Assembly (NCBI RefSeq): GCF_025698545.1
Contig: NC_068566.1
Location: 46,603,192 to 46,667,191, forward strand
Direction of reading: 5' to 3'
DNA: 64,000 nucleotides
DNA from: Gossypium raimondii
Taxonomy: Eukaryota > Streptophyta > Magnoliopsida > Malvales > Malvaceae
Shown: piece by piece, positions 1-64,000 of the stretch
Numbering within the stretch: position 1 is the stretch's first letter
How the letters are laid out: every line of letters starts with the position of its first letter
The notes under the pieces: model-generated
Seen by the model: the letters and a program-made list of their open reading frames with translations, nothing else
Told to the model about the DNA's origin: nothing
Databases searched by the model: none
Position numbers and translations under genes: made by a program

Positions 1-2185
1 ATTTCATTTAATATTATTTAGTAAAAACATTTATCAAATACTAATTAGTAACTTGATATCCATTAAAACATGTCAAATTTCAGTTTTAGTCCATTTACTA
101 CACTCAAATATGGGATTTAGTCTTCGATCTCTTTCCTTTTACAATAATATTGTTAGATAAACCAAATAGCTAATATTGATAAGTCTTTTGGTTAAAAATG
201 GCGCGTGGATTTTTTTTTCTTAAAATATCCTTCCAACACAAAGAAATTCATGACAATATGATGAATTATTAGATTTTTTAAAGAAGAAAGTTCAAGCCAG
301 TCTTCTGATTGGAATAGTTAATAGTTTTAGCTATTTGGACTTATTAAATTCCAAACATGAGCGTAATAGAGGGATTAAAATCACATTTGACCAAAAAATT
401 ATAAATTATAACAAAATTTTTATTTATTTTACAAGATAAGTAAAATTTTTAGGCATTCTCGTCGATTAAATTCCATGGATACATAGCCATCAAATCTCTA
501 GCTTGGTCCCATAGCATATAGGCCAAAGATGTACTCTAATTTGCAGGTGATTGAGCCACATAATCGTGAAATTAATTAGGGGATGAAATTGAAATTGTTT
601 TCGAAATGCCAATCATTCCAAATTCCACTAATCTCTTTACCCTTTATTTGTTCTAATTTCTTAATCTTATAATTATTGTCATAATTGGTATTATAATCCT
701 GAAGGGACATATAAACCAAAATGAAATCATTGTCTATTTACATAAAATACACCAAGAATAATCTTTTTTAAACAATATATTAAGGATATTTTGTCAAGGT
801 TAATTATATTATTATTTACAATAAGAATATTTTTAGATGATAATTAATTCCTTATCATTACTAAATGTAAAATTATAACTTATTTAACATAATAAAATTG
901 CATAATTTAAAAGCAAAATTCATAAATTATATTTAATTTATAGATTAGTGAGCAATTGCTTTAATATTTGCTAGAAAGAGCCACAAGCCACTGAAAAAAG
1001 ACATGAAAATTGCAGTAATTATTAGCCATCTCCATCACGCCTTGAGCAACAAATCAACAAATGATGCGTGCATGTGTTTTTGTGCATGAATAGTTGACCT
1101 TTGATTATCCAAACTCTTTTCTTTTTAACTTTTTAAAAATCTTGTTTGAGGATAGATTCGAAATATGAGAGGATTTTGATAAAAGTATTGAGTTATAAAT
1201 TTGTTTAAAGTAGGCTAGCTTAAGCTCAAGATATTATATATATCAATATTCCGTTTAATAAATTATCATATATGTATGATCTGCGGATCAATCCATAATT
1301 TTAAGATATGGTCAATACCTTTGACTAATAAACCAAATAATGAGATTCAAAAAATATATTCAACATTACTAATTAATAAAATTTTCAAAATTTAAAATTT
1401 TTCATGGGATTCTTTAAAATGAACTAATATATTGTTTATAACAATTCATTAAATATAATAATATATTGATCTAGCCGGTTGAGTTTTAAATTAGTAGGCA
1501 CCATCATTGTTATCGTGTAGGAAGATAGAAATCCGAGTGCGCTTAAATACATTTTATCCTTCTATTTAAGGATTAATTAAGGGTTTGGAATTACTAAAAC
1601 AAATTACATGACTAATTTCTTATCACTAATTGTGGACATTTAACACCATGCAGGTAGATGATTATATAAATTTAATAATGGCTAATAAGCAAGCTTTTTC
1701 ACAAGACATAAAATTAGGGAAAGGCAAGTTGTAGATTATTTTAATTAGCTTGAATTAATATAAAATAATGGATCAACGGTTATGCCATAATGTGAAATTG
1801 TAAGTAGTGGCATCAATAGTTTTAGCAATAAGTGTGGATATTAGGAAGGAAGCATGAATTAAGTCATTCTAATTATATCAATTATAATAACTTATTTTTA
1901 GAATCATCTCCACTTTAAAGAAAAACCCATCATTTTATTTTATAATTAAATCGTTTGGTAAGAAAATGAAAAGGAAAAAAAATTAAACTTTTAATCTAAT
2001 TGTTTAATCTAAAAAATAGTGCATATTATTATGAATTTCATTCATTAGGTTTTATAGTGTGTGTTTTCTTCCCATTTGTTTACCAATTAGAGCATGATGT
2101 TTTATCTTACGTCAGTCTTATAACAAGTTTAGTGTATATTAATGTAACGAGTTAATCGAACATTTAAGAATGGGGAGGAACAAGT
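1..2185. other. A+T-rich intergenic DNA
   Basis: No open reading frame of useful length, RNA gene or clear repeat boundary was recognised. The stretch is very A+T rich with scattered homopolymers. Nothing supports a gene here. Confidence 0.6.
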
Positions 2186-2405
2186 AAGGGCATCGACTCT
2201 CAAAAATTGGAAAATTTTATTTTTTACCCTTTAAAATATATAATATTATAAATTTGTAATGATAAAATTCATTTTGAGATTTTAATTTAATCTTTTAAAA
2301 ATTATAATAATATTAGCTAATTTAATGGTAAAATTACGTTTTAACTCTTATAAAAAATTTAACTTAATTCCGCCCAAAATAAAATTTCGGCTTTGCCCTA
2401 TGGGC
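2186..2405 (-). repeat. Dispersed non-coding repeat, family 2 (copy 1)
   Basis: This tract reads, in reverse orientation, like the copies near 49580, 50413 and 56130. All share a run of A+T-rich phrases in the same order, including a tract read as 'no colour' spacer around TTTTATCATTTT and a C-rich end. It has no coding capacity. The repetition within one window marks it as a high-copy dispersed element. The exact ends are uncertain. Confidence 0.5.
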
Positions 2406-2525
2406 ACTTACTTATAAATTAGGAAAAGTCTTAAAAACAATTGCTTTTAAAAAGTAAAAAGTATTGCTCGGAGAGTGTTATTATCTTTTTATATTTATTA
2501 AAATCCATAAAAAATAATAATTTAA

Positions 2526-2673
2526 GGGTGAGTTTGGATAGGCGATGGAGTGCCGTGCGGTACATTTAGTTACTTTTCGTCTTACCCTACAATATCGTTA
2601 CAATATTTAATCTCATTGTCACCGCTATTTTTATGCTAACCGCAAGTAAACACACCGCCCATTAAACCCACCC
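2526..2673. mobile_element. Small MITE, PIF/Harbinger (Tourist)-like
   Basis: This 148-bp element starts GGGTGAGTTTGGAT and ends with the near-complement (AAACCCACCC), giving imperfect terminal inverted repeats of about 22 bp. It is flanked on both sides by TAA (2523-2525 and 2674-2676), the three-base target duplication typical of PIF/Harbinger MITEs. It is more G+C rich than its surroundings and cannot encode a transposase. Terminal repeats and target duplication are seen directly; the superfamily follows from the TAA duplication. Confidence 0.75.
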
Positions 2674-2689
2674 TAAGTCCATTTAAAAA

Positions 2690-3060
2690 AAAACCCCTTA
2701 TGTGTGGAATTTGAACCTTGACATCAAAACTAACTAAATTCAAAATTATAAAAACTTGAGTAATTATTCGTTTGTTGATAAAAACTTTAATTTGTACAAC
2801 TTGAATCCAAATTAAGAATAACTTAAACTCAAAATGACATAATCCAAAAAGACCAAAAATTATTTGAACACCATATAATCTAATTTAAAAAATCAACTGA
2901 CAAACCCGAATGACCCAAACTCAAGATAACTAAACTAAATTAACCCGAACTAAAACAACATAATCTCAAAACTAATTCAAATCCAGAAAATCAAATTCCG
3001 AAATAACCCAAAAATTTTAAATCTTAAAATCACCTAACCCAAATTTACCCTATTCAAAAC
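2690..3060. repeat. Degenerate AACCC-rich low-complexity tract
   Basis: About 370 bp is built of irregular repeats of short phrases such as AACCCGAA, CAAACTCAA and AATTCAAA. Similar tracts occur at about 38770-38870, 51600-51960 and 53450-53980. No regular period is visible and there is no open reading frame. It looks like decayed simple sequence. Confidence 0.4.
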
Positions 3061-4398
3061 CAATGGATGTCTCCACCAACAGTTCTATAATGGTGAGCTC
3101 TTAATGACTTGTGTTTTACCCTACCAGCCAAACAAGAACAAGAAGATTGAGTCATAAAATTTCTGTCTTTGCAATAGAAAAAAATCCAGGTAACATATCA
3201 AAAGGGAAAAGACCCTAACTGTTACTGACGAGTAGGGCTACAAATTTTCTTTTGGGCAACAAAGAGAAATATTCCCACGTGCTTCATATGTTAAGGTTTT
3301 TTGTTTTCCAACATTGTAATCATGGTTTCCATATTTAGTCTACCTTGCCATTATTAGATCAATATATTTATATTGATTTAATGTCCATCATTTTTTTCAT
3401 CTAAATTAAGTTTTCGATTTTGTTATAGCGGAATTTCGAGAAATTCTTTTAAATGAATGGTTGTGGTTAAAAGATAAAAATAAAGATGTTGTAGCCGTTC
3501 GTTCAAATAATGTTTGAAATTAAGAAATTGTCTTGATGATCTGAAATCATTAAATCGATTATCGAATACGTTATTTTTTTGGAAATTATTCTTCTTTAGT
3601 GTTGAAAACGATTGAATTGATAAAATGTAAACTTATGTTTCTCAATATAATTTCTATGTGACATGGAATTTCACTATAATAAAATCTTTAAATAGAAAGG
3701 AAATAAAATCTTTAAATAGATATGGTTGTTTGTAGGAGAATAAAGAATAGGGAAAGAGACTAGCAAAATATAAATCCCAAAATTCTTTTGAATAATAATG
3801 TATTGGTAAAACATTAATTCTTCAAGTTTGATGTTGAATACAGTTGAAATTTATATATTATTGTTTTTTTTGTATGTATCAAACTTATGGCCTACTTGAT
3901 GTGTATATTTGCATAAGCTTTACTCCATGTCATTTGTTGGTACATACATATATAAATATTCTAGGAATGTGTTGGTCCAAACACAAATCCCGAAGCTAGC
4001 TAGCTAGCTGGGAGCTACCACCACCTTCAATGGCTTCCTAAAGATGTATATTAACATGCAGTACTGTTATTAGAGTTTAAGAACATAGAATTATGGTTTT
4101 AGTGCCTATAATATTACATTAATTTGGTGATTAAATCCTTATATTTCAATTTCATCATTTTACTAGTAGTGATGTTGTATCTTAATCCAAATCACTAAAA
4201 GTTCTGTTAATTGATTGATGTAATTTTGTTTAAAATCCAAATCATAAGATTAAGCTGAAAATTTTTCAAAGAAAAAGAATTTTAATGAAAAATGACTATT
4301 TTGAAAACTCTATTTTTGCTTTTAAATGGCATAGGAAATTTCAGGTTTCGAGTAAAAAAATTCTACGTCACATTAGTTGACTAACGAAATTTTTTAAG
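3061..4398. other. Intergenic DNA without recognised features
   Basis: No gene or repeat with definable ends was seen. A short TAGC tetranucleotide run lies near 3996-4008. The rest is A+T-rich unique-looking sequence. Confidence 0.5.
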
Positions 4399-4739
4399 GT
4401 TAAAGTATGTTAAGTTTTTGTACTCTTCGTACATTTGAAACTTAGTCCGTCTACTTCTATTTCCATGAATTTAGTCTCCCTACTTTTTCAAATTCAGAAA
4501 TGCAACTTCAATTGTTAACACCATGAAAATTCTTCAATTAAAATCCAGTCTATTACAACAATATTTATTTTTTTGTATAGTTACCAAACAGTATCTGTTT
4601 ATTTCAAAATGTCATAGTCTTGAACAATTGAATTTGAATTTTTAAATCTAAAAAAAAGAGACAAAATTAATGAAAATAAGAGTAAGGCGACAAAATTCTA
4701 AATATACAAAATGTACAGATACTTGAAGCATATTTTAAC
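4399..4739. repeat. Fold-back MITE-like element
   Basis: The left part (from GTTAAAGTATG) is matched in inverted orientation by the right part (ending GCATATTTTAAC). The complementary arms of about 115-120 bp carry many mismatches around a short centre. It has no coding capacity. Flanking target duplications were not clear, so the ends are approximate. Confidence 0.5.
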
Positions 4740-5554
4740 TATTTTTAACGATATTAATAACTAGGCCGAAGCATGATATTAATAATAGAAAGATCAAATT
4801 ATATCAACAACTGGTTGGAAAAAGGATAATATTTTCCTAAATATCATTTTCGATTTGAGCATTATTAGGTTTAAAATGTTTCACCGAGTTAAAGAAAGAA
4901 AGAAAAAGTAGAGAATTGGATGGGGTTTCGTGACATAACTCCTTAACTAAAAAGGGGATGAATCTTCACTACCAAAGTAAAAAAACAAATGTGGAAATAA
5001 TGCGAGAAAGAAAAGGGTGTTAATGTCGTGGAATAGAAGTTTAGAGAGCAAATGGACAAGGAATAAGGGCAATGGAAAAGCCTTTTGCCGAATTCAATTA
5101 GGTCCTTTTCGAGAAGTTTTGCCCCTTTGGTCATTTCCTTTGGTTAAAACGTGGGGAACCAAAACAATTATGAGTTTACATCGGCAATGATTGTAGATCA
5201 AACCCCACCACTTGCTTTTCCATTAGCTTTTCTATTTTACTCCTTTTCCCCATTTTAGTGTTTCATTTATTTGCAAAGCAACAAAATTTAGTAACATGTA
5301 TATAAAATTAATATATGCAACAACAAACATCTATAGAAAATACAAATGACCTAACAAAGAAAAAAGCCAGTTCTTTTTGTTTATTTATTACTATATATTC
5401 TCTTTTTACATCAGAAAATGTCTCTCTTATTAGTATATATTTTTTTATTTTGACCAATTCTTGAGTCACCCTTTTGTGTTGCTTTTGTGATCATCAAAGC
5501 TACCAAACAACTTTAGTTAAATAACGATTGTTTTTCCCTATATAGTGTAGCTTA

Positions 5555-6045
5555 ATATGAGTTTTGATAATTAATTTGTCATATCTATGTTTTTTTCAAT
5601 GTTATATTCGTATTTGGTAAAAGTTATATATTTTGGCACATGTGGTAATAGTTTTAGGATTGAATTGAAAAAATTGATTTCCTAATATTATTATTAGGTT
5701 TGAATTTTTTCTTATTTTTAATAAATAAAATTAGTGTTAATGGTGGAATTTGTTAAATATAGTTTGATAGGTGTGCTTTTTGGGGTTTAGAGTTGATTTA
5801 GAGAAAGTCAATTGCTAAAAGTATTAATTAATTATGAATTTTCGTCAAATCAATTTTAAAACTCAAATTAAATTTTAAAAATTAACGGTGTTACCTTCAA
5901 ATACCAAAATGTATAACTTTTACTAAACACAAGTACATACCACATTGAATAAACATAAATGTCACATTAAAAAATCAAATTGAATACCAAATAATATATT
6001 AAACCTAATACATTATTAATTAACTCTCTATACAAATTTTTTGAT
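5555..6045. repeat. Fold-back repeat, family 5 (copy 1)
   Basis: A left arm containing GTAAAAGTTATATATTTTGG is matched in inverted orientation by a right arm containing CCAAAATGTATAACTTTTAC. The spacer is A+T rich. A related structure lies at about 42345-42785 upstream of the trehalose-phosphatase gene. Non-coding; ends approximate. Confidence 0.45.
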
Positions 6046-6739
6046 AGGCAACCTTATATAAAATTATAAAATTTGTTCAATAAAACCTTAAACCCAAAGA
6101 ATGTATTAGTTTGATATGAAAACTTTTCATGCAATACCAAAGTTTTCTTTTTGGTACAATGAAATCCATATAATAGATGATAACAGGCATTAGAGGGTCG
6201 AATGGCACAACGCCAAGCAAGAAAAAGGGGTGGGTCCAAGGATGAAACTTGGATAATGTTCAAGACTTTTGCTTCACTTCTATACTTTCGTCTCAACAAA
6301 AACAACTCAAAAGGACCAAAAAATAAATATACACACACAAAAAAAGAAAGATTTTATAATTTTAATGTAATCCCTCAACCCTAGGCGATGCCTCAGAGCA
6401 TGGATAAACCATACGTTTATATTACTTATCGGCAAGCATAAACAATAAAGCTGAAAATAACCAACGAAAATTATTTTTAAAAAGAAAAAAAAAAGGGTTA
6501 ATCTTTAAAAGAGAAAAGATGGTAAAAGTGGACCCCAAAAGGAGATAACGGGGTGGGACCCACAGCACTTGAAAGAGCCAGCCTGCAAACCAAAATGGTG
6601 AGCCTAATGATCGTGGGGCTCAACCACGCCGGACCATTAGCCGCCACGTCCCTGAGCCCCGACATGTTGTTCTCGTTTTGTGGGTTCCACTCTACTATTT
6701 ATGGAAGAAGAGTTTCTATTTAGTATATTGTAAAACGGG

Positions 6740-7090
6740 GTGGATATTTTTATATTATAAGTTGGATTTTATTTTATTTTTTTATTAAGATATAAATTAA
6801 TTTGTATATGTTATATTAAAGAGTAGGTTGATTTTTTTGTTAAAATTTTATTAATTTTTATTGTTAAAAATTAATTTATATATGTTAGCATAAAGTACAT
6901 ATAACACGCATGTAATTGTCTAGTTATTCCATCAACCACACCTAATTTTAACAATAGAAATGGACGTAAGTTTTAACAGAGTGATAAATTTACTTTTTGA
7001 TCTAACTTACATGAACTAATTTACCATTTTTTAATAAAGAGAAAAAAAATAATTTGACTCTTAATATAAGGGCTTCCATGATGCTTTTAA
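6740..7090. repeat. Fold-back repeat, family 1 (copy A)
   Basis: This is one of five related copies in the window (also 15035-15360, 38508-38768, 47020-47343, 56784-57193). The right half contains TTTTTGATCTAA, an ACTAATTT phrase, then CTCTTAATATAAGGGCTTCCATG. The left half carries the same phrases inverted. All copies are non-coding and about 260-410 bp long. Family membership is clear from shared phrase order; the superfamily is not. Confidence 0.6.
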
Positions 7091-9600
7091 CATTTTCGGT
7101 TTAATCCATTAAATCATAAGCTTTGTGTTTCAATTTTTGTTTTTTTCCTTAGTTTATAATATTATATAAATGCTGGATAAATACAATATTATTAAAAAGA
7201 TAATCACGAACCGTAAAATAAAAAAATATTATTTTAATATTTTTATACATTTTAACTTACTTTTAACCTCCCAAACATATGATTGATAATACATATATTA
7301 TAACACCATTATGCACCTAAATTTATTTAAACATAAAACTTATAAAAATCTATAAAATATTAATGTTAATTGAACTAATATTAAATAAATTATTTATTTA
7401 ATTAAACAAATAAGTAAAATAAAAAATATTTCTTTCCTTAAATATCCTGTTCTGCATCTCGGCTTTTATCTGGCTCAGACTTAGAAATGAGCCGAGTGAA
7501 TTTCTTGTATTTATTTATTTATTTTATATGAATAAAAAAAGATATTATTTTAAGAGGTCTTTAATTTGGAGAAGTGTCACTATCTGACATGTATTGAGTC
7601 GGTTCGTGGGGTCAGCTCGTGAAAGCTTGGTAAATTTAATTAAAGATAAAATAAAATGGTCAATGGACGAATCAAAAAATGACACATCATAAATAATTTT
7701 ATATATCATTAATTAAGTTAAGTAGATAGAATTAAATATTGCTGACCAAACCAATCGGGGGGAAGGCTCACATCGCGTGCAAATTTGCTGGTCACCACTT
7801 TTTACAATCTATATTTTATATTACCCTAACCTTAAAAAGGCTTTTCTCAGATGTATTATTTTCATATCATTAAAATATTTGCACTTTTTATTATTATTAT
7901 TTTTCATTTGTTTTGGGTTTAAGCTTTTGTTTGTTCTGGAATAATTTTTTTAATTTATAATATTGCATGTGAAAGAAAATAACATCTTTGTATACATTGT
8001 ATGTCACCTTGACCACACTAATTAATTTCCCCATTAGGGACTTTGTAAAGAATTTAGTAAAATGGTTCCATTACTAAAATAAAATTAAAATTTCAAGTTC
8101 GAGTTCGAGTTCAAGTCATTAAATTATATAGTTTAGATGCTATGTGAATTTGTTTTGATTTCGGTTTAGATATATTTCGATTATGAATATGAGTATATAT
8201 TATAATATTGAGTATAATTATTCAGATTATATCATGCATTTATAATTGTAATCGGAAGTTTTATTTTAATTGATTTTATATTATATATATATATATATAT
8301 ACTTGGAGGCAGCCATTAAGGAAGAGCATGTGAGATCATATTGAATAAGGGTAAGGGTAATATATTCCGGTTATTATTAGGAATCTGATGGTGCTCACCA
8401 CGCGGTGAACAACAAAGATAAGATTACCAAAATAAAAAAAGAATTGAATTTCTCACTTAGTAATGTGAATTTTTTTTTAAGAAGAAAATCTCCTCCACCC
8501 CATAATTACAATGTCTATTACTAGTCCTTCTCCTATGGATAAATAAAAGGATAATACGTTTCAGCATACTCAAATCCATGACTTCTTATATTAGTAATAA
8601 TACTCATGCCCACCGATTTAAGATTCTTATTAAATTGGTGTCACTCAATAATCGAGTTATCAATTTAGTTTTTAATAAATTAAGAATTAAATATTTATAT
8701 AATTTTTTATATTTTTATATAAAATTTATAAAACACATGCATGAAAGGATTCAAATCCACAACATTATCTTTTACCATTTTAGCTAAAGTACTATTATTT
8801 TTATTAACATTTTATATATCTATTACATAAATTTTTCACTCAAATCATAGATGCATTACAATTTAGTATATATAATAAATTTAGAGTTAAATTGAATTTT
8901 AAAAAAATAATTGTACTTTAAATTTTTTATAAAACTTAAACTATTATCTTCCTTAAAATGTTCAATTATTTACCACTTAATCTAATAAACGTTAATACCC
9001 TTTCATCATATATTTAGAGAAAATATACAAAAAAAAATGAAAGCAACCCTTTTGAGCTGCCCGTTTAATCTTCACCATTGGATTATATGATCATATATCA
9101 TTCTTCTTAATTAATTTTTTTTTCTCTCTTGTTAATAAAAAATGAAATTTAAAGACCAAATTATACACTCATTTAGTCTTTATCAGTAGCTGGTGGGTGG
9201 CAATGGAAGTTGACACCTCTCTCTCTCTTTCTTTTGTAATTGAAATAAGCAGCCTCCTTTATCTTTCACCCCCTCAAAGCTTTTCCAGCAATCAAGCTCC
9301 ATTTTCTCACTTTTTTTTTAAGAAAAAAAGGGTATACACAAAGAGAGAGAGAAAAAGAATGTTTGAGAGGGGTAGATTATTAGGGCATGTGTATATGTAT
9401 ATATGTATGTAATAGGTTAATGAGTTTCCATTTTCCTTTTCTCTTATTTAACCCTATCTTCTTTCTCTTTTCCCATTCCTCACCACCTTCCATTGGGATC
9501 GGTTTATTTGACCTTCTTTTCCCCTTTAAACAACTAGTGGACAAAGGGGTGGTCGTGGAAGAAAGGAAAAGTCTTTAAAGTTTTGAAGTTCAATTCCCAA
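7091..9600. other. Intergenic DNA upstream of the NAC gene
   Basis: No convincing gene was found. An (AT)n microsatellite of about 20 bp lies at 8281-8301. The last few hundred bases (9190-9600) become C+T rich, as expected of a distal plant promoter. Confidence 0.5.
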
Positions 9601-9610
9601 GAGAGTGTTT

Positions 9611-9620
9611 ATATATATAA
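9611..9620 (+). promoter_or_regulatory. Probable TATA box of the NAC gene
   Basis: ATATATATAA lies just upstream of a pyrimidine-rich stretch (9625-9690) typical of plant transcription starts and 5' leaders. It is 1.2 kb from the start codon, but a probable 5'-UTR intron (9821-10806) accounts for most of that distance. Confidence 0.5.
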
Positions 9621-9820
9621 CTTTTCATTACACCCACCTTTCTTGTTCCATTTTCTTTCTTCCTCCCTGTGTTTTTCTTTTTTTGTCTGGTTCGAGTATC
9701 TTTGTCTTTAAAAGCAACAAATAAAAAGTTTCTTAGCTTTAACACACACAAACACAACGTTGGTTTTCAATCAGATCTCTCTGAGGATTATCAAAGAGTT
9801 ATCAAGCTGTGTTCTATCGT

Positions 9821-10806
9821 GTGAGCTTCTCTTCATTTTTCTTTTACTTTTTTTCTGGATGATTTTCTTTTTGGAAGTGGAGGATGCTTTTGGTATACTC
9901 AAAGCAATGAATTATGAAAAAACTGTATATATATGTATGTATATGTATGATGTGTTTCAGTACTGTTTGATCAGTTTTCGAAGGATTGCTTTTTAGCTAA
10001 AGCTGGCTTCAGTTTGATCTGATATATATGTTGTGATTCCCAATATATGTTTGTTCCATGGATCCTACCTATGGTCTTTTGTGATATTTTATGTAAGGAG
10101 CTAAGGTCTTTTTTTTCTTCTTCATCATATACTTTCCCTAGGTTTTTAGATGCCTGAATTTAGATCTCATTATATATATATATATATATAGTTTCATGCA
10201 TAATTGTTCTTTCTTTTTCCTTCTAAGAAAAATCAATTCTAAAGATTTCATATAATCTTCATATATCATATGTATGTTGTAATACATATAGCATAGTAAC
10301 ATATTAACAAATGTCATTCACATTGTAATACTTTAGTATATAACTATGTGTGATGCAGTGTTTATATTTATCCCATCTTTTTTGTTAATATTTCACAAGC
10401 CCCAGTTTGCAATGTATTACATATATTGATTAAGATGAAATGTTTGTTTTACTCTATGTGTATGTATAGAGGGATATGATTTTTCTTCTTCTTCTTTTTG
10501 GTGTAGCATAGGAGCAAAGCATGAGGATTTTGTAGCCAACTTTTAGAGATATGAAGCTAAAATCACAAATGATATTAGCTTTTTCTTTTCTTTTCAATAT
10601 GAGAAAACTTGTCTTACAAGTACATCAAACTTAATCATTGTTAAACATAATTAATGAAAATCTCTTTTTGTTGATTGTTTCTCTTTTTATTTTTTGTGAC
10701 AAAACTCCTATAATTAGGGAATTTAATTACACTTCATTTCATGTATGCATTTTAATTAAGGTTCATATTTGATACATTGTTCATGTAACGTGACGTTTTA
10801 ATGTAG
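9821..10806 (+). other. Probable 5'-UTR intron of the NAC gene
   Basis: A good donor (CGT/GTGAGC at 9821) and an acceptor preceded by T-rich sequence (TTTTAATGTAG ending 10806) bracket 986 bp of T-rich, intron-like sequence. The acceptor lies 19 bp before the NAC start codon. Several ATGs within the tract would otherwise precede the real start, which also argues for removal by splicing. No transcript evidence is available. Confidence 0.45.
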
Positions 10807-10825
10807 GTCTAAATCGGTCGAGAAT

Positions 10826-12795
10826 ATGAATACTTTTTCACACGTTCCCCCAGGCTTTCGGTTCCATCCTACAGACGAAGAGCTCGTTAATTATTACCTG
10901 AGAAAAAAGATTGCTTCGAAAAAGATAGACCTAGATGTGATCAAAGATGTTGATCTTTATAAAATTGAACCATGGGATCTTCAAGGTAGCAACATTCCAT
11001 TTTTTTTTAGCTTCTTAAATACATTTGAAAGAACATTGAGATTGATTGTTTTTGTCTTGGTTTTGGGGTTATGTATAGAATTGTGCAGAATAGGAAGTGA
11101 GGAGCAAAATGAATGGTACTTTTTTAGCCACAAAGACAAGAAGTATCCCACAGGGACTCGAACTAATAGGGCAACAAAAGCTGGGTTTTGGAAAGCAACG
11201 GGAAGGGACAAACCTATATACTCGAGGCTTAGTCTTATTGGGATGAGGAAAACCCTAGTGTTCTATAAAGGAAGAGCTCCTAATGGACAAAAATCAGATT
11301 GGATCATGCATGAGTATCGACTTGAAACTAATGAAAATGGTACTCCTCAGGTAAGTATATATGTTCGAATTCGGTCTAACTTGGAAATGGGAGTTTTAAA
11401 TTTCGTCTGTGTATATAATTGTTTGAATTTTGTCCGACCTGGAACATGAGTTTCAAATTTTGTCTAATTTTTTTTTTATATAATTGGCTAATTCAATCTC
11501 ATTTATACATGTTAACTTTTAAAAATATATAAGTTATTTTTATTTAATATTTACTAGTTTTATAATTTATTTTTTTAATAAAAGTTTAAACATAAATAAC
11601 TTTATTATTGTTTAATGTTTATATTATAATATTATATATTTAGTTTTATATAATATAAATTACATAATATATAAGAAAAAGAAAAATAATATATTACAAA
11701 ATAAATAAATAAGGTTAGGCTAAGCTAAGTTCCAAGTCTTGAATATTGGACCAACAAGAGTTAGGCGTATTGCACTCTTAAGAAGAGAAATCGAGTTCAA
11801 ACCTTAGAGACGACATTACTGAAAAAAACAATCACGAACCTCAAAAGGATTATATTCTATAAACCGTAAAACGGACTTGGATGGATTATATTCTATAAAC
11901 CGTAAAACGAACTTGGATGAGACGTTGGTTGAGAGTGGAACCCAAACCCAGTCCAATTTTCTTGTTAAGCTTTGTGTAACACTCCGAATATTGAAAATCT
12001 TTCATGCTTGGATAGATAATCTAACCTTTGAGGGGATCTAATATCATGTATATGTATATATGGAAATGCATGCAATCTCATTGAAGTTTTGAGTGTTATG
12101 ACTGATTTTGATATGATGTAATGCAGGAAGAAGGATGGGTGGTATGTAGGGTGTTCAAGAAACGAATGACAACAGTAAGAAAAATGGGTGAATATGAATC
12201 TTCATGTTGGTACGATGACCAAGTCTCCTTCATACAAGAACTTGAATCCCCAAGGCGAATAACTCAACCTTATGTTGCTGCAGCAGCAACAACATACCAT
12301 CATCATCACCATTTCCCTTGCAAGCAAGAGCTCGAGTTACAATACAATTTTCCACACGACCCTTTCCTTCAACTCCCTCAACTTGAAAGCCCCAAAGTCC
12401 CACAATCAACCGCACCAAGCATCAGCTGCAACTCTGTCATCCCTTACAATGGGACCAGCACATTGCAGTCCTCAACGCTCACACATGAAGAGCACTTGCA
12501 CAACTTGAACTCACTTTACAACAATAACACCATCGATCAACAACAACAAGCTGTGGATCAAGTGACCGATTGGCGAGTGCTCGATAAATTCGTTGCTTCT
12601 CAGCTTAGCCATGAAGAAGGTTCCAAGGAAAACAACTATACTACCAATGCAGCAGCAGCAGCAGCTACCAGCTATCACGTGGCTGAACAAATAAATTTGC
12701 CGACCAATGAATCAAAAAGGGCAGATATTGGTCATCATCATCAAGAATATGCTTCTACATCCACTTCAAGTTGTCAAATTGATTTGTGGAAGTGA
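10826..12795 (+). CDS. NAC transcription factor, VND (vascular-related NAC domain) type
   Basis: Exons are 10826-10985, 11079-11350 and 12127-12795; both introns are GT-AG and the frame closes to 366 aa. The NAC domain fills roughly residues 7-160: it begins [13 protein letters not shown], has the DNA-contact segment [20 protein letters not shown] and ends [13 protein letters not shown]. The first intron falls after PWDLQ, the usual NAC position. The C-terminal part has His and Gln runs, the VND-typical motif [14 protein letters not shown] (about residues 292-305) and a short IDLWK tail. VND1-6 proteins are nuclear activators that switch on secondary-wall formation and programmed death in xylem vessels. 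The closest match by eye is the VND4/5/6 branch rather than VND7. Subfamily placement is inference; membership of the NAC family is certain. Confidence 0.93.
11745..11830 (+). repeat. SINE-like fragment in NAC intron 2
   Basis: A segment with GAGTTAGGCGTATTGC (A-box-like) followed about 25 bp later by GAGTTCAAACC (B-box-like) resembles the tRNA-derived head of a plant SINE. It lies inside the second intron. No poly(A) tail or target duplication was found, so it may be chance or a fragment. Confidence 0.25.
11847..11918 (+). repeat. 36-bp tandem duplication in NAC intron 2
   Basis: Two adjacent 36-bp units (11847-11882 and 11883-11918), each beginning GGATTATATTCTATAAACCG, differ at one position. 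It is a recent-looking local duplication within the intron. Confidence 0.85.
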
Positions 12796-12893
12796 AAGCA
12801 TATTCTAGCAAAATTAGTGCATACATATACTAATTATAGGAAGCCACATTTATAAGAAGAAACAAGCCTTAAATCCAGGGTTTTTCTGTACAT

Positions 12894-12899
12894 AATAAA
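12894..12899 (+). terminator. Candidate polyadenylation signal of the NAC gene
   Basis: AATAAA lies 99 bp after the stop codon. Other A+T-rich near-upstream elements follow (AAATAAATATT near 13008). Spacing fits a plant 3' UTR. Confidence 0.4.
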
Positions 12900-15034
12900 C
12901 CTATAAAATGGTATTTGCATTAGTTAAAGGACTGTTGGGGTCCTTAATTTGTATTGATATATTAATATTAAGCACAGTTCTTATTAAATTGAACATTGTG
13001 CAAAGTACAAATAAATATTAGTATACTTTTAGGTGAAAACTATGGCCGACTGGCTCTTTGGGAACTGATTCGGCCTAATATTGAAAATGTATTTGCAGCT
13101 TAATATTGCATATCAAGGGTTTCTTTGTTGTATTCTTTACTTATTTTTAGACCATTTATGTTTTCATACTGATGCATGCAAGTTAGTATAAGTTCAATAT
13201 GTTTGATTAAATGTTCATACTTTGCACTTGTGTTTTTTGATGAAGATTTTGATGTTTGAAACAGTGATCATAAAAGTTGAATTTGGTTTCAGCATCTGAT
13301 ATTATACTTGATACTAATTATGCTTTAAAGTTCAAATGTTAAAGACCAAATTATGGTTTAAATGTTATCAATGCATGTGAATAAAAATTGTACTTTCGAA
13401 TCTCAAGCTAAAATGAACCCTTGTTTTTAACTTCATTCCCTTCACATTGAACTATAATAAGGGAAACTAAAAGCCACTAGCACTGAGTTACCAAAATTGA
13501 AAACAAGAAAATGGAATATGCTAGCTATGGAAAATTCTCCTAATGGTAATGCATGTAGTTGATGATGAGCTAAAGTGGCCTTCAAATCCAAACACAAAGC
13601 AAAGAAAATGGCCTTGGACTCCCCAAATAGTTAGTTAATGGTATGTCAACATGGGTTGGTTTAATTGATTGACTACTCATTAGCATGCTTGCAAGCACTA
13701 AAGATTCAAATCTCACTGATAATCTCATTTGAATGGTGATCTGTAAGTACCACTTAGAACTCTTTACGAAATCAAGCACCTTATCTAAACTTAGATAGCT
13801 TCCTCTACCCTAAACTTTTTGTAATAAAAAAAAGTTAGAAAGAAAAAACACAAAAAGATAGTGGAGAATATCAAGTGCCAAATGTGAAATAAGAGAGCAT
13901 GTGCATTTCTCAAATGCATGACAAAGAATTCTAGATGCTAATATTTACAAAGTTATTCTTTGTTCACAAAATTATAAGTGATAATGTTTGGCTAAATGTG
14001 AAGAATACAAAGATTGGCACCCCAAAAAAGAAGAAAAAGGAACACCCCTTGTTGGAGAATTTCACTACCAGGATACCATTGGTATAGCTACATACCTGTT
14101 CTAGAAGATAAACTAAGATGGAGGCACCCTGATATTCTATCTTCTTCATATTAGCTTAGGAGGTACTCCTTAGATCCTAACTAAAACTTGAACATGATAA
14201 TATATGAGAGAGTGATATATATGTATATATATAGGAAACTGCAGGCTATAGGCCTCCTATATGTTACAAATTTGAGTTGTATATTTGGACTTGAAAACTT
14301 GAAGGTGCTAGCCAGCTGGTTCGAAATTTAACCAGCTTGGTTTAAATACCAAGAGGAAAGCAATCAAGCTTTTAAGATTATTATAGTAATAATGGATAAT
14401 GGAAAATCCTTGGTTGCTATTCACTTGGGAGAACATTGAATCCTTTTTTCTTTTTTTTTTACTTGGGTTTAAGTCAAAAGCAATGAAAATCCCTTTAAAG
14501 CAATGGAAATACTTTGATGGGACATAATTATTGGGCGTGCTCTCATGGACTTCATAATGAAAAACTTGAAGATATATGCATATATATACTTAGGGTTTTA
14601 TGTGAATATAAATTCATGGCTTCCCTTTCTTAAAATTTTTAGCCTCATTTTCTAAGGCCTGTTAAAGGTTATAGCAATTGCCAGACCATGCATGCATGCG
14701 CACATTGATATGTATGTGGGCTGAATTATTTAATTAGGGTTCATTAAAGAACTGTTTGTTTGCAGACTAAGTTCGTTCAACATCATTGACCATGTGAAAA
14801 AAAAAAACCCCTCCATGTGAGGGCACCATTATTATTAGTGTGCTTCATTAGTTTCCCAAATCCCAAACCTCCACAGTTCCCGGAGTCCGGACTTGTACTT
14901 AAAATCCCTTTTTTAAACAATGTTATAAAAGCCTCTAAGCACCTGCTCCTAGGCCTTAGCTTTGGTGCTTGACCAATGACCAGACTATATGCACTACACA
15001 TATGAAACAATATCTCCATGAAGTACTTTGTCCA
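12900..15034. other. Intergenic DNA downstream of the NAC gene
   Basis: Only short frames without recognisable domains are present. No repeat with clear ends was identified. Segments near 13660-13730 resemble degenerate transposon tail sequence, but this cannot be supported. Confidence 0.45.
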
Positions 15035-15360
15035 TTTTTTTTATAACAAAAAATTAGATAATTTTACACATCAAATCAAAAAATAGATTAGTCATTTTAT
15101 TAAAAAATTTCTTTTAATTTTATTAGTTGACGGAGAAATGAATCAAAGAGAAACTAAATAGTAATACACGACATGCCACGCGTATCTCATAATGGACATG
15201 ATTTCTCCGTCACACTTAAAACTAGAAATTGATGAAATTTTTAATAGAATGACTATTTTGCTCTTTTGATCTAACCAATACAAACTAATTTACCCTTTTT
15301 TAATAGATGAGACAAATTATAATCCAACTCTTAATACAAAAACATCCGTAATATTTTTAC
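15035..15360. repeat. Fold-back repeat, family 1 (copy B)
   Basis: The right half (CTTTTGATCTAACC, ACTAATTTACCC, AACTCTTAATACAA, CATCCGTAATA) follows the same order as the other family-1 copies. The left end appears truncated. Non-coding. Confidence 0.55.
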
Positions 15361-16393
15361 CTAATAATATATTATGAAATGTACCGAATTTAAAAAAATG
15401 GGATATAGTTTTGGTCCTATGTGGTACTTATACGTGCTTGTTGAATGCTTATATATATATGTACTGAAATATGAGCAACTTGATAGCTTTAGGTGATGAG
15501 ATTTGGGTTCAATGTTGTATACACCATGAAAGGTTTTTATCGAAAGCTGAAGAAGCATACAATGAAAAGAAACAGAAAATGACAAGCTAAAAGGGGGGAC
15601 ATACCCTGATTGGGAACCCTTGAGAGTTGGCCATAAAGGGGGCAAGCAATACTTTGAGTCAATCATGGATGTTGAGCTCTACTTTGGGTACTGTCTGTTG
15701 GTCCACTAAAAAAGAAAGTAAAGTTGAAGCAACTTGATTGATTTCTTTTCCTAGTGGTGGTCAATACTTTAACATAGGAGCAAGAGATGGGCTTCACCTT
15801 CACTTTAGACACTCACAAACTCATATATGGCATTTAATTAGGGCCCCTTTAGAATGCCCTCCACCAACAAAATACTACTTACATCTTTCTTTTGAGTTGT
15901 TGAAAGATAATTAAAAAGAGTCATCTTGTGCTATTAGTCTCGGTAAGTAAATTATGGATTTAATTAATGTATTTTAATTTGGTTTTTTTTTTATTTTTTT
16001 GTATTTTTAAATTTTAAAACTTGAGGAAATAGTAACAGTCAAATTAATTAAATTCTACTATTTTTAAAATTTTTATGTGGCAAATATATTATTATTTGTG
16101 TAATGCTATGCCAGTTGTTATTTTCACATATTATTCACAAAAGAGTCAGTTAATAGATTTAACAATTATTTTTATGTCAAACTTGAAATTTTAAAATTCA
16201 AAAAGTATAGGGACTAAAAATGATAAGTTGAGGAAATGGATTAAGCCAGCAACTTTATGCTTCATATTGGACTAATATCAAAACTTAACTAAACGGATTT
16301 AAGTACTATTGATTAGTTATTCTGTTTTCAAATTGTAGAGCTTTCAAATATACATAATTGCGAAATCCTCTACAGACATGTCAAATTAGTATC

Positions 16394-16585
16394 TGTTAGA
16401 GTTGTGTGATCCAAGTTCTAAGAGATTGCTCGCAAGTCAAGTTAAACAAAATATATCTTCTTTCTAGAAGATTTAGTATTATGAGTATAATATATTTAGC
16501 ATTTATTAGCATAATATATTCGACTTTGATTAGAATTAGGTTTTTTCAACCTATAAATAGATGTAGTCGAAACTCCTCTTGTAAT
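16394..16585 (+). repeat. 5' LTR of the copia element, first part
   Basis: These 192 bp match the first 193 bp of the 3' LTR with about seven substitutions and two single-base indels. The LTR is interrupted after GTAAT by a foreign solo LTR and resumes at 19203. Confidence 0.92.
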
Positions 16586-19197
16586 TGTAAGGCCCAATAT
16601 TTGCCCGGGCCCGCAAACCAAAAAACAAACCAATATAAAAACAAATTAAAAGCCCAAAATACAAACACTAAGCCCAATTACAGTAGCCCGATACCCCGGC
16701 CCAATTACATTGAAGCCCAAAAGCAAAGAAAAAACCTAAAACCCTAAACAGTTTCTGAAACAAGCTTCAGCCGCCGCAGCAGAAACCCGAGCCACTCCCC
16801 ACGCACGCAACTCCTCTGCGCGTGCCAAGCCTCCACGTCCATTGCTCCGTACGCCTGCAACAAACAAAAACGAATAAAGCAGCAGGCAAAAGGAGCAAAA
16901 TAGCAGAAAGGGCCAGTGAATAAAGAGATTTATATTATTTTATTTACTTTATTTTCTCAATTGGGCTATAAAGAGCCAAGGCAAACAATGTAAAAGGATC
17001 CCTTTTTTTTTACACACAATATCAATACACAGAGGGGGATTTGTATCAAAAATTCTGAGAAAGCAATAGAAAAAACAATTTCTTAAAGGTGATTTCGATT
17101 TCTTTTTCTACAAATTTTTTGCTAGTGATTCGATTTCTTTCTGTTCTTTCATTTTCTTATTTTGGGTGGTTCATTAATCGTTAGTAAAGAGAAGAAGCAA
17201 TAAAGGAGAAAGGAAAAACGTACCTGGTGACCGGCCTTGTGCTCTCTCCGTCGCAATTGGAGTCGTGCATGGGGTTCGGAAGGCCACTGTCTTTTGGTGT
17301 TGAAGTGGCGCAGAGAGGAGAGCATTTGGGCTCCTTTTTTATTTTTCTTTTATTTATCTTTTTTTCTTTTCGTTTTGAAAAATGAAGCGATGGCTACTAG
17401 TTTAGGGTTTTATTTTTGGCCCTTACATGATGTATGAAACGACGCCGTTTGGAGTCTAATCAGTGGCTCCAAAACGGCGCCGTATTGGCCCATACCCGAT
17501 GACCCGACCCAGAGGTGACTGTGACCAGCGCGTTTTGGGTCCGATGGGATTTTTGCGCAATGAGCCCCTCTGCGTTTTGTGTTGTTTCAATTTGATTTTC
17601 ATTAATTTTTTAATTTGCATTACACATTTGGTCTCGATTCCAAATGGATCCACGTTCAAACGGTGCCGTTTCCCATGTTTGATTTTGAATATCCGGATTT
17701 ATGTGTTTATTTGTTGTTGAGGTCCCTCAGTTTTTAAATCGAGTTCAAATTTAATCTTTCTTTTATTTTCATTTATGTTATTTACCTATCTAATTTTGTT
17801 TTAATTTCAATTTAATTTTCATTCCTCTAGTTTATTCTATTTTTGTTTTTTTGATCGTGTTTCAATTTTAACTAAACTTTTATTAGTTTAATTTTATATC
17901 GAATTATTTCATATTTTGACAAATTTAGTTTGTATTTCTAATATTATTTTAATATTTCAAGTTAATATATGTTTTAAAGTTATCATAGATTGTTTTTTTA
18001 GAGTCTATTATATACTTTTGTTTTCAAACTTGACATGATATTATTTGGTTCATTATTTATTAATATAAATATTTTTGTAAGAATTTGATATAATATGTAT
18101 ATATTTTAACGTTTTGTTTTGGATTAATATATCTTAAAATTTGTTTTTGTATATCTATATGCTATTATTTTATTTCAAATCTATTTTGAATTCATGTATG
18201 TAATTTATTTTAAAATTCCTATACGTAGAACATAGTGATTTTATTTTATTTATTTTTTTATCTTGGTGTATCTTTTAATTGATGCTAGAGTTATTTAGTT
18301 TAGAATATTAATATTGATATTTGTATAATATGACAAATCATATGGTTATTTACATTTACCCACTATTTGTTTACAATTTATTAGTATATATTTGGGTTGT
18401 TATTTATCTTTTACATTATATATTGCTTCAGTCATGTCTCATTTGTAAAAATTGTATTTTATTAAAGCACCAAAATCATTTTTATTTCATAATTTTCAAA
18501 AGGACCTGGTGTTCATAACTCTCGAGAGAATTGTGTCCTAACTAACTGGGCTTCAATTCTTCTCGATGAATTTGAATAGCCAAGTGTTTATTTTGGTAAA
18601 ACCATTCAACTTTTAAATAAAGCTTTTGAGACTTCAAAATGTTGGATCCTAACTTACTGGATACAACGTTTGTTATCTCGATTTTAAAATAAAAGGCAAT
18701 GTTTGATGTTTAGGAATTTCGAGAAATTGAACCCTAACTTATTGGATTTTGATTTCTCGATTGACTTAAATAATCGAATAACCTACTTAAAACACATGAT
18801 TTTCTAAAAAAAAGGGGGACAAATTTAATTTCGAAGATTGAATTGTTGCACCCTAACTCACTGAGTGTGGTAATTTATTTCTGCGAAATAAGGGCGTCTT
18901 ATCATTCAATTTAGTTTATTCAAGTTTTCTCACCAAAGGATCGTATTTTAAAATCTTTTCAAATTTTTGACATCTAAGACATTAAACGATCAATTCGGTA
19001 CCAATTTTGGGCGTCACGAGGGTGCTAACCCTTCCTCGTGCGTAACCGACTCCCAAACCTGCTTTCTCAAAATTCGCAGACCTAAAATTATTTTCAAGGT
19101 GATCCGATCACACCTCAATAAAAGATCGGTGACAACTCCATTTCCATTTTTAAAATTCGATTTCCATTTTTTTCAAATAAAAAAAATGGTTTCGACA
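16586..19197 (+). mobile_element. Gypsy-type solo LTR nested in the copia 5' LTR
   Basis: This 2612-bp insertion starts TGTAAGGCCC and ends TTTCGACA, with TG...CA termini as in LTRs. It is flanked by a perfect 5-bp target duplication GTAAT (16581-16585 and 19198-19202); the uninterrupted 3' LTR has GTAAT once at this site. It shares its start, a run of CCTAACTTACTGG-like motifs and the segment GGTACCAATTTTGGGCGT near its end with the LTR at 27007-29526, so both belong to one family. No internal region remains, which indicates recombination between the two LTRs of a former full element. Open reading frames inside it, for example at 17463-17720, are not believed to be genes. Confidence 0.9.
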
Positions 19198-19202
19198 GTA
19201 AT

Positions 19203-19346
19203 TATTCGAATTTGACATAGTAAATTTTCTTCTCCTCTACCTGTGGTTTTTTTCCCGAAAGGGTTTCCACGTAAAAATCTGTGTTCTTTATTTTTATTTC
19301 TCTTTTCTTTACGATATATTGTCATTATCGATGTTCTATTTTTACA
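19203..19346 (+). repeat. 5' LTR of the copia element, second part
   Basis: These 144 bp continue the interrupted 5' LTR and end TTTTTACA, like the 3' LTR. Together with 16394-16585 the LTR is 336 bp, against 337 bp for the 3' copy. Confidence 0.9.
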
Positions 19347-19349
19347 AAT

Positions 19350-19361
19350 TCGTATCCGAGC
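19350..19361 (+). other. Degenerate primer-binding site
   Basis: TCGTATCCGAGC starts three bases after the 5' LTR and matches the usual copia site for initiator Met-tRNA at 10 of 12 positions. It marks the start of the internal region and is partly decayed. Confidence 0.6.
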
Positions 19362-19389
19362 TTCCAGGTTGTTCATCTTGATCACGGTA

Positions 19390-20110
19390 ATGGCGTATTT
19401 GAAGTATGAAATTCTACTGTTGGATCGCAACACCAGATTTGCGTTGTGGCAGATTAAGATGCAAGCAATTCTTGCGCAGATGGATCTGGAGGATATCCTG
19501 CTAGGGATAGATAAGATGCCTTCAACATTAACAGATGAAGAGAAGAAGTGTAAGGATCGAAAGGCGTTAACACAATTACATCTGCATTTGTCTAACGAAA
19601 TTTTGCAGGATGTAATGAAGGAGAAAACTATCGCTGCATTATGGAAAAGGCTGAAACGAATATGTATATCGAAAACTCTAACCAGCAAGTTGCATATGAG
19701 GCAGCATTTTTATGCTCATTGTTTGGAGGAAAGTGCGTCTGTGCACGAACACTTAACAGTGTTTAATGAAATTCTCTCAAACTTGGAGGCCATGGAGGTT
19801 CAGCATGATAAGAAAAATCTAGGGTTGATTCTACTTTGTTCGTTGCCCCCGTCTTTTCAACCTTTAGAGACACGATTTTATATAATTGCGAGTCTCTTAC
19901 AATTGATGAGGTTTATAATTTTTTGACCTCGTATGATAAGATGAAGCATCTTGTGATTAAACCCGACTCTAAGGGAGAGGGTCTCATTGTTCATGGGAGA
20001 TAAGATCGGAATGCTGATGATGATCGTGGAAGGAGAAAGGGCACATTAAATCTGAGTGCTATAAGCTACAGAACAAGATCAAAAGAGAGGCTGCGAATCA
20101 AAAAGGAAAA
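19390..20110 (+). pseudogene. Copia gag remnant
   Basis: The frame from the ATG at 19390 to 19926 has the Tork-type gag pattern, including LWQIKMQAIL, then LHLSNEILQDV and ISKTLTSKLHMRQHFYA, followed by LLCSLPPSF. Past 19926 the frame is broken. The CCHC zinc knuckle that should follow keeps only its second half (GHIKSECYK, about 20038-20070) in another frame, so the RNA-binding knuckle is lost. It served as the nucleocapsid protein of the retrotransposon and is non-functional now. Confidence 0.85.
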
Positions 20111-20146
20111 CAACCAGAAAATTCTGGTGAAGCTGATGTTGTAGAA

Positions 20147-20389
20147 TACTACAGCAATGGTGAACTTCTAGTCACTTCTGTCAACAATTCTAAAGTGAAC
20201 AATGAGTGGATTTTTTATTCGGGTTGCACCTTCCACGTGAGTCTCAATCACGTTTGGTTTACAACTTACGAAACAGTGTTTGAAGGTATTATTTCGATGG
20301 GAAATAATGCTTCGTGTAAAATTACAAGTGTTGGAACGATTAAAGTTAAGATGTTTGACGGAGTTATCAAAACACTTAGTGACGTATGA
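20147..20389 (+). pseudogene. Copia aspartic protease remnant with altered catalytic site
   Basis: The segment around EWIFYSGCTFHVS corresponds to the protease active site, where the family has an aspartate before SGC/SGA. Here that codon (20216-20218) reads TAT, tyrosine. The frame then runs on until a stop at 20387-20389. Loss of this aspartate would abolish polyprotein cleavage. Confidence 0.75.
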
Positions 20390-20589
20390 CATGTTCTAGA
20401 ATTGAAGAGAAATTTAATTTTGTTTAGTACTCTTGATTCAAAAGGGTACAGATACACAGCTGAAAATGGGGTTTTAAAGATTTCCAAAGGTTCCCTCGTT
20501 GTGATGAAATGTTAGAAAAAGACTACCAAATTATATGTTTTATAAGGTTCTACTGTTACTGGTGATACAGCTGTCGCTTCCTCTTCCTT

Positions 20590-21465
20590 GTCAGATGATG
20601 ATATTACTAAACTTTGGCATATGTGTCTAGGGCATATGAGTGAGAATAGCATGGCAGAATTGAGCAAAAGAGGACTTCTTGATGGACAAGAGAGTTCGAT
20701 TCACTAGAGGAATCCATAACACGAAGGGAATGTTGAAGTATATTCATTTTGATCTGTGGGGGCCATCTAGAGTGCCTTCGAAAGATGGAGCTAATTATAT
20801 GCTAACTTTTATTAATGACTTTTCTAAAAAAGTTTGGGCGTTCTTCCTAAAGCAGAAAAGCGATGTGTTTTCTGCATTTAAGTCTCGGCAAACTATGATT
20901 GAAAATCAGACAGAAAAATAAATAAAGCACCTCCGCACAGACAATGGCTTAAAGTTCTATTCTAATGAGTTTAATGAACTATGCAAGTCAGAAGGAATCA
21001 TGAGACACTTGATAGTTCGTCTACTCCATAACAAAACGGCATTGCAGAACGAATGAACAGAATGATCATGGAGAAAGTTTGATGTATGTTATCGAATGCT
21101 AACATACCGAAGTCGTTTTGGGCTGAAACAACCTCTACTGCATGTTTTTTTTAATCAACCAATCTCTATCCGTTGCCATTGAGAAAAAGACTCCACAAGA
21201 GGTATGGTCTAGTAATCCTGCTGACTATTCTGATGTAAAGATCTTTGGGTGTCCTGCGTATGCTCATGTTAATAATAGAAAATTAAAACCGAGATCCATT
21301 AAATGTGTTTTTCTTGATTATAAAACTAGCATAAAAGGGTATAAGTTATGGTGTCCTGAAAATAGAAAAGTTGTGATTAGCAGAGATGCTATTTTTGATG
21401 AAACTGTTATGCTAACTAACTTATCTCTTAAAGACTCCTTAAGCCAGTACAAAAATTCAGAATAG
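20590..21465 (+). pseudogene. Copia integrase remnant
   Basis: The N-terminal zinc-binding part is visible as [12 protein letters not shown] near 20610. The catalytic core follows in pieces: YIHFDLWGP (first Asp) at about 20740, RTDNGLKF (second Asp) at about 20935, and a shifted-frame segment with ERMNR (Glu) near 21050. Stops at 20919-20921 and frame changes near 20680, 21000 and 21130 break the gene. A C-terminal integrase piece is open at 21142-21465 (FGCPAYAHV). Confidence 0.8.
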
Positions 21466-21571
21466 AGTTGCTTCTTTACCATAAAACTCTATCACCAAAA
21501 ACATAAGTAGAAGAGAAATTAAACCTCCAAAGAAATATGTCAAGGTTGATCTAGTTGTTTATGCTTTAAAT

Positions 21572-22675
21572 GTGGCTGAAGATATAGACACAAACCAAGA
21601 GCCATCTAATTATTCTGAGGCAGTTAGCTGTGAAGACTCAGAAAAATGGATGTTTGCTATGCAAAAAGAGATGGAATCACTCCATAAAAACAGAACATGG
21701 GACCTTGTGAAACTTCCTAAAGGTAAAAAGGTTGTTCGTTGTAAATGGGTGTTAAAAAAGAAAGAAGGGACTCTAAGAATTGAAGAACCCAAATATAAAG
21801 CAAGGCTTGTTGCAAAGGGTTACAATCAAATTCTAATAGTGGACTTCACAGATGTGTTCTCCCCAATTATGAAGCATAGTTCGATTCGAGCTTTGCTTGG
21901 TATTGTGGCCATGTATGATTTGGAGCTTGAGCAGTTAGATGTAAAAACTATATTTTTACATAGAGAACTTGAGAAGGATATTTACATGAAACAACCAGAG
22001 GGTTTTACAGTCTCAGAAAAAGATAATTATGTTTGCTTGCTGAAAAAGTCCCTTTATGGTTTGAAACAGTCACCAAGACAGTGGTACAAGAGGTTTGATT
22101 CCTTTATGACTTTTCATGATTTCAAAAGAAGTAGTTTTGATAGTTGTGTTTACTTTAAGAAAAATAGTGATGGTTCTTTTGTGTATCTACTCCTTTATGT
22201 TGATGACATGTTGATAGCAGCAAAAGAAAAATGAGAGATAAAAAAGGTTAAAGCCCAACTAAATGAAGAATTTGATATGAAAGATTTGGGACTAGCAGAG
22301 AAGATACTTGGTATAGAGATTCTCAGAGATAGAAAAGCAAGTAAATTGTACTTAAGCCAAAAGGAGTATATTGAGAAAGTTCTTTGTAGGTTCAATATGC
22401 AGAGTGCTAAGCCTATTAGTACTCCTTTAGCAGCCCATTTCAGACTTTCATCGGCTTTGTCTCCACAATTAAATGATGAAATTGAGTACATGTCACATGT
22501 TCCATACTCTAGTGCAGTGGGATCTCTCATGTATGCTATGGTTTGTTCACGTCCAGATTTATCATATATAGTCAGTGCAATTAGCAGATACATAACGAAT
22601 CCCGATAAAGAATATTGGAAAGTAGTTCAGTGGATTTTAAGATACTTACGAGGTACTACTAATGTTTGCTTATAG
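21572..22675 (+). pseudogene. Copia reverse transcriptase remnant
   Basis: The frame contains the copia RT landmarks in order: KWVLKKK, YKARLVAKGYNQ, a FLHREL segment where a TAFLHG-type motif is usual, KSLYGLKQSPRQWY, and the catalytic YVDDML at about 22198-22215. The region is in one frame but is broken by a TGA at 22232-22234 and a TAG at 22673-22675. No frameshift separates it from the RNase H part downstream. Confidence 0.9.
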
Positions 22676-23101
22676 TTTGGAAGAACTAGAGATGAAGTCA
22701 TTGGGTATGTTGATGCTGATTTTGTTGGAGAACTTGATAGAAGAAGATCTCTCACAGGTTATGTCTTTAGAATCGGAGGTTGTGCAATCAATTGAAAAGT
22801 CACTTTGCAAACTACAGTCGCTTTGTCTACCACTGAAGCTGAGTACATGGCGATTACTGAGGCTTGTAAAGAAGCTATTTGGTTGAATGGACTTTTCAGT
22901 GAACTAAATGAAGACCTTCAAATCAATACAGTATTTTGTGATAGTCCAAGTGTCATCTTCCTTACAAAAGATCAAATGTTTCATGAGAGAACAAAACACA
23001 TTGATATTCGGTATCATTTTGTTCGTGATATTATTGCTCGTGGTGATATTGTTGTGAGTAAAATTAGTACTCATGAAAATCCTACAGATATGATGACTTA
23101 G
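22676..23101 (+). pseudogene. Copia RNase H remnant
   Basis: This continues the same frame as the reverse transcriptase: GYVDADFVGELDRRRSLTGY, a TGA at 22793-22795, then [24 protein letters not shown] and a stop at 23099-23101. Apart from the stop the domain is well kept. It ends 130 bp before the 3' LTR. Confidence 0.88.
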
Positions 23102-23231
23102 TCACTTCCTATAACCAAGTTTGAGCATTGCTAAGACTTGGTTGGTGTTCAATGTTGAAGTGAAACCCTTAAGGGGTTTTATGGAAGATGTGAAAAACTT
23201 GTTCGTTGAGAATTCGTGTCAAGGTAAAGAT

Positions 23232-23568
23232 TGTTAGAGTTGTGTGACTCAAATTCTAAGAGATTGCTTGCAAGGCAAGTTAAACAAAATATATCTTCTT
23301 TCTAGAAGATTTAGTATTTATGAGTATAATATATTTAGCATTTATTAGCATAATATATTTGACTTTGATTAGAATTAGGTTTTTCAACCTATAAATAGAT
23401 GTAGTTGAAACTCCTCTTGTAATTATTCGAATTTGACATAGTGAATTTTCTTCTTCTTTGCCGTAGTTTTTTTCCCAAAAGGGTTTCCATGTAAAAATCT
23501 GTGTGTTCTTTATTTTTATTTCTCTTTTCTTTGCGATATATTGTCATTACCGGCATTCTATTTTTACA
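23232..23568 (+). repeat. 3' LTR of the copia element
   Basis: An intact 337-bp LTR running from TGTTAGAG to TTTTTACA, followed by the target duplication GTATC. It is preceded by a purine-rich stretch (AAGGTAAAGAT) that fits a decayed polypurine tract. A TATAAATA-like motif is present within the LTR (CCTATAAATAG, near 23390), the likely promoter. Confidence 0.93.
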
Positions 23569-23573
23569 GTATC

Positions 23574-24430
23574 TTTATTGTTAAATGGATTAATTTAATT
23601 TTTGAATTATTAAAAGAATTAAATAAAATAAATTGGAACATAGCATTTACTTTTTAAAATGATATTTTGAGGTTACCCTAAAATAGCGTTGTTCTAATTT
23701 TGATCACTCTAATTTTTTTGTCAATTTAGTTATTCTAATTAAGATAATTGCCAGAACTGGTTATTTCTGTTAAAAAAGTATGTTAATCTATTAACGTATT
23801 GTTGACGTGACATTTTTTTACTTTTGACTAAAGCTAAAGCTAAGACCTCTCTATAATTAGTCCAAAACACTTTTTTTTTGTTTATTTGTAACATGAAGAT
23901 TTCAATAGTGACATAATAAACACTTGAATCCTCTTTAAGAAGAGGGAATCCAACAACGGTAACTACAAACCATGACCATGACTCTACCTTTTCCGATGAG
24001 CCCACCGGTCACCCTACTGCCAAGGATGGAGATCAATTTATTGCACGCCTTTAAGACTTGCATTCAAAGGATCAGCAATGAGAGAACAAAAATAGCCCAA
24101 ATAGTAGCGCCTAAGCTATTTGGCATAATATCGATAGTGGAAGGAGTGTGCGCATATGTGAGGATAGATAGGGGTGGTGTTGACATTTACGACCGACCTT
24201 ACCTATTTTGGTTACATTGCTGAGGCACGCCACAGTGGGCCAGTTAATGCTACCGATTGTCGTTGAATGGGTTGAGGGACTTGTGCACAACACCTTTGAG
24301 CGTAGTGATGACGAGAGAATTCTTGATGTGCCTTTGATGCGAATTCTTCATTTCATGTTTTTCCAAATGCTACGTGTCAAAGATGTGGTCAAGGGCTTGA
24401 ATCGACTCTACATGCTTTGTGAGAGTGTGC
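23574..24430. other. Intergenic DNA between copia element and receptor-like relic
   Basis: Two open frames on the + strand (23972-24223, 24208-24468) have no recognisable domain or neighbour relation and are probably chance. No RNA gene or repeat boundary was seen. Confidence 0.4.
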
Positions 24431-26410
24431 TTAATTTTGATAAATTCTTGAATAATATGGTGGAATAGGACCATTGAAATGGTTGTGAGAGAGGTTGAGC
24501 ACTTGAAATGAACAAAGTGCCCCAAGTTCCTTTGGGATATGCCCATAGAATAGGTTTTCTGAAAAATCCATGGCTGTGAAAATGCTTAACAGTTGCATCA
24601 TCTCCATCTCCCTGCTTTTCAATGTCACATTCACAAAATATTTATAATTATAAGAGAACTGTCACATTGGTTGTCTCTCAATCTCAACCAGAACCGACGT
24701 GGGCTTGAAATTCCGAATTCAAGTACATCTGTCATACCTCTGAAATTTTTGAACAAGTCTTCCGGTAACAAGCCCGTGAAAGTTGTTCATATGCAATTGC
24801 AGGAACATGAGAAACCGGTTGAGGTTCCTAAGACACTCTGGAATCGTTTTACCCAAGCTGTTTCTTGACAAATCAAGGACATGGACTAAAGGTGGTGGAA
24901 CTAGAAGAGGCCCTTGAAGCAAGTTTGATCAAAGATCAATAGTTGGTAGTTCTAAGATTCCTCCCTGGGAATTGACTTAAACTAGTCAAAAAGTTGTAGG
25001 AAAGGTCTAAATTGTTCAAATTTTCCCACCCTTTCGTTTTGCATTGAGATATTGCACCTTCAATTTTGTTGTTAGAAAGATAGAAATTGTACAATGACTC
25101 GGCTGTTCTCAAGAAATTAAGGAACTTTCTTGCATTACAAGAAGAGAAAAAAAAAGAAGTAAGCATGGGGATGGTGTAATTAATATCACTATCACTGCCA
25201 CTCAATGACAAAAATCTGTTGTTTGAAAGTTCAAGATAACCAAGTTTTTCTAGTTTCGCAAGCATATTTGATTCCACTGTACCACTAAGGTTATTCGATG
25301 AAAGATCAAGATAAGAAAGGTTTTCAAGTTCAAAGAAATAACTTGGTAGGAACATTGACGTCATTGTTTTTAAGAACAAGGCTTTGGAGTACTGCATTAT
25401 GAAGTTGAATCTGGTCATGCTCGATTGGACCAGTCAGTTTATTGTACCCAAGGTCCAAAATCTACAGTGAGGGCAGGGTAAACAACCAAAAGGGTAATCC
25501 ACCACTTATTTGAAGCCCACTAGTATGGTCTTGAAGAGGATCCTCTAGCCGATTTTATGCCAACAAGTTCTGTTAGGTTGAACATGGATATTGAAGTTAA
25601 CCACTGAAATTGCACGCGTCAAACTGCAGTGTAGTTAGTTTGTTTAGATTTCTAGATATGTCTAAGGAAGTTAGAAGTGTGAAATTGGCTAGGGATCCAG
25701 GCAACGAACCCTTGAAACCATAATTTCCAAGGACCAATGAATTAAGGGGACTACTCCAATTTGACACGGGGAAAGAATCTGTGATACCAAAATTTAAAGG
25801 TGGAAGGAGAAAAACCTCACCCGGAATCTCACCGGATATTCCACAAAATGTAGGACTCAAACTATTTAAATATGACGAAAGATTTAGCAAAGACATAGGT
25901 GTAACACTTGACATATTGACACTATCATGGTGAAGGTCTCTTAACGAAGTTAAGTTACCTGAAAGCATGTTAAAGTCGTGGTTCTCAAATTCCAGAAGGA
26001 TAAAGTGAAACCAACTTCGTTAGGGAAGAGATTGCTGATGGGATAAAGCCAGAAAGGGGAGAATAAGAGAGATCAAGATGGGTCAAACTCACTAGCTGAC
26101 TGAATGCAGATGAGGTAGTACCAATGAAACCGGTGTGACCAAGGTTGAGTTATCGGAGTTCTTGCAAGAGAAAGAGGCTACTGTTTGAAGGAAAAGAACC
26201 TTTTAAAGAGTTGGAACTTAGATCCAACCATTGAAACTTCTGAAGGTGAAAGAGGCTACTGTTTTCAGGGAGATTTCCAACAAGACAACATGACCAATCA
26301 CCTTGTCGCAGGTGACTCCCTCCCATGAGCAACAGTCAAAGCTTTCCCTCCAAGAGTTGGTCCTTGGAGTTGGAAATTCAATACAATAACCAAAAAGAGA
26401 AAGAGAAACT
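24431..26410 (-). pseudogene. Decayed leucine-rich-repeat receptor-like protein (RLP) gene
   Basis: Reading the minus strand from about 26410, the N-terminal cap SFDCCSWEGVTCDKVIGHVV is recognisable, the LRR-N-terminal domain of Cf-9-like receptor-like proteins. Repeats follow with typical LxxLxLSxNxLxGxIP spacing: WLDLSSNSLKGSFPSN, LTSLDIS, LSYLDLSSNNLSGTV, LNNLDLSYN, HVLDLSRNS, and VLNLSHNHFNGPIPP near 24470. They lie in different frames with several shifts and stops, and the C-terminal repeats, membrane segment and tail are missing. Intact members are plasma-membrane proteins that perceive pathogen or developmental signals. The gene is clearly dead and has no kinase domain. Confidence 0.85.
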
Positions 26411-26972
26411 CAATGAACAATAAATTAGTTGAAAATGAAATTAACAAGGCTAAGATGAGCAACCCATAGATGTGATATGATCAAATCATCTTATTCATGT
26501 TGCATTAAGGACCAAATATAATTACTAGTAAAAGATAAAAGACTAAACAGGCTAAGTTATGATAGGGAGATGAAATTGAGATGAGCTATGGTTAAATCAA
26601 CTAGAAATTCACACTTAAATATTTGTTTCAAGTCGATTGTAAGTCTATCTAAATTATTATTTTATGTTCCTTTCCATGCATGGCTGGATTTCAACAAAAA
26701 CAATGCAATAATTATCTTCCTTTTAAATACCATTTTCTCACTTAAGTATTTAAAATTCTTTTCTATCAAAAACTATCAATTTAGTTTCATTTTACTTTAA
26801 GAGTGTTGCAATGTCCAATAAGAATGTACCACTTGTCTCGTATTGATGGTTAAGTACCACTTTTAGTCAAAAAAATATTTTAAGTGCCTAAATGAAATAA
26901 ACAGTATAATTTGAGGGACAATTTTATATTTAAACCTAATATTTATAGCGGATTGAAAAATACATTTTTTGA
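26411..26972. other. Intergenic DNA
   Basis: A+T-rich sequence with no supported gene. A short open frame at 26588-26800 is composed mainly of A+T-rich codons and is not credible. Confidence 0.4.
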
Positions 26973-27006
26973 GGCTATTTTACTAAATTAATCCAAAAAA
27001 TATTAT
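26973..27006 (+). repeat. Outer arm of an interrupted inverted-repeat element (left)
   Basis: The 34 bp starting GGCTATTTTACTAAATTA are the near-perfect reverse complement of 31856-31890. The match stops exactly where the gypsy-type LTR begins at 27007, suggesting that the LTR element inserted into the left arm of an older inverted-repeat element. Confidence 0.6.
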
Positions 27007-29526
27007 TGTAAAGCCCATATTTTGCCCGGGCCCAAACCAGGATAACAAGCCAAAAAATAAAAATTATAGTCCATTACAAATGGCCCAACTGACCCAAAAA
27101 AATAAAGCCCGATAAGCCCAAAAATTAAACATAATCAAAGAAAACCTAGGGTTTCATTAACCTCTCATGGCAGTAGCCCCTCATCGCCCATGTGCTACTC
27201 CTCAAGCGTACCATCCGCGCCTCGTCCCGAGGCTTACCAGCACCCACCAAGCCTTGCACCAAAGCGGCAAGCCACTCTTCCGCCTTCACCAAAGACCTGC
27301 AAACAAACACGAAAGAAGAAACAAGCAGCAAGAACAGAGGAAGAAACAGTAATAGAAATAGAAAAAAGTGTAAAATCGGCTATAAAGGCCGCAAAAAATG
27401 AAAAGAGGGGGACTTTTGTTTCTTTAAAATCGGCATACAAACCGATTGAAACCTTGGATCGGGGGGTTTTTTTCATTTTTCTTTTCCTTTACTATTTGTA
27501 ACGTTTTTTAGAAATAAGAAACACAAAAATCAAAGGTGATTTCTGGCTCTTTTTGTTTTCATTTTTACATATTCTAACCCCTTTTTTATTTTTTATTTTT
27601 TTGTTCATTTATTTATATACGTATAATATATATAAAAAAGGAAAAAAGAAAAAATTACCTTTTTTGAAGTTTCCGCCATCATGACGGTGGTCATGCAAGC
27701 AATGTCGACGGCGATCCCCACACCGGAATCTGGGCAATGCCCAGTGAAGCTAGAGAGAAAACAAAGTTTTTAACCCTCTTTTTTTGAAACAAAACTGCTG
27801 AAATGAAAAAAAAATAATATTTTTTGGGCTTTTATACTGTTAGCAAAACGGCAGCGTTTTGGGATGGGCTCTCAAGGCGCAAAAGACGCCGTTTAGGAGT
27901 CGACCGATTCGCCCGACCCGCTCCGTGCCGAGATCCGCGTGTTTAAAGCGGAAGGGCTAATTGCGCTTTCACCCTTCCGCTTTTAAATAAATTTTGCAAT
28001 CAAGTTCTTTTCTTTTTAAATTAGCCACGTAATTTATTTGATTTACCATCTGGTCTTTTAAAACACGTTGTTTTGGAGGAGGAATATTTCCCATTTTGGT
28101 CCCTCCATATTTACGCCGCATCACATTTAGGCCCCGATTTCTTTTTCCTCTTCTTTTCTTTTTAGATTTGGATCGTTAAGTTTATTTTTCTTTTATTTTA
28201 GTCCCTTTCTATTTTAATACTATTACCATTAAACTAATTAAGTTATTATTACTGTCATTATTATAATCATAGCTATACGTTAATATACTTTATATTTGGT
28301 GCTTTATTATCTACATATGTTCATGTATTTTTACCTATATATTTTAAGACAATTACATATATGTACATATATACATACCTATATTTTATAATCTGTATAT
28401 ATATGCATTTTTTATTTATAATTAAAGTGGGAACATGCCCATGTTATCCTAAATACATATTTTATAATATATATAAATATACATTTATCCATTTACTGTT
28501 ATTTTAAAACCTATGTACATGTTTACGTATTTATATACTTTCTAATATATATATATAAATATTATATTCTATACCTTATATTATTTATATATCCTTATAT
28601 ATGCATTTTAATTTTCATAAATATATATTTTATATTTTTTATATATCTTTTATATATTTCTAATCTTCATATATACATACATCTTTTGCAATTTTATAAT
28701 TACTGTTACTTGTTTACCTATTCACTCTTATCTGCTTGTGTGCTATTAATTCATTTTTTGTTGTTATTGTTTTTCATTTAAACGTTCGTATAATGTTACA
28801 ATATCGTAATTATTATATCATATGCATATTCACCGCGTAGTTTGTCTTTGCATTTTTACGACATCATATTTTATTTTATTTCACCCAATATATCAAAATT
28901 TGTTTTTTTCGTATTTCGATTATTCGAAAAATTGTACCCTAACTTACTGGGTATCTATTTTCACAATAAAATCTAAATACGTGAATATTTTCAAATTCAA
29001 GTTTTAAATAATCTCGGGAATAAAAAGATCGTGTCCTAACTTACTGGTCGTGATCCTTTTTAAATCCGAGATAGCTAAATACCTTTTAAATTTTCGGCAT
29101 TCATTCGCGCATCGGGAATTCAAGACATTGTGTCCTAACTTACTGGATATGATTCTCTTTCTCGATTAACGTGAAATATGCCTCATTTTCTCGAAAATTT
29201 TCAACTTTTTAATACAATGATCGTATTTTTAAATTCTTCAAAGTTTTCACTCTTCGACACTAAGACATTAAGTAATCAACTAGGTACCAATTTTGGGCGT
29301 ATCGAGGGTGCTAATCCTTCCTCGTACGTAACCGACTCCCGAACCCGTTTTTCTGAATTTTGTGGACCAAACTTGTTGTTTTAATAAAATCAAACCGTTT
29401 ATTAAAAACAACCACTTTTCGAGGTGATCCAATCACACCTCATAAAAAAAGGATTGGTGGCGACTCCCGTTTCTTTTTTTAAAACCCAAGTCGACCCCAT
29501 TTTCCATCCAAAAAATGGTGTCAACA
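27007..29526 (+). repeat. Gypsy-type LTR (2.5 kb) of a truncated element
   Basis: It runs from TGTAAAGCCC to GGTGTCAACA with TG...CA ends, 2520 bp. Shared with the solo LTR at 16586-19197 are the GCCCGGGCCC start, a middle part with GCCGTTT motifs, three CCTAACTTACTGG motifs (28938, 29034, 29133) and the terminal block around GGTACCAATTTTGGGCGT. It is followed at once by a primer-binding-like site, so this is the 5' LTR of an element. Open frames within it (27167-27501) are not supported as genes. Confidence 0.85.
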
Positions 29527-29529
29527 GCT

Positions 29530-29547
29530 TGGCGACTCCACTGGGGA
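29530..29547 (+). other. Putative primer-binding site of the gypsy-type element
   Basis: TGGCGACTCCACTGGGGA lies three bases after the LTR end. A start with TGG, complementary to a tRNA 3' CCA end, is expected here. The exact tRNA was not identified. Confidence 0.55.
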
Positions 29548-29682
29548 CTAATACGAGAGTCAAGCCATGTGTTGATTACTTTTTGTCTTTTATCAAAGAT
29601 TGAAAACTTGACATGATCCTTGTGTTGCATTTCATTCGTCTTTATTTCAGTCATTATCATTTTGTTTATAATTACTGCGTTT

Positions 29683-30010
29683 AGATGTATATTTCTGCAC
29701 ATTGCATTGCATGACCGTTGGTCACACCCTTTTAAGTGGGAGTGAGAAACTACGCCTTCGTGAGGTTTTCACCTCCGCATGGGATAGTGAATCGCTTCCG
29801 GGATACATCCGTACCTATGTCTTCGTGAGATTTTCATCTCCGCATGGCCATAGGGAAATGTATTCCCCTGAACCGAACTCAGTTCGTATGAGCCTATAAT
29901 GGGTGAGGATCGAGGAATCTGTTGGTTCAGGTACCCTTACTTTAGAACCGAGCCGCATATAATGAGCCTTAAGAGCCTACCCTAGGTAGAACCACACCGA
30001 ATGCCTAGAG
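29683..30010 (+). repeat. Leader direct repeat, unit 1
   Basis: This unit contains TTTTAAGTGGGAGTGAGAAACT, the phrases CTTCGTGAGGTTTTCACC and CTTCGTGAGATTTTCATC, and CCTGAACCGAACTC. It is repeated with about 85-90% identity by eye at 30119-30440, a spacing of about 434 bp. It belongs to the untranslated leader of the gypsy-type element. Confidence 0.8.
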
Positions 30011-30118
30011 GTCACCCGAAAGCTTGGTTCAAATCTACGGTCATTTTGTTGTATGTTTGTCCGTTTTTGTTACGATTATCCTTACTTCAGTTTGTATTTG
30101 CTCTATTGGTTTGAATTT

Positions 30119-30440
30119 TGATATATTTCTGCATATTGCATTACATAATCGCTCGATTATTCCCTTTTAAGTGGGAGTGAGAAACTAGTCCTTCGTGAGG
30201 TTTTCACCTTCGTGCAGGATAGTGGATCGCTTTTGGGATACATCCGTACCTATGTCTTCGTGAGATTTTCATCTCCGTGCAGCCATAGGGAAATGTATTC
30301 CCCTGAACCGAACTCGGTCCGTATGAGCCTATAATGGGTGAGGATCGAGGAATCTGCTGGTTCGGGTACCTTTCTTTTAGAGCCAACCCTCATTTAGTAG
30401 ACTTAGGAACTTAACCTAGGTAGAGCCACTCCAAACCCCT
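30119..30440 (+). repeat. Leader direct repeat, unit 2
   Basis: Second copy of the unit at 29683-30010, in the same order and orientation, including the GGTGAGGATCGAGGAATCTG segment. Differences are scattered substitutions. Confidence 0.8.
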
Positions 30441-30810
30441 AGTATCTACCTGATTAGGTACTTTTTATTTTCTGTGCTTGCTTATGTTTTGCACTAACCC
30501 CTCTTATTGTGTTTTGATTATGATTGCATTGCATTGCATTTGCATCTTAGGAAAGAGATATGGATTCAAGTTCGATTACTAAATTAGAAAGCTTGTCATG
30601 GAATACGAATTCCTTGATAAAGTGGAAAATAATACGACTTCTCGAATATATTTTGAGGAACGCAAAAATGGTGATGGAAGAGTTCATGATCCTGCTTCGT
30701 GGCCTGAGGATTCAAGGAGATTGTCTAAGAGCCTTCGACGTTCCAAGAAGCTGACGAGCCTTATGAAGAGGGGCAGATGATGGGATCGTGACCAAGATCA
30801 AAAGAAGGAG

Positions 30811-31790
30811 CTAGCCTGTCAATGGGAAAAAAAGAAAAACGAAAAAAAAAAAATTTGGGTGCTGGCCTGTCAATGGCCGGCACCCAGTACAATTTTTTAA
30901 AAAAATTTCTTTTTTTTGTGTCAGAGTCAGATATCAGTATACGAAAAAAATCAAAAATAAAAATCTTTTGGGTGTTGGCCTGTCAATGGCCTCACCATCT
31001 ATTTAAAAAAATTTAGTGTCGAATCGGATATCGATATATGAAAAATAAAAAAATTTTGGTGTTGGCATCAATGGCGGCACTCAAGATAATTAAAAAATTT
31101 CTTTTTTTTGAGAATCAAATATCGATATCTGAAAAAATTAAAAAAATTAAATGAGATTCAATTTGCATATTCTTGTAAAATTAAATTTGTATTAGAAATA
31201 TAAAATTTAAATAGAAAATTCAATCTCATTTATTTTTTTATTTTTTCAGATATATCTTATCTCGATTCGACACTAAAAAAAGAAATTTTTTAAATAACTG
31301 GTGCCGCCATTGACAAGCCAAAGACCAAAATTTTTTTATTTTTTCAGATAATTATATCTGATTCTGATTCTAAAAAAAAAAAATTTTAATTAGATGGGTG
31401 CCGCCATTGACAAAGCCAAAGACCAAAAATTTTTAAAATTTTTTCAGATATCGATATCTGATTCTAACACTAAAAAAATTAAATTATCTTGGTGCCGCCA
31501 TTGACAGCCAACACCCAAATTTTTTTTTTGTATATTGATATCGACTCGACAAAAAAAGAATTTTTTTAAAATTAGACTGGGTGCCGCCATTGACAGCCAA
31601 AGACCCAAAAAAAATTTTTTTCGTTTTCTTTTTCCTTTTTCAGTATATCAAGATATACAATTTTTAAAAAATACATGGGTTCCGCCATTGATGTGCCAAA
31701 ACCCAAAAATTAATTTTTAAGTCGACACAATTATTAAGCAATCATGGGTGCAAAATACGAGTGGGTTCCGGCCATTGACAGGCCACAACC
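30811..31790. repeat. Inverted array of about 100-bp units (long fold-back)
   Basis: The left arm has four units marked by GTCAATGGC-type cores (near 30815, 30868, 30980, 31068). The right arm has six units with the reverse complement GCCATTGAC (near 31307, 31402, 31497, 31585, 31683, 31771). The arms meet at 31149-31164 and 31216-31232, which are complementary with one mismatch, leaving a loop of about 51 bp. Each unit also carries a palindrome such as TCAGATATCGATATCTGA (31444-31461). There is no coding capacity. A transcript could form a hairpin of several hundred base pairs. Confidence 0.85.
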
Positions 31791-31855
31791 TAATTTTACT
31801 GTTCCTTTTAGGTTATTTTGGTGATTGTTTTTAAACCTGGGTTATTTTTGTAAAT

Positions 31856-31890
31856 ATAATATTTTTTTAGACTAATTTGGTAAAATAGCC
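31856..31890 (-). repeat. Outer arm of the interrupted inverted-repeat element (right)
   Basis: TAATATTTTTTTAGACTAAT and the following GGTAAAATAGCC mirror 26973-27006 with a few mismatches. Beyond the GGCC-side end the similarity stops, so this is likely the true terminus of the element. Confidence 0.6.
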
Positions 31891-32435
31891 TTCTTATTTG
31901 ACTATTCGTAACAATATTCATTAATTCAAATTAGTATTTAAAAGATTTATTTATTCATTAATGGGGAGGGATATGTTAAAGGTTTATACCCTTTTCTATC
32001 TTCTTATACTATTAATATTTTAACGATCCAACTGTTATATTTTACTTTTTATTCATATAGATCATGTATGTCAAATTTGATATAAATTAAAATTTTATAA
32101 CTATTTGTTCTATATAAAAACTTTCTACTATTCAATAAATATATATAGTATTCTAGATCGGTATGATAGATATATCGATTAGTTTGAAAATTTACATGCA
32201 TGACAAGTACAATTATATCATAAATTCACCAGTTAAATCATTAAAATATTAATCATTTGCACTAATATAAATGGATCCCTCTCATTCATTAATTTACACC
32301 GATGTAACTCTGAATTCGAATATTAATATTTAAATTATTCAAATTTCAAAATAATTAGAAACAAAACAAGTAAATTATAATATAGAAAGACCCCATTTCA
32401 CATCTCATACAAATTACTCATACAAGCTAACAACA
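31891..32435. other. Intergenic DNA
   Basis: A+T-rich sequence with no supported gene. It forms the 3' flank of the minus-strand DUF674 gene. Confidence 0.45.
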
Positions 32436-33312
32436 TTACACATAATGTGCCTTCTCTCCGTAGAATATCTCAGTAAGCACAGTCTTCGACAGCAACAATG
32501 CCTTCAACAATTTCACAGCCTGACAGAGAACCAAAACAAGATTTCAATATTCAATTAACTCATAACATTTTCGATTTTTTTTTAAAAAAATTAACAAAAG
32601 AAAGCACTTAATTACCTCATCCATGCCGATTTTGATAGTTTTCTCTTGGAGTGCCTCAATATCTTTGACATTAAAACTATTAAGCAAAGCTAAACTAGAA
32701 ATAGTTGACATTGGCTTCTCCATAAGATCATCTATAACCATATATGTAACCACCCCTTTCACATACCCTCGCTCACCTTCTTCATTTGATGAACTTGATG
32801 ATGAGGACAAGGAATTAGAATATGTTTTCTGGTTTGACTTAACAAGTTTTGCCTGGTGACTCATCTTAGAACGACAGTTAGGACAAACAGCCTCAGGATC
32901 CTCTGCAATGTAAGAGGGACAGGGAGAAGGGCCAAAGCCAGGTCTAATATCATTGACACCTGTAAAAGCCTTTGTCTATTGAATTATTTGACGACTCAAT
33001 ATCAGGTAATAACCGAGGTAAGTTGGCTACACCAGAGTGGGCTAAAACTTCGGGGTTCAACAATGCTTCCTTGGTTTGAAATGGCTGTTGCATATACACA
33101 TGGCTTAACTCTTCAATGCTTTTATAAAGCTTACTAAGTGAACCCACCATGCCTTCTTTGTTAAGAAGCCTTACGATAGTGCCAATTGGCAATGCCATTA
33201 TGTTGAAAAGGAAATCAATGAAGTCTTTGTTTGCTTCGGCAAATAAAACCCTTTGGCATTTCACGTTAACTAGGAGCTTTAAATTGACTTTGCCTTCGGT
33301 TGTGGCCGCCAT
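32436..33312 (-). pseudogene. DUF674-family gene with a frameshift
   Basis: The start codon is at 33312 (MAATTEGKVNLKLLV). The first exon runs to 32616, and a last exon 32519-32436 follows after a GT-AG intron (AVKLLKALLLSKTVLTEIF, stop TAA). The start, the CPxCR-type cysteine segment near 32890, the YVKGVVTYMVIDDLMEKPMS block and the SKTVLTEIF tail are all DUF674 hallmarks. Between FYRC (about 32956) and the following NDIRPGFGPSPCPSY the frame moves by one base, giving a TGA at 32950-32952 in the first frame. A short intron cannot rescue it, since the skipped sequence encodes conserved residues. The biochemical role of DUF674 is unknown. It is probably a pseudogene, or the shift is a sequencing error; otherwise the product would be about 259 aa. 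Confidence 0.8.
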
Positions 33313-34596
33313 GATAGAGAATCAACCTTTGAACTTAGTTCAATAGCGGGAATGCCGATTGTGTCAAACACCGAGCTTTTGTTGACCCTTCTTGCTTTGT
33401 ATAATCTGTTGGGTGTATTCATTAATGCATTTTCATGTGGAATATGGAGAAGAATATGTAAGTTTAAAGAGATAAATGGTTGCTTCGTGTTGAAGTGGCT
33501 TAGAGAGAAAGGTTTTAAGTGAAAAAGTGTAACACACAAACACACAAAAATGTAAATGGTCTCTTTGGGTTGGAGTTAAGTAATGTGTTGATGAAGAAAA
33601 AGATATTAAATGAAATAACTTTTGGGTAGGAGAAAGATACTTAAATGAAGACAATGGCCCCATGCCTCTAACAAAGCTTGGAAAAAGGAATTGTTACCTA
33701 ACAGTAAGGTTTTTAAATTGGATAGGTGGTAGAACCTTAAACCCAAAATCTATTACACAGTCTCTTTTCAATTTAATTGGTCTTATCGATTTAATCTAGT
33801 CTAATTTTAATTAAAAATAAAAGAAAATTGATTCAACAATTGACTCAACCAACTTTTAATCTCATTTAAGTAACTGATTCTAAGTTGTTTGCTCAAAAAT
33901 CGTTCAAAAATGGTTTAACTCTTTGTTAGGATTGATATACCAACCAATTTCTAATTCGACTAATCGATCTAGTCCGATTCCATCAATCATGCTTAAAAAT
34001 TTGATTGATGTAAGAACCCAAGAAAGGAAAAGTTTAAAAGATTTAAATTTGACTTAATAGTAACTTTAACTTCAAAATTTATAAATTAGGTCAATCTTAT
34101 TCAACAACCTTATTTTATCAAGTCTTTACCTTTTAGAACTTTGAGAAATTCCATTCCACCAATTGCCCCCACAAGCCACATCACCATATTTTATCAAGTC
34201 TTTACCTTTTAGTTGTGTATGATTTTGGTTGTTCTATTTTTTTTTCATTTTTTATGTCCATTTAATGATTTATGTTCGACGTTCATCACTATTCTATCAA
34301 CTACATCGTATCCGAAGTGGTTTTTCTTAAAGCTTTTGTACCATTGACTTGAATGCAAATTTCAAAACAATAAGCAAAAAAAAGATTACCACATGCAATG
34401 GCAAAGGGGCAAACATCAACAACATCATGTTCATTGATAACAGAGAATATAAAGGATTAGCATTCAATAATTTAAAACCAGCTAAAGTTCTCAGCAAATG
34501 AAGCAAGTTTTGTTAAAACAACATAATGGAGCAGGGTACCACCACCGTCTTATTCTATGCCACACGAGAGATACTTTGAAACGGAGACGAGCCACT
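33313..34596. other. Intergenic DNA between DUF674 and transaldolase genes
   Basis: It holds the 5' flank of the DUF674 gene and the 3' flank of the transaldolase gene. A 25-bp direct repeat (TTTTATCAAGTCTTTACC core) occurs at 34112-34136 and 34187-34211. A degenerate dispersed repeat rich in AATCGATC/CAACCAA phrases lies at about 33775-33990, with relatives near 46895-47005. No gene was seen. Confidence 0.5.
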
Positions 34597-37461
34597 TTAG
34601 ACATTTGGAGGTGGCCAAATCTTGTCAAGCAATTCCTCAACTCGCTTTGCTTGATTAACGTATCCATCCAGTCCTGCAGCCAGAAGCTCCACCGATGCAG
34701 GTCCCATGGCTGATGCAAGGCTTAGTTGATCCCACTTTGTGAGCTGCATCATAGAGAAAAAGATCAGTCAACAAACAATTCATGGCTTTTTATAACACAA
34801 GAATGGCCTTGTTATGCATGCTTGCGTTAGTTATTTGAGCACGGAAAGATGAAGATAAACAATATTCTTTATAAAAGCTAGCTGTTCATAACCACAATAG
34901 CCGCAAATATGGTGACGAAATCATGAATCAACAGGGTACTACAATTACCAAGTATAACCGAATATGAAAAGAAACGAGAAATATACTTTCTCGGTATGGA
35001 GTTAATCCTAAACATGCCTAAACCGTAATTAAAGTAGCAGACCAAAGTCCTAACTCCAAAGCCATTACCATATCTATATACAGGCTATTTACACATAGCT
35101 ATAGTGTTAGAACCTATGCAAGGAGTGATTAATATCATACTGTAAGATAAATATTTTTCATTATTTACTACGATATCGGTATCCAAGAATTGAGATAAGG
35201 ACAGAAAGCAGACCTCTTCGGCGGTGAAATCATATCTGGCAGCAGACTGTGGGGACAACCTCCTATCGTAAGAATACTTCTCGTCAGGAGAAGTAATTGA
35301 TTCTTTGAGTGACTGCAATAGCTTCAATGGTGCAATGATATAGTCAACCCTGACAGAAAGAAACCATAAACACGGGTTTAAGAAGAAATCGATATGTAAT
35401 TCTTATTCTGTAACGATTTTAAATTAAATTGATAAGAGTTGAGTCATGTGAAACCCCAGCAAACTAAATATATCCTGCTTGTTCCGAACAGCTGCTGCCA
35501 TAAGCTTTGATTTATGTCCATATTTATGAATGTAGTTATAAGCTTTTGTCACCTACAGTTACAAATTATTAGAACCAACATGGCTACTTGCGGGAAATAA
35601 ATTCTTAAAAGCGAAAATACGCGGACAAAAGCCTATTCCCTAAGTATAAATATAACAGTTTAACTAACCAGAGCCAATCCAGGGTCCTCTCCTCTTTGAA
35701 TAGCAGCTTCGATCTCAGGGTCACCGGAATGAGTGCGTGCCCAGTCCTGAATACAGAAATGTGTTTTAAGGACAATAAAGATGTTTTTATAAGAATGTCA
35801 ACAAAATGGGGTTTTTCAGGGGAAAAAAATTTACCCTAACACGGCCGACAAAAATCTGAATAACAGAAGCACCAGCTTGGGCTGCAGCTGCAGCTTGAGC
35901 AAAGCTGAAGCAACACACCAGATCAAACAATGGTTAGAGGATGAATAGAGTCTGTTATATTATAACATTCAAGCAAACATCACTGTCCGTGTAATCATGT
36001 ACCTATAAACAAAAGTCAAATGTGTTTGTATACCCTCAGATTCGAGCAGTCTCGAGGCTTCTATTCCCTGTATATCCAACAAGCATTAACAAGAATCGGT
36101 ACCAGTTATGTTCCAAGACTATATTAAGACTTAATAGCTTTATAAGTGAGTACACTGATATTGAATTGAGGTACTTACTTGCCAAGTTGAAGGAATTTTA
36201 AACAACAAGCGTTCTGGAGGAACGCCAATCTCATCATACAGCCTCAGCAAGTCATGCACCTGCAAATTTCGATAAGCTTTTAGCATCGGGCGGCATATCC
36301 GGAAAGAGAATAAGGAAACAAGATAAGCCAGTAAAACACATAAAAGGAAGTAAGAAATACAAATGGACACGTGGGAATAGACGATACCCTCCTAATAATT
36401 CCATGTGTATCGTAAGCCAAGCGTGCATCCACTTCAGTTGAAACTCGACCAGGAACTAGCTTTGCCAAGTCACCACCAACATTTACTAAAGCCTACACTC
36501 GATGAACATTCGAATGTCAAAACAAACTAATGATCCAATTCGTTTTTTAGTATAAAGAAAGCCACACAAACTAGGAATAAATAAAGATAAAGCCACACAA
36601 ACTAGGAATAAATAAAGATATAACAGACATTGATTTAAAACCGAAATTCACCGCATGCCTACTCTTAAATGTTGCTGCATTACCAATTAAACAAAGCTTA
36701 CAGTTTATTAACTATCCAATTCGAATTCCATCCGAGAATGCGAATGCGAACCTTGTTAACAAAACAAGACAACCTCAGTTCAGGATTGTCCAGCGGAGAA
36801 CATGTCGAATCCGCCAAAGCCATATCCACGGCATTCTAAACCAAAATACCAAACAACTTCACTCAAATATATACACATATGAATAAAAGATTTAAGCTGT
36901 CTATGTATATATATATATGTGTGTATCAATTTATATGAAAATGCTCACTCTAAAAATAGTATCTGGAAGGCTCAAAATGCCCAACAACAATGAAGAGCTA
37001 ACAGTTGCAGCAGTTGGTGGAAACCTATAAAAAAATTCAATTAATTAGCGTAAAAAAGCTCAACCTATTCATTAAAACATCCATTAAAAAAACCCCGAAG
37101 GAGAAAAAAGCTAGATATTTTTACTTTTCAAAATCATCAAAGATCACAGTATCAGGAACTATCTCACTGAAAGTAGACACAGCATCCAATTCAGTACTCA
37201 AACCTGAACATTCCCACAAATTAAAAACAACCCATCACTTAAAACCCAATGAAACAACTAATTTAACTAAAAGATCTAAACAGAACAAGTACCAGTGTCA
37301 ACAGAAGAAGAGGAACCAGAAGAGGCACGAAGAACTGGAAAAGATCTGTTGAATTTGAAGAGTAGAGTTGAAGAAGATGACCCATTTGCAAATCCCAATC
37401 TTGATTTAGGTAAAGAATATGAAAGAAATGAAGAAGGCGGAGATTTCAAGGTGACTGACAT
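34597..37461 (-). CDS. Transaldolase, plastid-targeted
   Basis: Twelve exons, in gene order: 37461-37293, 37203-37125, 37024-36949, 36835-36752, 36492-36388, 36259-36179, 36067-36003, 35904-35835, 35746-35669, 35552-35455, 35349-35214, 34743-34597. All introns are GT-AG and the frame closes to 395 aa. Residues 1 to about 50 are Ser-rich and basic, a chloroplast transit peptide. The TIM-barrel core follows: [48 protein letters not shown] with the Schiff-base lysine (K192), LTFVYSFAQA, and FVGRVRDWA; it ends KIWPPPNV. The enzyme moves a dihydroxyacetone unit between sugar phosphates in the pentose-phosphate pathway. The gene resembles, by memory, the Arabidopsis At1g12230/At5g13420 type. No broken residues were seen. 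Confidence 0.93.
36559..36620 (-). repeat. 31-bp tandem duplication in a transaldolase intron
   Basis: Two adjacent identical 31-bp units (36559-36589, 36590-36620) containing GCCACACAAACTAGG lie in the intron between exons 4 and 5. It does not touch the splice sites. Confidence 0.85.
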
Positions 37462-37660
37462 TTTTTTTTCGTTATTTTTGGAAGTTAAAAGCTTGAACCT
37501 TTAACTAATGTATATACGAGTTTATAATGGTGTGTGTTCCTTTTCTGTGTAGTTTAACTGAAATTTAATAGAATTCTATAGATAAATGAAATTCCAATAT
37601 TGAATTTTGAAGAAATAAGCTTTGAATTTTTAAATCTGATCCATCTACATAAAATATAAT

Positions 37661-37922
37661 GGTTAAATTTAGCTATTACTCCCTATACTTTACAAAAGTT
37701 ATGGATTTAGTCCCTATAGTTTGATCAATTTTAACCCTGTACTTTTTAATTGGTCAATTTTAGTCGTTATACTTTTTAATTTTGAAACTTTAATCCTGAC
37801 CCTATTTAGCGTGTTTAACAGTTATCATTAGGTGAGGATTGGAATTATAAATTTTAAAAAGTATAAAGACTAAAATGACCAAATTAAGATCAAAGTACAA
37901 GGTCAAATAGCAAAATTTAACC
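37661..37922. mobile_element. hAT-like MITE upstream of the transaldolase gene
   Basis: A 262-bp element with terminal inverted repeats (GGTTAAATTTAGCTATT at one end, AATAGCAAAATTTAACC at the other). It is flanked by a perfect 8-bp duplication AATATAAT (37653-37660 and 37923-37930). Eight-base duplications are typical of hAT elements. It sits 200 bp upstream of the transaldolase start codon, inside the probable promoter or 5' leader. Confidence 0.75.
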
Positions 37923-38394
37923 AATATAATGTTGTTTAACTAAATATGTATGTACTAATTCTTTTTATTACATTTGGTACTTATTTGATATAAAAAAGTT
38001 GGTAAATTTTAAAGAAATACATTTTTTAATGACCTGTTACTTTCTTGATGATAAAATCAAAGCAAAAAATATCATCTTGGGTCCTCCGCCATTAACTAGA
38101 AAATTCAGTGCTTACTTTCATAAGATTGTGATGAACATAATCCAGTGAAAAAATGCTTGATATGAATAATTTTATATAAAAAAATTGTTATAAATTAACA
38201 ATTGCAAATTCCCGACAAAGAAATAACAATGACCAATGTAACAAAAATGACTGGTTTCATTGGGGGATAATCATTGATAAAAATTGAAATGGAAAATTAC
38301 ATTATTTGCAAAATATAAAAATAAAAACTAAATTATCCTCTTCAATGAAAATTTTATTCTGCCTTTTTTTTGCTCCCAAGTCCTTGCTTTTCCT

Positions 38395-40638
38395 TCAAGC
38401 TTCTTCAAGCCTCTTCCATCTCACCAGTGCCTTCAGAAATTTCTTCACCTGCATTCATAGTTTTCATATTTGTAAATATGAATCATTGTCTATACTAAAA
38501 ATCAAATTGCATTTTGCCCTCTCTATTCAAAATGAGCAAAATCAGTGTGGCCAACAAAAAAATCAGACGGCAATACATGACGTGCCATATGTACATCATG
38601 CTAATGTGCAGGGACCAATTTTTAATAATAAAATTGAATAAATTTTTTAACATTAGGACGAATTTGCTCTTTGATTAAAGATACAAGGACTGATTTGTCT
38701 AATTTTTTTAATAGAGGGGGCAACATACAATCAAACTCTTAGTACCGGACCTCCATGATAATTTTAAATATTGAGATCCTTTAATTCTAACCCAAACTCA
38801 AAACTTAAACCTAAAATGATCTAAAACCCGAAATAACCTACCAAATCAAACCTGAAAAACCGAATATACAATTCTTGATAAGGATTTTGTACCTCTGATG
38901 GGTCCCTGACAGAGAAAATTGCATTGCTTTCTTTAGGCACTGAAGATACCAAGATTCCATAACCCATATTTCCTTCCTTTAAGACCTGGATTTAGATATT
39001 TTTTAATATTAGAATCTAAATGGCAACACATAATAAAACAGCTCTGCAATACTTACCTTAAACGCATCCTCATCAGTTTTGTCATCTCCAATATAGATTG
39101 GGAGCACATCATCTCTATCACTTAGCCCTGCATTTCATTTTTTTACATACATATATCATTCATTACACTGATAACTCAAAAGCTTTGAAAGTTCATCATA
39201 TTAACCAAGAACATACCAAGAGATTCAAGCAGAAATTCAACCGCCTTCCCTTTATTCCAGTCAATCACAGGACGGACCTCTAAAACCTTCCGTCCATGCG
39301 TTAATCGCAAACGAGGATAGTCTTTCAGAATATCATGAACGCATTGCGCAATAATAGGCCAGTTCTGAAAAAGGAAACAAATATTCACTTAGATGAGCAA
39401 CATGCTGAGTAATTATGGAGCTTCTTTTAAGTTCTTACCTTTTCTTCTACGTTACGGTAATGTACTGAGGTGCAAAACTTGTGATTCTCAACCTTTGCAC
39501 CCTTAATATCTTTAGTGTTCTCGACAAGGGTTCTAAAAACCTGCAAGACGTATGAACAATGTTTGTTTTATATGTTAACTAAAACATGTTCCAGAAAAAC
39601 AATGAACAAAGGACGCACCTCGTCAATCATAGGTATGAATTCTCTAGCAGGCTGGAAAAGGTTTACCTCCTTGCCCTGTTATATAGATAGTAATGCTTTC
39701 AATATATATAACCCGGTTTAATGAGTTCTTACGAAATATTACGGGTACATACCTCTTGGTCAATTGATCTAACACAGTTTGGATGGCCATCATCAGACTC
39801 TGTATGTTTCACAGGGCCCATAATGTCCATCCCATGACTACCAGCATAAAAAAGTTCAGTTAGTCCTACCAATTCATAAACCTGAAATTAAAAAAAAATG
39901 CACTAAATCAGATCCTATTGATGCAAAGATGGTAACTACATCAAAGTTCCAGAATGTTCTACCATCTACCTTATCACGACTTCTGCCACTAATAATAGCT
40001 GTCGGAAAATACTTCGCGACGTTTCTCACAGCAGAACGCATCTAAAAAGGAAGATACAAGTTTTAATCAAAGGCAAATGAAGACAACATGCAAGCATTGA
40101 AATAGACTGTCATACTTACAGCATCAGACATAAAAGCTCGATCTGGATCATCTACGATAGGAGAAAGAGTACCATCATAATCTAGGAAAACAGCTATCTT
40201 CTTGTTCTTGGCATGTTTCGAGATTTGCTCAAAAGATTTAAGTGCAGATGGATATTTAATCTATGCATATAAACAGAAAAGCATAAGCACAAGCAACCTT
40301 ATATACATATGGAAATATATATATGTCATCAAATGTTAAATTACCATCCAGGAATGATAAGCAATATCGATATCATCAGCGGGAACCTCAATATTGAACC
40401 CCTTGATCAACTTCTTACGAGGGGGAGACGAAGATTTCATAGCATCCAACCAACCATTAGACCGAACATCATCGAGTTTTGCAGGTTTCTTCCTAGGAGT
40501 CATCTTATACTTACCAGGGGACAAAGATCCACCAGATTGTGGATACGAAAGCAGATTTGAATGAATGCCTAACCTTGACTTGTTTATCGGAATCGGATCG
40601 GTAAGAACAGGAGATGAATGATTAGACTTAGAATCCAT
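38395..40638 (-). CDS. Trehalose-6-phosphate phosphatase
   Basis: Ten exons, in gene order: 40638-40345, 40260-40120, 40041-39970, 39881-39753, 39675-39619, 39540-39439, 39364-39217, 39127-39057, 38985-38893, 38448-38395. All are GT-AG and the frame closes to 386 aa, normal for the plant family. The start [15 protein letters not shown] was preferred to the in-frame ATG at 40671, since it matches family starts. HAD motif I is LDYDGTLSP (nucleophile D125), motif II is ISGRS (near 162-166), and the acidic motif IV is GDDKTDED (328-335). The enzyme removes phosphate from trehalose-6-phosphate, a signal of sucrose status. The gene neighbourhood suggests the TPPF/TPPG branch. Which member it is remains inference. 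Confidence 0.95.
38508..38768. repeat. Fold-back repeat, family 1 (copy C)
   Basis: It contains TTTGCCCTCTCTATTCAAAATGAGCAAA at the left and CTCTTAGTACCGGACCTCCATGATAAT at the right, matching the other family-1 copies. It lies in the region of the last intron of the trehalose-phosphatase gene (38449-38892), so the gene tolerates it. Confidence 0.65.
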
Positions 40639-42050
40639 TAGCTTCAAATCACCTTTTTTTTCGAAGTACACTTATTTAGCCAACCCTTTTATCTATGAAA
40701 AACCACCTCTTCAATGTCTTCTTATCACTGCTTCTCGGCGATAAACAGTCCATCAATCGCAGCTTACTTGAAAACTAATGATCACAAGACCAAAACATAC
40801 ATAAATACGAATGATCATAAGACCAAAACATATGTAAATACGTAAATACTTTAAAATTTAAAGATTTTTCTCTTGTAATACATTTGATACATATATATAT
40901 ATATACCTTCTCATCTCCAAAGCTACACCGAATTTATGACAAAAATTGAACTTTTCTCGATATCGATAACAGCAGGGATTCGAAACAAGATCAAAATGTG
41001 CTTAAATCTGCATGTATTAGAGTAAAAACAAGCATTAAAATGTGTATAAGTAGTGATCCAATGAAATGAAATCACATGAAGAACATTGCTTTAATTTCTG
41101 CACAAACAAAACAAATATACCAAAAGATCACCAATATATGAAGATAATATATATATATATATGTAAATAAAAACCTTGATAACATACAAAATATCAATGA
41201 AAACCATAGCCATACATTGCAAATTATAAAAAATTGATAAAACATATAACTACTGTTAAATTATATAAGACAACCTAATCTATGGTCTCCACTCATTGTC
41301 ATTTCTTTGTCTAGATTCATATAAAAAAGAACTAAATGAAATGACAAGTATATATAACTACAACACAAGTACTGCATACGTATAAAAGAAGAAACTTATA
41401 TATAAATACACGTATATTGTATGTAAGGTGGGCCATTAAAGTGATGAAATTGCAGATTTTAAATCTATTCATCAACATCATAGATTAATAAAAAGAAAAG
41501 AAGAAAAAGTATTAAATCATAAAAGAAAAGAAATAATAACTATTAAGTTATTAACTCCTTGCATTGACAAGACACTGCAACTACCAAAACGACCATTTAC
41601 TTTGAACCCCACCATAAAAATTATATTTTAAATTAAATTAAAATTAAAATAAGAGGTAAAACACATGAACGCCTTTCATTAAACATGGAAAAGAAAAGTC
41701 AAATATTAACGAAGATTCTGTGCATAATATCAAGTTTTTTTAAAGGATTTATATTTATACACCATTTAAACAATAAAACCGAATCTGGGTTTTCACATAT
41801 GTATTGTTTTGTTCCGTTTTCATATGCATGGACGTTGAAAAAGGGATCTTAATCATTAAGGAATCAAAAGAAAAAGAACATAACAATGGTAAAAAAGGGT
41901 TTTTGAAGAAAAACCCCTTTCTTTAACGTAAATGATTAACGAACCTGATTGATGAGGTGAAACCCAGAAAAGATCTGATCTTTAAAAAATGCAGTTGTAA
42001 AGAGAAAAGGGAAAAAACAACGAAAAGGGGAAGCACGGAGATATTTGTGG
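40639..42050 (-). promoter_or_regulatory. 5' flank of the trehalose-phosphatase gene, probably with 5'-UTR
   Basis: The 1.4 kb upstream of the start codon is A+T rich, with AT microsatellites near 40890 and 41148. A purine-rich (minus-strand pyrimidine-rich) stretch at 41930-42050 could be the transcription start and first leader exon. A 5'-UTR intron is likely, but its sites could not be fixed. Confidence 0.35.
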
Positions 42051-42344
42051 AAATGCAACAGAGAATCGAAAGAGAATAAGAGATTAAAAACGAAGCCCAA
42101 AGATTGTATAAAATTAAAGAGAGTTTTTGAAGGAAAACTAAAAACGGTGAAATATATAAACGAAAGAGATGGAATGGAAATAAAATTCCTTTTAAAACGT
42201 GTTTATCAAGGTAACCTAAAGGTAAAAAAAAAAAAGAAGATTGATTTTACGATTTTATCCTTCTTATAATAAATATATTATTTATAATTTTAAATTATTA
42301 ATATACTTACCTATATATATATATGATAATTAAAATATATCTGA

Positions 42345-42785
42345 AAAACTTAATACATAATTTGTTATCTGAGTTTAACACTTTCTCTCATGTGGTATCT
42401 GGGTTTGACAAAAGTTATATATTTTAGTACTTGAAGGTTGAAGCTAACGATGTTAGCTTTTTAATGTTTAATTCGGGTTTAAAGTTAATTTAATGAAATT
42501 TCATAATTCATTAACATATCAATAATTAGTTTTCATCAAATCTACCCTAAAACCTGAATTAAATCACATCCATCAATCGTAATTGACAAATTAAATACAA
42601 AATTAAGCATTTATAATCAAGACTAAATTTATTTTATTAAAGAAATAATGAAAAATTTGACTATATTTCATCAATCAATCCTAAAACTCTAATTAAATAC
42701 TAAAAAATTAATATTATTACCTTTGGTATCAAAATATATATTTTTGTCTAATACAAATACCATATTGGACCAAAAATTATATTTC
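42345..42785. repeat. Fold-back repeat, family 5 (copy 2)
   Basis: A left arm with TTTGACAAAAGTTATATATTTTAGTAC is mirrored by a right arm with ACCTTTGGTATCAAAATATATATTTTTGTC, as in copy 1 at 5555-6045. Non-coding; ends approximate. Confidence 0.4.
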
Positions 42786-44899
42786 AAAGACGCTCAAATT
42801 CACATATTCGTACATTGACAAAAATGATAATCTCAACCAAGCTAAGAGTCCATTAGCAATTAATTTTAAAATTTTAAAATATTAAGAAATGATTTCTAAA
42901 TTTAATGAATTAATATTATTATAATTAATTTTAGAAAAAAAATGTTGTTAATAATAATATTATAATTAGTCTAAAAGAAATGTGGAGGGTTGCTATTAAC
43001 TTGTAAGTGAACCGGAAAATGACGTGTAGTTGAAAAATGAGGGGAGTTATGTTAATGCCACATGTAAGAGTATCAAGCTGACGAGGCGACGTGTCAGATT
43101 GGACCCACGACAATCGCTTTCTTGCTTAGCTGGCAGTCGTAATTGTTTTTCTTTTAAATGATATAATAATAAAAAAGGGAAATGAAATAAATTTTTTTTT
43201 TTGGTAAAACTGTGGTTTTGGATGCTCAATTTTACATAACTTGACTGAAAATAATATTTGGTAGCTCTCTTTATTATAAATATTTTTATTGAATTATTTC
43301 ATTTACTAATACATATATTAATTTAGTTCATATATTATTAAAATATATATTAAATAAAATCAAATTTTAATAGAATTAACATTTATTGTGTCATAAATTA
43401 GACATAAAATAATTCCGTCAATTAAAAAACGTTATTTTAAAAGAAATATTTATTTTAGCATGAAAAATTAGAATGGATTCAATAAAATTAATCGTGATTA
43501 AATTATGTCAAATTAAAATATATAAATTAATTTTAAATTTAAATATAATATAAAAACCGAAATTAGAATTAAATGTGGGGAAAAAGGGGTGAGGGAGGGG
43601 TATTAAAAAGAAAAAGAAAAAAGGCAGCAGCCGCTTTAGCTTGTTCACCGCACAAATCTCGTGAGAGAATTCACGTGGCTTAGCCGTTTAAGCTGCCAAA
43701 GCCCACTTTTAATTGTTCAACTTCAATTAGAAAAAGTAGTTTTATAAAAATCAAAATATAATTTTTTTAGTTAATTTTTTTAATATGAAGAAAATGGGAA
43801 AAACATGTTATGTTTTTAAAAGATTTTATGATGCACAATGGGACCTAGAATAGTACCTCATTGAGGTTTGGTCATAAATACTTTTTTTAGTATCATACAT
43901 GTCACATTAACTAAGTAAATTTATGGTCCTAATTTCGTACGTTGTTAATAAATCAGATGGTGACATATTATTTGAAATGAAAATTATTTTTAAAATTTAT
44001 GCGTAATGTGTTTATTTGATTAACCGATAGTTCACAGAATTAGATGATAATGTTTTTAAAATGATTGTTAACCTTAAAATGATCTGATCGATCAACTCTT
44101 GTTTAGTCGAAGGGAAAAAAGGTTTTATTACGATGTGGATCTTACCTTCCCATAGACGCATCATGTTATGATCATTAACCGTTACTTTCTGAATTAAATG
44201 CAAGAAAAAGTCTAATTTAATTCGAGCCTCCGCAATTAAAACATGCAAGTTTCCTATTTCAACATGAGTTTTGTCTCGTTCTTCAGTTGTTATATATTTG
44301 TATTGTATTTGTAATAGTAAAACTATTAAATATATATAATGGTTAATTTAATTAAACATCCCTAAACTATCTCTTAGATTTTAATTGGTTTCGAAATTTC
44401 AAAACATGCTAACTAAGTCCTTAAAGTATGTATTAATTAAGTCTTTCAGCTAGCTTAGCCATTAGCAAATATGACATGGAACTTATCTAAAGCATGAGGA
44501 TCAAATTGCAAGCACATATTTACTTACTGCGGGGCAATTTGAATATAATGTGTTTAAAGAATAAGTCATTATATGCTGACTATCATTTTTTTAACATGGC
44601 AAATCCACATTGTCCATGCAATAGGATACAATACTCATGTTTATTATTTCATCTTTGTGTTTTAAAAATGTTCCACATTTATTTTGAACCAGCATTTAAT
44701 ACATGAATTGACAACTAAATTAATTGAAATTCATGATTAATACAATATTAATACTTTAAGGATTCAATTAAAACGTTTTAAGGTCAAAAGATCAATATAA
44801 AATCTAAATTTTATATATATTGAACAATTTCATTATATATTTTGATCATATCTACTCTTTTTGACACAATACCTAGAATCATTCATAGTCTCTCCCCAA
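42786..44899. other. Intergenic DNA
   Basis: No supported gene. Short open frames (for example 44012-44248 minus, 44494-44706 plus) have no domain. A G+C-richer patch lies at 43560-43720. Confidence 0.45.
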
Positions 44900-45720
44900 C
44901 CCATAAATAGGAGGATAATGCATTTTAGTGCACTCGACCCCATGTCCTCTTGTAACATTCGTTTTCAGTGAAGTCAGAATAGTGGTTTCGGAACCACAAA
45001 TCCGAGTTAGAAAGAAAATTTATTTTAATATTATTGCATGGTCTGAATTATGATACTTAATTATTAGCTGTGGTTCAGCATATGTTGCGAACACACCATA
45101 GCGCTTACAAGCGTCTTGTTATAAGTCCTCTTTGAGCTTCATGTTACTTGGTTCTTGCTAGCATCTTGATCAGTATTGATCCTGCATGTGTTGCGAACAT
45201 ACCGCATCTCTTTGTGAGCGTCCTGTTATATGATCGGTATTGATCCTACATATATTGCGGACATACTGCAACTCTTTATAAGCGTCTCGATATAGGCTTT
45301 TTGTGAGCTTCCTGATATGGCTCGTTTGAACTACTTGATATATGGCTATCCGGAAGCTTCCTGATAATAGCTCTTCGGAGTTACTTATTAAGCTCACATG
45401 AGCTTTCTGTTTCAAACTCTTATGAGTTTCCTGTTATAGCCGGATAAGCTTCCTGATTCATGGCTCCCATGAGCTTCCTGTTATATGGCTCGAGAGAGTG
45501 CTTCCTAATTATGTGCTCTAATGAGTACCTCCGGATATGAATTGACGGATTACAGTTTTGTACACTTTTAAGTGTACTACATGTGTATCCATCGATATTT
45601 TTATTGTGAATATTAAATATATGCACTAACTATATATAACAATACTTTAAATATAAATCCAATTTAATTATGTGCTCTAATTTAACCCAAACATTTGTTG
45701 TGTAGCACTAAATGGTGGAT
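44900..45720 (+). repeat. LTR-retrotransposon remnant with internal tandem repeats
   Basis: The start (TCGTTTTCAGTGAAGTCAGAATAGTGGTTTCGGAACCAC) resembles gypsy-type LTRs that I recall from cotton. From 45069 to 45545 it consists of imperfect repeats: three units of about 65 bp with GTTGCGAACAYACC and GAGCGTC phrases, then about ten units of 25-35 bp with GAGCTTCCTGATATGGCTC. No coding domain or second LTR was seen. The family assignment is from memory; the tandem structure is visible. Confidence 0.55.
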
Positions 45721-45955
45721 AAGATTAAGCAATTATTTAAAATAAGAAGAAAATAACTACTATATATGACTAAATATATAATTATTAATTTTGGAATTTT
45801 TGGTTTGTTTTCTTTTGCAAATTAATTTAATTTAATGATAGTTTTTAATTTGATTTATTGGCTATTCGCCACTTGAATAAATGGTTTCTCATGTTGGTTT
45901 CATGTATAGCAGTAAGCAAAGATTTTATAGATTCATCTATTAATTTTAAAATAAT

Positions 45956-45990
45956 GAAAAATAAATAAATAAATAAATAAATAAATAAAT
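45956..45990. repeat. (AAAT)n microsatellite
   Basis: About eight to nine perfect copies of the four-base unit. Confidence 0.95.
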
Positions 45991-46391
45991 ATAATACAAA
46001 ATAGATATGGTCACTGCCTTGCTAGATATTTTAAAATAAAATTCGATATACTCGAAGCACGTACATAGATTCAATTTTCGTTAATCAGTTCCTAAACATG
46101 TAAGATTGACAATATAACATATAAATATATTTTAAAAATATATATTTTGAAGCTGACAAAATTTTAATATAATGTTGGTATTTTTCGATATTTTGAGTTT
46201 AAGTCACACTATGTGTAGATCATATCTAGATTTATTTTAGTCTAGTCTCGGATATATTTAAGTTATGCTTTATATTGATTTTATTCTAATTATAATTATT
46301 CAAAATATATTATTTGCGATTGTACTTGTACTTGTAAACTCTTTAAAGGACAATAAACTTTAAGTCCATGTTAGATATTAAGATATTGGAT

Positions 46392-46671
46392 TGTTAAAAT
46401 AGGTGTCGATCGATAATGACAATATAATGATTGCAAAAATAAAGAAAAATAAGAACATATGATTTCACGTGGAAACCCTTTCGGAAAAAATCACAGGTAG
46501 AGAAGAAGAAATTCACTAATGTTAAAAAACAAATGTTACAAGAGGAGTTTCGACTACATCTATTTAAAGGTTGAAAAACCTTATTCTAATCAATGTTAAA
46601 TAAAAGAAAAGTAATTCTATACAGATTCTACTTATGTTGTATGGTCTGTATTTTCTTTAACAACTCTATCA
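46392..46671 (-). mobile_element. Solo LTR of a copia family related to the element at 16394
   Basis: Read on the minus strand, 46671 to 46392 starts TGATAGAGTTGTT and ends CCTATTTTAACA. It matches the copia LTR in order: GATTAGAAT, GGTTTTTCAACCT, AAATAGATGTAGTCGAAACT, then CGAAAGGGTTTCCACG and ATATTGTCATTATCGA. The flanks TGGAT (46387-46391) and TAGAT (46672-46676) differ at one base and look like a decayed 5-bp target duplication. Only one LTR is present, 280 bp against 337 bp for the complete family member, with a shorter front part. Confidence 0.8.
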
Positions 46672-47019
46672 TAGATTTTATTAAAATTCTATTGGTATTC
46701 CTTGATAATAAACTCAGTAATGAAGTAAAAAATATTTTTTTAGAGCATCGTAGTAACAATCATGTCCTATTGATACCACGGTTGCTTATACATTAAGGTT
46801 GTTTGAATCAAATTTGTTTACGGATAGGAATATCAATATGAAGAGGAGTATTGAACTGACTGATTAGGGAATCGAAACAGATCGGTTAAATTGAGAAAAA
46901 ATTTGATTAAACCGATTGAACTAGAATTTTAATATTTTTAATTAAACTTGACAAACCAATCGAATCGATAGTCTGATCTGTTCAACCACCAACTCGATTT
47001 TGAAAACTTTGTTACAAAC

Positions 47020-47343
47020 CTTCTATTTTCTTAGACTGTAGTTTGCCTTCCTCCACTCAAAAAATAGAACGTTAGATTTAATAGCAAATTGATCATTTAG
47101 TTAAAAATTTCATTTTTTACTGTTAAAAACTGGTTTCTGTACATTAGTATGCAATATACATGGCACGCCACGTGTCACAGTCATGTTACTCCGTCAACCA
47201 TGCCAGTTTTTAACAATACAAATTGCGTGAAATTCTATTTACTATTTGATCTAATGTACAAGTACTAATTTGCTAATTTTTTGAATAGAGAAAACAAAAT
47301 GTAATCTAAGTTTTAGTAATAGGAAATTCCATGATACTTTTAT
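47020..47343. repeat. Fold-back repeat, family 1 (copy D)
   Basis: Both halves are visible: left with CCACTCAAAAAATAGAACG, centre with GGCACGCCACGTGTCAC and CCGTCAACCATGCCAG, right with TTTGATCTAATGTACAAGT and GGAAATTCCATGATACTTTT. Non-coding. Confidence 0.65.
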
Positions 47344-49579
47344 CTATATATTCAAGATTTAATCAAAATTTTTACACGTAGTTGGTTTAATAACAATTAA
47401 AAATTGGTAGGATACTGTAAAAGTTGTAAGAAGTAAGAAATGACTTTCAAAGTAAGTTTGGGATCCTTAAATATCTTCATCTGATGACAAAACTACAATC
47501 TCGTATTTTAATTCCATTGACATATACAATGTTTGATTTTAAAAAGGCATATAAAATACAATGTAATAAACAAGAAAATTACAAAGTGAGAGTTAGGCAA
47601 GTAAGGTTTCGCTGCGGTTACGTGAAACCACCTTGGATACACGTGGGCGAATCCCTGTCCCTATCCTAAACGACAAAACTCCAGACCCCACATCTTCCAA
47701 TGCACCCAATCATTGACACCGCTTCTCTCATGACGTGGCTGTTTTTCATGTATGGAATTTCACGATTTACGAGGATGTTGTTGGATGACGTGGCTGTGAT
47801 GATGTGACGAGAGAGACCTGACTCGGTGCTGAGTTTACCTCATTCTTATCGGTCAAATTTTTATTTTATCTTCCTCTATTTTATATAAAATCTAGAAAAA
47901 AAATATAAAGTATAGAAAATTATAATTTTTTTGTAAAAAAACTATTTAAAAAATAAAACTATTTAATAATGTATAAAATTATAAATAATTAAATATTTTT
48001 TATTAATATTATAATATTAAAATTTTATATTTTTTGTTTTTAATAATTTTAATAATTTATATGTTTTTCTAAATTATATATTTTATGAATTTATATATAT
48101 TTTTATTTTATATTTTTTAATATGTATATACATTTAATAAAAGAAATTGTTTGTTTTTACATAAAAATGCCACTTAGCACTTTGTGATTGGGTATAAGAT
48201 TTTTAACATCTATTAAAAATTGGACTAAATTATATAACGGAGGCATACGTTAGGTACTAAATTAGGAAGTGAGTGTACTTCAGGTACCAATTTGGGCTAA
48301 AAAAATTTAGGTACCGAAGTGGAAAAATGAGTATATTTTAGAGGCTAAATCTTGAATTAAGCCTTGAATTTATGATGGTAATTTGGATTATGAATTCGAA
48401 CATTCGTAAATATTTAATCTGTCGTAGATTTGAATAATTTTTAATTTTTAAAATTACTATCAAATGGGAATTCGGAATAGATATTCGAATAATTCAAAAT
48501 ATGCATATATTGGACTAACCATTATTCTTAATTTTATTCAAATTATAGTTGACTTTTATTTCTTTATAAATTCAAGAGAGTTTTGTTTACTTGTGTTACA
48601 AGTTAAAACAGAAAAAAAATATAGTAAAAAACATTTAAACAATTCAAATAGAAGACTAGGTCGTGTTCTTCATCAATTTATTCAAACATAGGTAGAAAAA
48701 AACACTTAAATTATATTAAAATAACTTTCACCATTAAAATAAAAAGAAATTACTGGAGGCATTAAGAGGTAAATTTATGGAGAAGAATATTTGTGAAACT
48801 TTTTCATCATCGCTTACATCATTAGACAAAACTTGTAAGATTAATTTTCTTTACGATTTGTTAAAATATGGGGAGGAACATGGTTTTCCAAGCTTTTTGG
48901 ATGGATGCATGTTCTTCCATGGAACCTACTTTTACCTACTCATCTAGACTTTTATCAGTCATGGACGTAGTCTTTACGATGGAATGGAGTTATGTCGGAT
49001 TTTTTAAATAAAAATTCTAATCTAAACTCGAGGTGAATCTGGTTTAATCTATTTAAATAATCTAAATCCAGATTGAATACACCATCTAACTTGAAGAGGA
49101 GCTTACTTCACGAAAGAAAATTATTGTAAACTTGATGGATGAAAAGATTTGATTGTTTGAACTTTCATATAATAACCCATCATATAAATTTTGACAAAAT
49201 TTAAAGTTCATATCTCGAGTTAAATAGAGTTTAAATAATTACGTATGGTGTTAATATTATATATGAGATTAATAGGAATCCGATACTGTCAAATTTATGG
49301 ACGCTTATAAAAAGAAGGAAAGCGTATGATTAGATAAAAATCATCGACAATGGTTTGTCTCCCCAACTTTGGTCCAACCAACAAGATCATTTTTGTCCAT
49401 TGGTCGAACCCTTGGGTGCCATCGTAAAAAAAAGTTAAACGATTATTGTTAAATTTATTAAGTTTAGTTATTTCCACATATTATTCACTAAAAATCAGTA
49501 AATGGATTAACGACTGTCATTTGTGTCAAGATTGAAATTTAAAATTTGAAAAAGCATAAGGATTTAGAGTTATCCAATT
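47344..49579. other. Intergenic DNA
   Basis: No gene recognised. A short stretch at 47640-47830 is richer in G+C, with TGACGTGGC motifs, but no coding frame accompanies it. Confidence 0.45.
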
Positions 49580-49817
49580 CAGGGGCGAAGGCAAAAATTT
49601 TCTTTTAGAGGGCGAAATTAAATTGTAATTTTTACGATAGTAAAAATATAATTTTATCATTTTAATAGCCTCAAAATTTTATCATTTTTAGGGAGAACTA
49701 AAGTGTAACTTTACCTTTACTAATTTAAAATTTTAAAAATTTCAAATGGCCTAAATGAAAAATTTTTCATTTTAAGGGGACTGGAGTTCCTACTTGCCCC
49801 TGGTTTCGCCCTTACAA
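49580..49817 (+). repeat. Dispersed non-coding repeat, family 2 (copy 2)
   Basis: It begins AGGGGCGAAGGCAAAAATTT and ends GCCCCTGGTTTCGCCC, so its outermost ends are short inverted repeats. The interior has GTAATTTTTACGATAGTAAAAAT and TTTATCATTTTTAGGG. The same order recurs at 50413-50668 and, inverted, at 2186-2405 and 56130-56400. Confidence 0.6.
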
Positions 49818-50412
49818 CTCTATGTATAAAACAAAATTAATAAGTGCACTACTATTGTTTAGGTCAAGACTAGGCTAAAAGCAAAATTTAACCGTCCAAA
49901 AATTGAGAAGACGGAAAAAGGTCCCCCACCGAGGGTTAGTTGCCACCAAATTATATAATTAAGCAGTCATTGAATTGAGTTCCGCTTCGTTCGAAAGTGA
50001 ACCCTAAAACCCCTTTTTTTCCTTTTATAATTTGTGACCAGCAATGTGCAGTTGTGCCTGAAATATATAAAAATGACAGCTTGTTCCTATAGCTTTTGCT
50101 ATCAAACAAGTTTCAATCAATTATTACAAACTCCTTGCTGTCGGGTGTCGGCCACGTAGATATTTCACTAGTTCGGCGCATACCCATTTAGACTTATGAA
50201 AAGGGTTTTAGGTAACACTAATTTGGGTTATTAAATTTTTTAATCATTTCATTTCAGATGAATTTGGAGTTCAATCGTCTTTTTTAATTACCAACAAATA
50301 TCCCAAGGTGTTCCCACTTCAGGTATATCTTCACATATTTTAACTCCTATCAATGTTTTAATAATTGGATAAGTGATTAAATTGATTAAATTATTGGTTT
50401 TTATTTACCCAT

Positions 50413-50668
50413 TTAGGCGTGAAGTAAAAAAAAGTTTTAGGGTTAAACTTAAATTGTAATTTTACAATAGTAAAAATGTAATTTCACTTTATTCTAATAG
50501 CCTATATCTTTATCATTTTAAAGAATTAAATCAAATTTTTATCATTTTTAGAGGGGACCAATGTACAATTTTATCTTTACTAATTTAAATTTTTAAAAAT
50601 TTTGAAAAGCATAAATAAAAATTTTCCCATTTTGGAGCCCCTACAAACCCCCTTAGCTACACCTTTAC
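50413..50668 (+). repeat. Dispersed non-coding repeat, family 2 (copy 3)
   Basis: It has the same order as the copy at 49580, with GTAATTTTACAATAGTAAAAATG and a TTTTTATCATTTTTAGAGGGG segment. It ends in a C-rich stretch (CCCCTACAAACCCCC). Non-coding. Confidence 0.55.
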
Positions 50669-51744
50669 AACCATTGGTTCAACAATAATTAAAATATCAT
50701 AAAATTAGAGGCCAGTTCAACCCTTAAGTCTAGAGCCCAGATTGATTTTTTCTCATTTTTATTTTTGTATTATCAATTATTAGATTAATTGATCGGTTCG
50801 GTCTGATTCAAATAATACCGTCCATACCCTCACACACAAAAAAGAAATGCACTCTGCGGAATAAATACCAACTATCATCAAGTAGACTAATTGATATCTA
50901 TTTTATACTGTGCACTCTTTTATTTTATTTGTGAGAATGTGGGTTTAAATTTGTGGATATTTAAAGGAAATTTGAAATTATGACACATTATCGGTGGGTT
51001 AAGTTATAACATTTTAAATTCATGATTTTATACATTAACTCAAATTAAATTTAGAATTCAGAATTGAATCGATAGGACTAAATTGAGAATTAAAAAGAGA
51101 TTAGTATAGCCATGAGATTCACATTCAAGATTGTTAAAATTTTTAATTACAGCCCATCAACTACCACATTTAGCCACTTAAAATATAATTTTATTCTCTA
51201 ATTATATGCACTTAACATTAACTGTTCCAATCTAAAAGATTGCATGCAATCCTACAATATTTTTAATGTGTTTCATTTGCATGTGCCAATTTTTGAATTA
51301 ATTTTTCAATTTCACATTTTAAAATTTTATTTATGATGAATAAAATAATTTGTATATGTATGTATGCTCCCATCACCGAAAGTGGATATTAATTTTCCAT
51401 CTTTCAACAAATAATTTCATACAATTAATTAATCAAGTTGACAATTGGGTGCATTATATTCCCATGATCACTTACCTTTTTTTATTTTTATTTTTTTAAA
51501 AATCTAATCATAATTTATGCTTGGGTCACAAGTAACTCCCATGCCCCAATATAAATATTTTCAACTAACTTGAATTTTTGGTACTACTATAAACTTAATG
51601 TGGACTCAGATTCGAATTTTTTAAAATGACTTAAACTTGAAAATTCGACTCAAACAATACTCAAGGGTGGCACCAAAGAGGATAGACAATGGGTTTGGTC
51701 CCTTTTGATTTGATCAATTGTCTTCCAGGACCATAACATCTGTA

Positions 51745-51843
51745 ATTTTAAAATTAATAAAAATGGAGAAAATTTTATTTTGGCCCTCCAAAATTTCACA
51801 ACTCAATTTTAACCCCTTCAAATTTCTGGCTTTACCCCTTATT
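51745..51843 (-). repeat. Dispersed non-coding repeat, family 2 (fragment)
   Basis: A roughly 100-bp inverted fragment with AATTTTATTTTGGCCC and a C-rich end (GGCTTTACCCCTT), resembling half of a family-2 copy. Confidence 0.35.
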
Positions 51844-54059
51844 GGATCTGAAGTAAAAAATCAACAACACAGATCCATCTAACTTGAAGTTGCCTTGAAT
51901 TTTAAATTAATCCAAATTCGAAAATAAGACAATTTGAATAACCCAAAAACCCAATTTTGCATGTGCGTTCTCATTAATGGTGTTTGAGCCAAATAAAAAA
52001 CCAACCAAGATATCATTATAAAGAGTGATATGGAAGTAATTGGATTGAAAATCGATACGAATTAAATGAATCAATTAAGAAACAATTAAATCTGGGAGTG
52101 AATCAATTTTTTTAATGTAATAATTTTTAATCAAACTGATAAATGATTAACATTGGTGCTCATGCATGTCTAGCGCAGGAGGAGACAGAGACAGGGAGAC
52201 AAGACAGTTCTGTGAATTTTCCTCAATAGGAAAAGAACCAATTACAACAGTGAACAACGAGCGTGTCTTTTTTATTATTTGTGTGTGCATGGACTAGAAT
52301 CAATTTGGCTTATAGATAACTTAATAAAAAGGAACGAATTCCAATTATCGACAGCATTTTGTCTGGACAGTGGACTTTAAGGTTGTAAGATATTTCAATT
52401 TCTTATATGCAAAATTATATTATATTATGTATTATGTAGGGTGAGACCCATTAATGGCTAAAACTCTCCAAGCTCAGGTGTTCAGAGCCAAGTTGGCCCT
52501 GCAAAGGTACTCTCGTATTGCACATTATTGTGACGATTACTGATTTTTCAAAGATTTTCATGAGTTGGAAACCTACTTTGTTGTCTTAAATAGCTTTGTA
52601 AGAGCTTTTCATCTACATGCACCCTCTCCCTCAACTTGTCATAAAAAGACAATAATCTCTAAGATCATCAAATTAGGTCTCATTAATTTCAATTGATTTC
52701 GATGGCAGATAAAAATGGAAGAAAGTGACATTTGATTCCTTTGATTTAGGTGGAGAAAGCTAAAGTTTCGGTGCATGTCACATGCACAAGCAAAATTCTA
52801 TATTCTAATTAATATTATTTACCGTTTCAAATTTTTAAATTGGACGAGATATTATGCGCTTTAACACGTTCAAAATTATGTTTTTGAAGTTATTATAATG
52901 ACAATGATGTCAATTAAAGACGAAACGTAAATAAAAATTTTGAAATTTTTACTGAAAGGGACCAGCAAAGACCCCTACCTCTTCGGCTTCGTCTCGAATC
53001 AAAGGGTCCAAGGCCCCTACCAAACCAGACTACAAATGCCCTTTCAAAAATGAATTATTTTGGATGGATTCTGTATTAAATAATTTGACTCAACTTTGTT
53101 AACATTTATTTTCAACTTTAATGAACTTTGGTTCATTTTTTCTATTTTGATCAAAGCATAAAAAAACATACAAACGAAGAAAAACAACTAAAATTTCTGG
53201 TTATGGCAATCCCTTGTTTTTGTTCCAATGACAAGGACAAGCTCACCGTTTTCGGTTCTGTTTTTGGATCCATTTGTAAAAAGGGAAACCCAAACTGTGG
53301 GCTGTTGAAATTTGGTCTAAAGGCTTTCTTTTTATAAGTTACAACAAATACACAGGCTTTTTACATTGTGATCTGATTTCCAAGCTATGGTAGTTAGTAG
53401 ATGTATCGATTTTGACTTGAATTTGAAAATTTGATCCGATTAATTTGTGTTTAAAGTATTAGCGTTAGCTTGATTTAATTATAAAAAGTTAGTAACTTGA
53501 AAATATTTAACCCGAACTCAGAATTTAATTGAATCATTAAACTTATCCAAACCAAAATCAACTCGAAATGAAGAAGTAGGCCAAAATGTTAGAATTGAAA
53601 GGGATCAAAATTAGGAGTGTAAATGATATACTGGTACTCGTAAGTTATTCAAGTTTGAGCTACTATATATATTAAAAAGGAAACGGGCTTAATTGAGCTA
53701 CTATAGTTCAATTATATCTCTAGCTAAGCTTGAGCTTAAAAATAGATGATCGATCAAGCTCAAGTAGAATATCAAGTCTTGAATTTTGAGTTATCAAACT
53801 CAACTTGACTTGATTATACCCTTAATCAAAATCCAGAATGATATGAAGTATCTTAAAATGACTTGAACTCGAAATAATTAAAACACAAAATGATACGAAT
53901 CCATAAATTCGAATAATTAAATTTTCAAAGAAACTTTAAACCCGAAACAACACCAATTTAACTTCACAGTTTGAACCCAATTTCCAATTCATCAATGGGC
54001 TATTATTCCAGTAAACCCTAAGATTAAGAACAAAATGAAGGCCCATACTTTTGATAGGC
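51844..54059. other. Intergenic DNA upstream of the DOG1-domain gene
   Basis: No supported gene. A short frame at 53128-53337 has no domain. A degenerate AACCCGAA-like tract lies at 53450-53980. Confidence 0.45.
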
Positions 54060-54067
54060 TATATATT
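54060..54067 (+). promoter_or_regulatory. TATA box of the DOG1-domain gene
   Basis: TATATATT is followed by a C+T-rich leader and lies 186 bp before the chosen start codon. A transcription start near 54090 would make the ATG at 54105 almost leaderless, which supports the downstream start at 54246. Confidence 0.5.
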
Positions 54068-54245
54068 ACCTTCCCATTTTCCCCTCTAAAACCACCCTTT
54101 TGTCGTGCTCTGTTCCTTTCTTTCTTCGTACTACAAAATCCAAGAAAGAAAGAAACAGCCACCAAGAAAACCACTCTCTCACCACCGTGAGTCTCCTCCA
54201 CCGTCGTCACCTTCCGTAGTCACCACCACCATCATCTTTCAAACA

Positions 54246-55058
54246 ATGCCGGGACCCTTTTCTTTCTTGTCCCGCAAGAAACCCACCTCACTCCCTTTCA
54301 AAGACTATTACGAAAACTGGTTCAACACCCTCAAAAACACCCTCCTCCCTCTCCTCCACCAATCCCTCTCATCTCCTTCTCCTTCCCTCCTCCCTTTCCG
54401 CCGTGACCTCCTCCTTCAACACTTCCTCTTTTACTACGACTCCCTCGACCAAGCCGCCGCCGTCGACGTTTCTCAAATTCTTTTCCCTTCTTGGCGTAAC
54501 TCACTCGAAACCCCATTCCTTTTCCTCGGTGACCTCCATCCTTATCTCTTCACCAACCTCCTCCGTTCATTCATCGACGCCGCAAACAACAACAAAACCC
54601 AAAACCCAGAATCACTCGATAAACCATATCAAGTTTTAACAGCTTGGATTAACCCACCAGAGAAACTAATCCTACGGATCGAACAAATCGAATGTGGGTT
54701 AAGACTAATGGTTCCCCCATTGATTTCAAGAGTAAGGAAAGTCCAAGCAGCTTTTATTCGGAAAGTTGCAGAGAAATGGGATTCAAACGAAGGGTTCAAA
54801 AAGAAAGGGACAAGAGAAGCTGTAAAGGCAGAAATGGAGGAAATGTTGGATGTGTTAATGGGGGCTAATAGATTAAGAAGGAGTGTGATAATTGAGATTG
54901 TGAATGCAGCCAATGTTTATCAAGGTGCGTTGTTTCTTGAAGGGTTAGCCCAATTTCTTGTTGGGTTTAAAGATACGGCATTGGTTGGTGAATTTCGAAG
55001 ATGTAAGATGATGATGATGATGGATATCAATGGAGGAGGAACTCACTGGGGATTTTGA
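54246..55058 (+). CDS. INP1: DOG1-domain protein, INAPERTURATE POLLEN1-like
   Basis: A single exon of 270 aa (MPGPFSFLSRKKPTSLPFKDYYENW). The DOG1 domain fills nearly the whole protein: an aromatic-rich helix (FKDYYENWFNTL), LLQHFLFYYDSLDQAA, LFPSWRNSLETPFLFLGDLHPYLFTNLLRSF and LILRIEQIECGLR. INP1 acts in tetrad-stage pollen and marks the membrane sites where apertures, thin places in the pollen wall, will form. The length is near that of Arabidopsis INP1. The GT47 and trehalose-phosphatase genes in the same window are, from memory, homologues of the direct neighbours of Arabidopsis INP1 (At4g22600), which supports the call. An ATG at 54105 in frame would add 47 low-complexity residues and was not chosen. 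The C-terminal Met run (MMMMMD) is odd. Confidence 0.8.
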   Translation: MPGPFSFLSRKKPTSLPFKDYYENWFNTLKNTLLPLLHQSLSSPSPSLLPFRRDLLLQHFLFYYDSLDQAAAVDVSQILFPSWRNSLETPFLFLGDLHPYLFTNLLRSFIDAANNNKTQNPESLDKPYQVLTAWINPPEKLILRIEQIECGLRLMVPPLISRVRKVQAAFIRKVAEKWDSNEGFKKKGTREAVKAEMEEMLDVLMGANRLRRSVIIEIVNAANVYQGALFLEGLAQFLVGFKDTALVGEFRRCKMMMMMDINGGGTHWGF

Positions 55059-56129
55059 GAATTTGGTTTTCATAATATATATTATTCTGGGGAACCTGGA
55101 AATTTTGAGGTTAGTACTTAGTACACCACCATTTTTCAAGGTTTTATTTGCTTCAATGGCTGTCTTTACTTGAATCAATTTCACATAGTTTTAGGGTGTA
55201 GTATCCGATTCAATCATTTTTAGATACTGTTTGTAAATTTCGAAGGATTAAAGAAGGTTTATATTAGCTTCCATTAAGTTTACAATTTCGACAACGATTA
55301 CAGCAGACTGTATTTTTATAGTTATAATGATAATTTTAGTCCTTATTGTTTTTTTGTCAATTTAATTTTTTAGTTAAATTTGATTCTCAATCTTTTAAAA
55401 AGAGTTTATTTATTATTTTTTAACGGTAATATTAAAATTGTAAACATGACAATTCGCATGTATTTTTTAGATATTTTTATAAAATTTAAATTATTTGATT
55501 ACATGACATATAAAATAAATAGTATCATATCGAATAAAGTACAAGTAGAATGCCGCATAAATTGTCATGACAACATGTTTAAAAAAATTATGTTTTAGTC
55601 AATAATATTCCTGTTTGAATAGTTAATTTAAACTCTTTTAAAAAGTTAATGGCTAAATTTAGCTCAAAAGGAAATAATGGTTAAATTGACAAAAGATATA
55701 AATATTGAGGATTAATGTGTCATTATGCCTTCTTTATATTTTTCATGTATGTTTAACTGTCTATGTTCGAGGTTTATAATTGTTTCTCCTATTGATGTTA
55801 TCTTTAAAGTTTAAACTTGCATTTTCTTTTGAGAGTAACTGCAACCAATACATATTGATAGTCTATTGACTATATTGAAATATGGGATTTAATATTTATA
55901 ATTATAAGCTTGTTTTACAATCAATTTCAATCATCGTTTTAATCATTTATCAATTTAAACCTTGTGATAAAACTAGATTATAATAAACTCGGATTCAAAA
56001 ACAAAATTATGTAAAATATATTTATGAAAAATTGATATAAAATATAAAAGAAGTTTTGGTTGAAATAATAAAATAGAGTGATGTTATAAAGTGATGATAT
56101 TTTAATCATTATCTAAACGAGTTAATGCT
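55059..56129. other. Intergenic DNA
   Basis: No supported gene. The short frame at 55380-55598 is A+T-rich chance sequence. Confidence 0.45.
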
Positions 56130-56400
56130 CAAGGCGAAACTAGGGGGGCTGGCAGAAGCCCCGGCCCACCTTAAAATGAAAAAAAAATTATTTAAGCTTT
56201 TTAAAATTTTAAATTAGTAAATATAAAATTGTACTTTGACCCCTCTAAAAATATAAAAATTTGATTTAATCATTTAAAAATTATAAAGATATAAACTATG
56301 AAAATGGTGAAATTGCATTTTTGTTATCGTAAAAATTACAATTTAATTTTGGTCCCCCTAACAAAATTTGCTAGTTTTGTTCCTGTTGATGCCGAAGCAC
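56130..56400 (-). repeat. Dispersed non-coding repeat, family 2 (copy 4)
   Basis: An inverted copy of the unit at 49580. It starts GCGAAACTAGGGGGGCTGGC, carries CGTAAAAATTACAATTTAATTTTGG, and ends near TTGTTCCTGTTGATGCC. Non-coding. Confidence 0.6.
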
Positions 56401-56783
56401 CAACTCAATTAAGGGCTTAATAAATAGATAATTATTTAAAGTTTTGAATGAGTTAATTATATAAAATTTTTAAAAAATAAATACCAAAATTCCAACCCAA
56501 TACATCATAATCTCTATTATTTTAAATTTAGCATTTCAACTAAATTCACAATTTTAACTTTTATAATTTTTTATGAAGGAGTGATTGAATTTTAATTTAA
56601 AAGATTAAAATTACAATTAAACCTTAATATTAAAGGGCTTTTGTCAAAAGATTTCTGGGCTTCATAATTTAGCCCAAATTGGAATCTGATTTAACAGATT
56701 AAGATCCTGTCATTGATTCCTTTAGGATCCAAGATCTTTAAAGGTTAAAAAAATCTAATAAAGAAAAAAAAAGCAAAAAATGA

Positions 56784-57193
56784 TAAAAGTGTCGTAGAGG
56801 TACTTGTACTAGAAGTTAGACGACATTTTACCCCTCTACTAGAAAATAACCAAATTAGGCTCTATATCTTAAATCAAAAAGTAAATTAGTGATTCTATTA
56901 AAAATTTTATCCCCATTAAAAGCTGGTCCTTATACATCACATAAGCTACACGTGATATGCCATAAGCTGGTCCTTATACATCACATAAGCTACACGTGAT
57001 ATGCCATGTGTCATTGTTTGATTGTTCTGTCAATTATGTCAGTTTTTAAGTTTTAACAGTAGAAATGTATAAAATTTTTAATAAAAAATGTTTGTTCTTT
57101 GATCTAATATACAATGTTAATTTGCTATTTTTTGAATAGAGAAGGTAAAATGCAATCTAACACTTAGTATAAGGGCCTCTATGGTATTTTTAC
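56784..57193. repeat. Fold-back repeat, family 1 (copy E) with internal duplication
   Basis: The left arm (GTAGAGGTACTTGTACTAG, CATTTTACCCCTCTACTAG) mirrors the right arm (GCAATCTAACACTTAGTA, AGGGCCTCTATGGTA). Inside, a 44-bp unit starting AGCTGGTCCTTATACATCAC is tandemly duplicated (56921-56964, 56965-57008), which explains why this copy is the longest of the five. It ends about 350 bp upstream of the GT47 start codon. Confidence 0.7.
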
Positions 57194-57539
57194 CAAAAAA
57201 AATCGACGCGTATTGCTTGGAGAGAGTGAAAAGCCGATGCAGGCATTTGTTCTTTCCACCGACAATGGTGGGTCAAAAGAAAGAAACCCTCCAAACCCTG
57301 TTTCTACTTACACTTGTAGTTCATATCCCCCCAAAAAGTTGATAAATTAATTAAACGTTAAAAAAAAAACAACCACTTTCTTCTACTTACTAACTGTTCT
57401 TTAATCCTTCATTTTTCTTCTTTTTCCAGATTTGGATTTGAAGCTCTCTTCTTTCCCACTAAAAAAAACTGAAATTTTTTACATAAAAATATGTTCTTTA
57501 GACTTTAAAGTTTCAATCTTTTCTCCATCTTGTTCTTCA

Positions 57540-58889
57540 ATGGCTTACTTAACCCATTTCATCCTTTTATTACTCATAAATTTAGCTTCTTCCCAACAAA
57601 TCTCAAACACTGAATCATCATCATCAACAACAACCAACCCAACAACAACAGAAGATTGTAACAACCGTTGGATCTACATCAGAAACCTCCCATCAAGGTT
57701 CAATCTTGATCTTCTTACAAACTGTTCTGAATACCCAATTTTTGATGATTTTTGTCCTTACTTAGCTAATCATGGTTTAGGACAAAAAACCCATACCAAA
57801 TCTCGTAGTTGGTATAGAACTGACCCTTTATTACTTGAACTTATCTTCCATAGACGAATCCTTGAATATCCTTGTCTTACAAATGATCCTAATGTTGCTA
57901 ATGCCGTGTTTCTTCCTTATTATGGTGCTATTGATTCATTGAAGTATTTATATGGTCCTGATGTGAATTCTAGTTTCCAACATGGGATCGGATTGTTTGA
58001 TTTCTTACAATCAGATGAACCTGGAATTTGGAACAGACATATGGGACATGATCATTTCTTGGTTATGTCTAGACCAGCTTGGGATTTTTGTCAACCATTG
58101 GATAATGATCCACCTATCTGGGGTACTTCATTTCTTGAATTGCCTGAATTTTATAATGTTACTGTTTTAGTACCTGAAGGAAGAGCTTGGCCATGGCAAG
58201 AACATGCTGTGCCTTATCCGACCTCATTTCATCCTCCGAATTTAGCTTGTTTCGAGGCGTGGATACAACGAGTTAGACGGTCAAGACGGGTTTCTTTGAT
58301 GTTGTTTGCTGGCGGTGGTGGGATTGGTGCTAGCCCGAATATCAGGCGGAGTATAAGGACCGAATGTGAAAATGCCAACACTAGTATGACCAAAGACAAC
58401 ACTGGTTACTCACAGATATGTCATATAGTGGATTGTTCTAATGGGATATGTGAACATGATCCTATTAGGTATATGAGACCTATGTTACAAGCAACCTTTT
58501 GTTTACAACCACCAGGGGATACACCAACTAGGAGGTCGACTTTTGATGCTGTCACTGCCGGGTGTATCCCGGTTTTCTTCGAGGAAATGTCGGCGAGATC
58601 ACAGTACCGGTGGCATTTACCGGAGGAGAAATACCCGGAATTCTCTGTGTTTATACCTAAAGAAGAAGTGGTTTTCAAAGGGTTGAAGATTTTAGATGTG
58701 TTAATGGGGATTCCAAGGAGTGAAGTAAGGAAGATGAGAGAATCTGTTATTGAATTAATCCCTAGAGTTATGTATAGGAGGCATGGTAGTTCACTTGGAT
58801 TGAGGACTAAAAAAGATGCATTTGATACTGCCATTGATGGAGCATTGCAAACTATCAAAGACAAGCTTAATGACTTGTCAGAACAGTAA
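57540..58889 (+). CDS. Exostosin-family glycosyltransferase (GT47)
   Basis: A single exon of 449 aa. The N-terminus MAYLTHFILLLLINLASSQQ is a signal anchor or signal peptide, so the enzyme should face the Golgi lumen. After a Ser/Thr-rich stem come a Cys-containing segment (CNNRWIYIRNLPSRFN), NDPNVANAVFLPYYGAID, HDHFLVMSRPAWDFC, and the conserved donor-side block FCLQPPGDTPTRRSTFDAVTAGCIPVFF (about residues 317-344). These are GT47 clade-A hallmarks, the group that includes xyloglucan galactosyltransferases such as MUR3. The closest homologue by memory is At4g22580. Substrate cannot be told from sequence. An in-frame ATG at 57432 would add 36 residues in front of the signal anchor, so the start at 57540 was chosen. 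Confidence 0.9.
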   Translation: MAYLTHFILLLLINLASSQQISNTESSSSTTTNPTTTEDCNNRWIYIRNLPSRFNLDLLTNCSEYPIFDDFCPYLANHGLGQKTHTKSRSWYRTDPLLLELIFHRRILEYPCLTNDPNVANAVFLPYYGAIDSLKYLYGPDVNSSFQHGIGLFDFLQSDEPGIWNRHMGHDHFLVMSRPAWDFCQPLDNDPPIWGTSFLELPEFYNVTVLVPEGRAWPWQEHAVPYPTSFHPPNLACFEAWIQRVRRSRRVSLMLFAGGGGIGASPNIRRSIRTECENANTSMTKDNTGYSQICHIVDCSNGICEHDPIRYMRPMLQATFCLQPPGDTPTRRSTFDAVTAGCIPVFFEEMSARSQYRWHLPEEKYPEFSVFIPKEEVVFKGLKILDVLMGIPRSEVRKMRESVIELIPRVMYRRHGSSLGLRTKKDAFDTAIDGALQTIKDKLNDLSEQ

Positions 58890-59079
58890 CAATCCTTAGT
58901 TTAATGTCTATTTCATGTCTGTATTCATACCACTGGTGATTTTTTTTCTTACATTAATTATGGTTATAAAAGGTTTCAGTTTTTGTGAGCATGGTGAACT
59001 TGTTGGTACAAAGTATATGATTTTTCTTCATTTTTAGAAGGTTAATTTAGCTGCAAGGCATCTGTTCCATCCCCATCTA

Positions 59080-59600
59080 GTAACAGCAGAAGCCTAAGTT
59101 AGACCTGCACCGAAACTTGGGGTCACGATCGTATGGCTGGGCTTCACCTTTCCGCTTCGAACAGCATTGTCCAATGCCGAAGGGAATGGATGTGGTGCTC
59201 GGATTACTATATTTAGAAATGGAAGTCATACTATCTCTGGGTATCTGAAAGAAATACCTGATGGATGCAGTGAGACCAGCCTTTTTCAAGGTGGACTCGA
59301 TTGATTGTGGCACGCATGGCGTCGCAAAACGAAAAGCTTCATGACCATTCATATGTATATAGAGATAAGAAGACTTTCTTGAAGCAAATTCCAATTCCGA
59401 ACTATTAGAACCCGATAGATCACTGGTTTGAGCGGGAGCACTGAGATGTCTGCAGCGACATAAAATCCGCAGATAAAGCAATACAGCGTCACAAATTCTA
59501 CATACCTGCCGCCGTTGCCATCGCCATGCACAAGTCGAAGCTTTAATAAACTGTTGTCCTCGGTATTGCAGGCCTGCAGAATCATTTGTATCATGAATAA
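59080..59600 (-). pseudogene. 3-oxoacyl-ACP synthase III (KAS III)-like pseudogene fragment
   Basis: On the minus strand the C-terminal part of plant KAS III can be followed across several frames: QACNTEDNSLL and VHGDGNG, then MNGHEAFRFATPCVPQSIESTLKKAGLTAS, a gap where the conserved LHQAN catalytic segment should be, [19 protein letters not shown], then in another frame [17 protein letters not shown] and FGAGLT. The His-containing catalytic segment is deleted and there are at least two shifts. Intact KAS III starts plastid fatty-acid synthesis. This is a dead fragment; no intact upstream half was seen. Confidence 0.75.
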
Positions 59601-59936
59601 ATATCATGCAAGATTATATCAGTGAATATGGTTGCACTAAGACATCATCCCTTTTGTAAACGGGCATTATGAACTCAGAAGAACAACGCATATGCATGTA
59701 TATATCGAATCAAATCAAAATGATATGTATAAAAGATTTTTAGGAGTATTCAATGTTTCAGTGTGTATTGTGAGCTATTAATGAAGGAGGTAACAATAAA
59801 AGAAAAAACAAAGTGGAGAAGGAAATAAGGTAAGGATAAGAACATCAACCTGATAATAAGGAGTTGTGATGGACACTACCACGAGAAGTCTGTTTAAATC
59901 GCTACAAATGAGTATAAGATAAGCCTATCAAACTTC

Positions 59937-60280
59937 AAAATTTTAAAATATTTTAATCACATCCTTAAACTATCAATCGTATATCAATCAAGTTCTTTAA
60001 TTATTAAAGCTATTAATTTAAGACAATTTAAAATGATTTTTTAAATAAGTAAAATGTTACCGTATAACTTTTAAAAGTAAAACTAAAAACTAAAATAAAA
60101 CCGAAAAAAGAGTGAGCGAGCAATAAAGCTTTTACAATATTCATTTTAAACTATGCCATATAAGATTTGATGTCTCATTTAATAGTTAAATTAATGATTT
60201 TAGTAATGGAAGGACCTTATTAATAACATCGATAGTTTGAGGATGCAATTAGAATATTTTAAAATTTAAAATAAATTTAA
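59937..60280. repeat. Fold-back MITE-like element
   Basis: The left part (AATTTTAAAATATTTTAATCACATCC, CTTAAACTATCAATCG) is mirrored by the right part (CATCGATAGTTTGAGGATGC, TAGAATATTTTAAAATTTA). Arms are about 70 bp with mismatches. A second, weaker inverted structure lies at about 60410-60840. Non-coding. Confidence 0.55.
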
Positions 60281-61435
60281 ATAAGTATTATAATTTTAGG
60301 ATATATGGTGCAATTAACTCTATAATATATAAAAATTAAGTGGACAATTTTTTTAACTGATGGGTAATTTTGTCCCTACATAAGTTAGGGATTTTGTCTT
60401 TGCCCATTAATACGGTGAAATTTAATATTTATATTCTTGAATTTTAAAATTTCGATAGTAATTAAATTTTGTTATTAATCTTGTATTATGTAGTAGTTGT
60501 GGATTTAGGTTAATTCTTTTAAATTTTATATGTGTTATTAGTACCATATTAGGTTAATTTTTTTAATTTTATAACTTCACCCAGTAGCATTAAATTCTTT
60601 AACTAAAATAAAGTGACTTTTTTTTTCGATTATTATGTGAAAAAGCAAGTGACAAGACATTACATATGTGATACTATGTTTGTCACATGAAATTTTGAAA
60701 ATAGTAAAATTTAACGACTACAATTAAGTCAAAACTGAAATTTTAAAATATTAAAACGTAAAAGAACTAAAAAACCAAATTTAAGTACATGAACTAAATC
60801 TACGATTTATGCATAGTACAAGGAGTAACTTTGAATTTAGCCTATAATTTAACTAAAATATCTTTTAAGATACTTTTATTCATCAAGTGATAATCATAAG
60901 GATTATTTTTCATGAATTTGCTAAATCTGCTTTAAGTCTTCTTTATGATTTTTTTTCACCTTAAATTGTTTTATTTATAAAATTATTATTTTAATAAATA
61001 AATGTCATGTTAAAAATAAGAAAAATTTATAAATATATATTTTTTATAATTTGTATGTATCTTTTATAAAATATCATGTATTTTTATCGAAAATGAACTT
61101 CTAAAATAAATTTTATTTTAAAGTTTTTTATTTTATTTTAAAGTTTGACAAAATGTTTATTGCAAATTCGTGATGTCTAAAGGTGTTTTATGAAAAAAAA
61201 CTAAATTGTCGAAGAGAATGGAAAATAAAGCGTTTGATTGGTGCGGACAATGTGAACATAAAAAAACTAAATAGTATTAATTTTAACAGCCCAATGACCT
61301 AAATGAAAAGTTTTGAATAATTTAATGACCAAATTATAACTTTTTTTTTAGTTAAGTGACTAAAATAAAATTTAACTATAATGGTGTAATTTTCCTAAAT
61401 TTGAACTAAACAAGTGTCTTGGTGGGTTCTTCTAA

Positions 61436-61448
61436 TTCCAGAATTCTC
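61436..61448 (+). promoter_or_regulatory. Heat-shock element of the HSP70 gene
   Basis: TTCCAGAATTCTC has two perfect inverted TTC/GAA units and a third imperfect one. It lies 110 bp upstream of the TATA box. Such elements bind heat-shock factors, so this gene is probably heat-inducible. Confidence 0.65.
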
Positions 61449-61557
61449 CAGGTTGCTCATCACCATGACCTGGCCTGCCCCCTTTCGTTTCTTCTTCAAA
61501 TCTCTTTTACTTTCTACATTTCTCTGCCAATTTCTTGCTTATTCCCATTTTTTAATG

Positions 61558-61565
61558 TATAAATA
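61558..61565 (+). promoter_or_regulatory. TATA box of the HSP70 gene
   Basis: A perfect TATAAATA lies 121 bp before the start codon. The leader between them is A-rich (CCAAAGTTGATTAAAAAAAC), as in other heat-shock mRNAs. Confidence 0.7.
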
Positions 61566-61685
61566 CCACCCTCATTCCCATTAGCTCTTCAACCAGAAAA
61601 ATTCGGCAAACCAAAGTTGATTAAAAAAACTCTCAAATCCTTTCAGTTTAGTTTCTTCTTGTAACCTACTCTTTGTTTATCGATA

Positions 61686-63632
61686 ATGGCTGCCAAAGCT
61701 GAAGGAAAGGCGATTGGGATTGATCTCGGGACCACTTACAGTTGTGTTGGGGTGTGGCAGAACGATCGGGTGGAGATAATAGCCAACGATCAAGGCAACC
61801 GTACCACTCCTTCTTACGTAGCCTTTACTGACACCGAGCGGCTCATTGGAGATGCGGCCAAGAACCAAGTCGCCATGAACCCTTCAAACACTGTTTTCGA
61901 CGCTAAACGTCTGATTGGTCGTCGGTTCACTGACCCTTCGGTGCAAAGCGATATGAAGCATTGGCCATTTAAGGTCATTGCTGGTCCTGGTGATAAGCCA
62001 ATGATTGTGGTAACTTACAAAGGTGAAGAGAAACAGTTTGCTGCAGAAGAGATTTCTTCAATGGTGTTGATTAAGATGAAGGAGGTTGCGGAGGCTTACT
62101 TGGGTCAAAGTGTGAAAAATGCTGTTATTACAGTCCCTGCTTATTTCAATGATTCCCAAAGACAAGCTACAAAGGATGCTGGTGCTATTTCTGGACTCAA
62201 TGTTTTGAGGATTATCAATGAACCAACTGCTGCTGCTATTGCATATGGGTTGGACAAGAAAGCTTCCCGGTCTGGTGAAAAAAACGTTTTGATCTTTGAT
62301 CTCGGTGGGGGTACTTTTGATGTCTCATTGTTGACGATTGAAGAAGGGATCTTTGAAGTTAAAGCCACCGCCGGTGATACTCATCTCGGCGGCGAGGATT
62401 TCGATAACAGGTTGGTGAATCATTTCGTACAAGAGTTCAAGAGGAAGCACAAGAAGGATATTAGTAGTAATGCAAGGGCGTTGAGACGGCTGAGGACTGC
62501 TTGTGAGAGGGCGAAGAGGACATTGTCATCTACTGCTCAAACCACCATTGAGATTGATTCGTTATTTGAAGGTATTGATTTCTATTCCACCATTACAAGG
62601 GCTAGGTTTGAAGAATTGAACATGGATTTGTTTAGGAAATGTATGGAACCTGTTGAGAAATGTCTTCGAGATTCCAAGCTGGATAAGAGTCAAGTTAACG
62701 AGGTTGTTCTTGTCGGTGGGTCGACAAGGATTCCCAAAGTTCAGCAGCTCTTGCAAGATTTCTTCAATGGCAAGGAACTTTGTAAGAGCATAAATCCTGA
62801 CGAGGCAGTCGCTTATGGTGCTGCTGTACAAGCGGCTATTTTGAGTGGTGAAGGGGATGATAAGGTTCAAGATTTGCTTCTTCTTGATGTTACACCTCTT
62901 AGTCTTGGTATTGAAACCGCCGGCGGTGTGATGACTGTGTTGATTCCGAGAAACACAACGATTCCGACAAAAAAAGAACAGATATTCTCTACTTATTCTG
63001 ATAATCAACCAGGGGTTTTGATTCAAGTGTATGAAGGTGAAAGGGCAAGAACCAAAGACAATAACTTGCTTGGTAAGTTTGAGCTCACGGGTATCCCACC
63101 GGCACCGAGAGGTGTCCCGCAGATCAATGTATGTTTTGACATCGATGCAAATGGGATCTTGAATGTGTCTGCAGAAGACAAGACAGCAGGAGTGAAGAAC
63201 AAGATCACAATCACTAATGATAAAGGAAGATTGAGTAAAGAAGAGATTGAAAGAATGGTACAAGAGGCAGAGAGATATAAAGCAGAGGATGAACAAGTGA
63301 AGAAGAAGGTGGAAGCTAAGAATGCACTTGAGAACTATGCTTATAATATGAGGAACACCATTAAAGATGATAAGGTTGGTGGTAAACTTGATCCATCAGA
63401 CAAAGGGAAGATGGAGAAAGCCATTGATGAGACCATTGAATGGCTTGATAGGAACCAATTGGCTGAGGTCGATGAATTGGAAGACAAATTGAAGGAACTT
63501 GAAGGATTATGCAATCCCATCATTGCCAAGATGTACCAAGGTGGTGGTGGTGGTGGTGATGTGCCCATGGGTGGTGCTGAGGCTGGGTCTGGTGGCTCTG
63601 CTGCAGGACCCAAGATTGAGGAAGTGGATTAA
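61686..63632 (+). CDS. Cytosolic heat-shock protein 70 (HSP70)
   Basis: A single exon of 648 aa, the usual length for plant cytosolic HSP70. The nucleotide-binding domain spans about residues 1-385: [14 protein letters not shown], then [14 protein letters not shown] and [16 protein letters not shown]. The substrate-binding domain and helical lid follow, and the C-terminus is Gly-rich and ends EEVD, the cytosolic signature that docks TPR co-chaperones. There is no N-terminal targeting sequence. Most plant constitutive HSC70 genes have an intron near residue 72; this gene lacks it, as heat-inducible members often do. The upstream HSE and TATA box agree. It folds and protects proteins with ATP. 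Nothing is broken. Confidence 0.98.
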
Positions 63633-63750
63633 TTCTACTCCTCACCTTGTCATGCATATGAAAATGAAATTTGATGGTGTTTACCTCTGTTTTCCATTGT
63701 ATGCATGAATGCATCTATGTATCTATCTATCTAGGGAGCTTTGAGATAGA

Positions 63751-63756
63751 AATAAA
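63751..63756 (+). terminator. Candidate polyadenylation signal of the HSP70 gene
   Basis: AATAAA 119 bp after the stop codon, with a second A+T-rich signal (AATATAATAAAA) at 63791-63802. Confidence 0.45.
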
Positions 63757-64000
63757 TCAAAACATTGTAGATGTATATGCTTTTGCAGCCAATATAATAA
63801 AAATTACCACTTTGGGTAAATCTTTAAGGTTACTAGCATTTAAGGCCTTTGTTTTGTCTTGGTGGAAATTTTGGCCTCTAATTCACTTGCTAACACAATG
63901 CAGCTTTAAAAATTAAAACTAATAAAGGTTAGGATTAATTCTTAAAATGGTGATGTAAACAAACTACATAGTGTGTTAAGTAATTTTATATTTCAGTAAT
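63757..64000. other. 3' flank of HSP70
   Basis: A+T-rich sequence to the end of the window with no supported gene. Confidence 0.5.

Follow-up and report, generated by a model that had tools for sequence, protein, structure and literature searches.

The stretch of Gossypium raimondii DNA analysed here (64,000 nucleotides, hereafter the window) carries an array of repeated units laid out in two arms of opposite orientation, with a terminal region on its right side and a fragment of a retrotransposon on its left. The features, with the evidence that delimits them, are as follows.

26973-27006, minus strand: what may be left of the left terminus (GGCTATTTTACT...), truncated by the retrotransposon (terminal profile, E 0.0049, and inspection by eye)
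27007-30815, plus strand: 5' part of an LTR retrotransposon, outside the element (limits shared by most of the other genome matches)
30816-31147, minus strand: remnant of the left arm, four units (unit profile; the left limit is the retrotransposon junction)
30826-30884, 30905-30996, 31012-31080 and 31098-31147 (partial), minus strand: units of the left arm (unit profile)
31148-31231, no strand: spacer between the arms, which holds a short inverted repeat and is a relic of the interior of longer copies (matches to loci L046 and L045)
31232-31796, plus strand: right arm, seven units (unit profile; direct repeat families)
31232-31285 (partial), 31300-31383, 31397-31482, 31491-31560 and 31580-31646, plus strand: inner units of the right arm (unit profile)
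31678-31717 and 31764-31796, plus strand: short outer units of the right arm (unit profile)
31797-31890, plus strand: right terminal region, ending ...GGTAAAATAGCC (terminal profile; anchor matches)
31891-31899, plus strand: TTCTTATTT, where the right copy of a target duplication would lie (position only)

Within 30807-31806, direct repeats reach 59 nt and inverted ones 61 nt, and Tandem Repeats Finder detected periods of 94-100 bp at 31232-31610. The sequence GCCATTGACA, with at most one mismatch, occurs 10 times in the window against 2.69 ± 1.55 expected (10 or more in 0 of 100 shuffles), and eight of these matches fall inside the array. Folded as RNA, the interval 30811-31790 has a predicted energy of -362.4 kcal/mol, compared with -176.57 ± 3.94 for 20 dinucleotide shuffles (z -47). 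A preliminary description of this DNA had recognized an opposed array too regular to be due to chance, and the repeat finders, the unit profile and the fold all agree with this; the 18-bp palindrome that it placed at 31444-31461 is exact. Its count of four units in one arm and six in the other holds for the left arm, while the profile finds seven in the right one, including the partial unit and the two short outer units. The loop, given as 51 bp, is a gap of 85 bp in the profile, the smaller figure being a matter of how one counts the short inverted repeat at the centre. Limits at 30811 and 31790 had been proposed; they enclose a genuine array and both have to be moved, the element ending at 31890 and positions 30811-30815 being retrotransposon. 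As to the double strand of several hundred base pairs expected from a transcript, the potential for a hairpin is there, with 286 of the 350 predicted pairs joining arm to arm, but a continuous duplex is not, the longest uninterrupted helix being 21 bp. The longest inverted pairs of the array are complementary at 71-85%. A transcript of the array would, according to this prediction, give a long but interrupted hairpin.

The genome (750.8 Mb) was searched with 211 bp of the right arm, which yielded at least 170 matches; 40 of 134 candidate places were scored, so that the counts from this search are lower bounds. The 38 loci compared below are L009 to L043, chosen through their matches to the window arm among the scored candidates and therefore biased toward good arrays, the window locus (L044), and L045 and L046, added because of matches to the transposase, the terminus and the outer unit. 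Over these loci, 479 of the 482 scored units follow a single rule, minus strand on the left and plus strand on the right, with the split between the arms set at the best-fitting position of each locus and overlapping lower-scoring matches dropped (mostly opposite-strand ones arising from the units' own palindromes). Of the three discordant units, two come from a further small array in L009, an opposed pair of units at 4472-4992 of that locus, about 1 kb from the first element. Both arms are present, within the stretch fetched, in 35 of the 38 loci; L011, L018 and L041 show a single arm, and more matches lie just beyond the fetched stretch of L018 and L041. Genome-wide, a 31-mer from the outer unit has 324 matches (at most three mismatches) and a 16-mer from the core 154 (at most one), with 0 for the control in each case. 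The search for further copies and for head-to-head pairing, suggested in the preliminary description, shows that both are recurrent, and the opposite case named there, independent arms opposed by accident, fails, since both arms face each other in 35 of 38 loci. This consistent orientation rules out a chance inversion of satellite arrays, which is one half of an alternative that we regard as barely credible; the other half, a foldback element of another superfamily, is taken up below.

The repeated structure does not stop at the array. An anchor chosen outside it has 68 end matches in 36 loci (L009-L044), continuing to ...GGTAAAAYRGCC. The terminal 27-mer is matched 285 times in the genome with at most two mismatches, and 0 times when reversed; this figure includes about two ends per element, and counts matches rather than demonstrated family members. 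Both termini could be located in 32 of the 38 loci, and a single one in L011, L018, L025, L036, L041 and L044. The 9-bp flanks are identical in 18 of the 32 two-ended elements and agree at eight or more places in 22; one of the four pairs with 8/9 is A-rich and weak, and in the other ten elements the agreement is 7/9 or less. None of 992 mismatched flank pairs, taken as a control, reached 8/9. The 18 exact target duplications are of varied sequence. The left and right terminal 100 bp of an element have a median identity of 92% (29 elements, L009 left out), and those of different elements 83% (first 300 pairs compared). In L016, the flanks of the element, at 2340 and 3627, are alike by eye when read outward over about 65 bp, with two differences, so that its 9-mers are reverse complements; this element lies within an inverted target duplication, perhaps due to a hairpin-mediated rearrangement.

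Three of the 18 elements with exact duplications, L022 (6.5 kb), L045 (7.5 kb) and L046 (9.1 kb), carry transposase sequence between the same arms and termini. Pieces of L022 match, in Pfam and on one strand, the MuDR DNA-binding domain (PF03108), the MULE domain (PF10551) and PMD; those of L045, also on one strand, match the MuDR domain (PF03108), SWIM (PF04434, just above the cut-off) and PMD. L046 is assigned solely by its 86% match to the transposase piece of L022, within which it has four stops. PMD is found in pieces of L036 as well, and its presence within MULEs has already been described (PMC5418596, PMC6446971). Between the transposase and PMD coding sequences of L045, at 5198-5716, lies a noncoding tandem repeat of 51 bp in about 10 copies. 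The centres of 11 of the 32 other two-armed loci, the window included, match the interior of L022, L045 or L046. An assignment to MITEs, which are short uniform elements of a few hundred base pairs, was rejected, as two-ended copies lacking long interiors measure about 1.0-1.5 kb and others reach 9.1 kb.

The family has the features of a Mutator element: a 9-bp target duplication, a MuDR/MULE transposase, and inverted ends with shared termini. It also has those of a foldback element, namely long inverted arms of tandem subrepeats in variable number (1-15 units per arm) and a single strand that folds back on itself, the latter by prediction, in the window and in 8 of 8 others. Given the termini, the 9-bp duplications and the transposase-bearing siblings, the window element is very probably a damaged non-autonomous member of a foldback transposon family of the Mutator superfamily (MULE). 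Foldback arms do occur with different transposases, that of Galileo being P-type according to the account cited here (PMC3169594); 9-bp duplications together with MuDR/MULE domains within the same arms fit Mutator, and we give another superfamily hardly any weight. The preliminary description had taken the array for the best candidate for an undescribed element. The kind of element is known, since foldback elements of the Mutator superfamily have been described (FARE, Tm1, tandem-TIR MULEs); what is new is the family. Our searches for a description of a cotton foldback MULE covered open-access text, some of them the best 12-20 of 34-107 papers, and listed none.

The window copy has no transposase, confirmed left terminus or target duplication. 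Its right end is clear, the terminal profile matching at 31782-31890 with an E value of 1.2e-27. On the other side, the left arm breaks off at 30815/30816, where it joins a retrotransposon fragment lying between it and the possible left terminus. Among 39 other genome matches to this fragment, 29 start within three bases of 27007 and 36 stop exactly at 30815; several form same-strand pairs 5-11 kb apart, as expected of LTRs. Within the fragment, a stretch of 235 bp is repeated at 29727-30396 with a spacing of 435 bp and 89% identity. A left partner of TTCTTATTT was sought in 20001-31000 with at most one mismatch, and none adjoins a left terminus. The flank at 26964-26972 agrees by eye with that at 31891-31899 at four of nine places; a slide of 2 bp brings this to 7/9, which we did not count as a target duplication. 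The outer flanks being unpaired, the ownership of 26973-27006 is unproven. This copy is most simply explained if the retrotransposon inserted into the left end and a deletion came after; for the same lack of pairing, this stays an inference.

The window centre matches the interior of L046 over 58 bp at 90%, that of L045 over 36 bp at 92%, and others too. These matches to the L045 and L046 interiors are short, at most 58 bp, and the stretch matched in L045 is near its 51-bp tandem repeat; on their account the window copy looks like an internal-deletion derivative.

Read from the outside inward, each end of the elements starts with a terminal region (about 100 bp, starting GGCYRTTTTACC), continues with a pair of short outer units, and then has inner units spaced at about 97 bp, whose number varies; the two ends are inverted with respect to each other. 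Left and right unit counts are equal in only 1 of 31 elements and do not correlate (Spearman 0.10, p 0.58; L009, L011, L018, L025, L036, L041 and L044 left out). The two units farthest out are constant in position from one element to the next, their best match being the same position of a different element in 53 of 73 cases and in 40 of 72; inner units are much less so. For 331 full-length units, the best match lies in another element in 270 cases, in the same arm in 44 and in the opposite arm in 17, where 1.5% and 1.3% are expected for the same and the opposite arm. Both of the latter classes are above chance, which points to a degree of local duplication and of similarity between arms. The same-arm excess is what local tandem duplication would give. 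Exchange between arms was rejected as the dominant process, with 17 of 331 units in that class and neither excess dominating. Compensatory change as the means by which the palindrome is kept was rejected too: in 156 units fitting a fixed pattern (others were dropped), whole triplets match in 1 against 1.07 expected, and pairing at the three variable positions is 117 against 65.5 expected, 53 against 51.8 and 10 against 12.0, an excess over shuffles at one of them. Selected hairpins within the units are not claimed here.

A mechanism consistent with these observations would run as follows. Transposase from the longer copies would act in trans on the ends of the element and insert it; internal deletions would leave copies that consist of little more than the arms, the window copy among them; and each arm would gain or lose units separately, by slippage or unequal exchange. 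In the window, a retrotransposon would have entered the left end, a deletion then taking the outer left arm. RNA from read-through transcription would fold back and could be diced, as a by-product of the structure and not the reason for it.

The opposite view, that of a dedicated host hairpin locus kept for its small RNAs, which might for instance act on longer copies of the family as proposed for maize Mu killer, has some points in common with our data. The predicted folds go far past shuffles, in the window and in 8 of 8 compact elements folded (from -553 to -738, where the shuffles average -215 to -268), and Mu killer, an inverted duplication of MuDR sequence, silences MuDR, a hairpin RNA of about 4 kb having been proposed (PMC3440606). 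Yet the same paper later prefers antisense transcripts over a long hairpin (PMC3440606), no Rfam family matches the element at gathering score, and the structure is common to dozens of copies with target duplications and to copies bearing transposase, so that transposition suffices without a host function. We consider a host locus very improbable, and keep to a damaged foldback MULE. Production of small RNAs from an array transcript is plausible, on the strength of the modelled fold. At gathering score, Rfam gave no family in the window element or in the 20 of 36 loci scanned; under permissive settings, 30600-32000 showed two matches, both below that score. The only window match at gathering score, a precursor of the cotton microRNA family MIR7502 on the minus strand at 6838-6978 (83.6 bits), lies outside the element, and a known RNA family for the array was accordingly rejected.

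A more speculative proposal, which we would not favour at present, concerns the arms themselves: the stacked units might be an amplified recognition site, such that more sites win more transposase and the arms grow, while every deletion derivative would then bear a hairpin that might feed silencing in trans, a brake resembling Mu killer and inherent in the architecture of the element. That such hairpins could silence the whole family in trans is, again, an unlikely though conceivable part of it. Equally tentative is its extension to related cotton MULEs, each of which might iterate TTGGTGCCGCCA, at a spacing of about 97 bp here and of 27 bp in L047. This sequence is present four times in the window, always in the right arm, and with at most one mismatch six times in L047 against 0.02 expected, a test that is partly circular since the motif was spotted by eye beforehand. 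In L047, which matches the transposase piece at 65%, two sequences of about 1 kb form an inverted pair (88% identity) with 27-bp tandem repeats that contain TTGGTGCCGCCA. L048, at 57% in the transposase piece and with ends that could not be defined, has no arrays and 0 matches to the motif, which was hence rejected as a universal one. Two distant MULEs are too few to settle the matter.

Among described systems, the closest parallels are found in the cited portions of reports on other foldback and Mutator elements. Tm1, a Mutator/Foldback element of root-knot nematodes, has 9-bp duplications, a Mutator-type transposase in some members, short derivatives, and composite inverted ends with tandem repeats in variable numbers, unequal between the ends; its units are of 13-15 bp and its transposase is Phantom-like, whereas the cotton family has a spacing of about 97 bp and a MuDR transposase with PMD (PMC3169594). 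The tandem-TIR MULEs of tomato, Arabidopsis, rice and maize share duplicated end sequences and target duplications, but carry at most two TIRs per end, against up to 15 units per arm here, where transposase-bearing copies are also found (PMC3310237). FARE of Arabidopsis, which we liken by its description only, is likewise a foldback element of a plant, whose ends are long palindromes and whose transposase has a MULE domain (PMC3169594, PMC4486113). MuTAnT of Medicago, also a MULE, has modular foldback hairpin ends, and its many short derivatives occur beside a copy bearing transposase; its members are mostly 200-300 bp long and target TA microsatellites, whereas those studied here are 1-9 kb long with varied duplications (PMC4486113). 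The MUDR-type plant MULEs also have 9-bp duplications, a SWIM transposase and a captured PMD; their TIRs measure 14-447 bp among the rows for groups 45-50, and the MUDR clade contains a G. raimondii sequence (PMC6446971, PMC5418596). GrTEdb is reported to hold 12 Mutators for G. raimondii (PMC5467567); set against 285 terminal matches, at about two ends per element and with membership shown for part of them, this suggests that the family may be under-annotated. Within this one plant family of foldback elements, long copies that carry transposase sequence can be compared directly with numerous derivatives reduced to their arms; as the arms range from 1 to 15 units, their length could be examined for links with spread, methylation and small RNAs.

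In the neighbourhood of the window copy, about 0.65 kb past its right end, DUF674 coding pieces (PF05056, E 1.6e-22 and 1.9e-10) lie on the minus strand at 32547-33321.
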